Shown piece after piece: positions 1 through 64,000 of a DNA stretch of 64,000 bases (the stretch's first letter is position 1; every line of letters begins with the position of its first letter). Origin of the DNA: Gloeobacter violaceus PCC 7421 (GTDB lineage Bacteria > Cyanobacteriota > Cyanobacteriia > Gloeobacterales > Gloeobacteraceae); contig NC_005125.1 of NCBI RefSeq assembly GCF_000011385.1, positions 1,302,001 through 1,366,000 of the forward strand. The letters run 5' to 3'. The notes below the pieces were generated by a model. The model was not told where the DNA came from, searched no databases, and saw only the letters and a program-made list of their open reading frames with translations. The translations under genes and the position numbers were made by a program.

Positions 1-5
1 ACATT

Positions 6-191
6 ATGGCCGAACGTGTGGACACCGTATCGGAATCCGTGAATCAGGTTTCTCGCATTGCCCTGGCTATCCTGCAGCGCGTCGACTCAACGCAGACCGA
101 AATTCGCGATCTACAGACGGACATGCGCGGCCTGCAACTGGAGAACCGGCGCATCCTCGATATTCTGCAGCAGCGCAGGGGGGATGGGTGA
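6..191 (+). CDS. Small coiled-coil protein (possibly 5'-partial)
   Basis: This 61-residue frame consists almost entirely of heptad-like sequence (VDTVSESVNQVSRIALAIL, then TQTEIRDLQTDMRGLQLENRR), so it should form one long amphipathic coiled coil. Small proteins of this type, often next to other accessory genes, are common in cyanobacteria and mostly uncharacterised. No stop codon precedes the ATG inside the window, so the true start may lie upstream. No catalytic motif or membrane segment is visible. It stops directly before an amidohydrolase-like remnant in the same frame. Confidence 0.5.
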   Translation: MAERVDTVSESVNQVSRIALAILQRVDSTQTEIRDLQTDMRGLQLENRRILDILQQRRGDG

Positions 192-377
192 ATTGCCCAA
201 ATTCAAGCACGCGATCAGGCAGGCGCCGCTGACGCCAAAAAGGGACTCGAAGTGGGAAAATCCGCCGACATCGTCGCGGTGCCCGGCGAGCCGACCGCCA
301 ATATCCGGGTCGCCGAGCGGGAGTCTCCAAAGTTGCTCCCGAGGCTAAAGCACAAACCCCGGGAACCGCCCAGATAA
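192..377 (+). pseudogene. Remnant of an amidohydrolase C-terminus
   Basis: Reading on in frame from the stop of the preceding small gene gives about 60 codons with no start codon. They include KKGLEVGKSADIVAVPGEP followed by TANI. This resembles the end of imidazolonepropionase/prolidase-type amidohydrolases, where a 'GxxxxGKxADIVxxxGxPxxxI' segment follows the barrel. The metal-binding barrel is missing, so this is a decayed fragment. The match is from memory of the family. Confidence 0.35.
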
Positions 378-380
378 GCC

Positions 381-1340
381 TCAGTCCTGGCTGCTCAGCA
401 CTGGGGTGCCAGCGGGGGTCAGCCAGTGCATATAGTCGGGCAGACGGCCGTGGATGGCCTGGTCGAAGAGATCTTGAATCGCCCGGGTGATCGGTCCCAC
501 GGTGCCGTCGCCGATGGCGCGGTGGTCGATGCGGGTGACCGCCGCCACCTCGGTGGCCGTGCCGCACAGGAACATCTCCTCGGCAACATAGAGTTCAGTA
601 CGGTCCACCTGCCGCGATTCGACTGGGATCCCCAGTTCTTTCCGGGCTAGTTCGATGACCGTGGCGCGGGTGATCCCTTCGAGGATGTTGTTGCTCACCG
701 CTGGGGTGACCAGTCGGCCGTCGCGCACCAGGAACAAATTCATCGCACTGCCTTCGGCGACGTGGCCGTCATCCGATAGGGCGATGGCGTCGTCGAAACC
801 GGCCAGAGCGGCGTCGGTCTTGATCAGCGCGGTGTTGACGTAGGCGCCGTTGCACTTGGCGCGCGCCGGGATCATGTTGTCGTCGATGCGGCGCCAGGAG
901 GAGACGCAGACGTGCAGACCTTTGTGCGTATCCAGGTAGGCGCTCATCGGGGCGGTAAACAGACAAAAGTCGTCGACCGTATCGGGAATCTCCAGGATTG
1001 GACCGATGCGCCGGTCGGCTTTGTAGACAATCGGGCGCAAGTAAGTGTCCTCGCGGCAGCCGTTGCGCACAACAATCTCCGCACTCAACTCCACCATCCG
1101 CCGGATATCCAGGGGTGCCTTGAGGCGAAGGATGCGGCAGCTTTGCACCAGCCTGCGAAAATGCTCCTCGGCGCGAAAGATGAACATCGTCTCGCGCTCG
1201 GGCGCCCAGTACGCCTTGATGCCCTCGAAGACGGCGGTGCCGTACAAAAAAGCATGGGTGCGCACGCTCAAAGAAGCCTCGCTGTCCGGGACGAAGCGAC
1301 CGCGCAGGTAGATGACGGGTTCGGAAGATGGCTGGGTCAT
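381..1340 (-). CDS. ilvE: Branched-chain amino acid aminotransferase (class IV)
   Basis: The 319-residue protein is a fold-type IV PLP aminotransferase. It catalyses the last step of valine, leucine and isoleucine synthesis, moving an amino group between glutamate and branched 2-oxo acids in the cytosol. It opens with YLRGRFVPDSEASLSVRTH and GTAVFEGIKAY, the usual IlvE N-terminus. The Schiff-base lysine is about K162 in PARAKCNGAYVNT. The segment EGSAMNLFLVRDG and the phosphate-binding NILEGITR follow. Length is normal for the family. A D-amino acid transaminase is less likely because of the EGIKAY and AKCNGAY motifs. It is a single gene, with hyuB next on the same strand after a 135-bp gap. 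Confidence 0.93.
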   Translation of the reverse strand: MTQPSSEPVIYLRGRFVPDSEASLSVRTHAFLYGTAVFEGIKAYWAPERETMFIFRAEEHFRRLVQSCRILRLKAPLDIRRMVELSAEIVVRNGCREDTYLRPIVYKADRRIGPILEIPDTVDDFCLFTAPMSAYLDTHKGLHVCVSSWRRIDDNMIPARAKCNGAYVNTALIKTDAALAGFDDAIALSDDGHVAEGSAMNLFLVRDGRLVTPAVSNNILEGITRATVIELARKELGIPVESRQVDRTELYVAEEMFLCGTATEVAAVTRIDHRAIGDGTVGPITRAIQDLFDQAIHGRLPDYMHWLTPAGTPVLSSQD

Positions 1341-1475
1341 GGTGGTCCTTGAGGTATCGATACGAAGCCTGGCCGTTCCAATTGTGCTCCAATTGCAAGG
1401 GCGGACCGGACGATGTGTCGCAATTTCGTTACACCGTTTGCAGAATTTACCACAGCCATGAGGGGGGACAGAGCC

Positions 1476-2993
1476 CTATGCTCCCCAACCGCCACCCCCC
1501 GGTGTCTCGACGGTGATCACATCCCCCGCCTTGAGCGCGCGCGAAGTCTTGCCTGGAAGCGGTTCACCGTTAAGCCGGTTGCGGCCCGGTCGGCCCGCCG
1601 CGCCGCCCGCCGCCCCCTGGGGAGCGTGAGTGCGGCGATCGCTCAATAGCGAAAGGGAGCAATCTTCGTGCACCTGCACCTCGCGGACGATCCCCCAGCC
1701 GCCGCGGTAGAAGCCCGCCCCGCCCGAATCTTCGCGCAGTTCGTAGCGCCGGACGGTGAGCGGAAATTCCAGTTCGAGCGCCTCGATGGGGGTATTAAGG
1801 GTGTTGCTCATACCGACGTGCACCCCGTCGAGGCCGTCGCCGCAGGCACTCGCCCCCTGGCCGCCCCCGATCGTCTCGTAGTAGCTGAAGCGGCGGTTGC
1901 CCAGGATCAGATTGTTCATCGTGCCCTGCCCCTGGGCAAGGCCGCCCGCGACACTGCCCAGGGCGAGGATGATCGCATCGGCGATGCGCTGGGAAGTCTC
2001 GACGTTGCCCGCCACCACCGCCGCCGGCCAGCGCGCCGCCACCAGAGAACCCTCCGGCAGCACCAGTTCTACCGGCGCCATCGCCCCGTCGTTGGCGGGC
2101 AGGTGCGGATCGAGCAGGGCGCGCAAGGCAAACGCCACCGCCGAGCGGGTGACCGCGACAGGCGCGTTGAGGTTGGAAAGTACCTGGGACGCGGTGCCCG
2201 CAAAATCGATGCGCACCCCATCGCCGGCTATTTCCACCGCCACCTGGATCGCAATCTCCTCGCCCTCGGGGCCTTCGAGGTAGTCGACGGCCCGATAGGT
2301 GCCGTCGGGAAGGGCAGCGATGCGCTCGCGCACCCGCCGCTCGGTGTAGACAATGACCGCGTCCAAGGCGCCCGCGAGCCTGTCCGCTCCCAGATCGCTC
2401 CCCATCCGGGCGAAGCGCTCCGCCCCCAATTGACCCGCCGCCATCTGGGCGCGCAGATCCCCCCGGCGCTGGGCAGGCTGGCGGACGTTGGCCAGAATCA
2501 AACCGAGCACATTTTCGTCGAGCGCCCCCGCCGCACCGACGCGCGTAGGCGGGATCACCAGTCCTTCTTGAAAAATCTCGGTGGAGTCGGCGGGCATCGA
2601 ACCCGGCCGCATGCCGCCCACATCGCTGTGGTGAGCGCGGGAGACGGCGTAGCCCAATCGCTCCTGCGGCCGATCCAGCCAGGCAATCGCCGTCACCAGG
2701 GTCAGATCCGGCAGGTGCGAGCCGCCCGCGAACGGGTCGTTCAACAGCCAGATTTCCCCCGGCTTTGGGTCCATCGCCCGCACCGCCGCCACTGCGTCCC
2801 CGAGCGCCCCCAGGTGCACCGGGATCGCCGCCGCCTGCGCCACCAGGCGGCCCCGCCCGTCGAAAAGGGCCGTCGAGCAGTCGCGGCGCTCCTTGATATT
2901 CGAAGAGTAAGCGGCGCGCACCAGCCGCGCCATCATCTCCTCAGCAATGCCGGCAAGGGCATGGACCATCACTTCCAGTTCGATCGCATCCAT
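1476..2993 (-). CDS. hyuB: Hydantoinase B / oxoprolinase family protein
   Basis: The 505-residue product matches the HyuB half of ATP-dependent hydantoinases and 5-oxoprolinases: [19 protein letters not shown] near the N-terminus, then [30 protein letters not shown], and a C-terminus ending [10 protein letters not shown]. These enzymes open cyclic amides such as N-methylhydantoin or 5-oxoproline, normally together with a HyuA (ATPase) subunit. No hyuA lies beside it, and the protein is too short to be a full fused oxoprolinase, so HyuA must be encoded elsewhere or the protein works differently. It reads away from the divergent ArsA-type gene, with 64 bp between the two starts. The exact substrate is unknown. 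Confidence 0.85.
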
Positions 2994-3057
2994 CGGGCCG
3001 CTCTTTCGGTTGCCGGGCTATGAACTATACGATAGGTCAGGACTTCGGGGGTAGGCT

Positions 3058-4143
3058 ATGGCGCGCGTGATTTCTCTGTTGGGCAAAGGCGGGGTGGGCA
3101 AGAGCACTCTTACCCTGGCGATGGCCCAGGCGGAGGCCCGCCGCGGCAAGCGGGTGCTGGTGCTCAGCCTGGAGACGGTGAGCACGATTGGCCTGTTGCT
3201 CGACGCCCGCCTGGAGGGCGAGCCCACCGAAGTCGAACCGCATTTGTGGGCGGTTCACTTCAGCACCACCGCGCTGATGGAGCGCAACTGGAACCGGCTG
3301 CGCACCGCCGAAGAAGAATACTCGCGCATTCCTCTTTTTCGCGAGGTCTACGGTCAAGAGTTGGGGGCACTGCCCGGACTCGATCAATTTCTGGCCATGT
3401 CGGCGCTGCGCGATTACGACCTGAGCGGCAAGTACGACTATCTATTTTTTGACGGCGTTGCCGGGCAGGAGCAGCTGCGCATGTTCGCTGTACCCGATCA
3501 GCTGAGCTGGTACACCCGCCGCCTGGGTGAAGCCTTTCAAAAATCGGCCATCGGCCAGGTGCTCTCGCCGTTTCTCGAACCGATTGCCCGCGCCATTCTC
3601 ACCGTCAACATCTCCACCGAGAACGTCCGCTCCACCACCGGCCGCTTTACCGACATCCTCGATGAGGGCAAGTCGGTGATGCAGAACCCTAATCGCCTGC
3701 TGCTTTTTTTGGTGAGCACCGCCGATCCGCTCGCCCTCACCGTCGCCCGCCAGCTGTGGGGAGCAAGCCAGCTGTTGGGCCTGGGAGTCGGGGGAGCGCT
3801 GATACGCGGCGAAGCGGACGGCAAAGAAGCCTTCGCCCCCCTGCCGGTGCGCACCATACCCGAGGCGTCACTCACCGATCTCATCGGCTGCGTCGAAGGG
3901 CTCGCGGGTCTTGACCCAGTGGGCTTTCCCAAACCGTTCGTCGTCGATGAACAAGCGCGCACCGTGCGCATCTTTTTGCCGGGCTTCGGCAAAAAGCAGG
4001 TCGAACTCAACCAGTACGGCCCCGAACTGACGCTGCGTGCCGCCGACCATCGCCGCAACTTCATCCTGCCCGCGAGCTTCCGGGGGCTCAGGGCGAGCGG
4101 GGCCAAATTCCAGGACAATTACCTGATCGTCTCGTTTGGATAA
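3058..4143 (+). CDS. ArsA/GET3-type P-loop ATPase
   Basis: The 361-residue protein starts with a deviant Walker A motif, LGKGGVGKSTLTLAMAQ (residues about 6-20), of the ArsA/Get3/MinD class. A later segment YDYLFFDGVAGQEQLRMF corresponds to the Walker B/switch region. The last 75 residues (from about KPFVVDEQARTVRIFLPGF) form a beta-rich, HSP20-like C-terminal domain seen in cyanobacterial and chloroplast ArsA homologues. There is one ATPase domain, unlike the duplicated E. coli ArsA, and the Cys triad for arsenite is not evident. A role in handling membrane or tail-anchored proteins is more likely than arsenic efflux, but this is inference. Confidence 0.85.
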   Translation: MARVISLLGKGGVGKSTLTLAMAQAEARRGKRVLVLSLETVSTIGLLLDARLEGEPTEVEPHLWAVHFSTTALMERNWNRLRTAEEEYSRIPLFREVYGQELGALPGLDQFLAMSALRDYDLSGKYDYLFFDGVAGQEQLRMFAVPDQLSWYTRRLGEAFQKSAIGQVLSPFLEPIARAILTVNISTENVRSTTGRFTDILDEGKSVMQNPNRLLLFLVSTADPLALTVARQLWGASQLLGLGVGGALIRGEADGKEAFAPLPVRTIPEASLTDLIGCVEGLAGLDPVGFPKPFVVDEQARTVRIFLPGFGKKQVELNQYGPELTLRAADHRRNFILPASFRGLRASGAKFQDNYLIVSFG

Positions 4144-4259
4144 GTTTGTGCCGATCGTGCGCAGGGTGCAAGCGCTAGGTGCGGTCCTTCGGGGATTAGT
4201 TGCGAAAAGCAACTGCCTTCAGCTGTCGGCTCGCCTCCCCGGCCCTGCGACGATGTATC

Positions 4260-5009
4260 TCACCGAAGCGGCGCTACACCGCTTCCTGTGACGACGAAAG
4301 CAGCTCCGTCGGCAGTCCGGCTAGCATCTGCGAAACCGATGACCGCACGCGCGACATCCTCAGGTGACGGCGGATCAGCCCTCCTGCGCACAAAATCCGA
4401 AGCCGATATACCGAGATAGCGCGAGTAGCCCGCGACGGCCGCATCGCCGACGCCGGTGTCCGGCATGATCCCACCGGGCGCGAGCGCCAGAAACCTCAGC
4501 CCGAGCGCGAGCCGATCCGATTCCTTCTGAGTGTAACCGGCGAGAAACATCTGCATCCGCTTCGACCCGGCATAGCCCCCAGAAATCGGCGACCCTCCCA
4601 GACCCGCTCCGCTCGAAATCAGGATGACCAATGCGCCCGGTGCCAGCGGCTGGAGCAAGGCAGCTTTGCAAAATAGAAACGACGCTTTCACGTCCGCCTC
4701 CCAATTCACCGAGAACTCAATCCAGCTCTGCTCCTGTACGGGCGTGCTTGGCGGTATGGCTCCGGCGCAAACCACCAATACATCAGGCTGGAGGGCCGCG
4801 AACACCACCGCAGGAGCGCCCTCTTCGGTTGCGTCGCAAACGAGCGTAGCCGCCTCGGGCACCTCACGCGACAACTGAGCAAGCGCCTCCTGCCCCCGAG
4901 CCACCGCGAGCACGCAGGCACCTTCAGCGATCGCCGCTTCGACAATGATCCGGCCCACGCCGCGACTGCCACCAACCACCACGACATTCTTGTCTTTTAA
5001 CGCGCCCAT
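4260..5009 (-). CDS. Short-chain dehydrogenase/reductase
   Basis: The 249-residue protein is a classical SDR. The Rossmann cofactor loop is KNVVVVGGSRGVGRIIVEAA at residues about 6-25, VVCAGAIPPS corresponds to the NNAG region, ILISSGAG holds the catalytic Ser, and YAGSKRM is the YxxxK motif. The start was placed at ATG 5009 because the cofactor loop follows within a few residues, as in family members; the longer open frame upstream runs through the regulator gene. It is transcribed divergently from an HxlR regulator that probably controls it. Substrate unknown; an NAD(P)H-dependent reductase induced by electrophiles or quinones would fit the pairing. Confidence 0.88.
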   Translation of the reverse strand: MGALKDKNVVVVGGSRGVGRIIVEAAIAEGACVLAVARGQEALAQLSREVPEAATLVCDATEEGAPAVVFAALQPDVLVVCAGAIPPSTPVQEQSWIEFSVNWEADVKASFLFCKAALLQPLAPGALVILISSGAGLGGSPISGGYAGSKRMQMFLAGYTQKESDRLALGLRFLALAPGGIMPDTGVGDAAVAGYSRYLGISASDFVRRRADPPSPEDVARAVIGFADASRTADGAAFVVTGSGVAPLR

Positions 5010-5024
5010 GGGCTCTACCTCTTG

Positions 5025-5081
5025 ACTTTTAAGTTGCAAGTTAGTGCGCAGCTTAGCAGGAGTAGCTTGTAAAATGCAAGT
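5025..5081. promoter_or_regulatory. Two palindromic operator candidates between SDR and HxlR genes
   Basis: The divergent gap holds two related imperfect palindromes, 5025-5041 (ACTTTTAAGTTGCAAGT) and 5065-5081 (GCTTGTAAAATGCAAGT), with centres 40 bp apart. Both have CTT...AAG arms and share the 3' half TGCAAGT. HxlR-type dimers bind such sites next to their own gene and repress the divergent partner. Binding is inferred only from symmetry, repetition and position. Confidence 0.55.
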
Positions 5082-5103
5082 AACCAAACGACGGCATCGA
5101 GCC

Positions 5104-5484
5104 ATGACCCAACCAAGACGCTCTTTCTGCCCTATCTCCTGTACCTTGGATTTGATCGGCGATCGCTGGACGCTCCTTGTTATCCGAGACATGATGTTCC
5201 TTGGAAAGCAACGGTTCGAGGAGTTTTTGGAATCTCCTGAAGGAATCTCGACGAATATTTTGGCAAACCGCCTCAGACTGCTTGATGACTTAGGCCTAGC
5301 AGAAAAGCAGCCTTACAGTAATCATTCTCGTCGAATGAACTATCAACTGACCGACAAGGGAAAAAGCTTGCGTCCTGTGTTGAAAGCGATCATTGCTTGG
5401 GGCTTGAGGCATATTGCCGAAACACAGGTTCCTCAGAGTAATCTGCCGGATGCCGACGACTCCGCCTATCACTTCAAGAGGTAA
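5104..5484 (+). CDS. HxlR-family winged-helix transcriptional regulator
   Basis: From ATG 5104 the protein has 126 residues and begins MTQPRRSFCPISCTLDLIGD, followed by RWTLLVIRDMMFLGKQRFEEF. This is the HxlR/YodB signature, with the conserved N-terminal Cys that senses electrophiles or disulfide stress in family members (here Cys in FCPISC). The wing region GLAEKQPYSNHSRRMNYQLT and the C-terminal dimer helix follow. An upstream GTG (5044) and ATG (5074) are in frame, but the second palindrome overlaps the 5074 codon, and family members start close to the Cys, so 5104 is preferred. It probably represses itself and the divergent SDR gene. Confidence 0.88.
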   Translation: MTQPRRSFCPISCTLDLIGDRWTLLVIRDMMFLGKQRFEEFLESPEGISTNILANRLRLLDDLGLAEKQPYSNHSRRMNYQLTDKGKSLRPVLKAIIAWGLRHIAETQVPQSNLPDADDSAYHFKR

Positions 5485-5938
5485 CGGTGACGGCTTGCAA
5501 CCCAGAAGTGTCAATAAACAGTAATGGTACTTACAGAAAGAAGCCCAAAACCGTGTTGACTTCGGAAACTGCAAAAAGTGAGATTGTAGTAGGCAAACAG
5601 CCACTCCGCACCCACTGCGTTCCCCAAATTCAGATTTGGGGCATCGATTATGGTTTTTCCTTCATCAATGGCCGCCGGTGGGCGAGGACTCGAAAACTTA
5701 CACGTTCATCATGAAAAGAAATTCGTATCTCGAATCTCAAATCCCGACGTCGCGCACGCAAAAACTGTCACCTGCACGGCTTCGCCCGCTCGGCGTTTGA
5801 GATATCTTCACGAAAAGTGCGGCGGCCAAATGGCCGACTCGGTGTCAAACTAGTATTGCGAGCGATCAGTCTAACGGACTTTTGGTCTTTCTCCTCTACT
5901 TAATACGCTTTTGCCCTGTACCTAGTTCGCAGTGGACC
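5485..5938. other. Intergenic region without a convincing gene
   Basis: These 454 bases have lower G+C than the flanking genes. Two short overlapping open frames (75 and 67 codons) have no recognisable motif, no clear ribosome binding site and biased composition, so they were not called. The region probably carries the promoter of the downstream sigma factor gene, but no clear -35/-10 pair stands out. Confidence 0.5.
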
Positions 5939-6829
5939 ATGGAGAACACTCAACTGAAAGATGCAGATCAACCGGATGTGAGCGGATCTACTTCGCAAAG
6001 CAGAAGGTTGCAAAGTCAGCGCCTTGTGCGCCAGTGGCAACGGCTGGCCGTCGAACCCGGCGGCGCCCAAAGCCTCAAAGCCAAGACACTGCTTGCCGGT
6101 ATCCTCAAACTGTGCGAGCCGCTCGTTCGCCAGTTTTTTCTGCAGATGCTCGCCGAGGACAGCCTGGTCGAGCTGGACGATCTGCTCAACGTCACCCTCT
6201 CGCGCGTAGAAAACAAATTGATCACCTACGACAGCTCCAAAAGTGCGTTTGAAAGTTGGGTCAAGTACCAGTGTGTACGGCCCATCTTCAAACAGCACCT
6301 GGAGGAAATCGGTTATCGCACCATCAAGCTCGAACCTTACATCGCGGCGCTGCAGTCGCGGCTGGCCGGGACTTTTCCATCTCCGCCCACCAACCTCATC
6401 GGTCGGCTGGTGCAGGGGCTCGAAGACTCCCAGGTGCGCCCCGAACTGGCCAAGATGCGCCAGATGCTCGGAGTGGGCCGCAAGGTGATTTTGCGGCGCG
6501 ATCCGAGGCTGGTGCCGGCCCTGTCGCTGAACTGCCCCATCCGGCCGGGCGAAGGGAACGAGGAGTACTTCGACATCGCCGCCGCGCCCCGGCTGGCGGG
6601 TATGGAGGAGGCCTGCCGTCAGGCGCTGCACGAGAGCCTCGTGCACCTGACTGCGGGCGAGCGCCTGGTGGTTTTGGGTTTGTTTTTTGCCAACCGTTCG
6701 CGCAAAGAACTGGCCGAAGAGGCCGGCATCAGCACCGCCCGCGTCTCCCAGTTGTTGCAGCAGGCCTACAAGCGCCTGCGCGAAGTTCTCGGTCCCACGT
6801 TCTTCCGCGACTGCGTGCCCGACTCTTAA
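5939..6829 (+). CDS. RNA polymerase sigma factor, sigma-70 family (divergent)
   Basis: The 296-residue protein has a sigma region 4-like C-terminus: LTAGERLVVLGLFFANRSRK, ELAEEAGISTARVSQLLQQ and AYKRLREVL, a helix-turn-helix for the -35 element. The middle part (about residues 35-110) is helical with SFESWVKYQ-like sequence where region 2 should be, but it is poorly conserved. Start ATG 5939 (MENTQLKD) is chosen over the upstream in-frame ATG 5882 because the extra N-terminus is unlike a sigma factor. The next gene, 20 bp downstream, encodes a small membrane protein, so the pair resembles a sigma/membrane anti-sigma unit. Which genes it controls is unknown. Confidence 0.7.
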   Translation: MENTQLKDADQPDVSGSTSQSRRLQSQRLVRQWQRLAVEPGGAQSLKAKTLLAGILKLCEPLVRQFFLQMLAEDSLVELDDLLNVTLSRVENKLITYDSSKSAFESWVKYQCVRPIFKQHLEEIGYRTIKLEPYIAALQSRLAGTFPSPPTNLIGRLVQGLEDSQVRPELAKMRQMLGVGRKVILRRDPRLVPALSLNCPIRPGEGNEEYFDIAAAPRLAGMEEACRQALHESLVHLTAGERLVVLGLFFANRSRKELAEEAGISTARVSQLLQQAYKRLREVLGPTFFRDCVPDS

Positions 6830-6849
6830 ACCTACCCTGGTCTTGTCCT

Positions 6850-7455
6850 ATGTCTACTGCCGACGACGAAAAATTGAACGCCCGCCTCGAGCGCGAGCTG
6901 CCCCGACTGCTCGCCAACCAGTCCTACGACTACCGGCAGGAACTGGCCGCTTTTCGCGCCGAAGAAGCGGATCTGGAGGCAGAAATCGACCGGGTCTGGG
7001 AAAAAACGCTCAAAAAGCAGGCACCGGCGGCCGCTGCCCCGCGTCGCCTGCCGCAGTGGTGGGGAGCGGCGGCGGCAGTGCTGGTGGCCTCGGCAGGACT
7101 GGCCGGCGTGGTCGCTCTCAACCGGATGGGCGCTCCCGCCGATGCCCCCATCAACACGCTGCCCAATCCGAACCGGCCCTTCGCCCAGGTGCTCGCCGCC
7201 GAATTGCAAAAGCAATGGCAGCCTGCGGCCGGAGGACTTGGCGAGGCCGGGGGCAATCTGGTGGTTAGCGGTCGGCCGGCGCCGGCCGGTGCGCCGCCGG
7301 TGCTTGCGATCGAACAATCTTCCGGCAGCCTCGAGATAGACCGCGCGGCCCTCGAAGCGCTCGCTCGCGCCCTCGAGAGCACCGGGTCCGCCCCGCCGCA
7401 ACCGTTTACCGTCACCTTCGACCCAGCCGCCCGCCAGGTGAACGTCCGCCAGTGA
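6850..7455 (+). CDS. Single-pass membrane protein, possible anti-sigma partner
   Basis: The 201-residue product has a charged N-terminal part (LNARLERELPRLLANQSYDY and acidic/basic helices, residues 1-60), a transmembrane segment (WWGAAAAVLVASAGLAGVVAL, about 75-95) and a periplasmic tail of about 105 residues rich in Ala, Pro and Gly. This layout (cytosolic helical domain, one membrane pass, extracytoplasmic tail) and the position directly after a sigma factor gene suggest an anti-sigma factor. No zinc-binding HxxxCxxC motif is present, so this is inference from context. The ATG follows the sigma gene's stop by 20 bp. Confidence 0.72.
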   Translation: MSTADDEKLNARLERELPRLLANQSYDYRQELAAFRAEEADLEAEIDRVWEKTLKKQAPAAAAPRRLPQWWGAAAAVLVASAGLAGVVALNRMGAPADAPINTLPNPNRPFAQVLAAELQKQWQPAAGGLGEAGGNLVVSGRPAPAGAPPVLAIEQSSGSLEIDRAALEALARALESTGSAPPQPFTVTFDPAARQVNVRQ

Positions 7456-7574
7456 TCCCGCAGACGGCAAGGGCGGCTTGCTAAGTTACGATGAGCGAAT
7501 GGGACAAACCGGTCCCCGGCGGCGTGGGAGACGCGTGTCTGCACCCGCCGGTTCACCAGCAGCGAGCCACCGCA

Positions 7575-8706
7575 ATGGACACCGTCGAGAGCAAAGCCGG
7601 GCGCGACGCCGCCCAGATCAAGCGTCAGGTCGAAGAACTCAGTGCGCGCCTGGGTAAAACCCAGGACTATCTTTGACGTCGCCCAACGCCAAATCCGCAT
7701 TGCCGCCCTGGAGCAGCAGGCCAGCGCCCCTGATTTTTGGGACGATCAAGCCGCGGCCCAAAAGGCCCTCCAGAACCTCAACAACTTGAAGCAACCCCTG
7801 GAGCAGTTCGGCCGCTGGCGCAACCTGCTCTCCGACGCCGAGGTGGTACTCGAACTGGTCCAGGAGACCGGTGACGAGTCGCTGCTGCCGGAGGCGGAAG
7901 GCAATATCGAAGCGCTCGTGGGCGAACTCGATCGCTGGGAACTGGAGCAGTTGCTGAGCGGCCCCTACGACGAGCGGGGGGCGATTCTCAGCATCAACGC
8001 CGGGGCGGGGGGCACCGACGCCCAGGATTGGGCTGAGATGCTTTTGCGCATGTACACCCGCTGGGCCGAGCGCCAGGGCTACCAGGCGCACCTGTTGGAG
8101 CTGTCGGAAGGTGAAGAAGCGGGGGTCAAATCGGCGACCCTTGAGATCGACGGTCGCTACGCCTACGGCTATTTGTCGGCCGAAAAAGGCACCCACCGCC
8201 TGGTGCGCATCTCGCCCTTCAACGCCAACGACAAGCGCCAGACCAGCTTCGCAGGGGTTGAGGTGATGCCGGTCCTCGACGACTCGGTGCAGGTGGATAT
8301 CCGCCCCGACGACATCGAAATCGATACGTTCCGCTCCGGCGGGAAGGGCGGCCAGAACGTCAACAAGGTGGAAACGGGGGTACGCGTCACCCACAAACCC
8401 ACCGGCATCTCGGTGCGCTGCACCCAGGAGCGCGCCCAGCTGCAAAACCGCAATAAGGCGATGGAGATGCTTAAAGCCCGCCTGCTGGTGCTCGAAGAAG
8501 AAAAGCGCCAGCAACATTTGAGCGACATTCGCGGCGAAGCGGTGGATGCGGCCTGGGGTAACCAGATCCGCTCCTATGTCTTTCATCCGTACCAGATGGT
8601 CAAAGATCTGCGCACTGAGGAGGAAACCTCCGATGTTACCGGTGTGATGAACGGCAAGATCGAGCCGTTTATCGAGCGCTATTTGCGCCGGCAGCACAAG
8701 CTCTGA
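7575..8706 (+). CDS. prfB: Peptide chain release factor 2, made by a +1 frameshift
   Basis: RF2 recognises UGA and UAA stops and triggers release of the finished protein. The reading frame is split: 33 codons from ATG 7575 (MDTVESK...TQDYL) end at an in-frame TGA (7674-7676), and the rest continues in the +1 frame from GAC 7675 ([14 protein letters not shown]). The junction is CTT-TGA-C, the conserved RF2 autoregulatory frameshift site. The shifted product has about 376 residues. It carries the SPF stop-codon recognition tripeptide (RISPFNAND) and the catalytic GGQ loop ([16 protein letters not shown]). The stop overlaps the next gene's ATG by one base, so translation is probably coupled. Confidence 0.95.
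7662..7677 (+). promoter_or_regulatory. RF2 programmed +1 frameshift site
   Basis: The sequence CAGGACTATCTTTGAC has the layout of the E. coli prfB site: a short Shine-Dalgarno-like AGG, a spacer, the slippery CTT codon, and a TGA stop followed by C. Low RF2 makes ribosomes pause at TGA and slip by +1, which restores RF2 production. The AGG element is weaker than the AGGGGG of E. coli. Confidence 0.9.
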
Positions 8707-10232
8707 TGCCGGGTACGGTCTATCTGGTGGGGGCGGGACCGGCCGGGGCCGAGTATTTGACCGTCCGCGGCCGGGAGCTGTTGGAGCAGGCCGAGGTCGT
8801 TCTCTACGACGATCTGGCAGACCCGCACTTGCTGAAACTCGCTAGTGCGGCCCAACTCATCGATGTCGGCAAGCGGGCCGGCCGGCCGGGAGCCGACCAG
8901 GGCGAGATCGGCCGCCTGCTGGTAACCCACTGTCAGGCGGGCCGTAGGGTGGTGCGGCTAAAGGCGGGCGACCCGCTTGTCTTTGGCCGCGCTGCGGCGG
9001 AACTAGGAGCGCTGGTGGCGGCCGGGTGCAACTTTGAGATCGTGCCGGGGGTGAGTTCCGCCCTTGCCGCCTGCGCGTTTGCCGGCATCCCGCTCACCGA
9101 CCGTGCCCTCGGCCGCCACTTTTGCGTGATGAGTGGCCACGATATCGGCACCCTACCCTGGCAGCATCTGGCCCACATCGACACGCTCGTCATCTTGATG
9201 GGCACCCGCCACCTCGAGGCGATCGCCGAGCAGCTGATGGACTACGGCCGTCCGGCGGCGATGCCGGTGGCGGTGATCTTCTGGGCAGGGCGGTCCGAGC
9301 AGCGCACGGTGGTGGGTACCCTCGAAGACATCGCAAGCCGGGTTGCGCCCTCCGGCGAGCCGGCGGTGATCGTCGTGGGACCGGTGGTCCGCCGCCGCGA
9401 GTGCTTCGACTGGTTTGACCGCCGAGCGCTGTTTGGAAAACACATCCTCGTCACCCGCGCGGCCGATCAAGCCGGGGGATTCAGTGCCCAACTGGAGGCA
9501 CTGGGTGCCTCGGTCCTGGAGATGCCCGCCCTGGTAGTCACTGCGCCCACCAGCTGGGAACCGCTCGATCGGGCCATTGCCCAGCTGGCCGGCTACCGCT
9601 GGCTGTTGCTGACCTCCGCCAACGGCGTGGAGGCGTTCTTTGCGCGTCTGACCCACCACAGACGCGACCTGCGCGCCCTGGGCGGGGTGCGCGTCGCCGC
9701 CGTCGGACCCAAGACTGCCCAGGCCGCCCGCACCCATGGACTGATCTGCGACTTCGTACCGGGTCAGTACGTCTCCGACGGACTGCTTACCGATTTTCCG
9801 GACATCGCCGGGATCTATGGGGAGCGGGTGCTCTTTGTGCGGGTCGAATCCGGAGGCCGCGAGACGATCACCGAGCAGTTTCGCCGCTGGGGCGCTCTTG
9901 TCGATGAGGTCGCAGGCTACGCTACCGGCTGCCCGGATAGCGCCGAGCCGGGCTGCGTCGCCGCTCTACGCGCAGGCCGGATCGACTGTGCCACCTTCGC
10001 CAGCGCCAAAACCGTGCGCCATTTTGCCCGCCTCCTCCAAGGCGAGGAGCTGGAATCGCTTCTGAGAAAAGTGCGTATTGCTTCGATCGGGCCGCAGACC
10101 AGTGCTGCCTGCCGCGAGACACTGGGGCGGGTGGACGTCGAGGCCGAAGTCTTTACCCTCGATGGACTCGCCCAGGCGATTGTCGCCGATCTCGGCACCG
10201 GCAGGGCGACCGGGCCGACAGACGAACAATGA
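8706..10232 (+). CDS. cobA-hemD: Fused uroporphyrinogen-III C-methyltransferase / uroporphyrinogen-III synthase
   Basis: The 508-residue protein joins two steps of tetrapyrrole synthesis. Residues 1-240 are an SAM-dependent uroporphyrinogen-III methylase: VYLVGAGPAGAEYLTVRG at the N-terminus, VVRLKAGDPLVFGR, VPGVSSALAACAFAGIPLT, and LMGTRHL. Residues about 250-500 are HemD: GKHILVTRAADQAGGFSAQL, WLLLTSANGVEAFF, and ATFASAKTVRHF. The first half starts the siroheme/cobalamin branch; the second makes the substrate for heme, chlorophyll and bilins. Such fusions are known in several bacteria. Its ATG shares one base with the prfB stop, and its stop overlaps the next start as ATGA. Confidence 0.94.
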   Translation: MPGTVYLVGAGPAGAEYLTVRGRELLEQAEVVLYDDLADPHLLKLASAAQLIDVGKRAGRPGADQGEIGRLLVTHCQAGRRVVRLKAGDPLVFGRAAAELGALVAAGCNFEIVPGVSSALAACAFAGIPLTDRALGRHFCVMSGHDIGTLPWQHLAHIDTLVILMGTRHLEAIAEQLMDYGRPAAMPVAVIFWAGRSEQRTVVGTLEDIASRVAPSGEPAVIVVGPVVRRRECFDWFDRRALFGKHILVTRAADQAGGFSAQLEALGASVLEMPALVVTAPTSWEPLDRAIAQLAGYRWLLLTSANGVEAFFARLTHHRRDLRALGGVRVAAVGPKTAQAARTHGLICDFVPGQYVSDGLLTDFPDIAGIYGERVLFVRVESGGRETITEQFRRWGALVDEVAGYATGCPDSAEPGCVAALRAGRIDCATFASAKTVRHFARLLQGEELESLLRKVRIASIGPQTSAACRETLGRVDVEAEVFTLDGLAQAIVADLGTGRATGPTDEQ

Positions 10233-11095
10233 TATCCTGGGAAAGTGTGCAAACAAACTTTACCGTGGAGCATATGACCGCCCAGAGCCCTGCCACCCAG
10301 GCCACGCCTATCTCCTGGGTCTTCGTCGGTTTTATGGCCTTTATTCACCTTGGTGCCCTGGCGGCGCTGTGGCAGTTTTCGTGGTCGGCCCTGGCGCTGG
10401 CCATTTTTTTGCACTGGGCGCTCGGCTGCCTGGGGATCACCCTCGGTTTTCACCGTCTGCTCAGCCACCGCAGCTTCACGGTGCCCAAGCCGCTTGAATA
10501 TTTCCTGGCCTTGCTCGGCACTCTATGCCTGCAAGGTGGTCCCGTCCTCTGGGTGGCGCACCACCGCCTGCACCACGCCCACTCCGACACCGAGGCCGAC
10601 CCGCACGATTCGAACCGAGGTTTTTGGTGGAGCCACTGGGGCTGGATGTTCTACATGCCCGAGGAGCGGCTCAACTTCGATCACTACTCGCGCTACGCCA
10701 AGGATCTGGCCCGCGACCCGGTGCACCGGTTTCTCAACCGCAATATGATCCCTCTCCAGTTGGCCTTTGCAGCGCTTTTGTACCTGTTGGGCGGCTGGCC
10801 GTTCGTGCTGTGGGGCATCTTCGTGCGGCTGGTGGTCGTATTCCACTGCACCTGGCTGATCAATTCCGCCTGCCACCAGTGGGGCTACCGCAGCCACCAG
10901 ACCGACGACCACTCCACCAACCTCTGGTGGGCGGCGATCCTGGCCTACGGTGAAGGCTGGCACAACAACCACCACGCCATGCCGCGCTCTGCCCGCCACG
11001 GCCTTGCCTGGTGGGAGATCGACGTCACCTGGAGTGTGATCTGGATACTCAGCAAGCTCGGCCTGGCCCGCAACGTCCAATTGCCGACCTCTTAG
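10229..11095 (+). CDS. desC: Acyl-lipid/acyl-CoA delta-9 fatty acid desaturase
   Basis: The 288-residue membrane enzyme carries the three histidine boxes of delta-9 desaturases: HRLLSH after LGITLGFH, HHRLHHAHSD, and the C-terminal GEGWHNNHHAMPRS. These bind the di-iron centre that puts the first double bond into C16/C18 chains. Hydrophobic stretches at about 25-65, 75-95 and 170-210 form the membrane hairpins. The ATG at 10229 overlaps the preceding stop (ATGA), and a second in-frame ATG at 10274 sits three bases after a GGAG, so the true start could be either. It is in one transcription run with prfB and cobA-hemD. Confidence 0.93.
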   Translation: MISWESVQTNFTVEHMTAQSPATQATPISWVFVGFMAFIHLGALAALWQFSWSALALAIFLHWALGCLGITLGFHRLLSHRSFTVPKPLEYFLALLGTLCLQGGPVLWVAHHRLHHAHSDTEADPHDSNRGFWWSHWGWMFYMPEERLNFDHYSRYAKDLARDPVHRFLNRNMIPLQLAFAALLYLLGGWPFVLWGIFVRLVVVFHCTWLINSACHQWGYRSHQTDDHSTNLWWAAILAYGEGWHNNHHAMPRSARHGLAWWEIDVTWSVIWILSKLGLARNVQLPTS

Positions 11096-11671
11096 TCGTG
11101 ATGGGTTCGCTCCAGAAGCGAGAAATCCGTGCAAATCAACTTCCATGCGACGCCCCCCGGAGCGTTTGCTGTAGAGGGGGCCAATGTTCTCACCGGGCAA
11201 TCAAGAGAATTACATCGATCCGCCCGATTGGCGTCCGTGAAACCGCTCCCTATTGCCGGCTACCCTCCTCGTCGCAGTCGCCATGCAAAGCGTGCCTGCG
11301 CTAGAAATGCAGACCAATCCCACCCACCGGGTCTCCAACCCACCGAGCCCACAAGTCCGGGGGGTGCCGGGGGGGGTGGCACCCCCCCGGCGCGGGGAGG
11401 CTGGAGAGCGCGAGAGGGGAACCCGAAGGGGGTTCCGCCTCTCGCTCCACAAACTATCGGGCTAAGCCAACAGCCGGAGGATCTCAAAATGGGGAGAGCC
11501 CGAGCGGTTCAACTGATTGGCGACGGCTCTGAGCGCAGATGGGGTTGGAAGTCAAAGCGGTTGGGCGTAGAGTAATCTTGCGCCCGCAAGTCATCTAAAA
11601 CGGCAAACATCGTGCAGAGCGCTTCACGGCTGCAAGGCGCTCAAGTATGCTGGATTGGCGTGGATGAACGG
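11096..11671. other. Intergenic region with strong G+C-rich hairpins
   Basis: This 576-base gap between desC and tRNA-Thr holds no convincing gene; the open frames in it have composition typical of repeats. Its main content is the pair of long hairpins at 11358-11390 and 11402-11449, listed separately. The remaining sequence shows no clear promoter. Confidence 0.5.
11358..11449. repeat. Two adjacent G+C-rich hairpins (REP-like element or structured RNA)
   Basis: The first hairpin (11358-11390) pairs CCGGGGGGTGCC with GGCACCCCCCCGG around a G-run loop. The second (11402-11449) pairs TGGA/TCCA, GCGAGAGG/CCTCTCGC and GGAACCC/GGGTTCC around a short GAAG-type loop. Neither is followed by a T-tract in either direction, so they are not simple terminators. 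Palindromic intergenic repeats or a structured RNA both fit. Confidence 0.6.
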
Positions 11672-11743
11672 GCTGGCGTGGCGCAACGGTAGCGCAACAG
11701 TTTTGTAAACTGTCGGTTAGGGGTTCGAATCCCCTCGCCAGCT
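11672..11743 (+). tRNA. trnT: tRNA-Thr (anticodon TGT)
   Basis: The full cloverleaf can be drawn by hand: acceptor GCTGGCG/CGCCAGC with discriminator T, D arm GCGC-AACGGTA-GCGC, anticodon arm ACAGT-TTTGTAA-ACTGT with anticodon TGT at 11704-11706, variable loop CGGTT, and T arm AGGGG-TTCGAAT-CCCCT. It reads ACA codons (and ACG by wobble). CCA is not encoded. Confidence 0.97.
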
Positions 11744-11766
11744 TGAAAAACAGAAATCGGCCTTAC

Positions 11767-12114
11767 TTATTGGAAGTTGGGCAACCGGGTGCGGCAGCCG
11801 CGGTTGATGAGGCCCTCGAAGCCCCAGGCGGCGCATTCGAGCGAGCGAGTGACGTTGGGCTGGCTGGCCACGGTGAAATCGCAGGAAACGTAGCCGTTGT
11901 TGTCGGTGTCAAAGGGCTGGCAGCTGGAGCCGCGCAGTTCTTCTTTGAGCACTGAGGCCGCGTAGCCGCGCAGCTCGCCCTCCGCGTAGGCCCTGCCGAA
12001 CAGAAATTGCCCGAGCCCCCGGCCGGCGGTGAGCAGGAAAATGCCCGAGCCAATTACCACCACCACCACACCCACCAGGATCAGCAAAGGAAGAGAACCA
12101 CGAAGACCGCTCAT
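11767..12114 (-). CDS. Small single-pass membrane protein, Cys-containing
   Basis: The 115-residue product has a hydrophobic segment at residues about 8-30 (LPLLILVGVVVVVIGSGIF) and a C-terminal domain with three Cys (SSCQPF, YVSCDF, LECAAW) and a fourth in NRGCRT, consistent with disulfides outside the cytoplasm. It lacks the pilin-type G-F-x-x-x-E cleavage site, so it is not a recognisable type IV pilin. Start ATG 12114 is preferred over an upstream in-frame ATG (12144) because the hydrophobic segment then lies close to the N-terminus. It ends 24 bp from tRNA-Thr and faces it. Function unknown. Confidence 0.65.
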   Translation of the reverse strand: MSGLRGSLPLLILVGVVVVVIGSGIFLLTAGRGLGQFLFGRAYAEGELRGYAASVLKEELRGSSCQPFDTDNNGYVSCDFTVASQPNVTRSLECAAWGFEGLINRGCRTRLPNFQ

Positions 12115-12174
12115 AAATATCGCATCGAGTAATTTGCAGTCCAAGTGTAGCCGCCGGGTCGCGGGCGTGCCCTC

Positions 12175-13173
12175 TCACTTGAAGCAGGACCACTCGCGCG
12201 CGTAGGCGAGATTGCCGTCGCGGCCGGGGGCGGTGTGAGGATTGCCGGCACTAACAGTAATGCGCACCCAGTTGTTGTTGGGGTTGGTCTCGCTGGTCGA
12301 TTCTTTCATGCCGAGGGTTTTGTAGTTGGTGGTGATGCTCGCGAAATAATCGTCGTCCTCGTGGGCGACCCCCCGCAACTGAGAAGTGGGTGTCTTCCAG
12401 GTGGTGCTGGTCACCCAGGCGGCGGAGACGGTTTGCCGCGAGCCGGAGGCGTCGCTGGAGACCGTCACTGTGTCCACCGGCGAGGAGAGAAAGCACACCC
12501 GCTCCGAGGCGTTGTCCCGCGCGATAAAGCCGGCGTGACCGCCCCCCTGGCTGCTCCCCCCCAGGCGCATCTTCGGCCAGTTCACCTTGGTGCCGCTGAT
12601 CGCGGCGGGCAATAAATAGCTCAGCGAATAATTGCTCTTGAGAAAGCGCGAGAGTGCGCTCAGGCGATTCATGATGCTGTTGGCGGTATTGACGCTCACC
12701 GCCGAAGAAGAGGACGTGCCGTAGATGATCTCCTGGCGCGTCGCCCCGTAGCAGGCGTCGTTGTTGCCGCAGAGGATGCCCACCGGGTCAGTGTTGGCGT
12801 GGGCCAGTTGGATGACCATGTAGCCCAGGGCAATACCGTTTTCGATAATCTCCAGATTCGAGTAGCGATCGCCGTTCGGATCAAACGGCCGATCGCCCGA
12901 GCCCCCCAGGTACATAAATGTGCCCTTGATCTTAGTCGGATCGCTCGGTACGCCGATCACGTGATAACCAAACCCTCTACCGCTCGAGTCGAGATCGGTG
13001 ACGGCCGAATCGGTGCGGCTCGGCTGGATGGCACAAGCGATGCCTCCCGCCAGATCGCGCTGCTGATAGGTCTGGGACGGACACACGGCACTTTCTCCGG
13101 CCAGGACGGCTGATGTAAAGCATAGTGGCAAAACAGTGCAGAAAAGTCCGAAACCCAAGCAAGCCTTCTTCAT
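12175..13173 (-). CDS. Secreted alpha/beta-hydrolase-like protein
   Basis: From ATG 13173 the protein has 332 residues and starts with a clear signal peptide (MKKACLGFGLFCTVLPLCF, cleavage probably after VLAG). The mature part contains GTFMYLGGSGDRP, resembling an oxyanion-hole strand, and LGGSSQGGGHAGFIA, a GxSxGG nucleophile elbow. GNPHTAPGRDG near the C-terminus may supply the His. This suggests an extracytoplasmic esterase or peptidase-like hydrolase of unknown substrate. The start is supported by GGAG eight bases upstream; a longer frame exists to 13236. The next gene on the same strand starts 60 bp after its stop. Confidence 0.72.
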   Translation of the reverse strand: MKKACLGFGLFCTVLPLCFTSAVLAGESAVCPSQTYQQRDLAGGIACAIQPSRTDSAVTDLDSSGRGFGYHVIGVPSDPTKIKGTFMYLGGSGDRPFDPNGDRYSNLEIIENGIALGYMVIQLAHANTDPVGILCGNNDACYGATRQEIIYGTSSSSAVSVNTANSIMNRLSALSRFLKSNYSLSYLLPAAISGTKVNWPKMRLGGSSQGGGHAGFIARDNASERVCFLSSPVDTVTVSSDASGSRQTVSAAWVTSTTWKTPTSQLRGVAHEDDDYFASITTNYKTLGMKESTSETNPNNNWVRITVSAGNPHTAPGRDGNLAYAREWSCFK

Positions 13174-14488
13174 ATATTTCTCCATACACCACCAGTAATT
13201 TTCTTTGGACACTTGCACCCGAGAAATTATTATCACAATCCGGCGACCACCAGGGAAATCAGTAGCTAATCTCCCATGAACGGGGGATCTTGCTGGTGCA
13301 CTTCAGGGGGAAATTTTCAAGCTTTCTTGAGAGATACACCAGGAAATATGCAATGCCGAAGGTCGCCTGATCGATTAGCCTTGAGCATCTTTACTTGGAA
13401 ACAATAGTATCCCTATAGAGTTGTAGTAGAGGAGATATTCGACATTTGAGCCAGTGAATTAACGGTAATTCAAACAAATTTTATTTATTGCAAATTGTTG
13501 AAAGACCTCCGCACGCAAAGAGCATATTGCTTAAAATCATAATTGCATTTTTTAGCGCTGATCTATTACTATGGTTGCACTACCGAGCTTTACGAAACAT
13601 AGTTGTTATACTATTTTGTTCACGCGCTAAGAGGCTGCTGGGTTTGTCAACTACATTTGTTCCGGCAATTTTTGATGAGAGAGCAATCTATGATTCGTCG
13701 TTCAAGAGCTAAATCCTCGGCCCAAGCTTTTGCGCTAGTCATATACGTATCATGAATGGACTTGCTTGAGTTAATTTACTGAGCCTTCGGGCGCCTTGGA
13801 GGGAGTCGACATTAGCGTAATTGCTCACCGCCGAAGATATTTCTCTTGAAATCGTCAACCTGGATCCACAAAAATATTATCACAAAATCTCACTAAAGTA
13901 GTATTTTCGTTATACTTGCAGATAGTTTTCCTCGCCGACTTTTTTGGGAATTGTACAGTATTGTAACGGTTGAGGATGCTATCTGTTCTTAGGAAATCAA
14001 CAGCTGTCAAGTCCAGCATGTTCTGACCTGAACCAGGAATACACCTAATCCCTGATTCGCAAGCCTGGCCCGACCCAAATAACAGCAGGCTTCGCATAGA
14101 ACAAGGTGCTGTGCGAAGGGGAGCGACATGCGCGAAGGGATCTGTGGACTTCTGACTTCCACGCTCTCAACGTGGCAAATGCAGAGCCTTCAAGACGCCT
14201 GGGAAGGGAGACAAACTCTTTGGCGCCATCTTCCCGGACCGAGCTGCTGGAACTCAGGAGAGGCGCTTCCGTATATTACACCTTCAGGTCCCCAGCGACA
14301 GCGGAATTGGCCGCATTCACGCCGAGTTGATGTGGTACTTTTCCCTATCGTGCTGCGCTATCTACGCACCTGCAGGTGAGCATTTTGCAGTTGTTATCTA
14401 CGTACTGCAATGCAGTGAGCGAGACGTCTGCATAGACTAGTCGGCACAAACCTAAAGAGGGATAGCAACCCGACCAGGAGAATTTATT
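13174..14488. other. AT-rich gene-poor island
   Basis: About 1.3 kb with visibly lower G+C than the rest of the window. Several short open frames (60-80 codons) occur on both strands, but none has a recognisable motif, coding-like composition or good ribosome binding site. A degenerate tRNA-like stretch lies at 14131-14176. The island ends close to tRNA-Val. It looks like decayed foreign DNA; no transposase or integrase fragment could be recognised. Confidence 0.5.
14131..14176 (-). pseudogene. Degenerate tRNA-Val-like fragment
   Basis: On the minus strand this stretch reads CCACG-TTGAGAG-CGTGG-AAGTC and then degenerates towards TCCCTTCGCG. Intact tRNA-Val about 600 bp away reads CCACG-TTGACAT-CGTGG-AGGTC and ends CCCCTCCGCG. 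The anticodon stem is identical, while the loop and T arm have diverged, and no full cloverleaf forms. It is best explained as a broken partial copy of the tRNA. Confidence 0.35.
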
Positions 14489-14716
14489 GTGGTTGATTTG
14501 TATATTGCTTACTGGCCAGGGGAGAGTGTCGGTGATGCTGAGGCCGGATGGTACTGGCACACCGGCGACGGCTCGTCGCCCCAAGGCCCGTACGCCCGCC
14601 CCGACGACCTGTTGGCGGACTTGCCCGAGGCTCTGGCCGCTCTGGTTCCCAGCAAAGCTCAACCTGCGAAGCTCGCCTTGTTCCCGCCAGGGGTCCGGGG
14701 GGCTGCTAGCGGATAA
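14489..14716 (+). CDS. Small conserved-looking hypothetical protein
   Basis: This 75-residue frame starts at GTG 14489 after a good ribosome binding site (AGGAGAA eight bases upstream). The sequence MVDLYIAYWPGE, AGWYWHTGDGSSPQGPY and DDLLADLPEALAAL is rich in Trp and Tyr and looks like a small folded domain ending in an amphipathic helix. Its G+C is typical of the genome, unlike the island before it. Function unknown. It ends just upstream of tRNA-Val, which lies on the other strand. Confidence 0.55.
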   Translation: MVDLYIAYWPGESVGDAEAGWYWHTGDGSSPQGPYARPDDLLADLPEALAALVPSKAQPAKLALFPPGVRGAASG

Positions 14717-14732
14717 AACGGTGCCGAAGCCA

Positions 14733-14806
14733 TGGACGCGGAGGGGCTCGAACCCCCGACCTCCACGATGTCAACGTGGCGCTCTAGCCAGCTGAGCTAC
14801 GCGTCC
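14733..14806 (-). tRNA. trnV: tRNA-Val (anticodon GAC)
   Basis: On the minus strand the cloverleaf is acceptor GGACGCG/CGCGTCC with discriminator A, D arm GCTC...GAGC, anticodon arm CCACG-TTGACAT-CGTGG (anticodon GAC), variable loop AGGTC, and T arm GGGGG-TTCGAGC-CCCTC. It decodes GUC and GUU. CCA is not encoded. Confidence 0.97.
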
Positions 14807-14895
14807 GTAAGGCAAACACCATGATAGAGCATCCATCCCACTTTGGGACGGGCGGTGGTACGCTTTGGTGTGTTCGCCGCGCTTTGAGGTTTGCT

Positions 14896-15990
14896 TTGCA
14901 AGAACTGGTTCAGCAGCTGGTCAACGGCATCACCCTTGGCAGTGTGTACGCCCTCATCGCCCTGGGCTACACGATGGTTTACGGCATCCTGGAACTGATC
15001 AATTTTGCCCACGGCGAAGTGTTCATGGTTGGAGCTTTCGTCGCCCTGGGGGTGTTCGTGGTGCTGGGCGGCGCAGGGTTGCCCTGGTGGTTGCTGCTGC
15101 TTGCGGCTCTGCTGTGTGCGATGGCCGTCTGCTCGCTGCTGGGTATGGGGCTTGAACGCCTCGCCTACCGGCCGCTCCTGAGCGAAGCGAAACCGCTCGG
15201 GGCGGTGGAACTGGGCGTGATCGCGGCAAGCGGCAGCGGCATCTGGTGGCTGTACCATCAGCTCAAAGGCGGCCTATCCCAGGCGGAGTGGTGGTTGGGG
15301 CCGGCGGTGGGTCTGGGGGCCGCCGCCGCGTTTTGGGGGCTTTTTGCTTACCTTGGCCGCAGCGGTCCGGCGCGCAAGACGCCGCGCCTGTCGCTGCTGA
15401 TCACGGCGCTGGGGGCCTCGATTTTGCTGCAGAACGCCATGCGCCTCATCGTCGGCAGCCGCGATCGGATCCTGCCCGAGGTGCTGCCGGCGTGGAGCTT
15501 TACGCTGGCGGGGGTGCAGATTACCGCGCCGCAAATACTGACGGTGGGGGTGAGCGTTACGGCGATGGTCTTGCTCACCTGGCTGGTGCAGAGCACGCGC
15601 TTGGGCAAGGCGATGCGCGCCACGGCCCAGGACATCGAGGCGGCCCAGTTGATGGGCATCAACACCCGCCTGATCATCGTCATCGTCTTTGTCCTCGGCT
15701 CCAGCCTGGCGGCGGTAGCAGGGGTTCTGTTCGGCATATTCTTTAAATCGATCAATTTTTTCATCGGCTTCCAGGCCGGTCTCAAGGCGTTCACCGCCGC
15801 GGTCTTGGGAGGAATCGGCAACATTCCTGGGGCGGTGTTGGGAGGGCTGTTGCTCGGGTTGCTCGAATCACTGGGGTCGGGCTATATTTCGAGTGAATGG
15901 AAAGACGTATTTGCGTTTATAGTGCTGGTCGGTGTGCTTTTGCTTCGCCCCTCGGGGCTTCTGGGCGAGAATGTGCCCGAAAAAGTTTGA
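14896..15990 (+). CDS. livH: Branched-chain amino acid ABC transporter permease (LivH type)
   Basis: This is an inner-membrane permease of the LivH family, with about eight hydrophobic segments and the family motifs ITLGSVYALIALGYTMVYGI near the N-terminus and MRATAQDIEAAQLMGIN in the cytoplasmic loop. The C-terminal part AVLGGIGNIPGAVLGGLLLG is also typical. The frame is open from ATG 14821, but TTG 14896 follows TGAGG by six bases and gives MQELVQQLVNGITLG, the usual LivH N-terminus, so it is preferred. No livM, livG, livF or binding-protein gene is adjacent, so the other subunits must lie elsewhere. The product may carry branched-chain or other amino acids, or urea. Confidence 0.88.
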   Translation: MQELVQQLVNGITLGSVYALIALGYTMVYGILELINFAHGEVFMVGAFVALGVFVVLGGAGLPWWLLLLAALLCAMAVCSLLGMGLERLAYRPLLSEAKPLGAVELGVIAASGSGIWWLYHQLKGGLSQAEWWLGPAVGLGAAAAFWGLFAYLGRSGPARKTPRLSLLITALGASILLQNAMRLIVGSRDRILPEVLPAWSFTLAGVQITAPQILTVGVSVTAMVLLTWLVQSTRLGKAMRATAQDIEAAQLMGINTRLIIVIVFVLGSSLAAVAGVLFGIFFKSINFFIGFQAGLKAFTAAVLGGIGNIPGAVLGGLLLGLLESLGSGYISSEWKDVFAFIVLVGVLLLRPSGLLGENVPEKV

Positions 15991-16046
15991 TCGTTCGCGC
16001 CACCAAAGTTCTCTGAACATGTCAGGTCGGCTTGCTTGCCCGAAGA

Positions 16047-16078
16047 AGGCCGAGCGATTGCCTGGTCGGCCTTTTTTT
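16047..16078 (+). terminator. Rho-independent terminator after livH
   Basis: AGGCCGA and TCGGCCT form a perfect 7-bp stem around a 12-base loop, followed directly by a T-tract. It lies about 60 bp after the livH stop and before the histidine kinase gene. Confidence 0.85.
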
Positions 16079-16139
16079 GCTATGACCGTTCGGTGCGGGC
16101 AACCTGAGACCGGCTGCCGCGATCACTTGGAAAGGTCGA

Positions 16140-18281
16140 ATGGACGAATTGCTGGTGGACAACGGAACCGACGGGGGGCACCGGCGGGCGCTTGAGCAAA
16201 GCGAATTGCGCTACCGGCAGTTGGTCGAACTGTCCCCCGACGCGATTTTCGTGCAGTGCGAGGGCAAAGTCGTCTTCATCAACGGGGCCGGGGGCCGGCT
16301 GCTGGGTGCAGAGACGTCCGCACAGATCGTCGGTAAGCCGGTACTCGAACTGATTCATCCGTGCGATCGCGAGGCGGTCAGGCGGCGTATGGAACTGCTG
16401 CAGGCCGGTACGGCGGTGCCGCTGCTGGAGGAACGGTTTTTGCGCCTGGACGGCACGGTGGTCGAAGTCGAAGTGCTCGCCTCGGCGATGACCTACCAGG
16501 GCAAACCCGCCGCCCATGTCCTGGCCCGCGACATCGGCGAGCGCAAGCGCGCCCAGCACGAACGCGAACAACTGCTGGAGCGGCGGCGGCAGGCCCTTGC
16601 CACCGCCGAGCAGAGCGAAGAGCGCTACCGGTTGCTCATCGAGGCGATCCCGCAACTGGTGTGGACGACGACCGCCGACGGCCGGTGCGACTATCTCAGT
16701 CAGCAGTGGGTCCATTACACGGGCATCCCGGAGGCCGAACAGTTGGGTATGGGCTGGCTGGCGGCCGTCCATCCCGAGGACCGCCCTCGGGCGAGCGCCT
16801 GCTGGCTGGCGGCGGTGGCCGATCGCGCAATTTATGATCTGGAGTACCGTTTGCGGGCGGCGGACGGCTCCTACCGCTGGTTTAAGACCCGGGGCAGGCC
16901 GGTCCGCGACGCCGGCGGCCGGATTGTCCGCTGGTTTGGCACCTGCACCGACATGCAGGATCAAAAAACCGCCCAGGAGGAGCGCGAGCGGCTCATCGCG
17001 CACCAGCAGCAGTACGCGGCGCGCCTCAAAAAACTCTCAGAAGCGTCGCTCGCCATCAACCTGGCCCTTTCGGTGGAGGAAGTGGTGGAGGTGATCACCT
17101 TCCAGGCCAGTGCGATCATCGGCACCCACCAAGCGGTGACAAGCATGACCATCGACGCCGACTGGGGCCGGGCAATCAATGCGGTCTATCTCTCAGAAAA
17201 GTACGCCGCCTGGCGCGATTTTCGCGGCCGACCGAACGGAGCGGCCATCTACGCGCGCGTGTGCGACACCAATCGGCCGATGCGCCTGAACCAGGCGCAA
17301 CTGGATGCACACCCGCACTGGCGGACCTTCGGCAACGCCGATACGGAACACCCGCCGCTGCGCGGTTGGCTTGCGGCCCCCCTGGTGGCCCGGGACGGGC
17401 GCAATATCGGGCTTATCCAGCTTTCGGACAAGTGCGAGGAGGAATTTACCGCCGAGGACGAGGCGATCGTGGTGCAGTTGGCTCAGATGGCCTCGGTGGC
17501 GATCGAGAACGCCCGGCTATTCGAGGCGGAGCAGACCGCCCGCGCCCTTGCAGAGCAAGCCCGCCGCGAAGCGGAAGCCGCCAACCGCGCCAAAGACGAG
17601 TTTCTGGCGGTGCTCAGCCACGAGTTGCGCACTCCCCTCAACCCGATCATCGGTTTTGCTCAGCTTTTGCGCCGCAAAAGCGGTCTGAGTGCGGCAGACT
17701 ACCGGGCGCTTGAGACTATCGAGCGCAACGGTCGCCTGCAGGCGCAACTCATCGACGATGTGCTCGATGTGTCGCGCATCATCTCGGGCAAGATGCGCGT
17801 CGAGTTGCGTGCGGTCGACCTGTTGCCCGTGGTGGCTGCTGCCATCGAAGCGGTGCGCTCCCCGGCCGAGCTCAAGGGCATCTGCCTGTCGGGCCGGCTC
17901 GACGATGGGGCGACGGCGGTGGCAGACCCGACCCGGATGCAGCAGGTGGTCTGGAATTTGCTCACCAACGCGATCAAATTTACCCCCGAGGGCGGCCGGG
18001 TGGTGATCGATCTGTGCCGCGGCGACCGCACGCTTCTCATCCGCGTGAGCGACTCGGGTATCGGCATCAGCCCCGACTTCTTGCCCTACGTCTTTGAGCG
18101 CTTTCGCCAGGCGGACGGCACCAGTACCCGCAAGCACAGCGGCCTGGGGCTGGGTCTCGCCATCGTGCGGCACATCGTGGAATTGCACGGCGGCGCGGTA
18201 AGCGCCCAGAGCGACGGCGTCGGTCAGGGCACCACTTTTTGCGTCGAGTTGCCGCTCTATACCTGTGAACCGACAGCTTAA
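16140..18281 (+). CDS. Hybrid-input sensor histidine kinase (PAS-PAS-GAF-HisKA-HATPase)
   Basis: The 713-residue protein has two N-terminal PAS domains (about residues 22-135 and 160-275; the second ends in a PAC-like [20 protein letters not shown]), a GAF domain (about 305-455), and a HisKA dimer domain with the phospho-acceptor His about H494 in [14 protein letters not shown]. The HATPase domain follows, with [14 protein letters not shown] (N box), DSGIGI (G1), FERFRQADG (F) and GLGLGLAIV (G2). No transmembrane segment is seen, so it is cytosolic. The GAF domain lacks an obvious bilin-binding CxH pair, so it is not a clear phytochrome. No response regulator gene is next to it. The start ATG 16140 matches the first predicted coil. 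Confidence 0.93.
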
Positions 18282-18285
18282 CGGC

Positions 18286-18651
18286 CTACGCTCCGAACAG
18301 CCGCCGGTAGAAACCGGCGGAAAAATCGCCGGGAGAGCCTCCTGCGGCGAGCGATTCGGCCAAAAAACCGACCAGTTCAAAAGTCGGCAGTACCATCTCG
18401 CGTTTGAACGAGCACGCGCCTTCCCGAAAATCCAACCGGCACTGGGTCGGATCGACCGGTAAACTCCGAACGTCCCAGCGAGCCGACCAGGGCATCGCCG
18501 CCGCCCCTTCGATTTGCCGCACCCCCTCGAGGCCGCCGCGCTTGAACAGTGACAGCGCACCCGGCAACGCCGGACGGCGGGCGGCCTGCATATAGGGCAA
18601 ATACACCGCAAGCTCGATTGGGGCGATGGAGCGGGTCTCGGGACTTTCCAT
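18286..18651 (-). CDS. Hypothetical protein, cyanobacterial type
   Basis: The 121-residue product (IELAVYLPYMQAARRPALPG, then KREMVLPTFELVGFLAESL near the C-terminus) has no membrane segment or recognised catalytic motif. It faces the histidine kinase gene with four bases between the two stop codons and has codon use like its neighbours, which supports a real gene. Function unknown. The next gene on the same strand, ndhS-like, starts upstream of it, with 54 bp between its stop and this start. Confidence 0.65.
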   Translation of the reverse strand: MESPETRSIAPIELAVYLPYMQAARRPALPGALSLFKRGGLEGVRQIEGAAAMPWSARWDVRSLPVDPTQCRLDFREGACSFKREMVLPTFELVGFLAESLAAGGSPGDFSAGFYRRLFGA

Positions 18652-18705
18652 GGTTCCTGCCGGGTGACTTGGTCCAAGAATACCCAGCCGCGCAACCGGA
18701 TCCGA

Positions 18706-18909
18706 CTACTTGCCGCGCTTTTTGCCCCGCGGTTCGATCACCGTCAGATCCGACGGGACGAAGCGCACGTGCTTGATCCAGGTGGCACCGCCGAAGATCA
18801 CCCCCACGTAGCCGTCGACGACCTTTTGAATCTGGCCTTCGAAGCCGTAATAAAGATCCCGGGGGTTGATCACTTTGACCGGCATGCCCGGACGCAATTC
18901 GGGGGTCAC
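18706..18909 (-). CDS. ndhS: NDH-1 subunit S-like protein (SH3-like)
   Basis: The 67-residue protein reads LRPGMPVKVINPRDLYYGFEG, then GYVGVIFGGATWIKHVRF. This matches the small SH3-like domain (DUF3252) of cyanobacterial NdhS, the subunit that docks ferredoxin on the photosynthetic NDH-1 complex (typically PGxxVRVxxxxDxYYxFxGxVQRV...VLFEGGNWDKLVTF). The C-terminus PRGKKRGK is basic. The match is from family recognition; a general SH3-like domain of other function cannot be excluded. Confidence 0.75.
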   Translation of the reverse strand: MTPELRPGMPVKVINPRDLYYGFEGQIQKVVDGYVGVIFGGATWIKHVRFVPSDLTVIEPRGKKRGK

Positions 18910-18948
18910 GGCACGTTCCTCTGCTGCGGTTGTTTTTTCAAGCTAGCA

Positions 18949-19383
18949 CTAGAACAGCGCCCGCCACAGCGGCGGCAGCAGGATACAGGCGGCCACCACC
19001 AGCGCCGCGCTCGATCCGACCAGCACCGCTCCGGCGGCGCAGTCCTTAGCGATACCCGCCAGACGGTGGTACTGATCGCCCACGATCAGATCCACCGTCG
19101 CCTCGACGGCGGTGTTGATGAGTTCAAGGGCCAGCACAAAGGCGACCGTGAGGCCGATGACCGCCATCTCCAACAGTGTGATGCGCAAGCAGGCCCCGAG
19201 CATAAAGGCCATCGTGCCCACGATGAGATGAATGCGAAAGTTGCGCTGCGTGGCCGTGGCGTAGAGAATGCCGCTCCCGGCGTAGGTGAAGCTTTTGGAG
19301 AGCGTTTCGGCCACCTGCCAGGATTGCCGGCGCCGGATCGTTCTTTTAGCCGACTGGGTAGACGCTTGGCCAGTCATAGACAA
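18949..19383 (-). CDS. dgkA: Diacylglycerol kinase / undecaprenol kinase family
   Basis: The 144-residue integral membrane protein has three hydrophobic segments and the DgkA signature ELINTAVEATVDLIVGDQYH, including the catalytic Glu and the metal-binding ExxNTAxE pattern. The family phosphorylates diacylglycerol or undecaprenol at the membrane. The N-terminal 30 residues are basic and soluble. Its start lies inside the end of ybeY (38-bp overlap), the usual ybeY-dgkA arrangement, so the two are co-transcribed and probably translationally coupled. ATG 19377 is an alternative start two codons later. Confidence 0.92.
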   Translation of the reverse strand: MSMTGQASTQSAKRTIRRRQSWQVAETLSKSFTYAGSGILYATATQRNFRIHLIVGTMAFMLGACLRITLLEMAVIGLTVAFVLALELINTAVEATVDLIVGDQYHRLAGIAKDCAAGAVLVGSSAALVVAACILLPPLWRALF

Positions 19384-19843
19384 CGTTCACTCCTTTAAGC
19401 AATCGCGCTTGCTGTGTCACCATGGCCCGCCAGCTTTGCTCGTCCGGGTGGTCCCATCCCAACAGATGCAACAGACCATGGACAGCCAACCAGGCCAGTT
19501 CCACTTCTAAAGTGTGCCCGAATTCGCGCGCCTGCCTTGTCGCCGTCGGCACAGAGACGACGATATCCCCAAGATACAGGGGCTCCTCCGCAATCAGCGC
19601 TTGTGTGTCGTCCGCTTCAAATTCAAAGGAGAGGACGTCCGTGGGGGCATCGACGCCGCGAAAGCGGGCGTTGAGCCTGCGGATCTCAGCGTCGTCGGTC
19701 AGGCGCAAGGTCAACTCCACCGCCCCCGCCGATTGCAACTCCAGAAGCCACTGGTCGAACCAAGATTGCCAGCGCGCTTCCCCAACCGGGTCATCGACCG
19801 CAGCCTGGATGCACAACTCGACAGCCGTCGGCACAACCGCCAT
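19346..19843 (-). CDS. ybeY: Endoribonuclease YbeY (16S rRNA maturation)
   Basis: The 165-residue protein carries the zinc-binding motif HGLLHLLGWDH of YbeY, preceded by GDIVVSVPTATRQAREFGH and the domain core TDVLSFEFE. YbeY matures the 3' end of 16S rRNA and takes part in ribosome quality control. Start ATG 19843 (MAVVPTAVELC) gives the normal family length; the frame is open 29 codons further upstream but would run almost to the next gene. It overlaps dgkA at the 3' end. Confidence 0.95.
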   Translation of the reverse strand: MAVVPTAVELCIQAAVDDPVGEARWQSWFDQWLLELQSAGAVELTLRLTDDAEIRRLNARFRGVDAPTDVLSFEFEADDTQALIAEEPLYLGDIVVSVPTATRQAREFGHTLEVELAWLAVHGLLHLLGWDHPDEQSWRAMVTQQARLLKGVNVVYDWPSVYPVG

Positions 19844-19928
19844 GCTTGGGGTACTCGCAAGATTGATAAGAAATTTAACACACTTGGCCCCAGTTCCCAA
19901 ATCTTCCCCAAGGCGATAGGCTCTTGCC

Positions 19929-20132
19929 ATGGGTACCTTGGTCTACTGGTGGTTTTGCGGCAGCTTTGTAGTCGCCTTGAGCCTGCACCTGACGGCAAGC
20001 CTGCTGATCGGCGTCTGGTGCTTCTGGCGCGAGGAGAACCTGGTGGATTGGCACGGCAACTTGATGCTCGCCGCCCTCCTGTTTGGCATCGGCGGGACGA
20101 TCGCCGCTTACTTGCTGCCCACGAACAGCTAA
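19929..20132 (+). CDS. Small two-helix membrane protein
   Basis: The 67-residue product consists of two hydrophobic helices (YWWFCGSFVVALSLHLTASL and LMLAALLFGIGGTIAAYLL) joined by a short polar loop, CFWREENLVDWHGN. Such small hydrophobic proteins are common in cyanobacteria. It starts 85 bp from the divergent ybeY start. No family could be named. Confidence 0.6.
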   Translation: MGTLVYWWFCGSFVVALSLHLTASLLIGVWCFWREENLVDWHGNLMLAALLFGIGGTIAAYLLPTNS

Positions 20133-20497
20133 CGCACCGAGAGGCTCGGATCGGCTCGGGGCCAGGACCGTGCCGCCTTCGGTGCAACAAAACTTATCTT
20201 CAGGTGCTGTTGATCTCCACCGATCGATGTGGTTTCTTTGTAACCGAAGATGCCGAAGAGCGACACCGCGATTTACCTAACGCAATGTTTGTTAATATCG
20301 CTTGTCTAGGGGCTCTGGTTGGCTTGGCTGGGTGGGGGGTATGTTGAAAGGCCAGGGACGCTGCGGGGTAGGGTTGGGGTCAGTTGTTTTATACGATTGC
20401 GCTCTAGGGCTCCCGTGCGGTCGTGGCCGCATGTCTAATGACCCGACGACGGACAGTAGCCGGTCCGCTTTGGGTTGACTGTTACGGGAGTGTCTAC
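20133..20497. other. Leader region upstream of apcE
   Basis: The 365 bases contain no gene. A TATACGAT stretch near 20391 resembles a -10 box, but no good -35 is placed 17 bp before it. A long leader before the core operon would fit regulation by light or nutrients, but no specific motif could be assigned. Confidence 0.4.
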
Positions 20498-23400
20498 ATG
20501 AGTATTCGGGGAACCAGTGGCAGTACTGTGGCGCGTCCGCGCTTGTTTCGGACGGTGATGACCGAGACGATCAACGGCATCAACGCCGAAGATCGCTATC
20601 CCAACTCCGGCGAAGTGTCCCAGCTCGATCAGTTTTTTGGCGACGGCCAGCGCCGCATCGCCATCGTGGCAAAGCTGACCGAGAATGCCGAGATGATTGT
20701 CTCGCGCGCCGCCAACCGCATCTTCGTGGGCGGCAGTCCGATGGCCTACTCCGAGCGTCAGAAGGCCAAGGCCAAGAGCCCCTTGGCCAACGACGAATTC
20801 GGCAACGAGCCGATTGTCGAGGACCGGGGCGGGTTTTTGGAGTCGCTCAAGTCGATTTTTTCGACCCGCGGCGGCGGTGGCCGGGCGAGCGCCGATTTTG
20901 CGGTGCCCCCCGACTTTGAACCGATCAACATCGCCCGCTACGGTCCGGAGCGGATGCAAAAATCGATCCGTGACCTCGACTGGTTCTTGCGCTATACGAC
21001 CTACGCCATCCTGGCGGGGGATCCGAGCATTCTCGAAGCCAACTGCCTGGGTCTGCGCGAAATCCTCGAAAAGTCCTGCTCGATCAGCGCCACGATCGTC
21101 GCTCTGCTGGAGATGCGCAAGAACGCGGCGCGCCTATTTAAAGACGAAGCCGACAGCAAGCTGGTGTCTTCTTACATCAGTGTCGTCATCCGCGCCCTCG
21201 ACGCCGACCGCTCCGACGCGCCCGCCGATATCGTGCGTCCCAGTTCGGAGGACCGGCCCGGCCTGACGCTGCCCTACATCTACAAGCTCTCGGCCGATTC
21301 GCTGACGACGTTCAAGATGACGGCCATCTACGGCGCCGACGGTCGGCCCAAGGTCAACCTTTCCTCCGACGAAAAAGAGCGCGTCGTGCGCGCCGCCTAC
21401 CGCCAAGTCTTCGAGCGTGACCTCAAAGCTTACGGCCAGTCGGTCTCAGAAGCCGAATCGAAGGTCAAAAACGGTGAAATCTCGGTGCGCGAGTTTGTCC
21501 GCCGCCTGGGCAAATCCGAGTTGTACCGGCGGGAGTTCTACCAGCCGTTTATCAATTCGCGCGTGCTCGAGCTGGCCTTCAAGCACTTTTTGGGCCGCGC
21601 ACCCGAGTCGCGCGCCGAGGTGCAAAAGTACTTTTCGATTATTTCAAGCCCGATCGTGCGCGGCCAGTCGTCGATGCCGAGCGGCGGTCTCTACGCGCTC
21701 ATCGACGCGCTCATCGACTCCGAAGAGTACACCAGCATTTTCGGTGAAGACACGGTGCCCTACCTGCGGAATCTGGGGGTCGAAGCCCAGCCTTCCTGGA
21801 ACTGGGGCGCGGCCTACGACCTGTACAACTACGCCGCTCCCCGGCGCAAGGTGCCGCAGTTTATCACCTTGTTCGCCGACTACACCCAGCCGCTGCCGAA
21901 CCAACACCCCTACGGCGCCGGCAACGACCCGCTGGAGATCCAGTTCGGCGCCATCTTCAAAAATTCGACCATCAACCCCGCAGAGCGGGCTGCGCCCATC
22001 GGCAAGGACGTCAAGCGCATCTTGATTCGCAACGGCAGCCCGACTTCCAACGAGCGGGGCAATCCCACAGGCATGAGCGAAGGGGCGACGACGCTCGGAC
22101 CTAAGATCTTCAAGCTCACCCAGAACGTCGGCTTCCGCTCGAAGGGCATGGTGCAGAATGCCGGGGTGGTGACGGTTGAGGGCAGCGTCCAGGCGCTGAT
22201 CACCGCTGCCTACCAGCAGATCTTCGGCCGCCAGCTCTACCAGGGGCAGCGCTTGAAGGTGGCCGAGATCAAGCTCGAAAACGGTGAAACCACTGTTAAA
22301 GAGTTCGTGCGCGCCCTGGGCCGCTCGGAGATCTTCCGCAAGCTCTACTGGGAACCTTTTTACGTCTGCAAGGCGATCGAGTACATCCACCGGCGGCTTC
22401 TGGGCCGTCCGACCTACGACCGCGTCGAGAACAACCGCTACTTCGACATCGCCTCCAAAAAAGGCTTCTACGGTGTCGTCGATGCGATGCTCAACTCGAA
22501 CGAGTACCAGGAGGTCTTTGGTGAAGATGTGCTCCCCTACGAGCGCTACTTGACCCCCGCCGGTCTGAGCCTGCGCAAAGGCCGCTTCGGTTCTTCCGAT
22601 GTGCTCACCACCCCCGGTGGGATCACCCCCCGCGGCGACGCAGCGCGGATGATGGACAAGATCCAGGAACTGGGCACCCCCATCAACGAGCGCAGCATCC
22701 CTGAGATGTACGTCAACCAGGGGGTACCGGCCCTCAAGCGCCAGCGCAAGGTCTTCAAGCAGTCGCAGGCGACCGACCGCGAATCGTTCGACGCCCTGGT
22801 CACCGCCGCCTACGTGCAGGTCTTCGACAAGGACATCGCAAGTTATATCCGCAGCGAGTTCAGTGCCCTCGAAAGCCGCCTGCGCAACCGCGAGACCTCC
22901 GTCAAAGAGTTCGTGCGGCTATTGGGCTTCTCGGCTCTCTACCGCAAGCAATTCCACGACCGCTACCCCAACACCAAGGTGGTCGAGTTTGCCTTCAAGC
23001 ACTTCTTGGGCCGCGCCGTCAAAAACCAGGCGGAGCTTATCAAGTACCACGGCTTGCTTGGCCGCAAGGGCATCAAGGCGCTAATAGGCGCCCTGGTCGA
23101 CGGCGAGGAGTACGGCCGGCTCTACGGCGAGGACACGGTGCCCTCGTGGCAGTTTCCCACCCTGCCCGCCGCCAACTACCCCAACTCGGTGGAACTGTAC
23201 AACCGGTTTACCCGCCAGGACGACAGCCTGGTGGTGCCGAGCTTCAAGCCGATTCGCTCCAAGATGGACATCGCCTCGATGCCGCTGGTCCAGGCGGCCC
23301 TCAAGGAGCAGCAGGCCACCAAGACCGCCCTCGACATGAGCAGGCCGATGTTCCTCGAACTCGGCCGCTCCTTCAAGGGTGCCGACGGCCAGTCGGTGGA

Positions 23401-23965
23401 GGTGGGTGTGGGCACCCTGCGCCGCCAACTGGAGCACATCTACCGGATTGCCCCCGACGCGACCCGCAGCGAAAAGGACGTGGCCATCAACGCCATCTAT
23501 CGCCAGGTGCTCGATGTCTTCGCCGGTATCCCGCCCAGCTATTTGCGCCTGAGCGAAGCGGAGTCCAAGCTCAAGAACAACGAAATTTCGGTGCGCGAAT
23601 TCGTCCGCCGATTGGGTCGTTCGGAGAACTATCGCAAACGGTTCTTCGAGCCCTATTCGAGCCCCAAAGTCGTCGAACTGCTCACCAAACACTTCCTGGG
23701 CCGTGCCCCAATCTCCCAGCAAGAAATCAGCACCTACGTGCAGATTCTCGGCACCAAGGGATTGGCAGCGGCGGTGGATGCCATCGTCGAGTCGCCCGAG
23801 TATCTGACGATCTTCAACGAAGATATCGTCCCCTACCGGCGCTACCCGACGCTGCCCGCGGGCAATTACCGTGCCAGCGTGCGCGTCAACGACGAGGAGT
23901 TGATCAGCCAGTCCTGGTCGAGCCTATCGCCGACCTACACGGGCTACCAGTACGTGACCCGATGA
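20498..23965 (+). CDS. apcE: Phycobilisome core-membrane linker ApcE with four linker repeats
   Basis: ApcE organises the allophycocyanin core, anchors it to the membrane and acts as terminal energy emitter. The 1155-residue protein starts at ATG 20498 (MSIRGTSGSTVARPRLFRTV), matching the family N-terminus. Residues about 20-240 form the phycobiliprotein domain (SRAANRIFVGGSPMAY), interrupted by the loop-like GGFLESLKSIFSTRGGGG. The bilin-binding Cys is about C194 (EKSCSISATIVAL). Four linker repeats follow from about residues 288, 560, 761 and 992, each with a REFVRRLGxSE or KEFVRxLGxS core and a KHFLGRA-type helix (RRLLGRP in repeat 2). The number of repeats determines how many core cylinders can be joined; four would suit a large core. 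It heads the core operon. Confidence 0.96.
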   Translation: MSIRGTSGSTVARPRLFRTVMTETINGINAEDRYPNSGEVSQLDQFFGDGQRRIAIVAKLTENAEMIVSRAANRIFVGGSPMAYSERQKAKAKSPLANDEFGNEPIVEDRGGFLESLKSIFSTRGGGGRASADFAVPPDFEPINIARYGPERMQKSIRDLDWFLRYTTYAILAGDPSILEANCLGLREILEKSCSISATIVALLEMRKNAARLFKDEADSKLVSSYISVVIRALDADRSDAPADIVRPSSEDRPGLTLPYIYKLSADSLTTFKMTAIYGADGRPKVNLSSDEKERVVRAAYRQVFERDLKAYGQSVSEAESKVKNGEISVREFVRRLGKSELYRREFYQPFINSRVLELAFKHFLGRAPESRAEVQKYFSIISSPIVRGQSSMPSGGLYALIDALIDSEEYTSIFGEDTVPYLRNLGVEAQPSWNWGAAYDLYNYAAPRRKVPQFITLFADYTQPLPNQHPYGAGNDPLEIQFGAIFKNSTINPAERAAPIGKDVKRILIRNGSPTSNERGNPTGMSEGATTLGPKIFKLTQNVGFRSKGMVQNAGVVTVEGSVQALITAAYQQIFGRQLYQGQRLKVAEIKLENGETTVKEFVRALGRSEIFRKLYWEPFYVCKAIEYIHRRLLGRPTYDRVENNRYFDIASKKGFYGVVDAMLNSNEYQEVFGEDVLPYERYLTPAGLSLRKGRFGSSDVLTTPGGITPRGDAARMMDKIQELGTPINERSIPEMYVNQGVPALKRQRKVFKQSQATDRESFDALVTAAYVQVFDKDIASYIRSEFSALESRLRNRETSVKEFVRLLGFSALYRKQFHDRYPNTKVVEFAFKHFLGRAVKNQAELIKYHGLLGRKGIKALIGALVDGEEYGRLYGEDTVPSWQFPTLPAANYPNSVELYNRFTRQDDSLVVPSFKPIRSKMDIASMPLVQAALKEQQATKTALDMSRPMFLELGRSFKGADGQSVEVGVGTLRRQLEHIYRIAPDATRSEKDVAINAIYRQVLDVFAGIPPSYLRLSEAESKLKNNEISVREFVRRLGRSENYRKRFFEPYSSPKVVELLTKHFLGRAPISQQEISTYVQILGTKGLAAAVDAIVESPEYLTIFNEDIVPYRRYPTLPAGNYRASVRVNDEELISQSWSSLSPTYTGYQYVTR

Positions 23966-24177
23966 GCAAGGAGAAAACCGTGTCTACCATGCTGCACCCT
24001 GTCATCTGTCACAATTTCAGCTCCAACTGCTCGAACGTATGTCATTCTGGGGATTGACTCAAGTTTTCCGGGTTTACGACTCGGAGATGCATCCGTCTGC
24101 CCATCAACTGGGGATGAGTGGAAGGGACAACGAAGGAGAACCCAGTCGCAACTGACCACTAAGGGAGGAAGACCTTA

Positions 24178-24663
24178 ATGAGCGTTCTTACCAAAGCGAT
24201 TGTCAACGCTGACGCCGAGGCCCGCTACCTCAGCCCCGGCGAACTGGATCGCATCAAGTCCTTTGTCGCTTCTGGTGAACGGCGCCTGCGTATCGCTCAA
24301 ACGCTGACCGAGGCGCGCGAGCGCATCGTCAAGCAGGCTGGCGACCAGCTGTTCCAGAAGCGTCCCGACGTCGTCAGCCCCGGCGGCAACGCCTACGGCG
24401 AAAAGATGACCGCCCTGTGCCTGCGCGACCTTGACTACTACCTGCGACTGGTGACCTATGGGATCGTCGCCGGCGATGTCACCCCGATCGAAGAAATCGG
24501 CATCATCGGCGTCAAGGAGATGTACAACTCCCTGCAGACCCCCATCCCGGCCGTGGCTGAGGGTGTGCGCGCGATGAAGAACGTCGCGACCAGCCTGCTG
24601 TCGGGCGATGATGCCGCCGAAGCGGGCTTCTACTTCGACTATCTCGTCGGCGCAATGCAGTAA
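24178..24663 (+). CDS. apcA: Allophycocyanin alpha subunit
   Basis: The 161-residue protein is Apc[21 protein letters not shown] at the N-terminus, [20 protein letters not shown] with the phycocyanobilin Cys at C81, and [19 protein letters not shown]. With ApcB it forms the trimers of the phycobilisome core. The gene lies 212 bp after apcE and 39 bp before apcB, with a strong AGGGAGG ribosome binding site, so apcA may also have its own promoter. Confidence 0.98.
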
Positions 24664-24702
24664 CCGGATCCTCAGCGAGCACCCATCAGGAGTACGACAA
24701 CC

Positions 24703-25188
24703 ATGCAAGACGCTATCACCGCCGTCATCAACAACTACGACGTCCAGGGCAAGTACCTCGACGGCGCCGCCCTCGACAAGCTCAAGGCCTACTTCACCAC
24801 CGGTGCGGTGCGCGTGCGCGCCGCCGCCGTGATCAGCTCCAACGCGACGACGATCATCAAAGAAGCGGCCGCCAAGGCGCTCATCTACTCCGACCTCACC
24901 CGCCCCGGCGGCAACATGTACACCACCCGCCGCTACGCCGCCTGCATCCGCGACATGGATTACTTCCTGCGCTACGCGACCTACGCGATGCTGGCCGGCG
25001 ACCCGTCGATCCTCGACGAGCGGGTGCTCAACGGCCTCAAGGAGACCTACAACTCCCTGGGCGTGCCGATTGCCGCGACCGTGGGCGGCATCCAGGCGAT
25101 GAAGGAAGTGGTGGGCGGCCTGGTCGGCCCCGATGCCGCCAAAGAAGCGAGCATCTACTTCGACTACCTCTCCTCCGGTTTGAGCTAG
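24703..25188 (+). CDS. apcB: Allophycocyanin beta subunit
   Basis: The 161-residue protein is Apc[21 protein letters not shown], then [20 protein letters not shown] with the bilin Cys at C81 and the Asn (about N71) that is N-methylated in beta phycobiliproteins. The C-terminus [12 protein letters not shown] is typical. It pairs with ApcA in the core discs. A strong stem-loop follows before apcC. Confidence 0.98.
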
Positions 25189-25192
25189 GTTT

Positions 25193-25238
25193 ACCGGCTG
25201 AAGCGGGGGGCGGCACCCGCCCCCTTCGCCCCAACCGG
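25193..25238 (+). terminator. Stem-loop between apcB and apcC
   Basis: ACCGG/CCGGT arms enclose a G+C-rich inner stem pairing GAAGCGGGGG-type sequence with CCCGCCCCCTTC. No T-tract follows, so it probably stabilises the apcAB transcript or reduces read-through into apcC rather than stopping transcription. This would fit the much lower amount of ApcC needed. Confidence 0.6.
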
Positions 25239-25258
25239 TTATCTCAAGGAGAACCACC

Positions 25259-25468
25259 ATGAGTCGCTATTTCAAAGTGACGGCCTGCATCCCCAGCCTC
25301 AAGCGGGTGCGCACCGGCCGCGAACTGCAGAACACCTTCTTCACCAAGTTGGTGCCCTACGAAAACTGGTTCACCGAGCAGCAGCGGATCCAGAAAGCCG
25401 GGGGCAAAGTCCTGAGCGTCAAGCTCTTCACCGGCGTCCAGGGCGCCAACACCGGCGTCGGCGCCTGA
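25259..25468 (+). CDS. apcC: Phycobilisome small core linker ApcC
   Basis: The 69-residue protein MSRYFKVTACIPSLKRVRTG... with QRIQKAGGKVLSVKLFTG is ApcC, the CpcD-like capping linker (LC) that closes the allophycocyanin cylinders. It has a good AAGGAG ribosome binding site and is the last gene of the core operon, followed by a terminator. Confidence 0.97.
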   Translation: MSRYFKVTACIPSLKRVRTGRELQNTFFTKLVPYENWFTEQQRIQKAGGKVLSVKLFTGVQGANTGVGA

Positions 25469-25495
25469 AGCGGCCGAACCAAACTGTTTGACACC

Positions 25496-25522
25496 AAAAG
25501 CTCCGGCCGCCGGGGCTTTTTT
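25496..25522 (+). terminator. Rho-independent terminator of the apc operon
   Basis: AAAAGCTCCGG pairs with CCGGGGCTTTT (11 bp, one G-T pair) around a three-base loop, with a run of T on the right arm. It lies about 30 bp after the apcC stop. Confidence 0.9.
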
Positions 25523-25535
25523 GTTGGAGCATGCC

Positions 25536-25585
25536 TTGACATATGCAATTTGTTGCATCAAACTATGGATATGCAACAAATTGCA
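25536..25585 (+). promoter_or_regulatory. Paired TGCAA palindromes upstream of DUF4188 gene
   Basis: TGCAATTTGTTGCA (25544-25557) and its exact reverse complement TGCAACAAATTGCA (25572-25585) are separated by 14 bases. Each copy is itself nearly palindromic (TGCAA...TTGCA). They start right after a TTGACA box (25536-25541), so a dimeric repressor of MarR, TetR or HxlR type bound here would block the promoter. A -10 box at ideal spacing is not clear. Confidence 0.6.
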
Positions 25586-25634
25586 GCGGCCGGTGTGAAA
25601 CGCCGGGTTGCTGTTGTAGGCAGGAGTTTTGGCG

Positions 25635-26111
25635 ATGACTCAGGTGATGGCCGGGCGTTATACCGCCCGGGTAGAAGGGTCTTTTGTCGTTTTTCTGATC
25701 GGCATGCGGATCAATCAATTTTGGGCCTTGGGCAAATGGGTACCGACGCTGCGGGCGATGGGGCCGATGCTGCGCAGGCTCTACCGCAACCCGGAGAAGG
25801 GCTTTTTGGGGGGTGAGACGTTTCTCTACTGGCGCGGTGTGGCACTGGTGAGTTATTGGCGATCATTCGAGGAGCTCGAAAAATTTGCCAGAAGCCCCGA
25901 CGAGCCGCACCTGCAAGCGTGGCAGCGCTTCCAGCGCTCGGTAGGTACCGACGGCAGTGTCGGGATCTGGCACGAGACTTACCTGGTCGAGCCGGGCCGC
26001 TACGAGGCGATGTACGGCAACATGCCGCGTTTCGGCCTCGCAGGAGCCACCGAGCACATCCCGATCGCCGGGCGAAGGGAAACGGCCCGCGGCCGCCTGA
26101 AGGCCGATTGA
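25635..26111 (+). CDS. DUF4188-family protein (monooxygenase-like)
   Basis: The 158-residue product (MTQVMAGRYTARVEGSFVVF, LIGMRINQFWALGKWVP, then WHETYLVEPGRYEAMYGNMP) resembles DUF4188 proteins, which have a dimeric alpha/beta-barrel fold like small monooxygenases and are usually controlled by a neighbouring MarR or TetR regulator. Start ATG 25635 has AGGAG eight bases upstream; a TTG two codons earlier is less likely. No regulator gene is adjacent, although the palindromes upstream suggest one acts here. Substrate unknown. Confidence 0.75.
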   Translation: MTQVMAGRYTARVEGSFVVFLIGMRINQFWALGKWVPTLRAMGPMLRRLYRNPEKGFLGGETFLYWRGVALVSYWRSFEELEKFARSPDEPHLQAWQRFQRSVGTDGSVGIWHETYLVEPGRYEAMYGNMPRFGLAGATEHIPIAGRRETARGRLKAD

Positions 26112-26183
26112 CCCAGGGCTGAGGTGCAGAGAGCCGGCCGACCCCTGAACTTGGAGAAGCGATTGCCATGACTTATTCCAAAT

Positions 26184-27284
26184 TTAATTTCTTGGGTTGA
26201 ATTGCAGATAACCGCTCCACATCCAATCTTCGCCGACGGGCTCGGCGTGTACCCGCTCCAGACGCATCGCTGCGTGCATCTTGGCGAAGCCCTCACCGGC
26301 GACAGGCGTGTAGGCCTGCGCTCCGCCCACCAGGCAGGGAGCGACGAAGCAAATCACCTTCTGCACCGACCCGTCCGTCAGAGCCGACCAGGCGAGGGTG
26401 CCGCCGCACTCCCAGAGCACCGACACGCAGGGGTAAGAAGCGAGTTTTTCGAGCACGGCGGCGGGGGTGAGTTCGTCCAACACTTGCACTTCCACACCCA
26501 GCCGCTCCAGGTGGGAACGCATCTGGGGGTCGCCCTGCGCTCCGGTGAAGACCAGGGTGGGGGAGGGTGTTTGATCCAGCCACAGCCGCGCCTCGGCCGG
26601 CAAGGCCAGGGTGCGAGAGAGAACGACGCGCAACGGGTTGCGGCCCTCAGCCAGGCGGACGGTGAGTTGCGGATCATCCAAACGCACGGTGTTGCCCCCC
26701 ACGATCACCGCGTCGGCGAAGGCGCGCAGACGGTGGGTACGGGCGCGGGCCGCCTGGCCGCTGATCCAGAAGCTGTGGCCGGTGCGCGTGGCGGTCTTGC
26801 CGTCCAGGGTCATGGCGTACTTGAGCACCCCGAAGGGCCGCCCGGTGCGCATGAAGTGCGAAAAAGCCTCGTTGAGCCGCTCGCAGCGATCGGAGAGTAC
26901 CCCGACGCTCACTTCGATTCCGGCGGTGCGCAGTCGCTCGAGGCCGCGGCCGGAAACGATTGGATTCGGATCGACCATACCGATCACCACGCGCTGCAGG
27001 CCCGCTGCGACAATTGCTTCGGTGCAGGGCGGGGTGCGGCCGTGGTGGTTGCAGGGTTCCAGATTGACGTAGAGCGTGGCACCTCGGGCCAAATCCCCGG
27101 CGGCCCGCAGGGCAAAGGCCTCCGCGTGGGGTGCACCCGCCTTCGGGTGAAAGCCTTCACCCACGGCCAGCCCATCGTTGACCACCACCGCCCCCACCAG
27201 CGGATTGGGCGTCGTACGGCCCCAGGCTTGCTCGGCGAGGGCGAGGCAGCGCTCCATCCAGTCTTCGTCGCTCACGGCTACCAT
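26184..27284 (-). CDS. ribD: Riboflavin biosynthesis deaminase/reductase RibD
   Basis: The 366-residue bifunctional enzyme carries out the second and third steps of riboflavin synthesis. The N-terminal deaminase holds zinc motifs HAEAFAL and PCNHHGRTPPC (residues about 55-95). The C-terminal NADPH-dependent reductase begins near FGVLKYAMTLDGKTATRTG and includes DAVIVGGNTVRLDDP. Start ATG 27284 (MVAVSDEDWMERCL) is preferred; the frame is open ten codons further. It is followed, on the other strand, by the DUF4188 gene, with the two genes convergent. Confidence 0.95.
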   Translation of the reverse strand: MVAVSDEDWMERCLALAEQAWGRTTPNPLVGAVVVNDGLAVGEGFHPKAGAPHAEAFALRAAGDLARGATLYVNLEPCNHHGRTPPCTEAIVAAGLQRVVIGMVDPNPIVSGRGLERLRTAGIEVSVGVLSDRCERLNEAFSHFMRTGRPFGVLKYAMTLDGKTATRTGHSFWISGQAARARTHRLRAFADAVIVGGNTVRLDDPQLTVRLAEGRNPLRVVLSRTLALPAEARLWLDQTPSPTLVFTGAQGDPQMRSHLERLGVEVQVLDELTPAAVLEKLASYPCVSVLWECGGTLAWSALTDGSVQKVICFVAPCLVGGAQAYTPVAGEGFAKMHAAMRLERVHAEPVGEDWMWSGYLQFNPRN

Positions 27285-27344
27285 CCGAAACTTTTTTAGA
27301 TCTACACGCCCCAAACCAAGACGTCACGGTTCTCCGGGCCGATT

Positions 27345-27860
27345 TTAAGGCTCGTAGTTCCGCCAACCCAGCTCTTCGAGGCGGGCCTGTTTTTTCTCGA
27401 CCGCCGTGCGCAGCCGCTCGCGATAAGCGACGATTTTTTGCTGCAACACCGGGTCCGCCGTCGCCAGGATCTGCACAGCGAGCAGACCGGCGTTGCGGGC
27501 GTTGCCGATCGCCACGGTGGCCACCGGAATGCCTGCGGGCATCTGGACAATCGAATAGAGCGCATCGACGCCCCCCAGGGCGGTGACCGGTACCGGCACT
27601 CCAATCACCGGCAGGGGTGTGAGGGCCGCCACCATCCCCGGCAGGTGGGCCGCCCCGCCCGCCCCGGCCACGATCACCTTCAAGCCCCGGGAGTGGGCGG
27701 TCGCCGCAAATTCAAACATGCGCTCCGGCGTGCGGTGGGCCGAGACGATCGCCACCGAACAGGGCACCTCGAATTCGGTGCAGACCTCGGCCGCCGCCTT
27801 CATCGTGGGCAGATCCGAATCGCTGCCCATGATGATCCCCACCAGCGCAGGATGGGTCAT
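27345..27860 (-). CDS. purE: N5-carboxyaminoimidazole ribonucleotide mutase PurE
   Basis: The 171-residue protein is PurE, which converts N5-CAIR to CAIR in purine synthesis. It has [33 protein letters not shown] with the catalytic His, and [20 protein letters not shown]. It lies 37 bp after purK on the same strand, forming the usual purK-purE unit. Confidence 0.97.
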
Positions 27861-27897
27861 TGATTGCCCCTAGTCCCAACGCCTAACGCACGGCACC

Positions 27898-29076
27898 TCA
27901 TATCCCCAGCGCCTCGCGGGCGGCGAGGGCACGCTCGTAGGCCACCGCCGGGTCGCGGGCGACGGCGGTGATGTGGCCGAGCTTGCGGCCGGGCCGGGCG
28001 CCGCGCTTGCCGTACCAATGCACTTTGACCCCAGCGAAGGCGAGGGCCGCCGCCAGATCGGGTTCGGCCTCAGGCGCGTCGCCTTCGGCCAGAATGTTCA
28101 CCATCACCGCCGCCGGACTGTGCATGGATGGGTCCGCCAGCGGCCAACCGAGCACGGCGCGCAGGTGCTGCTCGAACTGGCTGGTGGTGCAGGCGTCGAG
28201 GGTGTAATGGCCGGAGTTGTGGGGGCGGGGGGCCAGTTCATTGATGCTCACCTCCCCGCGGGCGTCCACAAACAGCTCGACACCGAAGATGCCCACTCCC
28301 TCGACCGCCTCGACGGCGGCGCGGGCAACCGCTCCGGCGCGCTCGCGGATCACTTCGTCCACTGGAGCCGGGGCGATCACAGTGTGGCAGACGTGCCGAC
28401 GCTGGCGCGTCTCGACCACCGGATAGGAGCGCACCTCGCCGGTTGAGGAGCGGGCCACCATCACCGCCAGTTCCCGTTCAAAAGTCACGAACGCTTCGAC
28501 CATAAGCGGTTGACCTGCGAGGGCCTCCCAGGCGTCCTCCAGGTGCGCGGGGTTCTCGACGATGCGCACGCCGTGACCGTCGTAGCCCTGAAGGCGGGTC
28601 TTGAGCACCAGCGGCCGGCTTCCTCCCCACGCCCGCACCGCCTCCAGACTCGGGGCGGCGGCGAAGCGCGGCACCGGCAATCCGGCCGCAGCCAGATGGG
28701 TGCGCTGGTGCAACTTGTCCTGGATGCGCGCGAGGGTCCGGCTGGCGGGCCAGACCCGGCAGCCATCCGCCTCCAGCTGGGCGACCAGCAGCGGCTCCAC
28801 CCACTCGTTTTCGAACGTGACGATGTCGGTGATCCTGGCCAGGGAGCGCAGGCTCTCGATGTCGTCGAACGCCCCCTCCAGTGAGACGGGCACCACCTGG
28901 GAGGCGGGGCTGGCCGGATCGGGGTCGAGCACCACCAGCCGCAATCCCAGGGCATGGCCCGCCAGGGCCATCATCCGGCCAAGCTGGCCGCCCCCGACAA
29001 TACCGACCGTCGGCAGGCCCGTCCGCCCTGCTGCCGGTCGCACAAGCTCCGCTTCCAGTGCCCCACTTCCCATCAT
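27898..29076 (-). CDS. purK: N5-carboxyaminoimidazole ribonucleotide synthase PurK
   Basis: The 392-residue ATP-grasp enzyme makes N5-CAIR from AIR, bicarbonate and ATP. It shows TVGIVGGGQLGRMMALAGHA at the N-terminus, LKTRLQGYDGHGVRI as the grasp loop, and NELAPRPHNSGHYTLDACTTS. The start was set at ATG 29076 (or the adjacent ATG 29073); the frame stays open to 29220, but that would add about 48 residues unlike PurK. It is transcribed divergently from the small coiled-coil membrane protein gene. Confidence 0.95.
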   Translation of the reverse strand: MMGSGALEAELVRPAAGRTGLPTVGIVGGGQLGRMMALAGHALGLRLVVLDPDPASPASQVVPVSLEGAFDDIESLRSLARITDIVTFENEWVEPLLVAQLEADGCRVWPASRTLARIQDKLHQRTHLAAAGLPVPRFAAAPSLEAVRAWGGSRPLVLKTRLQGYDGHGVRIVENPAHLEDAWEALAGQPLMVEAFVTFERELAVMVARSSTGEVRSYPVVETRQRRHVCHTVIAPAPVDEVIRERAGAVARAAVEAVEGVGIFGVELFVDARGEVSINELAPRPHNSGHYTLDACTTSQFEQHLRAVLGWPLADPSMHSPAAVMVNILAEGDAPEAEPDLAAALAFAGVKVHWYGKRGARPGRKLGHITAVARDPAVAYERALAAREALGI

Positions 29077-29189
29077 CACGTTGCGCAGATCAAAGATCTT
29101 TATCTTAATCGCAATCGGACACAGACCCTGGCGGTGGCGGACAGGACGGCCCCCTATACTGATAGAATCAGTAGCCCGGTTGGCACCCC

Positions 29190-29540
29190 ATGAAAGACAA
29201 ACTTCGCGAGTTCGCATCATTGGAGAAGGATGTGCGTGTGAAGGCCACCAGCACCATCTGGGGTTGCGCCACCGGCATGCTGGCTATCTGCATTCCGCTG
29301 GTCTCCATCGCCGGGGACGGCCCGGCCCTGTTGCTGCCCCTGGCGGTGGCGGTGGGTGCGGCGGTGGCCACCGCCTTTGTCTGGAAGTCGCAGCCGATCT
29401 CCGGCGGTGCGCAGACATCGCTGCCTTCTGCTTTGCGCCTGCGGCAACTCGAAGAACGCATCGCCAACCTGGAGACCATCGCCCTCAGTGGCGAAGAAGC
29501 GCTCAAAGCCCGCTACCGGCAACTCGAGAAAGCCGAGTGA
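29190..29540 (+). CDS. Small membrane protein with C-terminal coiled coil
   Basis: The 116-residue product has two hydrophobic segments (TIWGCATGMLAICIPLVSIA and ALLLPLAVAVGAAVATAFVW) followed by a charged coiled coil (LRLRQLEERIANLETIALSG, then EEALKARYRQLEKAE). This layout suggests a membrane-bound adaptor or assembly protein. No family could be assigned. It is divergent from purK, with 113 bp between starts. Confidence 0.65.
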   Translation: MKDKLREFASLEKDVRVKATSTIWGCATGMLAICIPLVSIAGDGPALLLPLAVAVGAAVATAFVWKSQPISGGAQTSLPSALRLRQLEERIANLETIALSGEEALKARYRQLEKAE

Positions 29541-29651
29541 GCCGCAGACGGTGAGAAGCTCCCAGCGCCAACCGCTTGCGCCATAGCGTAGGCTTTTCGT
29601 TTCTTGGGCTCGGTAACCCGGTCGCCTCTACGAGCTTGGATTGTGTCTAAC

Positions 29652-30236
29652 TCACCGCTGTGAGGGATCCCCCACGCGCTCCGCCAGATGATCAAAATAG
29701 GGGCCAAGCGCCTGCTGCTCGGCGACCGAAAAATGCTGCAAACTCGCCCCTCTAAGGCAGTGAATGCCCAGAAGCATCGCTCCAAGCGGCACTCGCAACT
29801 CCTGATACAACAGGTGCAGGTAGTGCACGCCTTCGGGGCTGGTGAAATTCGGACGGCGGGCGGCAATGCCGTAGGTAATCGAACGCAGAAAATGCCAGTA
29901 GTCGCGCCAGCAGGCTTCGGCGCGCACCGAAGGATAAAGATCGCCCCCAGGTTCGGTGATGCCGGGGAATTCCTCCAGCACCTGCGAGCGGGCCGCAGAG
30001 ACGATGGGCCTGGCACGGTCGCGCAAAAAACGCACCGTCTCCAGCGCAGGTGCCGCCTCCGGAAGCAGTACAGCCAGACGGTCCAGATCGGAGTCGGTGA
30101 GATAGCGGCTCTCGGCGTCGGCGGTGCGCAGCAGGGCGAGGGCCTCGGCGGGATAGGCACCCTGCCAATCGTCAAAACCCATGATTTTGGCTTTGGCGAT
30201 AAGGACTTTAACCTGATCACTCAATGGCGATTGCAT
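29652..30236 (-). CDS. Divergent phycobiliprotein-family protein
   Basis: The 194-residue protein has a globin-like phycobiliprotein fold. Its segment EACWRDYWHFLRSITYGIAA aligns with Apc[21 protein letters not shown], so the bilin Cys (about C109) and the Arg-Asp pair that hold the chromophore are kept. The N-terminus SRYLTDSDLDRLAVLLPEAA matches the family's first helices but is extended by about 25 residues. The Asn methylation site of beta subunits is not visible. It lies at the end of an operon with a HEAT-repeat protein and a small conserved protein. Possible roles are bilin carrier, assembly or degradation factor, or minor core subunit. Start ATG 30236 was chosen because family similarity begins soon after. 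Confidence 0.8.
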   Translation of the reverse strand: MQSPLSDQVKVLIAKAKIMGFDDWQGAYPAEALALLRTADAESRYLTDSDLDRLAVLLPEAAPALETVRFLRDRARPIVSAARSQVLEEFPGITEPGGDLYPSVRAEACWRDYWHFLRSITYGIAARRPNFTSPEGVHYLHLLYQELRVPLGAMLLGIHCLRGASLQHFSVAEQQALGPYFDHLAERVGDPSQR

Positions 30237-30258
30237 GGTCTCGCTCTCCAGAGGTTGT

Positions 30259-31131
30259 TCAAGCCATCGCCCGCTTTTGTAGCTGTGCAAGCGCCATGGC
30301 CACCACCCGCTGCAATTCGCCCGACTCGCGGGCCAGTTGGGCTTCAAGCGGCCCAAGGGAGGTCGGATCGCCAATCTTGGCCAGCGCCAGGGCAGCGGTT
30401 TTGCGCACCTCGGGGCTCGGGTCGGTCAGCTGTTCGATCAGCAACGGCACGGCCGGTTGGTGGGCCAGGGTGCCCAAGGCCGCCGCCGCCTCGGCCCGCA
30501 CCCCAGGGGCGCTGTCCGTGAGCGCCGATTCGAGCAAGGCGACGGCGCGATCGTCGGTCGTCTCCTGGGTGAGGTTGGCGACGGCGGCAACGACGGCGGT
30601 GCGTACGGCAGCGGCCGGGTGGGTGTAGGCGGTGTACAGGTGTTCGGCCACCTCGGTCCCCATAAAGGCGAGCGCCCAGGCAGCGTGGCCTTTGGCGGTC
30701 TCGGAGTGCTCGGAGGTGAGCAGGGCAATCAACTGCGGCACCGCCGCTTCGCCCATCTTGGCCAGGGCACCGGCGGCGGAACTGCGTACGACCGTGTCCT
30801 CGTCGTGCAGCAAAGCTTCGATCAACACGGGCACCGCCCGCGGGTCGCTGGTCTTGGCGAGCGCCTTGCCGCAGGAGCGGCGTACCACCGGGTTGGAGTG
30901 GCGGGATAAGCCCTCCAGCAGCATCGGCACCGCCGGCAGGCCAATCTTGCCGAACGCTTCCACCAGACCCAGACGCACCATGCCGCGGCTATCGGCCAGC
31001 GATGCGACCATCTGCCCCAAAAGGGCGGTGTCAGAAGTGTCGAAGGTGCCGATGGCCAGTAGGGCATTCACCCCATCGAGCAGTCGGTCGGTCGCCTCGG
31101 CGGTGGGCACCAACGGTTGCGGGTCGACCAT
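30259..31131 (-). CDS. HEAT-repeat protein of the CpcE/NblB lyase-like class
   Basis: The 290-residue protein is built of about eight HEAT/PBS-lyase repeats (for example NPVVRRSCGKALAKTSDPRA, EDTVVRSSAAGALAKMGEAA, SPEVRKTAALALAKIGDP). Members of this class attach bilins (CpcE/F, CpeY/Z), remove them, or steer phycobilisome breakdown (NblB). The gene sits two bases after a small conserved gene and 22 bp before the divergent phycobiliprotein, so the three are one operon. A chaperone or lyase for that phycobiliprotein is a natural inference. It lacks the paired partner typical of CpcE/F. Confidence 0.85.
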   Translation of the reverse strand: MVDPQPLVPTAEATDRLLDGVNALLAIGTFDTSDTALLGQMVASLADSRGMVRLGLVEAFGKIGLPAVPMLLEGLSRHSNPVVRRSCGKALAKTSDPRAVPVLIEALLHDEDTVVRSSAAGALAKMGEAAVPQLIALLTSEHSETAKGHAAWALAFMGTEVAEHLYTAYTHPAAAVRTAVVAAVANLTQETTDDRAVALLESALTDSAPGVRAEAAAALGTLAHQPAVPLLIEQLTDPSPEVRKTAALALAKIGDPTSLGPLEAQLARESGELQRVVAMALAQLQKRAMA

Positions 31132-31133
31132 GG

Positions 31134-31376
31134 CTACTCCGCCGTGGAGGCGGGCAGCGCGAACGGTTCGCCGGCACGCAGCGCTGTGAGCATCGCATCG
31201 ATGCGGTGAATCTCGGGATGCTTCTCCAGATGGCCCATCGTCACCTGTTTTGGCACCTTGGCCAGCTTGGCGATGTGCAGCGCGTCGTCGATGATCCGCC
31301 GGCGATACTGTTCCAGTTCGGCGATCACCGCTTCAATCTCTTGCTCGGAGGCGGGGGCGGCCGGTGGGTCAGACAT
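31134..31376 (-). CDS. Small conserved protein of the phycobiliprotein/HEAT operon
   Basis: The 80-residue product (SEQEIEAVIAELEQYRRRII, then DDALHIAKLAKVPKQVTMGH, EKHPEIHRID) is mainly helical, with a possible coiled coil at residues about 12-35, and no membrane segment. Start ATG 31376 (MSDPPAAP) is preferred to an upstream ATG at 31418. The stop lies two bases before the HEAT-repeat gene start, so translation is coupled. It looks like a conserved cyanobacterial protein of unknown function. Confidence 0.7.
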   Translation of the reverse strand: MSDPPAAPASEQEIEAVIAELEQYRRRIIDDALHIAKLAKVPKQVTMGHLEKHPEIHRIDAMLTALRAGEPFALPASTAE

Positions 31377-31479
31377 GCTTGCTCCTTGCGTCGTCACCAG
31401 CCATAGTAGCGCCCGCACCTATCTGTACCGGGAAGCAAATCATTGTTAAAAATGGTAAAAACTGCTACCGGATATACCC

Positions 31480-32133
31480 ATGGACATCGACGCGGTCCGC
31501 GAAGCTCTTGCAAGCGACAACCCGCAGGACCGCCTGCGGGGATTGACCCAGTTGCGCAACAGCGACCCCGAGACGGCGGTGCCGCTGTTGCTCGCCAAGC
31601 GGCGCGACCCCGAATTTATGGTGCGCTCGTTTGTGGCGATGGGACTCGGGCGGCACCGCACCGAGGAGTCCTTTGCAGCGCTGCTGGAATTGCTCAAAGG
31701 CGACGGGGACTATAACGTGCGCGCCGAGGCGGCCAATTCGCTGTCGATGTACGGCGAGAGCGCCCTGCTCCATCTGCTGGAAGCGTTTCGCTTCGACGAT
31801 CAATGGCTGGTGCGCCGCAGCATCCTGGCGGCGCTGATTGAATCGCCCCACACCGAAGCGCTTTACCAAATCTGCGTCCTCGCCCTCGAAGACGCCGACC
31901 TGACTGTGGTTGAAGCGGGAATCGACGGATTGGGGGCGCTCGGGCGTACCGAAAAGCGCGCCGAGGCGCTGGCGCTGCTGCTACCCAAGGTGGGAGACCA
32001 GGAGTGGCGCACGCGCTACCGTGTCGCCCGCGCCCTGCAACCCCACGCGGACGACCCGAGGGCGAAGGCGGCACTTGCCTACTTGGCGCGCGACGAGGAC
32101 CGGCGCGTTGCCACAGCGGCGGGTTCGCAGTAG
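31480..32133 (+). CDS. HEAT-repeat protein, NblB-like
   Basis: The 217-residue protein has about six HEAT repeats (LRGLTQLRNSDPETAVPLLL, PEFMVRSFVAMGLGRHRTEE, DYNVRAEAANSLSMYGESAL, DQWLVRRSILAALIESP). The pattern and length are close to NblB-class proteins, which help dismantle phycobilisomes or act on free phycobiliprotein. It is divergent from the three-gene operon to its left (103 bp apart) and convergent with the pentapeptide-repeat gene (four bases between stops). A lyase function is possible, but the shortness and the absence of a partner favour a binding role. Confidence 0.78.
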   Translation: MDIDAVREALASDNPQDRLRGLTQLRNSDPETAVPLLLAKRRDPEFMVRSFVAMGLGRHRTEESFAALLELLKGDGDYNVRAEAANSLSMYGESALLHLLEAFRFDDQWLVRRSILAALIESPHTEALYQICVLALEDADLTVVEAGIDGLGALGRTEKRAEALALLLPKVGDQEWRTRYRVARALQPHADDPRAKAALAYLARDEDRRVATAAGSQ

Positions 32134-32137
32134 AGGC

Positions 32138-32992
32138 TCAGCTTTCGAGGCTGGCGCGCGTCGTGGTGCGCGTAAACGGGTTCCAGGTGTCCAGTTCGCG
32201 GGCCGGGCGGGAAGTGAGGCGGGCTTTGGCCGCGTCGCTCAGACCGATGGAGCGACTGAAATCCGCCCCGGCAATGCTCGGGATGTCGTTGAGTTCGGTA
32301 CCGCGCAGATCGGCGGCACGCAAGTCCGCCATCTGCAATTCGGCGCCGTTGAGGCGCGCCTCGCGCAGATCCGCGCCGGTCAAAAAGGCTTTTTGCAGAT
32401 TCGAACCGCTGAGGATGGCGCCTTGCAACCTGGCGCCGCTCAGATCCGCGCCGCTGAGGTACGCGCCGCGCAGATTCGCGCCTTCGAGATCCGCCCCGCG
32501 CAAGTTGGCGGTGTTGAGATACGCTCCGCTCAGGTTGGCGCGCGGCCCGACCGCCCCCGAGGTGCGGTAGACAAACTCCTCCGGCCAGCGCGTGGCACCG
32601 TCGTACCAGGCGGCCTGCAACTGGGCGCCCTCCAGGCGGGCACCGACCAGGTCCGCTGCGCGCAAATCCGCCCGGTTGAGGCAACTGCGCTCCAGAGTGG
32701 TCCCCGACAGATCGGCGTGGGAGAGGTCCGCTCCGCGCAGGTCGGCACCCGCAAGCCGGGCGCCCTGCATCTGGGCGCCGCTCAAATCGGCACCGATGAG
32801 CACAGCACCGTCCAGGTTGGCTCCGCGCAGATCCGCCCCGGCAAAGTCCACCCGCTGGCCGTCCAGCCCGCTCAAATCCAGATTTTGCAGATCGGCCCCG
32901 CGCAGAGCGCCACCCGCGGCAATCCGGGCTTGGACAGCCTCACGGTCCGGCAATGCCGGTTGAGCAGGGGGAAGCGAGGAGGATTCGGCCAT
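32138..32992 (-). CDS. Pentapeptide-repeat protein
   Basis: Most of the 284 residues consist of A(D/N)LxG-type pentapeptides (GADLRGANLDGAVLIGADLS and similar), which fold into a right-handed beta helix. A break of about 30 residues (SWYDGATRWPEEFVYRTSGA-like) interrupts the helix in the middle. The C-terminus (SIGLSDAAKARLTSRPAREL) is different and the N-terminus is short. Such proteins are abundant in cyanobacteria; most have unknown function. Nothing here indicates a DNA-gyrase-protecting Qnr. Confidence 0.9.
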   Translation of the reverse strand: MAESSSLPPAQPALPDREAVQARIAAGGALRGADLQNLDLSGLDGQRVDFAGADLRGANLDGAVLIGADLSGAQMQGARLAGADLRGADLSHADLSGTTLERSCLNRADLRAADLVGARLEGAQLQAAWYDGATRWPEEFVYRTSGAVGPRANLSGAYLNTANLRGADLEGANLRGAYLSGADLSGARLQGAILSGSNLQKAFLTGADLREARLNGAELQMADLRAADLRGTELNDIPSIAGADFSRSIGLSDAAKARLTSRPARELDTWNPFTRTTTRASLES

Positions 32993-33138
32993 GGTGCGGT
33001 GCAGAAAAACCCATCGGAGTCATCGTAGCCTGGCGCCGTCGGTGGACACCCGCGGGCGGGTCCGCTACCATGGCGACCGGGCTGCCCAGGCGCCCGAGAA
33101 CCGCTTTTTTTGCCAGTGCAATGCGATTTTCTCCACCG

Positions 33139-33714
33139 ATGACGATGATGGATTTCTTTCGCAAAAGCGAAGGAACCTGGTTTACGCAGCGGACCGTGCA
33201 CCACTTCGACGCCGTCGCCGACGAATCGGGCGAGTCGAATTTGATCGTGCGGGTGCTCGAAGCGGACAACCCGCTCGTTCTGCAGGTGTGCGAAGCCCAG
33301 CGCATCGACCCGGCCCGGGCGCTTGGCGGGGCGGCCTTCACCTGGCAGGACAACCTGGAGACCGACGATCCCGGCCCGAACCGCGCCGCCGTCCTGGTGG
33401 ATTTACCCACCGACGCAAGCCGCCGCAGCGGTCGATTGCTGCGCAACCAGGGCTATGTCGAAAACATTCCGGTCGCGAGCCGCTACGCCTTTGCGCCCGA
33501 CGGTGTGCTCACCATCGACACCGAGTACGTCAACAACCAGGGCCAGGAGCGCTGCTGGTTCATCAGCGATCACTTTCGGATCCGGGTGAGCACCGTGCGC
33601 CTGATGGGCGGTGTCAACCTGATGACCTATTGTTCCGAACGCCGCTGCGTCCTGCCGGACAGCCTCGAAGCGCTGCGCAGCCGCCACGCTGCCGGGGTGG
33701 CCGCCCCCAGATAG
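33139..33714 (+). CDS. cpcS: Phycobiliprotein lyase of the CpcS/CpeS family
   Basis: The 191-residue protein is a CpcS-type bilin lyase: MMDFFRKSEGTWFTQRTVHH at the N-terminus, then GRLLRNQGYVENIPVASRYA and ERCWFISDHFRIRVSTVRLM, all typical of the lipocalin-like barrel that carries a bilin to Cys of phycobiliproteins. The start is ambiguous among ATG 33139, 33145 and 33148; a longer frame runs from 32953, but homologues start near MMDFF. CpcS and CpeS subtypes cannot be told apart here. It lies upstream of pebA, in the same direction. Confidence 0.9.
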   Translation: MTMMDFFRKSEGTWFTQRTVHHFDAVADESGESNLIVRVLEADNPLVLQVCEAQRIDPARALGGAAFTWQDNLETDDPGPNRAAVLVDLPTDASRRSGRLLRNQGYVENIPVASRYAFAPDGVLTIDTEYVNNQGQERCWFISDHFRIRVSTVRLMGGVNLMTYCSERRCVLPDSLEALRSRHAAGVAAPR

Positions 33715-33906
33715 ATTAGTATCGATTTATTTTGCATTGAGCGGGTGCTGAGCCCGGCAAATCTGCCCGATTGTATGGGCTAAGCCACCTCCGGCGCTCC
33801 TCCGGTAGCGTATTACGTATTGTTGCTTTCTTTCGCAATGGGCTGCCGCGCCCGGGGGCGCATTTTATGCTCTGGTAGAGAAAGCTTGGGGCGCAGTTGG
33901 CAAAAT

Positions 33907-34641
33907 ATGTATAGGCCGTTTCTTGAGCATTTGCAACAGAAATTGCAGTCGAGTTTCGATTTGCAATCCCTGACGATTCCGGCGGGACTAGACTATCGAA
34001 TCAGCGAGCGCGGCCGCGAGTCGACGACGATCCGCAGCTGGTGCTACACCTGCTCCGAGCTGCGCAAGATTCGCTACACCTACATCGACGGGGGCGAGCA
34101 CGCCCAGGTATTTAACAGCGTTATCTACCCAGCCCACCGCTACGACCTGCCCCTTCTGGGCATCGATTTGCTCGCGTTCGGCAAGAAGAAAAATCTGATC
34201 GTGCTCGACTTTCAGCCGCTGTTTCGCGACAAGGCGTACCTGGCGCGCTATATCGAGCCGATGCGGATCCTGCGGGAGCGCTACGGCGATGTGGCCCAGG
34301 ATGTCGAGATGAAGTTCTACGACGCCAATCAGTACTTCTCTAAGTACCTGCTCTTCGCGCGCACCGACGCTGAAACGGTGGCGGGCCGCGTGTTTACCGC
34401 CTACTGCGACTACTTGGATCTTTATTGGCAACTATTGGCTTCGGCGGCACCTTTGGGCGATGCGCAGGATATCCGGCGGATCGTCAAGGCCCAAAAAGAC
34501 TACGACCAGTACAGCGCCGATCGCGACCCCGCCTCGGGACTGTTCAGCAGCTATTTTGGCCACGAGTGGGCCGAGCGGTTCTTGTACGAATTTTTGTTCG
34601 AAGATGCGGTGCCGCTGGCGGTGGGCCAGCCCGGGCGATGA
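33907..34641 (+). CDS. pebA: 15,16-dihydrobiliverdin:ferredoxin oxidoreductase PebA
   Basis: The 244-residue ferredoxin-dependent bilin reductase makes 15,16-dihydrobiliverdin from biliverdin. It begins [14 protein letters not shown] and has the family segments [40 protein letters not shown] and [16 protein letters not shown] near the C-terminus. Its stop overlaps the pebB start as ATGA, so the two enzymes are made together; they pass the intermediate directly. Their presence shows that the organism makes phycoerythrobilin and so phycoerythrin. Confidence 0.95.
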
Positions 34642-35375
34642 CCCTGTACGAACCGTTTCTTGAGCGCGCCCAGCAAGTGCTCACCCGGCGGCTGGAACTG
34701 GCGCCCTATCCGATTCCGGTGGGTTTCGAGCGCAAGGAGGCGCTCGTGCGCGGCGAGGCGGTCGTGACCACGAGCACCGCCTGGCAATCGCCCAAGCTCC
34801 GGCAGATTCGCGCCGCCCACGTCCAGGGCGGTGGTGCGCTGCAGGTGCTCAACTTTGTCATCTCCCCCCGGCTGGAGTATGATTTGCCCTTCTTTGGGGC
34901 GGATCTGGTGACCCTGCCGGGAGGGCATCTGATTGCCCTCGACATGCAACCCTTGTTTCGCGACGACCCGGCCTACCAGGCAAAGTACACCGAGCCGATT
35001 GTGCCCCTGTTCGAAGCGCACCGCGCCCACCTCGAGTGGGGCGGTGACTTTCCGGAGGAGGCGCGGCCGTTTTTCTCGCCCGCCTTTTTGTGGACGCGCC
35101 CAAAGGAGACCGGCACCGTCGAGACGCGCGTGTTCGCGGCCTTCGTCGATTATCTGAACGCTTATCTGGACTTTGTCGAGCGCGCCGAACCTGTGACGCA
35201 CCCCGAGGGGCTCGCGGCCGTCGAGCGGGCCCAGCTACGCTATTTGCACTACCGGGCCGAAAAAGATCCGGCGCGGGGGATGTTTCGGCGCTTTTACGGA
35301 CCGGAGTGGACCGAGGAATATATCCACGGTTTTTTGTTCGATCTCGAACGCCGCCGGGAGGCTGTCCACCGTTAG
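34638..35375 (+). CDS. pebB: Phycoerythrobilin:ferredoxin oxidoreductase PebB
   Basis: The 245-residue bilin reductase completes the path from dihydrobiliverdin to phycoerythrobilin. It shows [40 protein letters not shown] and [15 protein letters not shown], and ends [20 protein letters not shown]. The ATG lies within the last codons of pebA. The longer open frame upstream of it overlaps pebA completely and is not coding. Confidence 0.95.
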
Positions 35376-35475
35376 GGTTGGGACTGTTTTGGCTTTTAAA
35401 GCGCTGCTATCATTGACGGCGAGTCAGCGGCTCACAAATCTTGTCTGTCAATCGAGAGAGTAGGGAGAACGCGCC

Positions 35476-37950
35476 ATGTCAACTGTCCTTGATGACCAAT
35501 CCAAGGCCTACGCCCCCGGTTCCGCGAACGGACCGACCGCCGGGCTGGAACCCTTCGTGCGCATGTCGCGGATGATCCGCTCCGGGGTGCCGGAGGATCG
35601 CGAGGAGCCCGACGAACTGTGGCTTTCGATGGTGCGCGATATCTTCGGCCGCGGTTACATGGACCGGCTGAGCCAGACGCGCGCTATCGACTACAGTGCG
35701 TTTGTGCGCCCCGCCGATCAGGCGACCGCCGACGGGGCCGCCCAGACCAAATTGGGGATCACCGCGATTGCCCCGGATCAAGGCGTCGAGTTGCGCCCGA
35801 ATTTTACCGAAGCCGATGTGATAACGGTAATCCGCGCCGCCTACAAACAGCTTTTCGGCAATACCTACATTCTCGAGTCCGAGCGGGTCATCCAGGCAGA
35901 GTCGCTGTTGCGCAACGGCTCGATTAGCGTTCGCGAATTTATCCGGATCCTGGCCAAGTCGGATCTGTACAAGGAGCGCTTCTTCCGCTGCACGTCAAAC
36001 AACCGCTTCATCGAGCTGAACCTCAAGCATCTGTTGGGCCGCGCTCCCTACAACCAGGGCGAAATCGCCGAGCACCTCGATCGCTACTGCCAGTCGGGCT
36101 ATGACGCAGAAATCGATTCTTACATCGACTCCGACGAGTACCGGCGGGTGTTTGGCGAAAATACCGTGCCTTACTTCCGCGGCTTCAAGTACCAGGTCGG
36201 TCAGTCCGCCGCCGCCTTCGAGCGCATGCGCGCCCTCTACAGCGGCGATGCCGGCAGCGACACCGACCGCAACCAGAACGGCCAGCGCACCGAACTGACC
36301 TCCGGGCTCGCCGATCCGGCTCAGCCCGTGCGCGCGCGCACGGACTACGCCCTCACCCGCGTCGATATTCCGGGGGGTAACGGTGCGGCCGGTAGGCTCG
36401 CTGCTCTCGACGAGAGCCTGGGCAGTTGGCTCGATGCCGCCCGCGACCTGATTTCCCAGAACGACTACAGCCAGAAGGCGATCGAAGTCGAGCCGAAGCG
36501 GGTGGCACCCTACGCGCAGTATCTGACCCCCGCCGTCGAAGCCACCCCTGACGCCGCCGCCCAGACGAAGCTCGGCATTACCGCCGTCGCTCCCGACCAG
36601 GCGGTCGAGTTGCGCCCCAACTTCGGCGAAGCCGAGGTGCAGGCAGTGATCCGCGCCGCCTACAAGCAGATCTTCGGCAACACCTATATCCTCGAAGCGG
36701 ACCGGGTGGTGATTGCAGAATCGCTGTTGCGCAACGGTTCGATTAGTGTCCGTGAGTTCGTGCGATTGCTGGCCAAGTCGGATCTGTACAGGGACCGTTT
36801 CTTCCGCACCGCCTCCAACAACCGCTTCATCGAACTGAACTTCAAACATTTCCTGGGCCGCGCTCCCTACAGCCAGGCGGAAATCGGCGAACACTTCAAC
36901 CGCTATCACAAGTCGGGTTACGACGCGGAGATCGATTCTTACATCGACTCCGACGAGTACCGGCGGGTGTTTGGCGAAAATACCGTGCCTTACTTCCGCG
37001 GCTTCAAGTACCAGGTCGGCCAAGCCGCCCGGGGCTTCGACCAGATGCAGCAGCTGTTTGCCGGGGATGCCGGCAGCGACACCGACCGGGGTATCGGCGC
37101 CCAACCTGCCGCCAAGCTCACGTTTCCCCTCTCGCGGCCGCTCGGGGTGACCTCGGCCTACTTCCCGTCCTCCCAGGGCGGGGCTGCCACCAGCGACGGA
37201 TTGGAGATGTTCACCCGCATGGCCCGGGAGTTGACCGTCACCCCCGTCTCTGCCCGCAGGACGACGTCCCCCACCGCCCCCACCGCCCCGGCGATGCCGC
37301 TGGCGGGCTACTACAGCCGTCCCGCCCCCCGGGCGACCGCCGACGGGGACGCCCAGACGAAGCTCGGCATCACGGCGGTGGCCCCCGCCCAGGCGGTGGA
37401 GTTGCGCCCCAATTTCGGCGAGACCGAGTTGCAGGCAGTGATCCGCGCCACCTACAAGCAACTGTTCGGCAACACCTACATCCTCGAAGCCGATCGGGTG
37501 GTGCAGGCAGAATCGCTCTTGCGCAACGGTTCGATCAACGTGCGCGAATTTGTGCGGTTACTGGCCAAGTCCGAACTGTACAAGGAGCGCTTCTTCCACT
37601 GCACCTCCAACAACCGCTTCATCGAACTCACCTTCAAGCACCTGTTGGGCCGCGCCCCCTACAACCAGTCGGAGTTTGTCGAGCACCTCGACCGCTACCA
37701 GAAATCCGGCTACGACGCGGAGATCGATTCTTACATCGACAGTGATGAGTACCGGCGGGTGTTTGGCGAAAATACCGTGCCCTACTTCCGCGGCTTCAAG
37801 TACCAGACCGGTCAGGCCGCCGGGGTCTTCGAGCGCACCCTCAAGCTCTACGGCGGCGATGCCGACAGCGATACCAATCGCAATCGGCAGGGCCAGCTGC
37901 GCCAGGTAGACCCCCAGGAACTGCTGCGCTCAGGTCGCGGTATCGTATAG
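35476..37950 (+). CDS. Giant phycobilisome rod linker with three linker domains
   Basis: The 824-residue protein holds three PBS-linker domains (about residues 110-280, 356-540, 619-802), each starting AQTKLGITA...VELRPNF and containing the core SLLRNGSISVREF, FIELNLKHLLGRAPYNQ (and variants) and DEYRRVFGENTVPYFRGFKY. An unusual N-terminal region (about 1-85) and Pro/Ala-rich connectors separate them. There is no CpcD domain. Gloeobacter phycobilisomes are known to contain such large multi-domain linkers instead of CpcG. Three domains on one chain could hold three rod discs in line or attach several rods to the core. It heads the linker operon and has AGGGAG before the ATG. Confidence 0.93.
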   Translation: MSTVLDDQSKAYAPGSANGPTAGLEPFVRMSRMIRSGVPEDREEPDELWLSMVRDIFGRGYMDRLSQTRAIDYSAFVRPADQATADGAAQTKLGITAIAPDQGVELRPNFTEADVITVIRAAYKQLFGNTYILESERVIQAESLLRNGSISVREFIRILAKSDLYKERFFRCTSNNRFIELNLKHLLGRAPYNQGEIAEHLDRYCQSGYDAEIDSYIDSDEYRRVFGENTVPYFRGFKYQVGQSAAAFERMRALYSGDAGSDTDRNQNGQRTELTSGLADPAQPVRARTDYALTRVDIPGGNGAAGRLAALDESLGSWLDAARDLISQNDYSQKAIEVEPKRVAPYAQYLTPAVEATPDAAAQTKLGITAVAPDQAVELRPNFGEAEVQAVIRAAYKQIFGNTYILEADRVVIAESLLRNGSISVREFVRLLAKSDLYRDRFFRTASNNRFIELNFKHFLGRAPYSQAEIGEHFNRYHKSGYDAEIDSYIDSDEYRRVFGENTVPYFRGFKYQVGQAARGFDQMQQLFAGDAGSDTDRGIGAQPAAKLTFPLSRPLGVTSAYFPSSQGGAATSDGLEMFTRMARELTVTPVSARRTTSPTAPTAPAMPLAGYYSRPAPRATADGDAQTKLGITAVAPAQAVELRPNFGETELQAVIRATYKQLFGNTYILEADRVVQAESLLRNGSINVREFVRLLAKSELYKERFFHCTSNNRFIELTFKHLLGRAPYNQSEFVEHLDRYQKSGYDAEIDSYIDSDEYRRVFGENTVPYFRGFKYQTGQAAGVFERTLKLYGGDADSDTNRNRQGQLRQVDPQELLRSGRGIV

Positions 37951-37967
37951 TCAATTCCTCATTCTCT

Positions 37968-38016
37968 AGCGCTTGCTGCGCATCGCTCATCGGTGCGCAG
38001 CAAGCGCTGGGAATTT
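37968..38016 (+). terminator. Stem-loop/terminator after the triple-linker gene
   Basis: AGCGCTTGCTGCGCA and TGCGCAGCAAGCGCT form a perfect 15-bp stem around an 11-base loop, followed by GGGAATTTTT. It probably stops or thins transcription before the next linker gene, which has its own ribosome binding site. Confidence 0.75.
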
Positions 38017-38047
38017 TTGATGGTAAACAAATCTGTAAACACGGTTC

Positions 38048-38065
38048 TGTCACAAATGTCACAAA
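38048..38065 (+). promoter_or_regulatory. Tandem TGTCACAAA repeat upstream of the second linker gene
   Basis: TGTCACAAA is repeated twice without a gap, directly followed by TCTTGACG, which could be a -35 box, and later AATAAT. A promoter with an activator site would restart transcription after the terminator-like hairpin. Evidence is only position and repetition. Confidence 0.4.
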
Positions 38066-38132
38066 TCTTGACGATTCAAGATGCAACTTTGAACAATAAT
38101 ACGTAGGCGAATGTCTAGCGAGGAGGCAGTGC

Positions 38133-38990
38133 ATGGCCATCGGTCCGGCATCAGAGCTCGGTATCAGCCTGTTTGAAGACACAGATCCAGTTGAGTTGAA
38201 ACCTGGGCGCTCCGTTGAAGAAGTGGAAACGGTGATTCGGGCGGTTTATCGACAGGTTTTGGGCAACGCGTATGTGATGGAGAGTGAGCGGCTGGTCGTT
38301 CCCGAGTCGCAGCTGAAGCTCGGGGAGATTAGCGTGCGCGAATTTGTACGCGAAGTCGCCAAGTCCGAATTTTACCGCAAGCGTTTCTTCGACGCTGTTC
38401 CTCGCTACCGCGCCATCGAGCTGAACTTCAAGCACCTGTTGGGCCGCGCTCCCAACAGTTATGCCGAGATGGCCGAGCACAGCAAGATCCTCGATGCCGG
38501 TGGCCACGACGCCGAGATCGATTCGTATCTTGATTGCGACGAATACCAGGACGCCTACGGCGAATTGACGGTGCCTTTTTATCGGGGCTACCGCAGCCAG
38601 CCGGGCCAGACGATGGTCGAATTCACCCACATGTTCAAGTTGCTGCGCGGCGCTGCCACCAGCGATAAAGCGAGCCTGCCGGATCTGGCCACTCCGCGGC
38701 TCAATCGCCTGATCATCCAGGGAACGGCGGTGCCGGTGCTCACCATCAACACGCTGCCCACCTCCGAGAAGACCCAGTACAACGTGCTGACCGGCAACTC
38801 GGAGTGGGCGAGCAAGGTCCTGCGCATCACGGTGGGCCAGGCCCCCGTCCCCACCGACGGCCTCGACACCTACGATCCGAGCGACAGCAGCTACTCGGTC
38901 GTCGTACCGCTCAACCGCATGCTCACCGAGATGCAGAACATCAAGCGCAAGGGCGGGCGCATTTTGAATATCACCTCCATCGTCGCCTAA
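38133..38990 (+). CDS. Phycobilisome rod linker with CpcD-like C-terminus (type A)
   Basis: The 285-residue protein has one PBS-linker domain (residues about 20-190; core KLGEISVREFVREVAKSEFY and FKHLLGRAPNSYAEM) and a C-terminal CpcD-like domain (SKVLRITVGQAPVPTDGLDT, VPLNRMLTEMQNIKRKGGRI). Rod linkers of this form (CpcC/CpeC type) join rod hexamers. Its C-terminal domain closely resembles the small linker at 41088-41300 rather than the other rod cap. The GAGGAGG ribosome binding site is strong. Confidence 0.92.
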   Translation: MAIGPASELGISLFEDTDPVELKPGRSVEEVETVIRAVYRQVLGNAYVMESERLVVPESQLKLGEISVREFVREVAKSEFYRKRFFDAVPRYRAIELNFKHLLGRAPNSYAEMAEHSKILDAGGHDAEIDSYLDCDEYQDAYGELTVPFYRGYRSQPGQTMVEFTHMFKLLRGAATSDKASLPDLATPRLNRLIIQGTAVPVLTINTLPTSEKTQYNVLTGNSEWASKVLRITVGQAPVPTDGLDTYDPSDSSYSVVVPLNRMLTEMQNIKRKGGRILNITSIVA

Positions 38991-39016
38991 GGGCCGATAG
39001 CAGGAGAGCGCACTGC

Positions 39017-39059
39017 GACGGCTGTGATTTACCGACCGGAGTCCAACAGCGCAGCCGTC
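39017..39059 (+). terminator. Stem-loop between linker genes
   Basis: GACGGCTG pairs with CAGCCGTC across a 27-base loop. No T-tract follows, so it is more likely a transcript-stabilising or processing hairpin than a full terminator. Confidence 0.45.
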
Positions 39060-39093
39060 CTGTCCGTCGAGCGTCCCAAAAGGAGAACCGACC

Positions 39094-39861
39094 ATGAGTA
39101 CAGTGATGACCGGGGCAGTGGGTGCGGGCGATCTGGGCCTGTACCTTTCTTCGAACAGCGCCCCCGACGAAGTGGAGATCGTCATCCGGGCAGTTTACAA
39201 GCAGGTGCTCGGCAACCCGCACCTGATGGAGAGCGAACGGCTGGTACGCGACGAATCGAAGCTCAAAAACAGCGAAATCTCGGTGCGCGAATTCGTGCGC
39301 ACGGTGGCCAAATCCGAGCTGTACCGCTCACGCTTCTTTGAGACCTGCGGCCCCTACCGATTTATCGAACTGAACTTCAAACACCTGTTGGGCCGCGCCC
39401 CGCTCGATCAAACCGAGATCTCGGTGCACGTGCGCCTGTGCGTCGAGCAGGGCTACGACGCGGAAATTGATTCGTACCTCGATTCTGACGAGTACCAGGA
39501 CGCTTTTGGCGAGGATACCGTGCCGTTCCCGCGCGGATCGCTCAGCCAGGTAGGCCAGAAGCAAGTGGGCTTCAACCGCATGTCCTTCCTGCTGCGCGGC
39601 CCGGCCGAAGCCGACAAGGGCGTCAAAGAGGCGCAATTGCTCTACTCGGTCGCCACCAACAGCTCGACCCGCGTGCAGCCGCCTTTGCGCCCCGGCAACA
39701 CAGCCAAATCGTTCCGCATCGTCGTCTCGGGCGCCAAATACACCGGTCGCCTGCGCAGAAGCACCGTCGAATATCTGGTCCCCGCCAACCACATGACAGC
39801 CCAGATCCAGCGGATCAACCGGACGAGCGGCACCATCGTCAGCATCACCGAAGTTGTCTAG
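39094..39861 (+). CDS. Phycobilisome rod linker with CpcD domain (type B)
   Basis: The 255-residue protein has a PBS-linker domain (core SKLKNSEISVREFVRTVAKS, FKHLLGRAPLDQTEI, SYLDSDEYQDAFGEDTVPFP) and a CpcD domain (KSFRIVVSGAKYTGRLRRST, INRTSGTIVSITEV). The RRST motif is typical of the CpcD type found in CpcC and CpeC/D linkers. It could be phycoerythrin- or phycocyanin-associated; sequence alone does not tell. AAAGGAGAA precedes the ATG. Confidence 0.92.
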   Translation: MSTVMTGAVGAGDLGLYLSSNSAPDEVEIVIRAVYKQVLGNPHLMESERLVRDESKLKNSEISVREFVRTVAKSELYRSRFFETCGPYRFIELNFKHLLGRAPLDQTEISVHVRLCVEQGYDAEIDSYLDSDEYQDAFGEDTVPFPRGSLSQVGQKQVGFNRMSFLLRGPAEADKGVKEAQLLYSVATNSSTRVQPPLRPGNTAKSFRIVVSGAKYTGRLRRSTVEYLVPANHMTAQIQRINRTSGTIVSITEVV

Positions 39862-39899
39862 CATCTAATACCTGTCTCGCTTTTGGGTGCGATTGCGGC

Positions 39900-39924
39900 G
39901 GGCGCGTCTTTCGCGCCCCCTTTT
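39900..39924 (+). terminator. Attenuator-like hairpin between linker genes
   Basis: GGGCGCG-TCTTT-CGCGCCC forms a 7-bp G+C stem with a 5-base loop, followed by CCTTTT. It is a weak intrinsic terminator, and the next ribosome binding site lies about 20 bp after it. Confidence 0.7.
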
Positions 39925-39957
39925 GAAGACGTCAACTTTGGATATAGGAGAACCGCC

Positions 39958-40722
39958 ATGTCCCTTTGGGCCACCGAACAAGCCACCATCGAACTACTGC
40001 CGAACGCCACCGAAGACGACCTGCAGACCGTCGTGCGTGCGGTTTACAAACAAGTGCTGGGCAACGAACACCTGATGGAAAGCGAGCGGCTCACCACGGC
40101 CGAATCGCTGCTGCGCAACGGCGACATCACGGTGCGCCAGTTTGTGAGCCTGGTCGCCAAATCCGACCTCTACCAATCGCTGTTTTTTGAAACCACTTCC
40201 CAGTACCGCTTTATCGAACTGAACTTCAAACACCTCCTGGGCCGCGCCCCGGTCGATCAAACCGAGATTTCCGCCCATGTGCAAATTTACAACCAGGACG
40301 GCTACGAAGCGGAGATCGACAGCTACATCGACAGCGACGAATACATCGAAAATTTTGGCGACAGCGTCGTGCCCTATCCGCGGGCGGTGCGTACCCAGGT
40401 GGGTCTCAAGAACGTCGGCTTCAACCGCATGTTCGCCCTGATGCGCGGTGCCGCGAGCAGCGACGGCGACAACCGCGCACGGCTGATTACTTCGCTTGCG
40501 GCCAACATGTCCCCGCCCATCAAAGCGCCCGCCCGCAGTGGGGCCGGTTCCTACAGCAACACCGCCAAGCGCTTCCGCATCACCGTGGCCAAGTCGAACG
40601 TCGGCCCGCGCGTGCGCTACAGCAACATCGAGTACGTGGTCAGCTACGACAAGATGACCCAGCAGGTGCAGAATATTCACAAGGCCGGCGGCCGGATCGT
40701 CGCCATCAGCGAAGTTGCCTGA
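39958..40722 (+). CDS. Phycobilisome rod linker with CpcD domain (type B)
   Basis: The 254-residue protein has a PBS-linker domain (SLLRNGDITVRQFVSLVAKS, FKHLLGRAPVDQTEISAH, SYIDSDEYIENFGDSVVPYP) and a CpcD domain (KRFRITVAKSNVGPRVRYSN, VQNIHKAGGRIVAISEV). It is the closest relative of the preceding linker, so the two arose by duplication. Start ATG 39958 follows ATAGGAGAACCGCC; the frame extends upstream to 39883, but that part covers the attenuator hairpin. Confidence 0.92.
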   Translation: MSLWATEQATIELLPNATEDDLQTVVRAVYKQVLGNEHLMESERLTTAESLLRNGDITVRQFVSLVAKSDLYQSLFFETTSQYRFIELNFKHLLGRAPVDQTEISAHVQIYNQDGYEAEIDSYIDSDEYIENFGDSVVPYPRAVRTQVGLKNVGFNRMFALMRGAASSDGDNRARLITSLAANMSPPIKAPARSGAGSYSNTAKRFRITVAKSNVGPRVRYSNIEYVVSYDKMTQQVQNIHKAGGRIVAISEVA

Positions 40723-40760
40723 TTCCGTCCAACTGTTCTTGCATTCAAGGAGTCCTTTCC

Positions 40761-40991
40761 ATGTCAGGCATGGTTACCACCGGTGTCGCCGCATTGAGCG
40801 ACTACGACAACCGCACCGTGGTCATCGAGGTGACCGGGATGCGCCAGGACCGCATGCGCCGCAGCAACACGACTTTTAAGGTCCCCCACGCGCGCATGTC
40901 CCAGACGATGCAGCTCATCAACCGCATGGGCGGCAAAGTCGTGGGGGTCACCTTGCCGGGCGGCAACGGCGGCGAGGCTGAGACCCCCTAG
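40761..40991 (+). CDS. cpcD: Small rod-capping linker, CpcD type
   Basis: The 76-residue protein is a single CpcD domain: VVIEVTGMRQDRMRRSNTTF and VPHARMSQTMQLINRMGGKV match the canonical rod cap. It closes the outer end of rods. It follows the third rod linker by 38 bp, with AAGGAG upstream. The GMRQxxxxRRS signature relates it to the type B rod linkers. Confidence 0.88.
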   Translation: MSGMVTTGVAALSDYDNRTVVIEVTGMRQDRMRRSNTTFKVPHARMSQTMQLINRMGGKVVGVTLPGGNGGEAETP

Positions 40992-41008
40992 AAAGCAAAG
41001 TGCCATAG

Positions 41009-41046
41009 CCCGACGCCGCGCCGGTTCGCCGCGCGCGGCTGTCGGG
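41009..41046 (+). terminator. Strong hairpin between the two rod-cap genes
   Basis: CCCGAC/GTCGGG arms enclose a G+C-rich inner stem (GCCGCGC/GCGCGGC). No T-run follows. A stabilising or attenuating hairpin is likely. Confidence 0.6.
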
Positions 41047-41087
41047 TATCTTGATAGACAGACCACGCACCAGGGAGAACCGCCCCG

Positions 41088-41300
41088 ATGTACAACAACG
41101 TCACAGCCAACACCGAGTGGGGACGCAAGGTCTTCAAGATCACCGTCGCCCAGTTCCCCGACGCCGACGGGCTCGACACCGACAACCTCAGCCAGAGCAA
41201 TTACTTTGTGACCGTGCCCCTCGCCCGGTTGCTGCCCGAGATGCAGCTGATTAAAAACAAAGGCGGCAAGGTGCTCTCGGTCGAACCGGTGGTCTCCTAA
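41088..41300 (+). CDS. Second small rod-cap-like linker
   Basis: The 70-residue protein (NTEWGRKVFKITVAQFPDAD, NYFVTVPLARLLPEMQLIKN, KGGKVLSVEP) is a divergent CpcD-like domain lacking the RRS signature. It matches the C-terminus of the linker at 38133-38990 in every part (NSEWASKVLRITVGQ, PLNRMLTEMQNIKRKGG). So it is a free copy of that domain, as if each linker type had its own cap. AGGGAGAA precedes the ATG. Confidence 0.8.
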   Translation: MYNNVTANTEWGRKVFKITVAQFPDADGLDTDNLSQSNYFVTVPLARLLPEMQLIKNKGGKVLSVEPVVS

Positions 41301-41306
41301 GCATTC

Positions 41307-42050
41307 ATGACCCTCATCACACCGGACACCAGTCTGACGGTCGAGGAGGCCGTCGAGCAGTTGCGTGGAGAGGATCTCAGCCAGCGCTACTACGCGGCCT
41401 GGTACCTGGGCTATCTCGAGGACCCGCGCGCGGTGGAGGCGCTCGTCGCCGCCCTCGCCGACGAATCGGACCGCACAGAAATGGGCGGCTATCCGCTTAG
41501 ACGCAAGGCGGCAGAATCGCTGGGCCGCATCGGCGAGGCGCGGGCGGTGCCAAGCCTGGTCGAGATACTTGGGTGCGAGGATTACTACGTGCGCGAAGCC
41601 GCCGCCTGGTCTCTGGCGCGCATCGGGGACGCGCTGGCGGTGGAGCCGCTGGTGGCGTTGCTCGGCCAGGGGGGTTCTCAGCCCTACGAAGCGATCATCG
41701 AAGCGCTCGGGGATCTGCGCGTCCACCGGGCGGTGCCGCTCATCCAGCCTTTTTTGCAGGAGCGCTCCGAGCGCATACGCTACGCCGCCGCCCGTTCGTT
41801 GTTTCAACTGACCGGGGAAGTGGCGCTGATTGACATTCTGCTCGGGGGACTGGCAAGCGCCGATTCGCACATCCGCCGGGCAGCCCTGTTTGATCTGGCC
41901 GACACCGGTTATCTGCCCGCCGCCGTCAAGATTGTGCACGCCGATGTGACGGCGACGTTGAAGCTGCTCGCCCTCAAGCAACTGGCGGACGTGCAGACCA
42001 CCGACGCAGCGGCTGCTGACGTCCTGCCCTTTATCGATTCGATTCTGTAA
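41307..42050 (+). CDS. cpcE: Phycocyanobilin lyase alpha subunit CpcE-type
   Basis: The 247-residue HEAT-repeat protein contains SQRYYAAWYLGYLEDPRAVE, GYPLRRKAAESLGRIGEARA and DYYVREAAAWSLARIGD, the CpcE pattern. CpcE with CpcF attaches phycocyanobilin to Cys84 of phycocyanin alpha. It follows the small linker by six bases and the cpcF gene starts seven bases after its stop. Its substrate subunit is not encoded in the window. CpeY-type lyases for phycoerythrin are related, so the target is uncertain. Confidence 0.9.
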   Translation: MTLITPDTSLTVEEAVEQLRGEDLSQRYYAAWYLGYLEDPRAVEALVAALADESDRTEMGGYPLRRKAAESLGRIGEARAVPSLVEILGCEDYYVREAAAWSLARIGDALAVEPLVALLGQGGSQPYEAIIEALGDLRVHRAVPLIQPFLQERSERIRYAAARSLFQLTGEVALIDILLGGLASADSHIRRAALFDLADTGYLPAAVKIVHADVTATLKLLALKQLADVQTTDAAAADVLPFIDSIL

Positions 42051-42056
42051 TCTGCG

Positions 42057-42638
42057 ATGAGCACCACCGAGGACACGGCCGTCGAACGCGCCCTTGTCGA
42101 ATTTGCCCGCGCGGGCGCCCCGGCCGAATTGCTCGCCATCGTGCGCACGATCGCCGCCGCGGGCGATCCGCGCGGCACCGAGCCCCTGATCCGGGCGTTG
42201 ACGTTCAACGACGCTGCCTTCCACGACCTCGCCATCGACGGGCTGACGGCCATCGGCGAACCGGCTGTGGAGCCGCTGCTGGCCAGCCTGGACGGCATGG
42301 ATTACGGGGCGCGCTACCGGGCATTGCGCGCCCTGGTGGCAATTGGCGATCCGCGCGCCCGGCCGGCTTATGAGTACTGGCTGGGGGCCGACATCATCCC
42401 CGGCGTGCGCTGCATCTGCGTGAAGGGTCTTGCCCGTTTCCCCGACACCGAGCCGCTGCTCCTGAAAGCCCTCGAAGACAAAGTCTGGGTAGTGCGCTAC
42501 TACGCCATCCAGATGCTCTTCGAGCGGGGGCTCACCCCGTTCACCCATGCCGCCCTGGAAGCACTGGCAACCGACCCGGAGCGGGTGGTGCGTTTGAAGC
42601 TCGCCCAGATCTTCGCCCAGGTGAGTGCCGGAAGCTGA
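42057..42638 (+). CDS. cpcF: Phycocyanobilin lyase beta subunit CpcF-type
   Basis: The 193-residue HEAT-repeat protein (DPRGTEPLIRALTFNDAAFH, AIDGLTAIGEPAVEPLLASL, GMDYGARYRALRALVAIGDP, VWVVRYYAIQMLFERGLTP) is CpcF, the partner of the CpcE gene directly before it. It is the last gene of the linker operon, and the heterodimer would act on the rods that the upstream linkers hold. Confidence 0.9.
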   Translation: MSTTEDTAVERALVEFARAGAPAELLAIVRTIAAAGDPRGTEPLIRALTFNDAAFHDLAIDGLTAIGEPAVEPLLASLDGMDYGARYRALRALVAIGDPRARPAYEYWLGADIIPGVRCICVKGLARFPDTEPLLLKALEDKVWVVRYYAIQMLFERGLTPFTHAALEALATDPERVVRLKLAQIFAQVSAGS

Positions 42639-42741
42639 GGTGGCGCCTGCCGTAGCGGTTTGTTCGCTTTATATTTCGACATAAGATTGAGCTATTCCCA
42701 CCGAATGGTGGGTGCTAAACGTGCGTCTATGGGGTGTTTTT

Positions 42742-43266
42742 ATGGCGGCGACCAAAAGAGCGGCGCGCAACTGGCTCTGGGTAGTGCACTGGGTGATGGC
42801 CATCTCATTTGTGATTTTGTTTGCAAGCGGGATGATCATGACGGAACTGCCTCGGGAAGTGGCTTACCGGCCTTCTTTCTACGCTTTTCACAAATCGATG
42901 GGCGTGCTCATCTTGTTTTTGCTGACTGCTCGCATCCTGGTGATGATCCGCACCCTGGGTCCGGCCCGGTCCAAGAACTGGCTGCCGGTGGTGGCCCTGC
43001 ACACCGCTTTGTACACGTTCATGGTGGTGGTGCCTTTGAGCGGCTATTTCTACTCGAACACCGCCGGCCGGGAGGTGGCGATGTTCGGTATCCCGATGCC
43101 GACGCTGTTTGGTGAGAATAAGGCCCTGGCGGATGCGGCCGGGGAGGCGCACGGGTGGCTGGCCTACGTCTTTGCAAGCTTTGTGGCCGTGCATCTGATC
43201 GCACAGCGCAGACATCTGGCGGGGGTCTGGAAGCGTTTTGGGCAACGCAGTAGTGCAGACGCCTGA
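42742..43266 (+). CDS. Cytochrome b561-family membrane protein
   Basis: The 174-residue protein has four hydrophobic segments and the His pattern of bacterial cytochrome b561 (CybB type): VHWVMAISFVILFASGMIM, FYAFHKSMGVLILFLL, TALYTFMVVVPLSGYFYS, and AHGWLAYVFASFVAVHLIAQ with the two C-terminal His ligands. It would carry electrons between quinol and a soluble partner such as superoxide. Start ATG 42742 is chosen over an in-frame GTG at 42712. Confidence 0.85.
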   Translation: MAATKRAARNWLWVVHWVMAISFVILFASGMIMTELPREVAYRPSFYAFHKSMGVLILFLLTARILVMIRTLGPARSKNWLPVVALHTALYTFMVVVPLSGYFYSNTAGREVAMFGIPMPTLFGENKALADAAGEAHGWLAYVFASFVAVHLIAQRRHLAGVWKRFGQRSSADA

Positions 43267-43322
43267 AACTTTGGATTCAGGTATTGACGTGTGCGGCAGC
43301 AGTAGATAAGTCATCTGCAAAA

Positions 43323-43341
43323 GATATATCCGGATTGGATG
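43323..43341 (+). promoter_or_regulatory. Operator-like motif before the MacB-type permease gene
   Basis: GATATATCCGGATTGGATG overlaps the permease start. The same motif with two changes recurs at 46089-46107, just upstream of the membrane fusion protein gene. Shared upstream motifs of two genes that work together suggest a common regulator (PadR-type proteins often control such permeases). No regulator gene is adjacent. Confidence 0.5.
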
Positions 43342-46032
43342 GTTCGCCCTTCGCGTTCGACCCGTTCGCCGCACAAAGGTTCGGAGGAAATCCAACTTGA
43401 ACCGCTTGCGGCGCGGGCCTTGCAGCACCTGTACCGGCTGCTGCTGGTGCTGTATCCGGCGGAGTTTCGCCGGGAGTATGGGGAGGCGCAGGTGCAGATG
43501 TTCCTTGACAGCCTGCACTCGGAGTACCGCGAGCGGGGGATGCCGGGGGCTGTAAGGTTGTCGTTGGAGATGATGATGGATGGAATTTGGGCCGCCCTAG
43601 CCGAGCAATCGAGCGTGCTGCGGCAGGACGTGCGCTACGCGTGGCAGATGATGCGCCGCAGCCCCGGCCTGACGTTGGCGGCAATTGTCACTTTGGCGTT
43701 GGGAATCGGGGCCAACACGGCGGTCTTCAGCGTCGTGCACGCCATCTTGCTGCGACCTTTTCCCTTTGATCAGCCGGAGCGGCTGGTGATGATCGATTCG
43801 AAGCTGGATGGTCAGGAGGGGTACACGGTGAGCTATCCGGACTACCTCGACTACCGCGCGGGCAGCCGCGGCCTCGCCGCCAGCGCTCTTTACGTGCGGA
43901 TCGGCCAGACGCTCACCGAGCCCGGCAAAGCGCCGGAGCAGCTGTCGGCCCTGGTGAGCAGCGCCTCGTTTCTGGACGTGCTGGGGGTCAAACCGGCCCT
44001 GGGCCGCAATTTTCTGCCCGAGGAGGACATCGCCGGCAACCGCAGCATCATTTTGGGCCACGCACTGTGGCAGAAGCGCTTCGGGGGCGATCTGGCCATC
44101 GTCGGCAAAAGCCTCATCCTGGATGGTCGGCCCCACACCGTGGTCGGGGTAATGTCCGAGGAGTTTACTTTTTCCCGTGGCGAAAAGCTCTACACCTCCC
44201 TGGGTTCGTGGATCACGCCGGGCCGCGATCCCAGGTTGGGATTGTCGGATCCGTGGGATCGCAACAATCACCTCGGGCTGGTGATGGTGGCCCGCCTCGC
44301 GCCGGGGGTCGCCCCGCTGCAGGTCGAGGCCGAACTGGCCGCCCGCGCCGCCCAGCTGGAGCGTCAGTACCCCGACAGCAACCGCGGCGTGAGCGCCTAT
44401 ATCACTGCGCTGGAGGAGTTCTACCAGGGCGAGGCGAGGCCGACGTTGCGGATATTGATGGGGGCGGTCGTCTTCGTGCTGCTGATTGCCGTGGCGAATG
44501 TCGCCAATTTGCAGATCGCCCGCGCCGCCGCCCGCCGCCGCGAAATCGCCATTCGCCTCGCTTTGGGAGCCGGTCGGGGGCGGATTGTGCGGCAGTTGCT
44601 CACCGAGAATCTGGTGCTTGCCACAGCCGGTGGGCTTGCGGGATTGCTGCTTGCCTGGGCGGCGCTGCCCTGGATGACCAACCTGCTGTCGGGGACGATG
44701 TTTCGGGCAGACCGCGTCTCGATCGATCCGATGGTGCTGCTGTTTACCTTCGCCATTGCCCTGGGATCCGGAGTCCTCTTCGGGCTGGTTCCCGCCTGGA
44801 CCGCCTCGCGCTCCCGGCTGGCGGAGGTGCTCAAAGAGAGCGGCCGCGCGACCGCCGGGCTTGGCCGCCGCCGGTTGCGCGGGGCGCTGATTGTCGCTGA
44901 AGTCGGTCTGGCGCTGGTGCTGCTCAGTGGGGCGGGCTTGATGGTGCAGAGTTTTTTCAACCTGCGCGGCGTCCCTCTTGGTTTTGAGACCGACGGGGTG
45001 CTCACAGGTAGCTTCGTGCTGCCCGAGCGGCATTACCCGAACGGCGACGCCCAGCGCCGCTTCGTGCGCGATCTCATCGAAGGGGTGCGCGCTTTACCTG
45101 GGGTGCGCACGGCCGCCGTCACCGTGGTCGCGCCTTTATCCAGATTCCAGAGTCAAACAAAATTCAAAATTTTCGGCCGCCCGCTGCGCGAGGAGCCAAT
45201 GGCCGACTATCTGGGGGGCAGCCCGGATCTGTTTCGGGCTCTCGCTATTCCGCTGGTGGCCGGGCGCTACTTCAACGAGCTGGATAAGCCGGCATCTTCC
45301 CAGGTGATCATCATCAACGACGTGATGGCTGAGCGCTACTTTGCAGGCCGCTCGCCCCTCGGGCAGAAGCTATCTATTGAGGGCTACGACGGCTGGCTCA
45401 CAATCGTGGGGGTGGTGGGCTCCATCCGCCAGAACGATCTGCGCGAGCAGCCCCACCCCCAGATCTACCGCCCCTACGCCCAGGATCCGTGGCCTTACCT
45501 CTCGGTCCTCCTCAAAAGCGATCGCGATCCGCAGGGCCTGGCAGGCGAGTTGCGGCGCACGATCCAGGCCATCGACCCGGACCAGCCGGTGACCAGCGTG
45601 CGCCCGCTTTCTGCAGCCGTTGACGACGCCGTGCGCCGTCCTCTGCTGACTGCCAGCCTGTTTGCGGTATTCGCCGTGATTGCCCTGGTCAATGCTGCCG
45701 TCGGCATCTACGGGGTGCTCAGCCAGGCGGTCACCGAGCGCACCGGCGAAATCGGCGTGCGCATGGCCCTGGGAGCCACCGCCGGGGACATCACCCGGAT
45801 GATCTTGCGGCAGGGCGGTACCCTGGTGGCCATTGGCCTGGCGGTAGGTCTTGCCGCTTCTGTTGCCCTGGGCGGCCTGCTGGGCAGCCTCGTCTTCGGC
45901 CTGAGCGCCACCGACCTGCCCACCCTGGGCGCTATCGCCCTACTGTTGGGATCGGTGGCGCTGTTGGCCTGCTACCTGCCCGCCCACCGCGCTACCCGCG
46001 TCGATCCGATGGTGGCGCTGCGCCACGAATAG
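43339..46032 (+). CDS. MacB/FtsX-type duplicated permease (ADOP family)
   Basis: The 897-residue protein has a soluble N-terminal region (LYRLLLVLYPAEFRREYGEA, residues about 30-75) seen in ADOP permeases. Two FtsX-like modules follow: a first transmembrane helix (LTLAAIVTLALGIGANTAVF), a large periplasmic MacB-PCD domain, three helices at about 370-480, and a second set with a second periplasmic domain ending at SQAVTERTGEIGVRMALGAT. Permeases of this kind export small lipophilic molecules or peptides. Here they are followed by a fusion protein and an ATPase, giving a complete transporter. The start at ATG 43339 overlaps the operator-like motif. Confidence 0.88.
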   Translation: MVRPSRSTRSPHKGSEEIQLEPLAARALQHLYRLLLVLYPAEFRREYGEAQVQMFLDSLHSEYRERGMPGAVRLSLEMMMDGIWAALAEQSSVLRQDVRYAWQMMRRSPGLTLAAIVTLALGIGANTAVFSVVHAILLRPFPFDQPERLVMIDSKLDGQEGYTVSYPDYLDYRAGSRGLAASALYVRIGQTLTEPGKAPEQLSALVSSASFLDVLGVKPALGRNFLPEEDIAGNRSIILGHALWQKRFGGDLAIVGKSLILDGRPHTVVGVMSEEFTFSRGEKLYTSLGSWITPGRDPRLGLSDPWDRNNHLGLVMVARLAPGVAPLQVEAELAARAAQLERQYPDSNRGVSAYITALEEFYQGEARPTLRILMGAVVFVLLIAVANVANLQIARAAARRREIAIRLALGAGRGRIVRQLLTENLVLATAGGLAGLLLAWAALPWMTNLLSGTMFRADRVSIDPMVLLFTFAIALGSGVLFGLVPAWTASRSRLAEVLKESGRATAGLGRRRLRGALIVAEVGLALVLLSGAGLMVQSFFNLRGVPLGFETDGVLTGSFVLPERHYPNGDAQRRFVRDLIEGVRALPGVRTAAVTVVAPLSRFQSQTKFKIFGRPLREEPMADYLGGSPDLFRALAIPLVAGRYFNELDKPASSQVIIINDVMAERYFAGRSPLGQKLSIEGYDGWLTIVGVVGSIRQNDLREQPHPQIYRPYAQDPWPYLSVLLKSDRDPQGLAGELRRTIQAIDPDQPVTSVRPLSAAVDDAVRRPLLTASLFAVFAVIALVNAAVGIYGVLSQAVTERTGEIGVRMALGATAGDITRMILRQGGTLVAIGLAVGLAASVALGGLLGSLVFGLSATDLPTLGAIALLLGSVALLACYLPAHRATRVDPMVALRHE

Positions 46033-46088
46033 CAGATACCCGAAAGGGATTGACGGCCGCCGCCGAAATCGCTAAATTATCCACAACG

Positions 46089-46107
46089 GATATATCCAGC
46101 CTGGATG
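46089..46107 (+). promoter_or_regulatory. Second copy of the operator-like motif, before the fusion-protein gene
   Basis: GATATATCCAGCCTGGATG contains the perfect palindrome GGATATATCC when the preceding G is included. It matches the motif at 43323-43341 at 17 of 19 positions and lies about 55 bp before the membrane fusion protein start. Confidence 0.5.
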
Positions 46108-46162
46108 CTTGATGGGGCTGGGTTGCCGCGATTGACCCCTGTTTTCAATCCCGCGAGTGTCA

Positions 46163-47419
46163 ATGGATATTCCACGCGACAAACCGAGCCCGGCAAGCCG
46201 CCGGTGGCGGGCCGCCCTGCTCACCCTGGCCGCATCGAGTGCCGTGGTGCTCGCCACGTGGGTAGTGGCGAACCTGAAGCCCGCCGCCCCGACAGTGGAG
46301 CGCTCCACCGTCTGGATCGACACCGTCCGGCGCGGGGCGTTGATTCGCCAGGTGCGGGGCCTCGGCACCCTGGTTCCCGAGCAGATCCGCTGGATCCCGG
46401 CTCTCAGCGAGGGGCGGGTCGAGCGGATTGCCGTGCGTCCGGGGGCGGTGGTGAACCCGCGGACGGTGCTGGTGGAACTGGCCAATCCCGAACTGGAGCA
46501 GAGCGCTCTCGATGCGCGGTTGCAGCTGAAGGCCGCCGAGGCGGAACTGGCCAACTTGCGGGTGCAGACTACCAGTCAATTGCTCACCCAGCGTGCGGCC
46601 CTCGCCGCGGTGCAGTCGGATTTTCGCCAGGCCGAACTGCAGCGGCAGGTCAACGACGATCTGGCCCGCCAGGGGCTCATCGGCAGTCTGCAGGCGAAGC
46701 TCTCGACGGTCAAAGCCGAAGAGTTGGCCACCCGTTCGGACCTCGAAAAACAGCGCTCTGAGATCGCCCTCGAAGCCAGGCGTGCCCAGCTCTCGGTGCA
46801 GAGCACCAAAGTCGAGCAGTTGCGCACGCTCACGCGCTTGCGCGAGAGTCAGGTGGCGGCCCTCAAGGTGCGCGCCGGCATGAGCGGGGTGCTCCAGCAG
46901 TTGCCCCTGGAAGTGGGCCAGCGGGTGGCACCGGGCACCAACCTGGCCAGGGTGGCCGATCCGAAGACCCTCAAGGCGGAGGTGAAGATCGCCGAGACCC
47001 AGGCGAAGGACATTCTGCTCGGCCAACCCGCCCTCATCGACACCCACAACGGCACGGCGGCGGGCCGGGTGCGGCGCATCGACCCGGCGGTGCAAAACGG
47101 CACGGTGACGGTGGAGGTGGGTCTGGTGGGGACGCTTCCCAAGGGAGCCAGGCCGGATCTGAGCGTGGACGGCACCATCGAGCTGGAGCGCGCGGCCGAC
47201 GTGCTCTATATCGGCCGACCCGCCTTTGGGGGCGAAGCCTCCGCCGTGAGCCTCTTCAAGCTCACAGCGGACGGCACGGAGGCGGTGCGGGTGCCGGTGC
47301 GCCTCGGCCGCGGCTCGGTGAGCACCATCGAGGTGCTCTCCGGTCTGACGGTTGGGGAGCGGGCCATCCTCTCCGACCTGTCCGCCCAGGACCGCTTCGA
47401 TCGCATCCGCCTGCAATAA
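46163..47419 (+). CDS. HlyD-family membrane fusion protein
   Basis: The 418-residue protein has a membrane anchor near the N-terminus (ALLTLAASSAVVLATWVVAN), then biotinyl-lipoyl halves on each side of a long coiled coil (LEQSALDARLQLKAAEAELA and following), and a beta-barrel (VEVGLVGTLPKGARPDLSVD). This is the periplasmic adaptor of a MacA/HlyD-type exporter. Start ATG 46163 is preferred; a GTG two codons upstream is possible. The ATPase gene follows after 19 bp. Confidence 0.9.
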   Translation: MDIPRDKPSPASRRWRAALLTLAASSAVVLATWVVANLKPAAPTVERSTVWIDTVRRGALIRQVRGLGTLVPEQIRWIPALSEGRVERIAVRPGAVVNPRTVLVELANPELEQSALDARLQLKAAEAELANLRVQTTSQLLTQRAALAAVQSDFRQAELQRQVNDDLARQGLIGSLQAKLSTVKAEELATRSDLEKQRSEIALEARRAQLSVQSTKVEQLRTLTRLRESQVAALKVRAGMSGVLQQLPLEVGQRVAPGTNLARVADPKTLKAEVKIAETQAKDILLGQPALIDTHNGTAAGRVRRIDPAVQNGTVTVEVGLVGTLPKGARPDLSVDGTIELERAADVLYIGRPAFGGEASAVSLFKLTADGTEAVRVPVRLGRGSVSTIEVLSGLTVGERAILSDLSAQDRFDRIRLQ

Positions 47420-47438
47420 GCCTTCAGGAGGCATCGCC

Positions 47439-48164
47439 ATGAACGCATCCCCACAGTCCCTTATTCGCCTCGACGGCGTGAGCAAAGTGTTTATGACCGA
47501 CGAGGTCGAGACCCGTGCCCTCTCACAGGTCGATCTCGAAATCCGTACAGGCGAATACGTCGCCATCGCCGGCCCTTCCGGCTGCGGCAAATCGACGCTT
47601 CTGGCGATTTTGGGCCTGCTCGATTCGCCCAGCCAGGGCACCTATCTGTTGCGCGGCCAGACGGTGCAGAGTCTGGACCTGGTCGAACGCTCGCGCATCC
47701 GCAACCGCGAAATCGGATTTATTTTTCAGAGCTTCAACTTGATTGGCGATCTGACCGTCGCCGAGAATGTCGAACTGCCGCTCACCTACCGGGGGCTGAG
47801 TGAGCCGGAGCGCAAAAAGCGGGTTACCCAGGCGCTCGACCGCGTCGAGATGTCCCACCGTCTGGGGCACTATCCGGCCCAACTGTCGGGCGGCCAGCAG
47901 CAGCGCGTCGCCGTGGCCCGCGCCCTGGCCGGTTCGCCGGGCATTCTGCTGGCGGACGAGCCCACCGGCAACCTCGATTCGGCCAACGGCCAGGCGGTGA
48001 TGGATTTGCTGGGCGAGTTGCACCGGGGCGGGGCCACCATCTGCATGGTTACCCACGATCCGCGTTTCGCCGGTTATGCCGAGCGCACCATCCACCTGCT
48101 CGACGGCCAGATCGTGCAGGCCGACGAAGCGTCGATGGCCAGATCGCGGGCGATGGGCGGCTAG
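47439..48164 (+). CDS. ABC transporter ATPase, MacB/LolD type
   Basis: The 241-residue ATPase has Walker A AGPSGCGKSTLLAILGLLD, Q-loop FIFQSFNLIGDLTVAEN, the ABC signature LSGGQQQRVAVARAL, Walker B ILLADEPTGNLD and the H-loop CMVTHD. LolD/MacB-type enzymes keep the sequence LADEPTGNLDS. It is the third gene of the export operon (AGGAGG seven bases upstream of ATG 47439), so it powers the ADOP permease. Confidence 0.95.
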   Translation: MNASPQSLIRLDGVSKVFMTDEVETRALSQVDLEIRTGEYVAIAGPSGCGKSTLLAILGLLDSPSQGTYLLRGQTVQSLDLVERSRIRNREIGFIFQSFNLIGDLTVAENVELPLTYRGLSEPERKKRVTQALDRVEMSHRLGHYPAQLSGGQQQRVAVARALAGSPGILLADEPTGNLDSANGQAVMDLLGELHRGGATICMVTHDPRFAGYAERTIHLLDGQIVQADEASMARSRAMGG

Positions 48165-48165
48165 A

Positions 48166-48507
48166 TCACCCGGCCCGTCGCGGGCGGCTCGCCGTGCAGC
48201 CGCGCACGAACTGCAGCAGCGAGGCCGTGCGCACCGGATCGGGAAAGAGCGCTTCGGTGGCGAGTACAGCGAGCATCGAGGTGACTTCGGCGTCGAGGGC
48301 CGCCTCGAATTCGGTCGCGGGCCAGAGCAGATCCGGCGCCTGGCGCACATCCTGGATCCGGCCTCCGCCGCTGCGCAGCGCCAATGGCCTCGCCCAGCAG
48401 GTGAGTTCGCCCCGGGCGTTGACGACAATGTCTTTGACTTCCGCCAAGAGCAGTTGCTCAGCGTCGTCGAGACGCAGGCAGACCAGTTGATCTTTGACGA
48501 GCTTCAC
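48166..48507 (-). CDS. Hypothetical protein
   Basis: The 113-residue product (MKLVKDQLVCLRLDDAEQLL, then LLAEVKDIVVNARGELTC, EVTSMLAVLATEALFP) starts at a GTG and resembles small cyanobacterial proteins of unknown function. It ends one base from the ATPase stop and faces it. No domain recognised. Confidence 0.6.
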   Translation of the reverse strand: MKLVKDQLVCLRLDDAEQLLLAEVKDIVVNARGELTCWARPLALRSGGGRIQDVRQAPDLLWPATEFEAALDAEVTSMLAVLATEALFPDPVRTASLLQFVRGCTASRPRRAG

Positions 48508-48560
48508 GGAGGTAGATCCTTCTGCTGTTGAGTGACCGGGCGCCGGGTCGGCTGAATGCC

Positions 48561-49484
48561 CTATACCTGACGGGTTCGCACCGACAGACAGGCTTCGGTG
48601 ACCGCGAAAACCGATTCGGCCAGGCCGTCCAGGTCGTAGCCGCCTTCGAGGCCGAAGAGCACCCGGCGAGTGCGCGCCAGGGCCTGGCGGGCAAAATCGC
48701 CGTAGTCCGAGGCCCGCAAAGCCATCTCGGCGAGCGGATCGTCGATGTGGCCGTCAAAACCGGCGCTGACGATCAATAACTCCGGATCGAAGCGTTCGAT
48801 AAACGGCCAGACCAGCGTGTCGAGCGCCTGCTGGTACTCTTTGCGGGCACACCCGGCCGGTAGCGGCACGTTGAGAACGTTATCCGCCGCGCCGCGTTCG
48901 TGGCTGTGGCCGGTGCCCGGGTAGTGGGGTGACTGGTGCAGCGAGATATACGCCAGGCGCGATTCTTCCCAAAGCAGTTGCTGGGTGCCGTTGCCGTGGT
49001 GCACGTCCCAGTCGAGCACCGCGACGCGCGTCCGGCCGTGCACGCGCAACGCGTAATGGGCAGCCAGGGCGGCGTTGGCAAACACGCAAAATCCCATCGC
49101 CTGCCCGCGCTCGGCGTGGTGGCCGGGGGGGCGGGCGAGCACCCAGGCGGGTTCGCCCGTGCGGATCACCGCATCGACACCGTCCAGCCAACCGCCCGCC
49201 GCGAGCGAAGCCACCTCGAAGCTCTCGGCACTCACCGTCGTGTCAGGATCGAGCGAACCGCCGCCGGCCCTGCAGACCTGTTCGACCGTCTCGACCAGTT
49301 CGGCGCTGTGGACCCAGAGCAATTGCTCGCGGGTGGCCTGGCGCGGTTCCTGCCAGGCAAGGGACGGAGCGAGCGGCGAGCGGCGCAGGCGCTCGACAAT
49401 TGCCGCAAGCCGCTGGGGCCGCTCGGGGTGCATAGCCCCGGTGCGATGTTCGAGGAAACGATCGGTGTAGATGACCGGCAGCAC
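48561..49484 (-). CDS. Histone deacetylase family protein
   Basis: The 307-residue protein has the HDAC/arginase-like active site: RPPGHHAERGQAMGFCVFAN, VAVLDWDVHHGNGTQQLLWE, and GGYDLDGLAESVF near the C-terminus with the catalytic Tyr. These zinc enzymes remove acetyl groups from polyamines, acetoin or proteins; the bacterial substrate here is unknown. Length is normal. It lies between a small hypothetical gene and the TonB receptor, all on the minus strand. Confidence 0.93.
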   Translation of the reverse strand: MLPVIYTDRFLEHRTGAMHPERPQRLAAIVERLRRSPLAPSLAWQEPRQATREQLLWVHSAELVETVEQVCRAGGGSLDPDTTVSAESFEVASLAAGGWLDGVDAVIRTGEPAWVLARPPGHHAERGQAMGFCVFANAALAAHYALRVHGRTRVAVLDWDVHHGNGTQQLLWEESRLAYISLHQSPHYPGTGHSHERGAADNVLNVPLPAGCARKEYQQALDTLVWPFIERFDPELLIVSAGFDGHIDDPLAEMALRASDYGDFARQALARTRRVLFGLEGGYDLDGLAESVFAVTEACLSVRTRQV

Positions 49485-49542
49485 AGTGTCCTTACCTGGA
49501 ACGAACAGGCCAGGACGGTATTATAACGGTCGGCTCGCCGCC

Positions 49543-52341
49543 TCAGCCGCCAATCTCAAAGCGCGCCCCCACCCGAAAGGTCGTCCCCGGCGCGGGTGCG
49601 CCGTCTTGGTACTCGTACTGGGTATCGAAGATGTTGAAGACGCTGCCGGTCAGGATAATTTGCGGAGTGATCGGAAACTCGGTATTGAGATCGAGGGTGA
49701 ACCAGGCTGGGACGAAATCGAGGGAGTTGATGCGCCGCTTGCCGCCGTCGTAGCGGCCCACCAGGCTCGCGAGCATGCCCTGGTTGCGGTAGAGCAGGTT
49801 GAAGATGACGTTGTTGAACGGGATATCCGGCACCTGGTACTGGTAGAAGTACGGAAATTGGGTGGAATTGATGCTGTCCACCGAGCCGAAGGGGCGGGCG
49901 TCGGTGTTCGTCCAACTCACCCGCAGGCGCACCTGGTCCGAGAGCCCCCAGTCGCCGGTCATCTCGATGCCGGTCGCGAGTTGACCGTCCAGGTTGACTG
50001 TCTGACTGAGAATCGGAAAGCGCTGCGGATCTTGGCCGAAGGAGCCGTCGTTGAGCACCTGCAGCGTGCCGAAGACACCATCGAGGTAGGTGCTGAAGTA
50101 GGTGAAGCGCACCCCCAGGTTGTTGGCCGGGGTGAAGTCGAGGCCGACGTCGTAAGTGACGCCCGTCTCCGGTCTCAAATTGGGATTGCCGATGCTGCCC
50201 GCGCCCGCGACGTTGATGGCGCTCAGGTTCGGGGCGTTGAAGACGTAGGACCAGTTGGCCCGCAGTGAAATCGTGCGGTCGGGGGTGAAGCGCACCCCCG
50301 CGGCCGGGGTGAGCAGTTCACCGAAGGCCGAATTGCTCGTGTAGCGCAAGCCGGCGTTCACTTTGAGCTGGTCGCTGAAGCTGATGTCGTCGATGAGAAA
50401 GGCCGAGTAGCGGGCGATGGCCTGATCGAAAAAGGGGATCACCCCCACCTGCTGCTGGTAGCTGCGGTCCTCGGTGAAGTTCAGACCGAAGGATAGATCC
50501 TGCCCCGGCGAGAGCTTGGTGTTGAGGGAGGTCTGTACCTCGATTTTATCGGACTGGAAATACGGCTGGCTGGTGGCACCGGCCGTGAAGGCCCCCGGTG
50601 CGCCGGGGATGCGGCGCGGTCCGAGGGCGATTTGCAGATTGCTGTCGTAGTAGTAGGGCCGGGGTACCCAGGAATTGCCCGTCAGCCGGTAGTAGTAGGC
50701 GTAGCTGTTGATCGAAGTCGTGGGGTTCACCTCGTGATCCCAGAGCACCGCCACTTCGGTCTGGGCGGTGTTGGTCTGGGTGAGGCCGCCCGCCGATACC
50801 GAGGCGGCCCGCTCGATGCCGTAGGCGTTGCCCGGGGTGAAGGGGATGCCGCTCAAGCTGCTGCTGTAGGGAAAAACGCGCTGACCGGAGGCGATCCAGC
50901 TGCTGGGGGTAAGGATGATGTAGCGCTGGGGATCGCAAGGAAGCGGGTTGCCCTGGCTGTCGAGCGGCTGGATGCGTTGCCCGGCGAAGACCGGGTTGAG
51001 GGCGGCGCTGGCGTTGCCCGCGCAGACCGCATCGGAAAACAGTCCCGGCCCCGAGGAGATATATTTGCGGTTTTGCTGGTTGAGGCGGGCGGTGATCCGA
51101 TTGACCGGATCCGGTTTGAAGACCAGTTTGGCCGAGTAGGAGTCGCTCGCGGCCCCGGCTTCGTTGGCGGTCAGACGGCCGCTAATCTGGACGGGCGGCC
51201 CGACCTCGGGCTTGAGAAACCCGTACAGGTCGATAGGGCCGCTGTTGGCCGGGTCGTTGGTGCCCGCACCATTGAGGTTGAAGGAGTTGGGGCCGTTGGC
51301 GCCGGCATTGGGATAGCTGTTGGCTGAGAAGAGATTGAAGTCGATCGGTTCCGGTCGCCCAATGGACGGATCGGCCGGAATCGAGGTGGTCGGCAAAGCC
51401 GCGTTGGGGTTGTTGGTGGTCCCGTAGAACTGGGCGGTGTTGGGGACGGTGTAGCGAAACGGGTAGTCGTTCTGAGAAGTGACCCCGGCGTAGGTGAGAT
51501 TGAAGCTAAATACGTCGTCGCCGCCGCCGTACTTGGCCACGTAGCGGTTGAAGCCGTAGCTGCCGGTCTCGTATTGCAGCGTCAATTTGGGCGGTCCTTT
51601 GGGAGTCTCGGTGATCAGGTTGATGACACCGCCTACCGAACCGGAACCGTAGCGCAAGGTCGCCCCGCCGGTGAGCACCTCGATGCGCTCCAGATCTTCG
51701 CCCTGATAGCCGAAGATGTCGCTGCGGCCGTTGGAGGAGCGCGTCAGCGACAGACCGTCGCGCAAAGCCTGAAAGCGCTGGTCGTTGAAGCCGCGCAGGT
51801 AGGTCTCGCCGATGCCGCGCACGCCGCCGAGCGACGGTGCCGCCTGAAAACCCGGCACCAGCACCAGGCTGTCGGTGACCGTCGTGGAGCCGACCGCTTT
51901 AAAATCTTCTTTTTTGACGCTGTAGACGGTGGCGGTGACATCGCGCTGGCGCACGGCCCGCCGGGTGGCCGTCACCGAGACTTCGTCGAGAAAGTTCTCA
52001 TCGTCCGCGGGTGTTTCACCCTGGGCGGTGGCGGGCTCCCCAGCCGCCGGGGCGGCAGGGGTCGGGGCGGCTTGACTCACGACCGGTTGCGTCCAGTTCC
52101 AGAGGGGCGGCTGGGTCTTGAGATCCGCCGCCCCGCCGGTGCCCTCCAACAGTTCCCGGGCCGATTGCACCGTCATCGGCGGGGCCGAGCGCGCCACCGT
52201 CTGGGGGGGCAGACCAGCAACTTGCCCAGCCGGAACCGCCTGTACCGGAACCCCAGCCGCGGCGATGAGTAACGTCCCAAGGCAAATTTGTCGTCCAGTT
52301 TTCAACAACAATGGCGTCCATTGTTGCTCGTGTTTATGCAT
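49543..52341 (-). CDS. TonB-dependent outer-membrane receptor
   Basis: The 932-residue protein has a signal peptide (residues about 15-37, LGTLLIAAAGVPVQA), a linker region rich in Pro and Ala, then the TonB box-plug region DEVSVTATRRAVRQRDVTAT, ending with GGVRGIGETYLRGFNDQRF and ATLRYGSGSVGGVINLITET, and a large barrel with many aromatic strands. It imports siderophores or other large metal-bound nutrients. The C-terminus is FEIGG and not the usual Phe. No TonB or ExbB gene is close. Confidence 0.93.
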   Translation of the reverse strand: MHKHEQQWTPLLLKTGRQICLGTLLIAAAGVPVQAVPAGQVAGLPPQTVARSAPPMTVQSARELLEGTGGAADLKTQPPLWNWTQPVVSQAAPTPAAPAAGEPATAQGETPADDENFLDEVSVTATRRAVRQRDVTATVYSVKKEDFKAVGSTTVTDSLVLVPGFQAAPSLGGVRGIGETYLRGFNDQRFQALRDGLSLTRSSNGRSDIFGYQGEDLERIEVLTGGATLRYGSGSVGGVINLITETPKGPPKLTLQYETGSYGFNRYVAKYGGGDDVFSFNLTYAGVTSQNDYPFRYTVPNTAQFYGTTNNPNAALPTTSIPADPSIGRPEPIDFNLFSANSYPNAGANGPNSFNLNGAGTNDPANSGPIDLYGFLKPEVGPPVQISGRLTANEAGAASDSYSAKLVFKPDPVNRITARLNQQNRKYISSGPGLFSDAVCAGNASAALNPVFAGQRIQPLDSQGNPLPCDPQRYIILTPSSWIASGQRVFPYSSSLSGIPFTPGNAYGIERAASVSAGGLTQTNTAQTEVAVLWDHEVNPTTSINSYAYYYRLTGNSWVPRPYYYDSNLQIALGPRRIPGAPGAFTAGATSQPYFQSDKIEVQTSLNTKLSPGQDLSFGLNFTEDRSYQQQVGVIPFFDQAIARYSAFLIDDISFSDQLKVNAGLRYTSNSAFGELLTPAAGVRFTPDRTISLRANWSYVFNAPNLSAINVAGAGSIGNPNLRPETGVTYDVGLDFTPANNLGVRFTYFSTYLDGVFGTLQVLNDGSFGQDPQRFPILSQTVNLDGQLATGIEMTGDWGLSDQVRLRVSWTNTDARPFGSVDSINSTQFPYFYQYQVPDIPFNNVIFNLLYRNQGMLASLVGRYDGGKRRINSLDFVPAWFTLDLNTEFPITPQIILTGSVFNIFDTQYEYQDGAPAPGTTFRVGARFEIGG

Positions 52342-52844
52342 GCCAAGCTCCTCACGAACCGTGGCCGATACTTTCGCGCATCGGCACAGATCCGCGCACC
52401 AAGTTTGGTAAAGATCTACAGTGATTTTTGGCTAAGGAATGTTTAAGACAAACACTCTGAATAGATTTTTTTGCAGGAACTTCTACCCACTCATCAGTCA
52501 GCTTCGCACCCCAAGGCGCTTTTTAAGAGACGACGGCAAGTCCCTAAACTAAGGCAGCAATACGGCCTCGCCCCTAGGAAGCTGGCAGCAACTTCAGAAA
52601 CAGTGGCTGAGTTTGTTGTGCAAGAAGTGCAATTGGTAGCAATCGAACCACATTTGCCAAATATTGGATAACCCGGATACCAAATTATTGGCCGATTTGC
52701 TCCGATGGCGTTGCCTCGTCCGCAGCGGCGCGCCGTTGTCGTTCGAAAGCAGGAATTTTATTGTTGGTAGAGTTGCTCTGCATCGGCAAGTTGCCTGCTT
52801 TCTCCCCCCGCAGGGGGAAAGCAGGCAACTTGACCACGTGTCGA
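52342..52844. other. Intergenic region with a long hairpin
   Basis: Between the TonB receptor start and the subtilase-like gene stop lies a 503-base gap without a convincing gene. Short open frames (60-75 codons) have no motif. Its notable part is the perfect hairpin at 52787-52832 close to the protease gene's end. Confidence 0.5.
52787..52832 (-). terminator. Long stem-loop after the subtilase-like gene
   Basis: CAAGTTGCCTGCTTT pairs with AAAGCAGGCAACTTG (15 bp), and an inner C-run/G-run extends the stem. It lies 13 bp after the stop of the minus-strand gene. There is no T-tract in that direction, so transcript end protection is as likely as termination. Confidence 0.6.
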
Positions 52845-55571
52845 CTAGCGCGGCCCGGCGATGCGCCAGTTCAGGTCGGCCACCGGGGTGAGGGCCACCG
52901 ACGAAGAGAAGGCGGTGCCGTTCATGATCCAGACGCTGTTGGCACCGCTGGCCTTGTTGCGCCAGAGAATGTCCGGCTTACCGTCGCCCGAGTAATCGGC
53001 GGCCCCGCCGATCTGCCAGTTGGGATCGCCCACAGGACTGAGGGCCACCGACGAAGAGAAGGTCGTGCCGTTCATGATCCAGACGCTGTTGGCACCGCTG
53101 GCCTTGTTGCGCCAGAGAATGTCCGGCTTGCCGTCGCCGCTAAAATCGGCAGCGGCGACGATTTCCCAGTTGAGATCGCCCACAGAGCTGAGGGCCACCG
53201 ACGAAGAGAAGGCGGTGCCGTTCATGATCCAGACGCTGTTGGCGCCGGTGGCCTTGTTGCGCCAGAGAATGTCCGGCTTGCCGTCACCAGAAAAATCCCC
53301 CGTGCCGACGATCTGCCAGTTCGGGTCGCTGACGGGGCTGATCGTCACCGTCGAAGAGAGGGCCGTGCCGTTCATGATCCAGATCGTGTTCTGGCCGGTG
53401 GCGCCGTTGCGCCAGAGGATGTCGGTCTTGCCGTCGGCGGTAAAGTCGGAGGCCCCGCCGATGGTCCAGTTGCGATCACTCACCGAAGTGAGCGCCACCG
53501 AGGAAGAGAAGGCGGTGCCGTTCATCCGCCAGACGGTGTTGGCTCCTGTAGCACCGTTGCGCCAGAGAATGTCCGCTTTACCGTCGCCGGAGAAGTCCCC
53601 GCGCACCAGGCCGCCGCCCACCGGCGCCTGCAAAGCGCGCAGGGCCATGACGATGCCGAAGCCGGAGTCGCGGTCGACGCCTGCGGCCATGTTGTCGAGG
53701 GTGGTGGTGGTGAGGACCGAGCGCAGCTGATCGAGGGTGATCGTTGGCCGCAAGGACTTGAGCAGGGCGGCGATTGCCGCGGCGTGGGGGGCGGCGGCGG
53801 AGGTGCCGAAGAAAGGGTTCAATCCGCTGTTGGGAGGCAAGGTGGTCACTACGCCATCGGCGGCGGCGATATCGGGCTTCTGGCGCACCGCCCCGCCGGT
53901 GGCCAGGACGTTGCCGGGGGTGATCGCACTGCCGTCGGCGTTGTAGAAGACGCGGCGCGGTCCGTCGGAGCTGAAGTCTTCGACCGGGTTGGCCGCCCCA
54001 CCGGTGAAGGCACCGCCTGCCGCCGTGGCGACAGGCACCGCCGCGACCGAGAAGGCTTTGGACGCGGCGCTGTGGCCCTTGGTGCGGCCGCTGGTGCCGC
54101 TGGCGAGTAGGCCCCGGCCGACGTTGAGGTGCAAGTAGCGCGGATCGCCGTCGACAAGGGTCACGACCAGCAAATCGCCGGGTCCGGCGCTGGCCGCCTC
54201 GACCGGATCTTCGGTACCGGTTTGGGGATCGGTTGAAAAGTCTACCAGGAAACTACCCGTAGAATCGATGATGTACAGGTCGTAGTCGTTGGCCGATGCG
54301 CCCAGGGCGTCGGACCAGAACAGGTAGGCAGGCTCGCTGGAACTGTCGAGCTGCTGGTTGGCCGTGCTGCCGTTGAAACTGTGGATGGCGCCGACCGATT
54401 CGCCGTCGATGATCAGATCTTCGCCGGAATCGACAAAGTTGCCTTCCCAGACGCTCGAGGTGCCGCTGGTGAGGTTGCCGGAATTGCCGGCGGAAGAAAA
54501 GTAAGCGACCCCGGCGGCGGTCACTTCGTTGACGGCCTGGGCGATGGGCGCGTCCTGAAAGGGCGATTCGTTGAAATACTCGACATCATCGACGATCACC
54601 GTGCAGCCGGCGTTTTTAAGGGCAACAATATTTTCGGCAAAGCCCTCGACAGACTCGAAGGCGGTGGCGAAGTAGAGCTGCGCACCGGGGGCAAGGTCGT
54701 GGACAATTTGCAGCATTGCCCGACCCTCGTCGGAGCCGGAACTGCATCCAGGATCCTCCTGCAGCACGGTGACCCCGGCGGCGGGCAGATCCCCGGAGGC
54801 GATATCGGCCGCCGCCGCGCCCTGGCAGTTGTAGCTGTCGGAGAGCACGCCGATTTTGATCCCGGTGCCGTTGACTCCGTAGGTGCTGCGGGCGGTATCC
54901 GCCGTGTGGGCTTTGTCTCCCTCGGAGGTCACCGAGCCGACATTGAGCACCGGAGCGTCTTCGGGCAGGTTCTGGGCGGCCAGGCGGATCTGCTCGGGCA
55001 ACTGTTGCTTGACCCGCTCGATGCGCCGAGCCAGGGAAGCGGCATCTTGCAGGGGACGGGGATTGCCTTTGTTCAACTGGGCTTTGGCGGCGCGGCGAAT
55101 AAAAGTGACTTCGCTGAGGGCGGCCAATTCCTCCAGCCGGGCCAGGGGCACCCAGGCCCGCACGGCGCTGTAGCGCGGCACACTGCTACGAACGGTGCCG
55201 CCCAAGGATTCGATCTTGGCGAGCAGGGCGGGGGTGACTTGCGCTTTGATGTCAACTAGGGCCCGCCCGCTGCCGTCGCGCTCGACATTGAGCCGCAGCG
55301 GACCCACCCCCTGGGCAAAAGATTCGCCCCGCTGCTGCTTGAGGGCGTAGAGCAACTGCGAATCGATCTTGCGCTGGGTGGGGGTGCGGCGGGCCTTCTC
55401 GCGCATCAGCGCTTCGATCTGGCGTTTGGCGTTTTCGCCGATTTTGATCTCGCCGGTCGGAGCGGCCACTGCCGGAACGGCGGCACCGAGCAGCGCTTGC
55501 AGACACAAAGTTGTCGAAATCAGGCGGCGCACGATACCGCCGTAGCGTTGGGTCACGGAATGATTTGCCAT
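52845..55571 (-). CDS. Secreted subtilase-like protein with VCBS/FG-GAP repeats
   Basis: The 908-residue protein has a signal peptide (ISTTLCLQALLGAAVPAVAA), a pro-region (residues about 35-200) and an S8/S53-like catalytic domain. Its motifs are IKIGVLSDSYNCQG (acid), SDEGRAMLQIVHDLAPGAQ where canonical subtilases have HGT, and FFGTSAAAPHAAAIAALLKS with the nucleophilic Ser. The C-terminus has five 50-residue repeats (GDFSGDGKPDILWRNKATGA type), calcium-binding FG-GAP blades. Start ATG 55571 is used because a signal peptide and AGGA precede; an in-frame extension to 55775 is unlikely. It is probably a secreted or surface enzyme with an unusual triad, or a binding protein. Confidence 0.85.
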   Translation of the reverse strand: MANHSVTQRYGGIVRRLISTTLCLQALLGAAVPAVAAPTGEIKIGENAKRQIEALMREKARRTPTQRKIDSQLLYALKQQRGESFAQGVGPLRLNVERDGSGRALVDIKAQVTPALLAKIESLGGTVRSSVPRYSAVRAWVPLARLEELAALSEVTFIRRAAKAQLNKGNPRPLQDAASLARRIERVKQQLPEQIRLAAQNLPEDAPVLNVGSVTSEGDKAHTADTARSTYGVNGTGIKIGVLSDSYNCQGAAAADIASGDLPAAGVTVLQEDPGCSSGSDEGRAMLQIVHDLAPGAQLYFATAFESVEGFAENIVALKNAGCTVIVDDVEYFNESPFQDAPIAQAVNEVTAAGVAYFSSAGNSGNLTSGTSSVWEGNFVDSGEDLIIDGESVGAIHSFNGSTANQQLDSSSEPAYLFWSDALGASANDYDLYIIDSTGSFLVDFSTDPQTGTEDPVEAASAGPGDLLVVTLVDGDPRYLHLNVGRGLLASGTSGRTKGHSAASKAFSVAAVPVATAAGGAFTGGAANPVEDFSSDGPRRVFYNADGSAITPGNVLATGGAVRQKPDIAAADGVVTTLPPNSGLNPFFGTSAAAPHAAAIAALLKSLRPTITLDQLRSVLTTTTLDNMAAGVDRDSGFGIVMALRALQAPVGGGLVRGDFSGDGKADILWRNGATGANTVWRMNGTAFSSSVALTSVSDRNWTIGGASDFTADGKTDILWRNGATGQNTIWIMNGTALSSTVTISPVSDPNWQIVGTGDFSGDGKPDILWRNKATGANSVWIMNGTAFSSSVALSSVGDLNWEIVAAADFSGDGKPDILWRNKASGANSVWIMNGTTFSSSVALSPVGDPNWQIGGAADYSGDGKPDILWRNKASGANSVWIMNGTAFSSSVALTPVADLNWRIAGPR
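52855..53604 (-). repeat. Five 150-bp tandem repeats inside the subtilase-like gene
   Basis: The block TTCATGATCC(AGACG) recurs at 52921, 53071, 53221, 53371 and, with changes (TTCATCCGCC), at 53521: an exact 150-bp period, which is 50 codons. Copies 1-3 are nearly identical at the DNA level. Recent duplication or gene conversion is indicated. Confidence 0.9.
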
Positions 55572-55801
55572 TGGAAATTTCCTGTGAGCAATAGGGAAAA
55601 CAAAGAAGGTCGACGAACCCGTCCAAAGTAGGGATTTTTTGCATGGGCCACCGCACCGGGCGCAGCGGCGATAAGCACGGTACCACCGATGGTCCGTTGG
55701 TGGATAGAGCCCACCAATACCCAATAAAGTGATTAGAACCGGTCTGACACTTTTAGATAGGCTGGTGGGAACCAAAAATTAAGCCACAGCGGCGTCAATT
55801 T

Positions 55802-58237
55802 TTAATTGAGGATGGCGCCGTCCATCAGCCGGTCGAGCCGACCGGCAAGTTCGGCGCGCAACAGCGGATGGGCGGTCAGCTCCGGATCGCGCTCGATGAG
55901 CGATTGGGCCTCGCGGCGGGCTAGCTCAAGGCTGTCCTGGTCTTCGACCAGCGACGAGAGCACCATGTCCGGCAGGCCCGACTGGCGCGTACCCATCACC
56001 TCGCCGGGGCCGCGCAGGCGCAGGTCCATCTCGGCGATCAAAAAGCCGTCGTTCGATTGTTCGAGCACCCGCAGCCGCTGCAAAGCCGATTCGGTCTTGG
56101 TGGCGCTCATCAACAGGCAAAAGCTCTGGTTCGCCCCCCGGCCCACCCGGCCGCGCAACTGGTGCAACTGGGCAAGCCCGAACCGCTCGGCGTGCTCGAT
56201 GAGCATCACCGTGGCGTTGGGCACATCGACACCGACTTCGACGACGGTTGTCGAGACGAGGAGGTCGAGTTCGTGCCGCCGAAAGGCCCCGATCACCGCT
56301 TCTTTTTCCTCAGATTTGAGCCGTCCGTGCAACAGTCCCAAGCGAAATTCCGCAAAGATTTTTTCTTTGAGGCGTTCGTGCTCTTCGATGGCCGATCGCA
56401 AGTCGACTTTTTCGGATTCTTCGATGAGCGGCAGCACGATGTAGGCTTGACGGCCTTCGAGGATCTGGCGGCGGATCAGTTCATTCACCTGGGTGCGCTC
56501 GGAGGGGGTGACGACGGTGGTACGCACCGGTTTGCGCCCCGGCGGCAACTCGTCGATTTGCGAGACGTCCAGATCGCCGTGCAGCGTGAGCGCCAGGGTG
56601 CGCGGGATCGGTGTCGCGGTCATGGTGAGCAGGTCCGGGTTGCGGCCTTTGTTTTGCAACCGGGCGCGCTGGCCGACCCCAAAGCGGTGCTGCTCGTCGA
56701 TCACCACTAGGCCCAGATTGGCGAACTGCACCCCGTCTTGAATCAGGGCGTGGGTGCCCACCACCACGTTCAATTCGCCCGAGGCCAGTTGCCTGAGCAC
56801 ATCGCGTCGGCGAGCGGCGCGCACCGAACCGGTGACGAGTTCCACCGGCAGGTGCAGCTGCGAGAGCCACTGCACGAGTTTTTGATAGTGCTGCTCGGCC
56901 AGGACTTCGGTGGGGGCCATCAGGGCGGTCTGGTAGCCCGACTGCAAGGCGGTGAGCATGGCGACCACCGCCACCACCGTCTTGCCGGAACCGACGTCCC
57001 CCTGGATCAGCCGATTCATCGGCTCGGGAGATCCAAGATCGGCCAGCACCTCCTCGACCACCCGCTTCTGGGCGCCGGTAAAGGCAAAGGGCAAAAGCTT
57101 ATAAAACTGCTCGATCAGTTCGCCGCGGGTGCGAAAGGCGATACCCGCACTCTGGCGCTTCTGGCGGTGACGGCGCTGCAGCAGGCCCAACTGCAAAAAG
57201 AAAAATTCGTCGAAAACCAGTCGCCGTCGGGCCTGAAGCTTGTGTTCGGCGCTCTCGGGGTAATGGACCGCCCGAATCGCCCCCGGTAGGTCCAATAGAC
57301 CCAGCGATGTGCGGACAGCAGCCGGCAGCGGGTCTGTGAAGGCGTTGGCGAAGGGCAATGCGGCCTTGACCGCCCGGCGCACCACCCCCGCCCCCACCCC
57401 TTCGGCGAGCGCATAGACCGGTACGATCTTGGTGAGATTCTGCAAATCTTCGCCTTCGTCCAGCACCTCCAGTTGCGGCTCCTGCAAGGTCAGTCCGGTG
57501 GTGGAGCGTTTGACCAGGCCGCTTGCGGCCACTGTCGCCCCGCGCGGGTACTGCTTCATCTGGGCTTCCTGCCAGCCGCGGTGGGTAAAGCGCGTCCCGG
57601 CAAAAAACTGCGACAGCTGCATCTGGCCGGTGCCGTCGCCCAGGGTGAGGGTAAAAATCGACAGTTTGTGGTTGCGGGGGCTGGTAAAGCAGCGGCAGCG
57701 GCGCACCTGGCCGAGCAAAGTGACCATTTCGCCCGGTTGGCAGACTTTGATCGTCGTGCGGTTGCTGTAATCGAGGTAGTCGCGCGGGTAGTAGCGCAGC
57801 ACCTGCCCGATCGTCGTCAGTCCAAGTTTTTCAAGTTGGGCGGCAAGCTTCGGCCCGATGCCGCCAAGCTTGGTCATCGGCTGATCGAGGATGGCCGCTT
57901 CGGGTGGCGCAGTGGGTTTGCCGTTGGGGCGCTCCGGAGCAGGTGTTTCGAGGGAGCGGCGGATTCGGTGCAAAAACCGCCGGGTCTCGGCCACCAGATG
58001 GGCGCGCGCGGCATTTTCCAGGTCGGCGTAACGGGCGTAGCGCGCCCCCAGATCCTGCCAGCGCCGCGCCGAGTCCTTGTCCTCCAGACCGCCCGGTGCG
58101 GTGGCGAGCGTTTCGCTCAAGAATTCTGCGAAGTACTGGCGGGAGCCTTTGAGGTTCACAAAGCCGCGGTCGGCCTCCGCGGCCAGGGCGCGGTGGAGAC
58201 GCTGGAGCAGTTCGGCGAACGCTTCGGTGTGCGACAC
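55802..58237 (-). CDS. recG: ATP-dependent DNA helicase RecG
   Basis: RecG remodels stalled replication forks and branch points. The 811-residue protein shows the wedge/OB domain, then the helicase core: RLIQGDVGSGKTVVAVVAML (Walker A), MAPTEVLAEQHYQKLVQWL, VVIDEQHRFGVGQRARLQNK (DEQH), TMTATPIPRTLALTLHGDLD, and the C-terminal LLVSTTVVEVGVDVPNATVM with RGRVGRGANQSFCLL. An N-terminal extension of about 130 residues before the wedge occurs in cyanobacterial RecG. The gene is divergent from mutL with 174 bp between the starts. Confidence 0.96.
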   Translation of the reverse strand: MSHTEAFAELLQRLHRALAAEADRGFVNLKGSRQYFAEFLSETLATAPGGLEDKDSARRWQDLGARYARYADLENAARAHLVAETRRFLHRIRRSLETPAPERPNGKPTAPPEAAILDQPMTKLGGIGPKLAAQLEKLGLTTIGQVLRYYPRDYLDYSNRTTIKVCQPGEMVTLLGQVRRCRCFTSPRNHKLSIFTLTLGDGTGQMQLSQFFAGTRFTHRGWQEAQMKQYPRGATVAASGLVKRSTTGLTLQEPQLEVLDEGEDLQNLTKIVPVYALAEGVGAGVVRRAVKAALPFANAFTDPLPAAVRTSLGLLDLPGAIRAVHYPESAEHKLQARRRLVFDEFFFLQLGLLQRRHRQKRQSAGIAFRTRGELIEQFYKLLPFAFTGAQKRVVEEVLADLGSPEPMNRLIQGDVGSGKTVVAVVAMLTALQSGYQTALMAPTEVLAEQHYQKLVQWLSQLHLPVELVTGSVRAARRRDVLRQLASGELNVVVGTHALIQDGVQFANLGLVVIDEQHRFGVGQRARLQNKGRNPDLLTMTATPIPRTLALTLHGDLDVSQIDELPPGRKPVRTTVVTPSERTQVNELIRRQILEGRQAYIVLPLIEESEKVDLRSAIEEHERLKEKIFAEFRLGLLHGRLKSEEKEAVIGAFRRHELDLLVSTTVVEVGVDVPNATVMLIEHAERFGLAQLHQLRGRVGRGANQSFCLLMSATKTESALQRLRVLEQSNDGFLIAEMDLRLRGPGEVMGTRQSGLPDMVLSSLVEDQDSLELARREAQSLIERDPELTAHPLLRAELAGRLDRLMDGAILN

Positions 58238-58411
58238 AGCTCACATTGTAGGACTGACCGGGAAGTTATGCCTGAGCGGCGCTAAATGTGGTGTGAGCAC
58301 CCCCGCGAATATCGAGCGCTCCGATCGTATTGCTTCTTGCGGCGGTTCGTTTGCGACCAAAGTCGCCATCGCCTAGCCTTGATAAGCACATTGGTCAGGA
58401 GCAATTCGCCT

Positions 58412-60007
58412 TTGGGAGCGATCCGGCCGCTGGCCGACCAGACCGTGCGTCTGCTCGCCGCAGGAGAAGTAATCGATTCGCCCGCAGCGGTGGTGCGCGA
58501 ACTGGTGGACAACAGCCTGGATGCCGGGGCGGATCGCATCCGGGTGAGCTTCTGGCCCGAATCGTGGCGCGTCCAAGTCCAGGACAACGGCCTGGGCTTC
58601 GAGGCGGAGGAATTGCCGATGGCGGCCCGCTCCCATGCCACCAGCAAACTGGGCGCCATCGAAGATCTCTGGCGGTTGCGCACCCTGGGCTTTCGCGGCG
58701 AGGGGCTGCACAGCATCGCCGTGGTGGCGCGGCTGGAAATTCTCACCTGCACACCTACTGCCCGCACCGCCACCCGCGCCCGCTACGACCATAAGGGCGA
58801 ACTGGTCGAATCGCAGCCGGCCGCCGCTGCTCCTGGAACGGTGGTGACGGTTAGCGAACTATTCGAGTTGCAACCGGTGCGCCGCCGCTTTCTGGCGGAC
58901 ACCAAAGCTCAAGTGCGCGCCGTCACCCAGCTTGTGCACCGCTACGCCCTTGCCTATCCGGGGCATTTATTTGAATTGGCGGTGGACGGCAGGCTGCAGT
59001 TGCAGCTGTGGGCCGCCCCCGGCCTCAAGCAGCGCGCGCTGCAACTGTTGAATTCCTATGACGAGCACGACCTGCGCGAGGTACACCTGGAGCGCGACGG
59101 CCGCCGCGTTCGCCTGGCGATCGGTTTACCTGATCGCTGCTCGCGGGCGCGCGCCGATTGGCTGCAGATCTATATCAACGGTCGCTTCGTGCGCCACGGC
59201 GAACTGGAGCAGGCGGTGCGCGCCGGATTTGAACGCACGCTGCGTCCCGGCCGCCAGCCGGTGTGCATTGTGCAACTGATACTTCCTGCGGACGAGGTGG
59301 ACTGGAACCGTCACCCGGCCAAGCTCGAAGTGCAACTGGCCGGGACCGCTCCTGCCTGCGAACTGGTGGTAGCGGCCATTGGCGAGGGGCTGCGCCACTT
59401 TGCCCCGAAGCCCGCCGCCGCGCTGTTGCGTCTGGCGGAGGCGCACCTGCCTTACGCAGCAGAAAGCACAGGCGGCGAGTTGTTGCTCAAAGCCCTCGCC
59501 CAGCTCCACCAGACCTATATCCTGGCTGAGTATCCCGGCGGTGTTTGTCTGGTCGAACAGCACGTCGCCCACGAGCGGGTGCTCTTCGAAGCACTGGAAT
59601 CGGACTGGCAGGTGGTGCCGCTTGAGCCGCCCCTGGCACTGGAACTATCTTCTCGTCAGGCGCAGAATCTCACAGAGCACGGCATCGAGGTCGAAGCTTT
59701 CGGTGAGCGCAGTTGGTTGGTGCGTTCGGCACCGGTGGCCCTCGTCGGACGGGTGGACTGTGCGGAGGGTCTGATGGAACTGGCCGACCAAGAAGATGCC
59801 GCCCAGATGCGCGCCGCGCTCTCCTGCCGGACGGCCATCCGCAACGGCACCGCGCTTTCACCTCTCCAGATGCAGCAACTGCTCGATCGCTGGCAGCGCA
59901 CCCGCAATCCCCACACCTGCCCCCACGGTCGCCCCATCTACATGCCGCTCACCGACGGGGAACTGGCCCGTTTTTTCCGCAGGCGCTGGCACATCTGCGG
60001 TTCCTAG
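58412..60007 (+). CDS. mutL: DNA mismatch repair protein MutL
   Basis: From TTG 58412 the 531-residue protein starts directly before GAIRPLADQTVRLLAAGEVI, as in other MutL. GHKL motifs follow: RELVDNSLDAGAD, VQDNGLGFEAEE, SHATSKL and GFRGEGLHSIA. The TTG is preceded by AGGAG ten bases upstream; the open frame goes back to 58286 but lacks family similarity. The C-terminus has VEQHVAHERVLFEALE, close to the endonuclease motif DQHA(x)2E(x)4E, and the CPHGRP metal-site motif, so an intrinsic nicking activity is probable. First position is Glu instead of Asp, which may be worth testing. Confidence 0.93.
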   Translation: MGAIRPLADQTVRLLAAGEVIDSPAAVVRELVDNSLDAGADRIRVSFWPESWRVQVQDNGLGFEAEELPMAARSHATSKLGAIEDLWRLRTLGFRGEGLHSIAVVARLEILTCTPTARTATRARYDHKGELVESQPAAAAPGTVVTVSELFELQPVRRRFLADTKAQVRAVTQLVHRYALAYPGHLFELAVDGRLQLQLWAAPGLKQRALQLLNSYDEHDLREVHLERDGRRVRLAIGLPDRCSRARADWLQIYINGRFVRHGELEQAVRAGFERTLRPGRQPVCIVQLILPADEVDWNRHPAKLEVQLAGTAPACELVVAAIGEGLRHFAPKPAAALLRLAEAHLPYAAESTGGELLLKALAQLHQTYILAEYPGGVCLVEQHVAHERVLFEALESDWQVVPLEPPLALELSSRQAQNLTEHGIEVEAFGERSWLVRSAPVALVGRVDCAEGLMELADQEDAAQMRAALSCRTAIRNGTALSPLQMQQLLDRWQRTRNPHTCPHGRPIYMPLTDGELARFFRRRWHICGS

Positions 60008-60010
60008 CGC

Positions 60011-60253
60011 TCAAGAAATCCGGTACGCTCTTTCAAGCCGCCGGAGCGCCGTCTGCCTTTGCAGGTGCAACGATTTGGCAAACAGGGGCCAGGCCAGCTT
60101 CCAGGCCACCACGCTGACAAAAACGATGTCCGCAAAAGCCGCATCGCCTGCCAGAGCGCCCTGCACGGACAGCCCGAGGATTGCCGCGTCCAGGCCGACT
60201 GCAGCAAGTACAACCATTGCGGCCATAAAGCGGAGGTGTTCGGCGCTAAACAT
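60011..60253 (-). CDS. Small two-helix membrane protein
   Basis: The 80-residue product has two hydrophobic segments (MAAMVVLAAVGLDAAILGLS and DAAFADIVFVSVVAWKLAWP) and a basic C-terminus (LHLQRQTALRRLERAYRIS). Start ATG 60253 is preferred over the longer frame to 60307. It ends three bases from the mutL stop, facing it. Function unknown. Confidence 0.5.
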   Translation of the reverse strand: MFSAEHLRFMAAMVVLAAVGLDAAILGLSVQGALAGDAAFADIVFVSVVAWKLAWPLFAKSLHLQRQTALRRLERAYRIS

Positions 60254-60336
60254 CGGCTGACGGAACGCTGCTGCCACGATACGTCCAGCCCCGGCGGCGC
60301 GCAACATTATGCAACACCGTCGCCGACGGTACGGGT

Positions 60337-61197
60337 TCAGCCGCGCAGTTGGCGGTCCAAAAAATCGCGGATCCGCTCGGCGATCACCCGGGCGTGGGTC
60401 TCCAGGGCGAAGTGGCCGGTGTCGAAAAGGTGTACCTCAGCTTCGGAATTGTCGCGCTTGAACGCCTCGGCGCCGGCCGGCAAGAAGAACGGGTCGTTGT
60501 TGCCCCAGACGGCGAGGGTGGGCGGCCGGTGGGCGCGAAAGTAAGCCTGGAAGGCGGGATAGAGCGCGACGTTGCTGCGGTAATCCAAAAACAAATCGAG
60601 TTGGATCTCCTCGTTGCCCGGCCGACTCAACAAAGCCGAATCGAGGGTGTAAGCCTCAGGGGCGATCAGCGAAAGGTCCGCCACGCCGTGGGCGTACTGC
60701 GATTGGGTCGCTTCGGGTGTGAGAAAATCGCGCAGCGCCGAGCGGTTCTCGGGCGTCGGTTCCTGCCAGTAGCACTGGATTGGATTCCAGCCTGCGCTAA
60801 GGCCTTCTTCGTAGGCGTTGCCGTTTTGGGTGATAAGGGCTGTGATCCGCTCGGGATGAGCGCTGGCAAGGCGCAGACCGACCGGCGCACCGTAATCGAA
60901 GATATAGAGCGCGTAACGCCCCAGGTCCACAGCCTCGCTAAACCGGTCGATCACATGGGCCAGACGGTCGAACGAGTAGGTGAACTGTCCGCGTTCGGGC
61001 GCGTCGGTAAAGCCGAAACCCGGCAGATCCGGCGCCACCACCCGGTAGCGGTCGGCAAGCAGCGGGATCAAATCGCGGTACATGTGCGAGGAGGTCGGAA
61101 AACCGTGCAGCAGCAGCACGGCGGGAGCGTCCTTGGGACCGGCCTCGCGGTAAAACACGCGCAGACCATCGACGGTGGCGTAACGGTACATCGTCAT
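60337..61197 (-). CDS. Alpha/beta hydrolase (epoxide hydrolase/haloalkane dehalogenase-like)
   Basis: The 286-residue protein has the HG oxyanion loop LLLHGFPTSSHMYRDL, a nucleophile elbow with Asp in ALYIFDYGAPVGLRLA, and the catalytic His in HLFDTGHFALETH. An Asp nucleophile is typical of haloalkane dehalogenases and epoxide hydrolases. Start ATG 61197 (MTMYRYATVDGLRVFY) is preferred over an upstream ATG at 61242. It is transcribed divergently from a CGNR regulator, probably its repressor. Substrate unknown. Confidence 0.87.
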   Translation of the reverse strand: MTMYRYATVDGLRVFYREAGPKDAPAVLLLHGFPTSSHMYRDLIPLLADRYRVVAPDLPGFGFTDAPERGQFTYSFDRLAHVIDRFSEAVDLGRYALYIFDYGAPVGLRLASAHPERITALITQNGNAYEEGLSAGWNPIQCYWQEPTPENRSALRDFLTPEATQSQYAHGVADLSLIAPEAYTLDSALLSRPGNEEIQLDLFLDYRSNVALYPAFQAYFRAHRPPTLAVWGNNDPFFLPAGAEAFKRDNSEAEVHLFDTGHFALETHARVIAERIRDFLDRQLRG

Positions 61198-61388
61198 CTT
61201 GTCTCTCCGGTTGTGGGGATGGTTTGGACACCGAGGGCGCACACCCCAGATGCTGCGCTAACCCTCTTTGCCCTATTTTGAAGGTTAGCATGAGATTGAT
61301 AACCGGCCAAGTTATTTTTTGATGGTTATGCAAGAATGGGCATAGGCGCCCCCGGGGGTGCTGCTCACACCCCAGCAAGACCCGCGAA

Positions 61389-62024
61389 ATGGCCGAATCC
61401 CGTCCGATGCCTTTGTTTGTTGCCGATCACCTTGCGCTCGACTTTTTGAACAGCCGGGCGGCGCCGTCGGGGACGCCCATTGAGTGGCTGGCCAACGGCA
61501 AGGACCTGCTCGCCTGGCTGCAATTGGCCGGGCTCCTCGACCGCGAAACGGCGCGGCGCCTGGCGGTCGAGCACCCGCCCGAAGCGCTCGATACCGTTGC
61601 AGGCGAGGCGCGCGCCCTGCGCGAGTGGCTGCGCGGGTTTGTCGCGGGCCAGGCCGGAGGCGAGCTGGGCAAGCAGGTGCTCGGCGAGCTGGAGCCGCTC
61701 AACCGTCTGCTTGCCGGGGAAGAGGCTTACCGGCAGATCGCGTGGGGAGAAGCGGGCAAACCGGTCTGCCGAATCCACCGGCGGTGGATCCACCCGCAGC
61801 AGCTGTTGCAGCCGGTGGCCGAAGTGATGGCCGATCTGGTCTGCCGCGTCGATTTTGCCCTGGTGCGCCATTGTGAGGGAACAAACTGCACGCTGTGGTT
61901 TGTTGACACGACCAAGAGCCATTCGCGCCGCTGGTGCAGCATGGCCCTGTGCGGCAACCGCGCTAAGGCGGCTGCCCACCGCAGTCGGGCGAAGCACCCG
62001 CCTGGTCGCACCGCCGGGCCATGA
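61389..62024 (+). CDS. CGNR zinc-finger/ABATE-domain regulator
   Basis: The 211-residue protein matches CGNR regulators: an N-terminal ABATE domain (FVADHLALDFLNSRAAPSGT) with a helical linker and a C-terminal CGNR zinc finger (HCEGTNCTLWFVDTTKSHSR and RWCSMALCGNRAKAAAHR). These proteins often control stress or antibiotic-related genes from the next promoter. It is divergent from the hydrolase (191 bp between starts) and so probably represses it. Confidence 0.9.
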   Translation: MAESRPMPLFVADHLALDFLNSRAAPSGTPIEWLANGKDLLAWLQLAGLLDRETARRLAVEHPPEALDTVAGEARALREWLRGFVAGQAGGELGKQVLGELEPLNRLLAGEEAYRQIAWGEAGKPVCRIHRRWIHPQQLLQPVAEVMADLVCRVDFALVRHCEGTNCTLWFVDTTKSHSRRWCSMALCGNRAKAAAHRSRAKHPPGRTAGP

Positions 62025-62096
62025 TGGCGATCAAGGTTTTTGCGGCGGGCGCCGCGTCAATGTAGTGAGACTCCGTTATTGCGTCAGGAGAGCATC

Positions 62097-62735
62097 ATGC
62101 AGGTGATTTCGGTCAATGTCGGATTGCCCCGGCAAGTCGAATGGCGGGGCAGACAGGTACTTACCGGTATCTTCAAAGCACCGGTGGCCGGGCGGGTGGC
62201 GGTGCGCCCGCTGAACCTGGATGGGGATGGCCAGGCGGATCTGAGTGTGCACGGGGGGGTGGATAAGGCGGTGTACGCCTATCCGGCAGAACACTACGAT
62301 TACTGGCAGCACGAGCGCAACGGCCAGGTACTGACCTGGGGAATGTTCGGCGAGAACCTGACCACCAGCGGACTGTCGGAAGCGGATGTGCACGTGGGGG
62401 ACCGTTTCCGCATCGGCACTGTTGAAGTCGTTGTAACCCAGCCGCGCCTACCCTGCTACAAGCTCGGCATCCGCTTCGCAGATCCGGGGATCATCGGGAA
62501 ATTCCTGGCGAGCGGCCGGACAGGCTTTTACTTCGCGGTCGAAAAAGCGGGTGAGGTGGGTACGGGCGATGCCGTCGAGCGCGTGTACACGGACGAGCGG
62601 CAGGTCAGCATTGCCGATTTTGTGCGGCTCTATGCCAAGGGCGAATCGGAAGCGCATCTGTTGGAGCGCCTGCTGCAGATCGAGGCTTTGCCTGAAAGCT
62701 GGCGGGAGTATTTTGCTCGGCGATTTTCTGTCTAG
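62097..62735 (+). CDS. MOSC-domain protein (YiiM-like)
   Basis: The 212-residue protein begins MQVISVNVGLPRQVEWRGR and contains the MOSC beta-barrel motifs DGDGQADLSVHGGVDKAVYA, WGMFGENLTTSGLSEADVHV and TQPRLPCYKLGIRFADPG with the conserved Cys. YiiM-type proteins handle molybdenum-cofactor-linked reductions, for example of N-hydroxylated compounds. The AGGAG ribosome binding site precedes ATG 62097. It follows the regulator gene in the same direction. Confidence 0.9.
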   Translation: MQVISVNVGLPRQVEWRGRQVLTGIFKAPVAGRVAVRPLNLDGDGQADLSVHGGVDKAVYAYPAEHYDYWQHERNGQVLTWGMFGENLTTSGLSEADVHVGDRFRIGTVEVVVTQPRLPCYKLGIRFADPGIIGKFLASGRTGFYFAVEKAGEVGTGDAVERVYTDERQVSIADFVRLYAKGESEAHLLERLLQIEALPESWREYFARRFSV

Positions 62736-62814
62736 AGCGCATGGAGGGGAAAACCTCAACCTATTGAGTATCTATACCTGGACTCCTTGCCAGGACACCT
62801 CCGAGGCTCTCAAA

Positions 62815-63339
62815 ATGTCCGGTCGGCAGAATGTGTTGGTTCTTGCGCTGGGGTGGGCCTGTGTGCATTTGCTGCTCTTTACGATGCCGTCCGTGGCAGG
62901 GGCAAACCCACTTCCCGGTCCTGTCATCAAGATAGACAACTCCGCAAACCTCGCACGGCTTTACGACCACCTTGGGTCGCTCGTACGCCGTTTCGACGAA
63001 AGCAGGATCGTCTCCCGGTGGACGTTGGGGGGTGGCCCGGCTGTGCATCTGGCCGTATCCACCTGGCCATATGTAACGTTTGACTGCTACCTTGTCCGCC
63101 TCGATGTCGAGCGCAAGGGATGGGAAACGCTCGCGGGCACAGATCGCACTCGCCTGCTCGAAAATGTCCATTCGCAGCTATACAATTACGACAGCAGGCG
63201 GCCTGCCTACCAAAATGTCGCATTTGCCGTCTTGATCGCCGATCTGGAAACTGCGCAGGTCATAGCACAAATCGCCGACACTGAACAACGGACTCGCTGC
63301 GCGGGGGTGTGGGGCCAGTACCGGTTTTCGATTCCGTAG
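62815..63339 (+). CDS. Secreted or membrane-anchored hypothetical protein
   Basis: The 174-residue product has an N-terminal hydrophobic segment (VLVLALGWACVHLLLFTMPS) that may be a signal peptide or anchor. The rest (NLARLYDHLGSLVRRFDESR, then YLVRLDVERKGWETLAGTDR, and NVAFAVLIADLETAQVIAQI) is a mixed alpha/beta domain without a recognised motif. Start ATG 62815 gives the hydrophobic segment an N-terminal position; the upstream open frame overlaps the MOSC gene in another frame. Function unknown. Confidence 0.6.
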   Translation: MSGRQNVLVLALGWACVHLLLFTMPSVAGANPLPGPVIKIDNSANLARLYDHLGSLVRRFDESRIVSRWTLGGGPAVHLAVSTWPYVTFDCYLVRLDVERKGWETLAGTDRTRLLENVHSQLYNYDSRRPAYQNVAFAVLIADLETAQVIAQIADTEQRTRCAGVWGQYRFSIP

Positions 63340-63459
63340 GCATCCTGTGCTGCACAATGCCCGACAGCGGAGCTTCCACCTGTGCCCGCCATACTGCCCC
63401 CTGCGAGCGCTCAGCCCCGCTAGGATTGGACCACGACGCCATTAGCAAGGATTCGATCG

Positions 63460-64000
63460 ATGAGCGTGACGCTGCAGCTAAAGCAGGTGCAGGTGCAACC
63501 GGGACAGCGGCTGGTGCTCGAAGAGGTGAGCTGGCAGCAGTTCGAGGACATTCTCGAAGAACTGGGAGATCACCGGGGTTCCAGGCTGACCTATAGCGAC
63601 GGGACGTTGGAGATTCGTATGCCGTTGCCGGAACACGAAAAAAACAAAGTTATCCTGGGCGATCTGGTCAAAGTGCTGTTGGACGAACTGGAAATCGATT
63701 ACGTCTCCTTCGGCTCTACCACGTTCAAGCGGCGGGATCTTGCCAAGGGCTTCGAGCCGGACGATTGTTTTTACATCCGCAACTTTGCTGCGATGGTCGG
63801 CAAACAGTGCCTGGACCTCGGGCGAGATCCGCCCCCCGAGCTCTCGATTGAAGTCGATGTCACCTCCCGCACCCAACTCGATGTGTACCGTGCCCTGGGG
63901 GTGCCCGAACTGTGGCGTCTGGAGGCGGGGCGGTTGCGCATCGACGTGCTACGGGAGGGCGAGTATATCGAGGTAGAACAAAGCCCCACTTTCCCGGACC
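63460..64000 (+). CDS. Uma2-family (DUF820) protein, cut by the window end
   Basis: The frame opens at ATG 63460 (MSVTLQLKQVQVQPGQRLVL) and runs without a stop to the end of the window, giving 180 codons. Segments YSDGTLEIRMPLPEHEKNKV, FEPDDCFYIRNFAAM and PPPELSIEVDVTSRTQLDVY, then YRALGVPELWRLEAGRLRID, are the Uma2/DUF820 signature, a PD-(D/E)xK-like restriction-endonuclease fold with the acidic pair in EPDDCFY and IEVDVTS. These genes are amplified in cyanobacteria; their true function is not settled. Only the 3' end is missing. Confidence 0.93.
   Translation, partial: MSVTLQLKQVQVQPGQRLVLEEVSWQQFEDILEELGDHRGSRLTYSDGTLEIRMPLPEHEKNKVILGDLVKVLLDELEIDYVSFGSTTFKRRDLAKGFEPDDCFYIRNFAAMVGKQCLDLGRDPPPELSIEVDVTSRTQLDVYRALGVPELWRLEAGRLRIDVLREGEYIEVEQSPTFPD

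Follow-up and report, generated by a model that had tools for sequence, protein, structure and literature searches.

To our knowledge, AplA has been a named protein for two decades without an assigned job. Members of this phycobiliprotein class, described by Montgomery et al. in 2004, reportedly carry a 28-residue extension, keep the bilin-binding residues and are excluded from phycobilisomes. According to the parts of Six et al. (2007, PMC2246261) available to us, aplA lies upstream of cpcGII, with the pentapeptide gene unk5 nearby. A second described group, the CpeF-MpeV-MpeU family, is stated in the available portion of PMC7948978 to occur in freshwater and marine strains containing phycoerythrin (PE); it describes CpeF and MpeV as the lyases that attach the doubly linked bilin of beta-PE at Cys50/Cys61, and CpeZ as a chaperone for CpeB. 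Excerpts of two further papers report that the PE of Gloeobacter violaceus carries phycourobilin (PUB) tethered to two cysteines (PMC12525769) and that His141 blocks isomerisation by MpeV (PMC9705338).

The locus analyzed here brings relatives of these systems together. We consider it likely to be a PE operon carrying AplA, that is, a conserved PE-linked set that includes a HEAT-repeat protein of the beta-PE lyase type (HEATa) and a small protein linked to AplA. AplA, CpeF-type lyases and Unk13 are already known by name, and it is the links between them that are new. In the part of the literature that was searched, we found no statement of a phylum-wide tie between AplA and PE, of a fusion of the small protein to AplA, or of a Gloeobacter lyase-isomerase.

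Layout of the locus

Three open reading frames occupy positions 29652-31376 of the window (the whole 64,000-nucleotide stretch of G. violaceus PCC 7421 DNA that was analyzed), where an earlier, sequence-only reading had placed them, and their coordinates were confirmed. On the minus strand, the gaps calculated from these coordinates are 2 bases between the small gene and HEATa, as that reading had stated, and 22 bases between HEATa and aplA. The length of aplA is counted from an ATG. HEATa, a HEAT-repeat protein of the E/F type, matched the Pfam family HEAT_2 (E 6.6e-62), and the small protein matched no Pfam family above cut-off. Conservation of the operon, which had been proposed as a check, was found in three other genomes of the genus (loci L044, L183 and L184), where the three genes recur in unchanged order.

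Genes for a CpeS-like bilin lyase, PebA, PebB and the Glr1262 linker are found nearby (Table 1), and the operon therefore belongs to a PE neighbourhood, which the earlier reading had missed. An Rfam search of positions 28500-34000 returned no family, and no sigma-70-like promoter was found when looked for at the locus. Terminator-like sites numbered 6, compared with 2.0 (sd 1.8) in shuffled sequences, and several of them fall inside genes.

In the relatives L184, L183 and L044, a CpeT-CpeS-cpeBA-cpeYZ-cpeR block directly follows aplA. The G. violaceus block lies about 61 kb from aplA with its relative orientation unchanged (G000:C1 1270264-1331655; window positions 1-29651 and upstream), as if a segment with apcE-apcAB had been inserted between the two. 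Additionally, cpcBA-like genes occur in duplicate with identical scores at G000:C1 3424755-3425794 and 1263334-1264373.

Table 1. Genes of the aplA locus, in window coordinates.
Feature	Coordinates	Strand	Evidence
aplA, assigned as a 194-aa non-antenna phycobiliprotein	29652..30236	-	PF00502 E 8.6e-46; 28-aa extension; C109-x-R111-D112; AplA clade 100/100; AF2 pLDDT 94.4
HEATa, 290 aa, putative CpeF/MpeV-type beta-PE bilin lyase, predicted lyase-isomerase	30259..31131	-	CpeB co-occurrence; marine synteny; PMC7948978 (available portion)
Small helical protein, 80 aa, Unk13-like by position	31134..31376	-	Adjacency to HEATa; AplA fusion; cpeB neighbour in marine genomes
HEATb, 217 aa, NblB-like HEAT protein, divergent from the operon	31480..32133	+	61/80 AplA loci; NblB model 101 bits, cut-off 300
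Pentapeptide-repeat protein, Unk5-like by position	32138..32992	-	PF00805; 34/80 loci
CpeS-like bilin lyase, start uncertain	33085..33714	+	PF09367 E 4.4e-62
pebA	33907..34641	+	NF009720 377 bits, above cut-off 263
pebB, start uncertain	34668..35375	+	Second bilin reductase of the pair; groups with pebA relatives, beside pebA in related loci
Glr1262 linker gene, adjoins pebB	35476..37950	+	PDB chain 9k9w_a9 'Glr1262 protein', residues 1-824 of 824

The biliprotein and its tie to phycoerythrin

The phycobiliprotein was aligned with ApcA, ApcB, ApcD, ApcF, CpcA, CpcB, CpeA and CpeB of its own genome, where the ApcD and ApcF labels were assigned by similarity and place in the tree. In this alignment, 28 residues precede Met1 of ApcA, the bilin cysteine C109 is retained together with Arg111 and Asp112, and an Asp stands where ApcA, ApcB and ApcF carry the Asn of 'PGGN' (many relatives have Gly). 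The bilin Cys, the Arg-Asp pair, the N-terminal extension and the lack of an obvious beta-type Asn had all been noted previously and were borne out. The protein matches six phycobiliprotein subunit models, every one far below its cut-off, and its closest PDB sequence is ApcA at 74.6 bits.

Proteins of the same family, 45-55% identical to it, are encoded by 34 of the 386 genomes sampled across the phylum, a count that includes its own genome (E <= 1.4e-46). Across 49 family rows, 17 columns are invariant, including C109, W110, R111, D112, R118 and Y122, and D40 is kept in 90% or more; in the protein of the Gloeobacter-family genome G390, which lies outside the 49 rows, Leu replaces W110. In a tree of 78 phycobiliproteins, all 17 AplA rows fall on one branch with a support of 100/100, and G036 and marine-type genomes contribute 7 members to this clade. 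The marine members, named by genomic place, adjoin a pentapeptide gene and linker genes and are filed as AplA because that place is the one given for aplA in the available parts of PMC2246261. A divergent core subunit of the ApcD or ApcF kind was considered and rejected, as both are encoded elsewhere in the genome and the protein branches outside all canonical subunits. From its features, place and co-occurrence, we assign the G. violaceus phycobiliprotein to AplA, the described non-antenna class, and with this assignment the suggestion that it is a minor biliprotein distinct from those of apc and cpc was upheld.

The phycobilisome of G. violaceus has been solved, and Glr1262 and ApcA of the window match its chains, with ApcA identical over 155 residues to the allophycocyanin of 9v7j (the PCC 7421 phycobilisome core). 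AplA, though, is not among the PDB chains (best match 75 bits), nor was it found by a text search of the available parts of PMC12525769. The AF2 model of AplA aligned with a G. violaceus core chain at a VIA Z of 16.9 (rmsd 4.0, 145 aligned). In comparisons made with no control model, the whole structure gave Foldseek rmsd values of mostly 8.2-8.9 over about 155-170 columns against canonical chains, residues 58-189 fitted 2vjt_A at 2.1 A over 131 residues (VIA), and the N-terminal arm fitted canonical chains worse than the globin core did. The bilin-binding signature, taken together with the absence of AplA from the chains of the solved phycobilisome, suggests that the protein most probably carries its bilin in soluble form and works by way of partner proteins.

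Co-occurrence with PE was assessed in 79 genomes, one per genus (the first listed), drawn from 167 with a phycobiliprotein match; six genera with a single weak match, read as Prochlorococcus-like, were left out. PE was called when CpeB scored above its curated cut-off, which was the case in 20 of the 79 genera, and AplA was called at 131 bits or more, the next best match being 113.5 bits and lacking the extension. By these measures AplA is present in 18 of the 20 PE genera and in 1 of the 59 others, and the HEATa family in 20 of 20 and 0 of 59, with Fisher p values that take genera as independent and ignore shared descent. Exceptions were found in both directions: PE genomes G091 and G300 have HEATa without AplA, and G036 and G390 have AplA with neither PE nor HEATa. 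AplA is thus tied to PE, and it is neither needed by PE nor dependent on it. Within the Gloeobacter family (6 genomes), AplA was found in 5 members and both HEATa and CpeB above cut-off in 4; in G390, aplA lies beside unrelated genes.

Genomic neighbours of aplA were compared in the named loci, which are the best 80 of 260 by AplA similarity and in which genera such as Okeania, Moorena and Nostoc recur. A conserved protein of about 140-158 aa is encoded in 23 of these 80 loci (e.g., L045:7477-7950) and also near cpeA in marine genomes; it is perhaps Unk12/orf140. Eight of the 80 loci (L046, L049, L053 and L108 among them) hold a low-identity match resembling a bilin reductase, mostly 27-29% identical to PebB, and six of these eight matches lie within 2 kb of aplA.

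The HEAT proteins and the small protein

HEATa follows PE closely. The PE genera span 11 families, 9 of which also contain PE-negative genera, and within each of these 9 the presence of HEATa tracks PE. Its relatives are mostly 290-307 aa long, and in marine genomes the gene either adjoins cpeBA or is flanked by cpeY and cpeZ. Judging by features, range, size, place and co-occurrence, HEATa looks like a lyase of beta-PE of the CpeF/MpeU/MpeV type. The alternative that it belongs to the NblB class of turnover factors, as had been suggested from the sequence, was dropped, since HEATa scored 71.9 bits against the NblB model NF045915, below the cut-off of 300.

Only one HEATa-type gene was found in the G. 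violaceus genome (E <= 1e-25). Since the PE of this organism carries a doubly tethered PUB (PMC12525769, in its available parts), this single family member is predicted to be a lyase-isomerase converting phycoerythrobilin to phycourobilin. In the alignment, CpeB of G. violaceus has C50, D54 and C61, and carries Phe rather than His at position 141. Among CpeB matches of at least 60% identity within the named loci, position 141 is His in 8 of 15 and Phe in 7 of 15; in marine genomes it is Leu in G139 and G201 and His in G239. Counting against the model is CpeB of G386, a member of the genus (L183:3145-3696), which has Asn in place of Cys61 in the alignment, in a genome that does encode HEATa.

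Every one of the 20 PE genera has a member of the small protein family, as do three PE-less genera of family f12. In these three (L172, L173 and L174), the gene has cpcBA and genes for CpeS-type lyases in its vicinity. Most members that are not fused have 71-92 aa. The small gene and HEATa occur together in 29 of the 80 named loci, 28 of which have the small gene directly before HEATa on the same strand, with gaps of up to 287 bases. In marine genomes (L150, L152 and L154), the small gene has cpeB on one side and the CpeS-pebAB genes on the other and encodes proteins 30-39% identical to that of G. violaceus, and from this genomic position we take the small protein to be Unk13-like. Unk4 was also considered and set aside, because the small gene family adjoins cpeB, and in L155 it is an unrelated 143-aa frame that precedes aplA.

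In 5 of the 80 loci (four Okeania records and Candidatus Paraprochloron terpiosi), an in-frame fusion joins the small protein to the N-terminal end of AplA. There is no start codon at the fusion junctions of L063 and L105, and the junctions differ between the two fusion lineages, so two fusion events are likely. The fused protein of L065 was modelled with overall scores of pLDDT 87.8 and pTM 0.76. The fusion makes the small protein the best candidate for a partner of AplA.

A second HEAT protein, HEATb, is encoded in 61 of the 80 AplA loci (identity at least 42%) at a median distance of 334 bp, measured between match ends rather than gene ends, and in 49 cases it lies upstream on the opposite strand. 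It is this gene at 31480-32133, outside the stretch covered by the earlier reading, that is the NblB-like neighbour of AplA. Full-length alignments of HEATb proteins with the NblB model score 95.9-109 bits (101 for G. violaceus), also below the cut-off of 300. Close HEATb relatives (E < 1e-40) were detected in 14 of the 19 genomes with AplA and in 6 of the 60 others. In one genome (G002), which lacks AplA, HEATa and a CpeB above cut-off, HEATb adjoins a strongly divergent, long-branched CpeB/CpeA-like pair (L167:3650-5308).

Proposed role, alternatives and comparison with known systems

The data fit best with AplA being a soluble bilin-bearing accessory of the PE system, and not an antenna subunit. 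In the mechanism we propose, HEATa would link a single bilin to CpeB through two cysteines, Cys50 and Cys61, and the G. violaceus enzyme would also isomerise phycoerythrobilin to phycourobilin during attachment. AplA would receive its own bilin at Cys109, probably via a CpeS-type lyase, would stay outside the finished phycobilisome, and would work through protein partners, namely the small protein and perhaps HEATb. What AplA does in this arrangement is a tentative guess: it may be a bilin- or light-responsive accessory that couples the production or assembly of PE to bilin supply or light. It is also conceivable, at about the same low level of confidence, that AplA and the small protein form one complex serving PE biogenesis or light control with HEATa, and that HEATa of G. 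violaceus is a PUB lyase-isomerase outside the marine MpeV/MpeU group.

Amongst the alternatives, AplA could act as a pseudo-alpha subunit that forms a short-lived pair with immature CpeB, keeps it in place for HEATa and leaves before the rod is assembled. AplA is alpha-like, with ApcA as its best PDB match, and it retains residues at phycobiliprotein positions 13, 93 and 97 (Asp, Arg and Tyr), which we take to be alpha-beta contacts, as the conserved D40 and the invariant R118 and Y122. Its operon and fusion ties to HEATa and the small protein, and its linkage to PE, are also consistent with such a role. Nevertheless, we regard this as rather unlikely, as AplA persists without CpeB in G036 and G390, PE genomes G091 and G300 do without it, and the available portion of PMC7948978 already assigns the chaperoning of CpeB to CpeZ. 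The persistence of AplA in the two PE-less genomes G036 and G390 would speak more for a sensing or regulatory role than for one of chaperoning PE alone.

A turnover set, in which the NblB relative HEATb strips bilins from PE or phycobilisomes and AplA receives them, appears improbable. The frequency of HEATb in AplA loci, its full-length alignment with the NblB model and its position beside a PE-like gene pair in G002 are in line with this explanation; its scores, however, are far under the NblB cut-off, and 5 of the 19 AplA genomes have no close HEATb. Least credible of all, and very improbable in our view, is a dedicated chromoprotein that receives its bilin from the adjacent HEAT protein, which is how the locus had first been read. 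The short gaps of the operon and the position of HEATa immediately before aplA in 8 of the 80 loci speak for it, but the distribution of HEATa follows CpeB and not AplA in all four exceptional genomes, and the idea of HEATa as a private lyase of AplA was given up. Altogether, a minor biliprotein in an operon conserved in the genus survives from that first account, and its own lyase and the NblB class do not.

For the preferred reading of AplA as a soluble PE accessory, the tie to PE, the fusion with the small partner and the two natural exceptions each way provide concrete handles on its role. With the prediction for HEATa, the doubly linked phycourobilin of G. violaceus, which lacks thylakoids, gains a candidate gene, and His, Phe or Leu at position 141 of CpeB offers a sequence test for PEs carrying this chromophore. 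If these proposals are true, the orphan photoreceptor AplA would be a dedicated PE accessory, and doubly linked phycourobilin chemistry would be present at the base of the cyanobacteria.

Compared with described systems, HEATa resembles CpeF, MpeV and MpeU in its HEAT repeats, its length of about 300 aa, its restriction to PE genomes and its cpe/mpe neighbours in marine genomes. It differs from freshwater CpeF in its product, as CpeF is reported in the available sources to attach phycoerythrobilin and the predicted product of the G. violaceus protein is doubly linked phycourobilin. HEATb aligns with NblB (NF045915) over its full length, yet stays under the cut-off and has aplA as its usual genomic neighbour. 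The small protein is like Unk13 of marine Synechococcus (PMC2246261, in its available parts), inferred from its place, in being encoded by a short conserved gene beside cpeB in the PE region; outside the picocyanobacteria, in contrast, the gene precedes HEATa, and two lineages have fused it to AplA. AplA itself agrees with its class in the ApcA-like sequence, the 28-residue extension, the retained bilin Cys, the absence from the chains of the solved phycobilisome and the correspondence to the aplA locus of marine Synechococcus. It departs from the available account in PMC2246261 in the phylum-wide tie to PE and the fusion with the small protein, both absent there, and in G. violaceus aplA shares an operon with the genes for a beta-PE-type lyase and the small protein.

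Follow-up and report, generated by a model that had tools for sequence, protein, structure and literature searches.

A three-REP rod-core linker of Gloeobacter violaceus and a recurring predicted helix motif in the arms around its linker domains

The glr1262 locus and its surroundings

Gloeobacter violaceus is a cyanobacterium without thylakoids. We analysed 64,000 nucleotides of strain PCC 7421 (the window, positions 1302001-1366000; all feature positions below are counted within it) together with the whole genome, a single contig of 4,659,019 bases. The window carries an open reading frame from an ATG start to a TAG stop (Table 1) whose product aligns over 824/824 residues with zero differences to PDB chain 9k9w_a9, annotated as "Glr1262 protein". 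This product is Glr1262 of G. violaceus PCC 7421, and the 824-residue frame lies exactly where a sequence-only reading of the same DNA had located a three-domain linker. Glr1262, named CpcGm in PMC10696076, is present in the cryo-EM entries 9k9w, 9v7h, 9v7i, 9v7k and 9v7l (Sci Adv 2025; available text of PMC12525769), and the protein, including its structure, is thus an ordinary find as a discovery, having already been published in 2025.

Pfam finds three stretches of the REP linker domain PF00427 in Glr1262 (E = 3.8e-152; 499.2 bits against a curated cut-off of 28.7), the window coordinates of which were converted from genome positions. The modules are pairwise 79-80% identical over 180-184 aa, a similarity far beyond chance because the module-versus-module alignments score 741-770 and shuffled sequences reach at most 63. 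The sequence-only reading had recognised three linker domains on one chain as well as the repeats AQTKLGITA and VELRPNF, and we find all of this confirmed with both repeats in 3/3 modules, while the third repeat that it listed, SLLRNGSISVREF, stands unchanged in the first two modules and differs by one letter in module 3 (SLLRNGSINVREF). Its description of the connectors as low-complexity is borne out for one P/T/A-rich stretch (around residues 586-630, entropy 3.3-3.4 bits) but misses a conserved helix-like motif in both inter-domain connectors. Weak Pfam matches to VipB, EF-hand, DUF4214 and a glycoside hydrolase-like family inside the REPs were set aside as noise. The CpcD domain (PF01383) was not found in Glr1262 by Pfam and is present in all three of its downstream neighbours, a trio of rod linkers that adjoins glr1262 and keeps its order in other Gloeobacter genomes.

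Table 1. Features of glr1262 and its downstream neighbours (window coordinates)
Feature	Position	Strand	Evidence
glr1262, three-REP rod-core linker, 824 aa	35476..37950	+	100% identity over 1-824 to PDB 9k9w_a9
N-terminal arm, residues 1-85	35476..35730	+	PDB: self only; Gloeobacter orthologues; weak profile match to CpcN/CpcJ arms
Arm motif copy 1, EPFVRMSRMIRS, residues 25-36	35548..35583	+	PSSM 11.0; PFVRMSRM invariant in four genomes
Arm motif copy 2, ELWLSMVRDIFG, residues 47-58	35614..35649	+	PSSM 14.4, arm p = 0.003; aligns to CpcJ LFLNMAKDL
REP1 (PF00427)	35809..36180	+	173.3 bits
REP1-REP2 arm	36181..36627	+	motif GSWLDAARDLIS, residues 316-327 (36421-36456), PSSM 9.4
REP2 (PF00427)	36628..36999	+	175.6 bits
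REP2-REP3 arm with P/T/A-rich stretch	37000..37419	+	motif EMFTRMARELTV, residues 577-588 (37204-37239), PSSM 17.1, p = 0.001
REP3 (PF00427)	37420..37791	+	174.1 bits
C-terminal tail; its last residues, LLRSGRGIV, also end the Gloeobacter CpcC rod linker	37792..37947	+	sequence comparison
Three single-REP rod linkers with C-terminal CpcD domain	38133..40722	+	PF00427 and PF01383 in each

Just 3' of the glr1262 stop codon lies a very stable hairpin of 20 pairs (37966-38010; -43.5 kcal/mol for the surrounding 76 nt, z -8.4) that is conserved with matched changes in two relatives and gives way to another hairpin-like sequence in genome G003. It is followed by a T-rich run, which points to a terminator or an mRNA processing site ahead of the next linker genes. 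Directly upstream of glr1262 are genes for a CpeS-like protein and two ferredoxin-dependent bilin reductases (33160-35375), and the linker genes are flanked by four PBS-lyase-type HEAT-repeat proteins and one pentapeptide-repeat protein (30259-32992 and 41307-42638).

Rod attachment by Glr1262 in place of CpcG

According to the available text of PMC12525769, cryo-EM places each Glr1262 REP in the base phycocyanin (PC) hexamer of one of three rods, with the REPs at the vertices of a triangle, and two copies per phycobilisome give two three-rod bundles with six rods in total. By the same account, the C/C' core cylinder carries the REP1-REP2 arm (residues 280-350) and cylinder B the REP2-REP3 arm, and Glr1262 is described there as a rod-core linker that contacts PC hexamers and the APC core and takes the role of CpcG. 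Density along the chain is incomplete, and three REPs on one continuous chain are given there as the most reasonable option. The proposal of three hexamers per chain made by the sequence-only reading agrees with this structure, the hexamers standing side by side at the rod bases and not stacked. Its suggestion that CpcG-type attachment has been replaced fits both the structure and the genome: all 15 REP matches are assigned to ApcE (4), Glr1262 (3), Glr2806 (3) or one of five single-REP genes (open frames of 277-326 residues), leaving no CpcG-type locus in this inventory, and a CpcG query found no match of CpcG strength in Gloeobacter (best E ~1e-28, where most other genomes reach 1e-30 to 1e-106).

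Since each rod takes up one REP in its base hexamer, the number of REPs in Glr1262 sets the number of rods per bundle and not the length of a rod, which is set by other linkers. One could instead imagine that the three REPs stack hexamers along a single rod and that the domain number measures rod length, given that one REP fills one hexamer and that rods with three PC hexamers exist. We give this reading practically no credence, as it is contradicted by the triangular arrangement at the bases of three rods, as stacking is the job of CpcC1 and CpcC2 with a REP and a CpcD domain each, and as every rod holds 3 PC plus 2-3 phycoerythrin (PE) hexamers (available text of PMC12525769). This composition also means that rod length is unrelated to domain number, an outcome that had been named beforehand as a refuting one; it does hold and brings down the rod-length model, while three hexamers per chain stands. 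That the chain is cut post-translationally into single-domain linkers appears equally far-fetched, as nothing was found in its favour and the accessible part of PMC12525769 has Glr1262 modelled as one multidomain linker, which gel and mass spectrometry are reported to have shown in isolated phycobilisomes. The paper also cites a mutant study by Wang et al. (2023, Photosynth Res).

Relatives of the linker and of its REP domains

Glr1262 lacks the PF01383 domain that stands beside the REP in rod linkers of the CpcC/Cpe type and, with three REPs and arms before and between them, departs from the CpcG layout, in which one REP at the N-terminus precedes a core-binding extension at the C-terminus. 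Crown CpcG likewise ties core-proximal PC hexamers to the core and has an FLxMAR motif in its tail, but it has one REP, which the core-binding part follows in the chain. CpcN and CpcJ of Anthocerotibacter panamensis share with Glr1262 the possession of several REPs, the lack of a CpcD domain and the same motif in tandem in their arms, yet they have five and two REPs, respectively, with an identity of only 52-61% to the Glr1262 REPs of G. violaceus, and CpcN, a chain-core linker, builds hexamer chains rather than bundles (PMC10696076). The REP-domain tree separates both of them from all Gloeobacter REPs at 100/100. Glr2806 (CpcJ) of Gloeobacter itself also has three REPs with arms (REP identity 70-74%) and attaches PC hexamers to the core; unlike Glr1262, it attaches the lateral Rx hexamers and has an N-terminal arm with a single motif copy and a clear relationship to CpcG tails.

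The Gloeobacter Glr1262 REPs share 68-77% identity with the REPs of the rod linkers CpcC1 and CpcC2, and the C-terminal LLRSGRGIV is common to Glr1262 and CpcC. In the tree, the Glr1262 REPs of G003 cluster together (80/82) instead of pairing by position with their G. violaceus counterparts, a pattern that hints at either separate duplication or repeated homogenisation. At two Glr2806 loci (L046 and L047), the three REPs are 95-98% identical within a genome and two inter-domain arms of L046 are identical to each other, pointing to recent homogenisation. The Glr2806 homologue of G003 (L045) has two REPs instead of three, matching a remark on G. kilaueensis in the available text of PMC12525769. 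Multi-REP linkers of another kind are encoded at L040 in genome G002, in which RPFSIRQR precedes each REP and a conserved element KMHEG...GFDRVGITDxGLLTALDLIGNPTTSSYVQ follows it, and are not described in the accessible portions of the linker literature cited here.

A recurring arm motif and its proposed docking to the core

Comparing by eye the arms found in every multi-REP linker of the order, we noticed a short motif of the approximate form F/W-L-x-M-A-R-x-L, predicted to be helical, that occurs twice in the N-terminal arm of Glr1262 and once in each inter-REP arm. A position-specific scoring matrix (PSSM) trained on CpcN, CpcJ and one relative, all from other genera or families and with zero Glr1262 sequences, gave shuffle p values of 0.003 for the N-terminal arm, 0.013 for the REP1-REP2 arm (where another stretch slightly outscores the motif at residues 316-327) and 0.001 for the REP2-REP3 arm. 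The matrix also matches the N-terminal arm of Glr2806, finds no motif in the rod-only linkers CpcC and Cpe, and has a background of one match scoring at least 9 in 14,612 residues of non-linker proteins in the window. In Glr2806 the motif reads NFLDMARGI, and CpcN and CpcJ have copies of the form FLDMAREL. Crown CpcG tails contain GDxxNFLxMARxL, and the motif was not found in the tails of membrane-anchored CpcL-like proteins.

The N-terminal ~85 residues had been thought to lack known homology, which is true only for a plain PDB search, where the arm finds itself alone (entries of RecA and RepX were chance matches). It occupies the same position in the other genomes of Gloeobacter; PFVRMSRM and LWLSM-RD do not vary across four genomes, and a fragment at a contig end of a sister genus (G007) keeps a version of it at 48% identity. 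Profiles of trimmed arms match it to the inter-domain arm of CpcJ (E 3.4e-4) and the N-terminal arm of CpcN (E 1.9e-4), and the spacing of the two tandem motif copies is common to all three proteins. Far lower values (E down to 3e-14) obtained with untrimmed arms were rejected because they were driven by a conserved element preceding the REP, AQxKLGI, and the comparison was rerun with trimmed arms. An AlphaFold2 model built with four close orthologues draws helices at the motifs, which we count as weak support because the model is poor (mean pLDDT only 39.7).

The C-terminal extension of CpcG is its known core-binding part (PMC8448738), and the inter-domain linker of CpcJ is reported to hold its hexamers on the core (PMC10696076). 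The clearest link to CpcG is provided by Glr2806, whose N-terminal arm matches CpcG tails in hhalign with E 4e-9 (crown only) or 3.7e-11 at prob 97 (all) and is, judging from these profiles, homologous to the core-binding tail at the opposite end of the CpcG chain. The core-binding segment thus follows the REP in CpcG and precedes the REPs in Glr2806, and in both proteins it is reported to lie near the A/A' and C/C' cylinders (available text of PMC12525769; PMC8448738). For Glr1262 the evidence of such kinship is weaker: the REP2-REP3 arm matches CpcG tails (E = 1.6e-4), the N-terminal arm has an FLxMAR-type motif but gives no significant direct match (E 0.03), and a crown CpcG-trained model misses the motif of the REP1-REP2 arm (p = 0.18). 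A relationship of the N-terminal arm to CpcG tails would thus run via the REP2-REP3 arm, CpcJ and CpcN. The same crown CpcG model picks out MFLELGRSFKG in ApcE (20408-23962), around residue 980 of the frame in the arm before the fourth REP (p = 0.001), which may be a further motif copy or chance.

We suggest that the four copies of this short helix motif in the arms of Glr1262 would serve in core docking as the same kind of helix as in the CpcG tail, so that CpcG-like docking may be reused several times per chain. The N-terminal arm matches the inter-domain arm with which CpcJ docks on the core, and on this ground it is proposed to make an extra, double contact there; we infer from these profile comparisons that it probably docks on the core. 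Convergence is conceivable because the motif is short, and the copies might be chance or convergent amphipathic helices, with a role for the N-terminal arm elsewhere, for example at a neighbouring rod or another phycobilisome. Apart from the brevity of the motif, such an explanation would fit the lack of a significant direct match between this arm and CpcG tails and the fact that the available text of PMC12525769 describes no contact for it. We nevertheless consider it rather unlikely, though to be taken seriously, as the motif recurs in four Gloeobacter genomes with an invariant PFVRMSRM, as its tandem spacing is shared by Glr1262, CpcJ and CpcN, and as it is confined to core-attached linkers. 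With good confidence, we see Glr1262 as a three-rod linker that replaces CpcG and docks on the core via a repeated arm motif, with an extra contact by its N-terminal arm.

On balance, we also lean slightly toward the broader idea of one portable core-docking helix common to gloeobacterial multi-REP linkers and crown CpcG, placed C-terminally in CpcG and N-terminally in Glr2806 and multiplied in the arms of Glr1262, CpcJ and CpcN, with its copy number and place, together with the number of REPs, encoding antenna architecture. Glr1262 itself is settled knowledge and accounts for how a bundle-shaped phycobilisome can be assembled with no CpcG. A docking motif shared among the arms would allow core-binding linkers, and the place where they bind, to be told from sequence by a simple rule; it would also connect the bundle and paddle architectures of Gloeobacteria with the hemidiscoidal antenna of other cyanobacteria.
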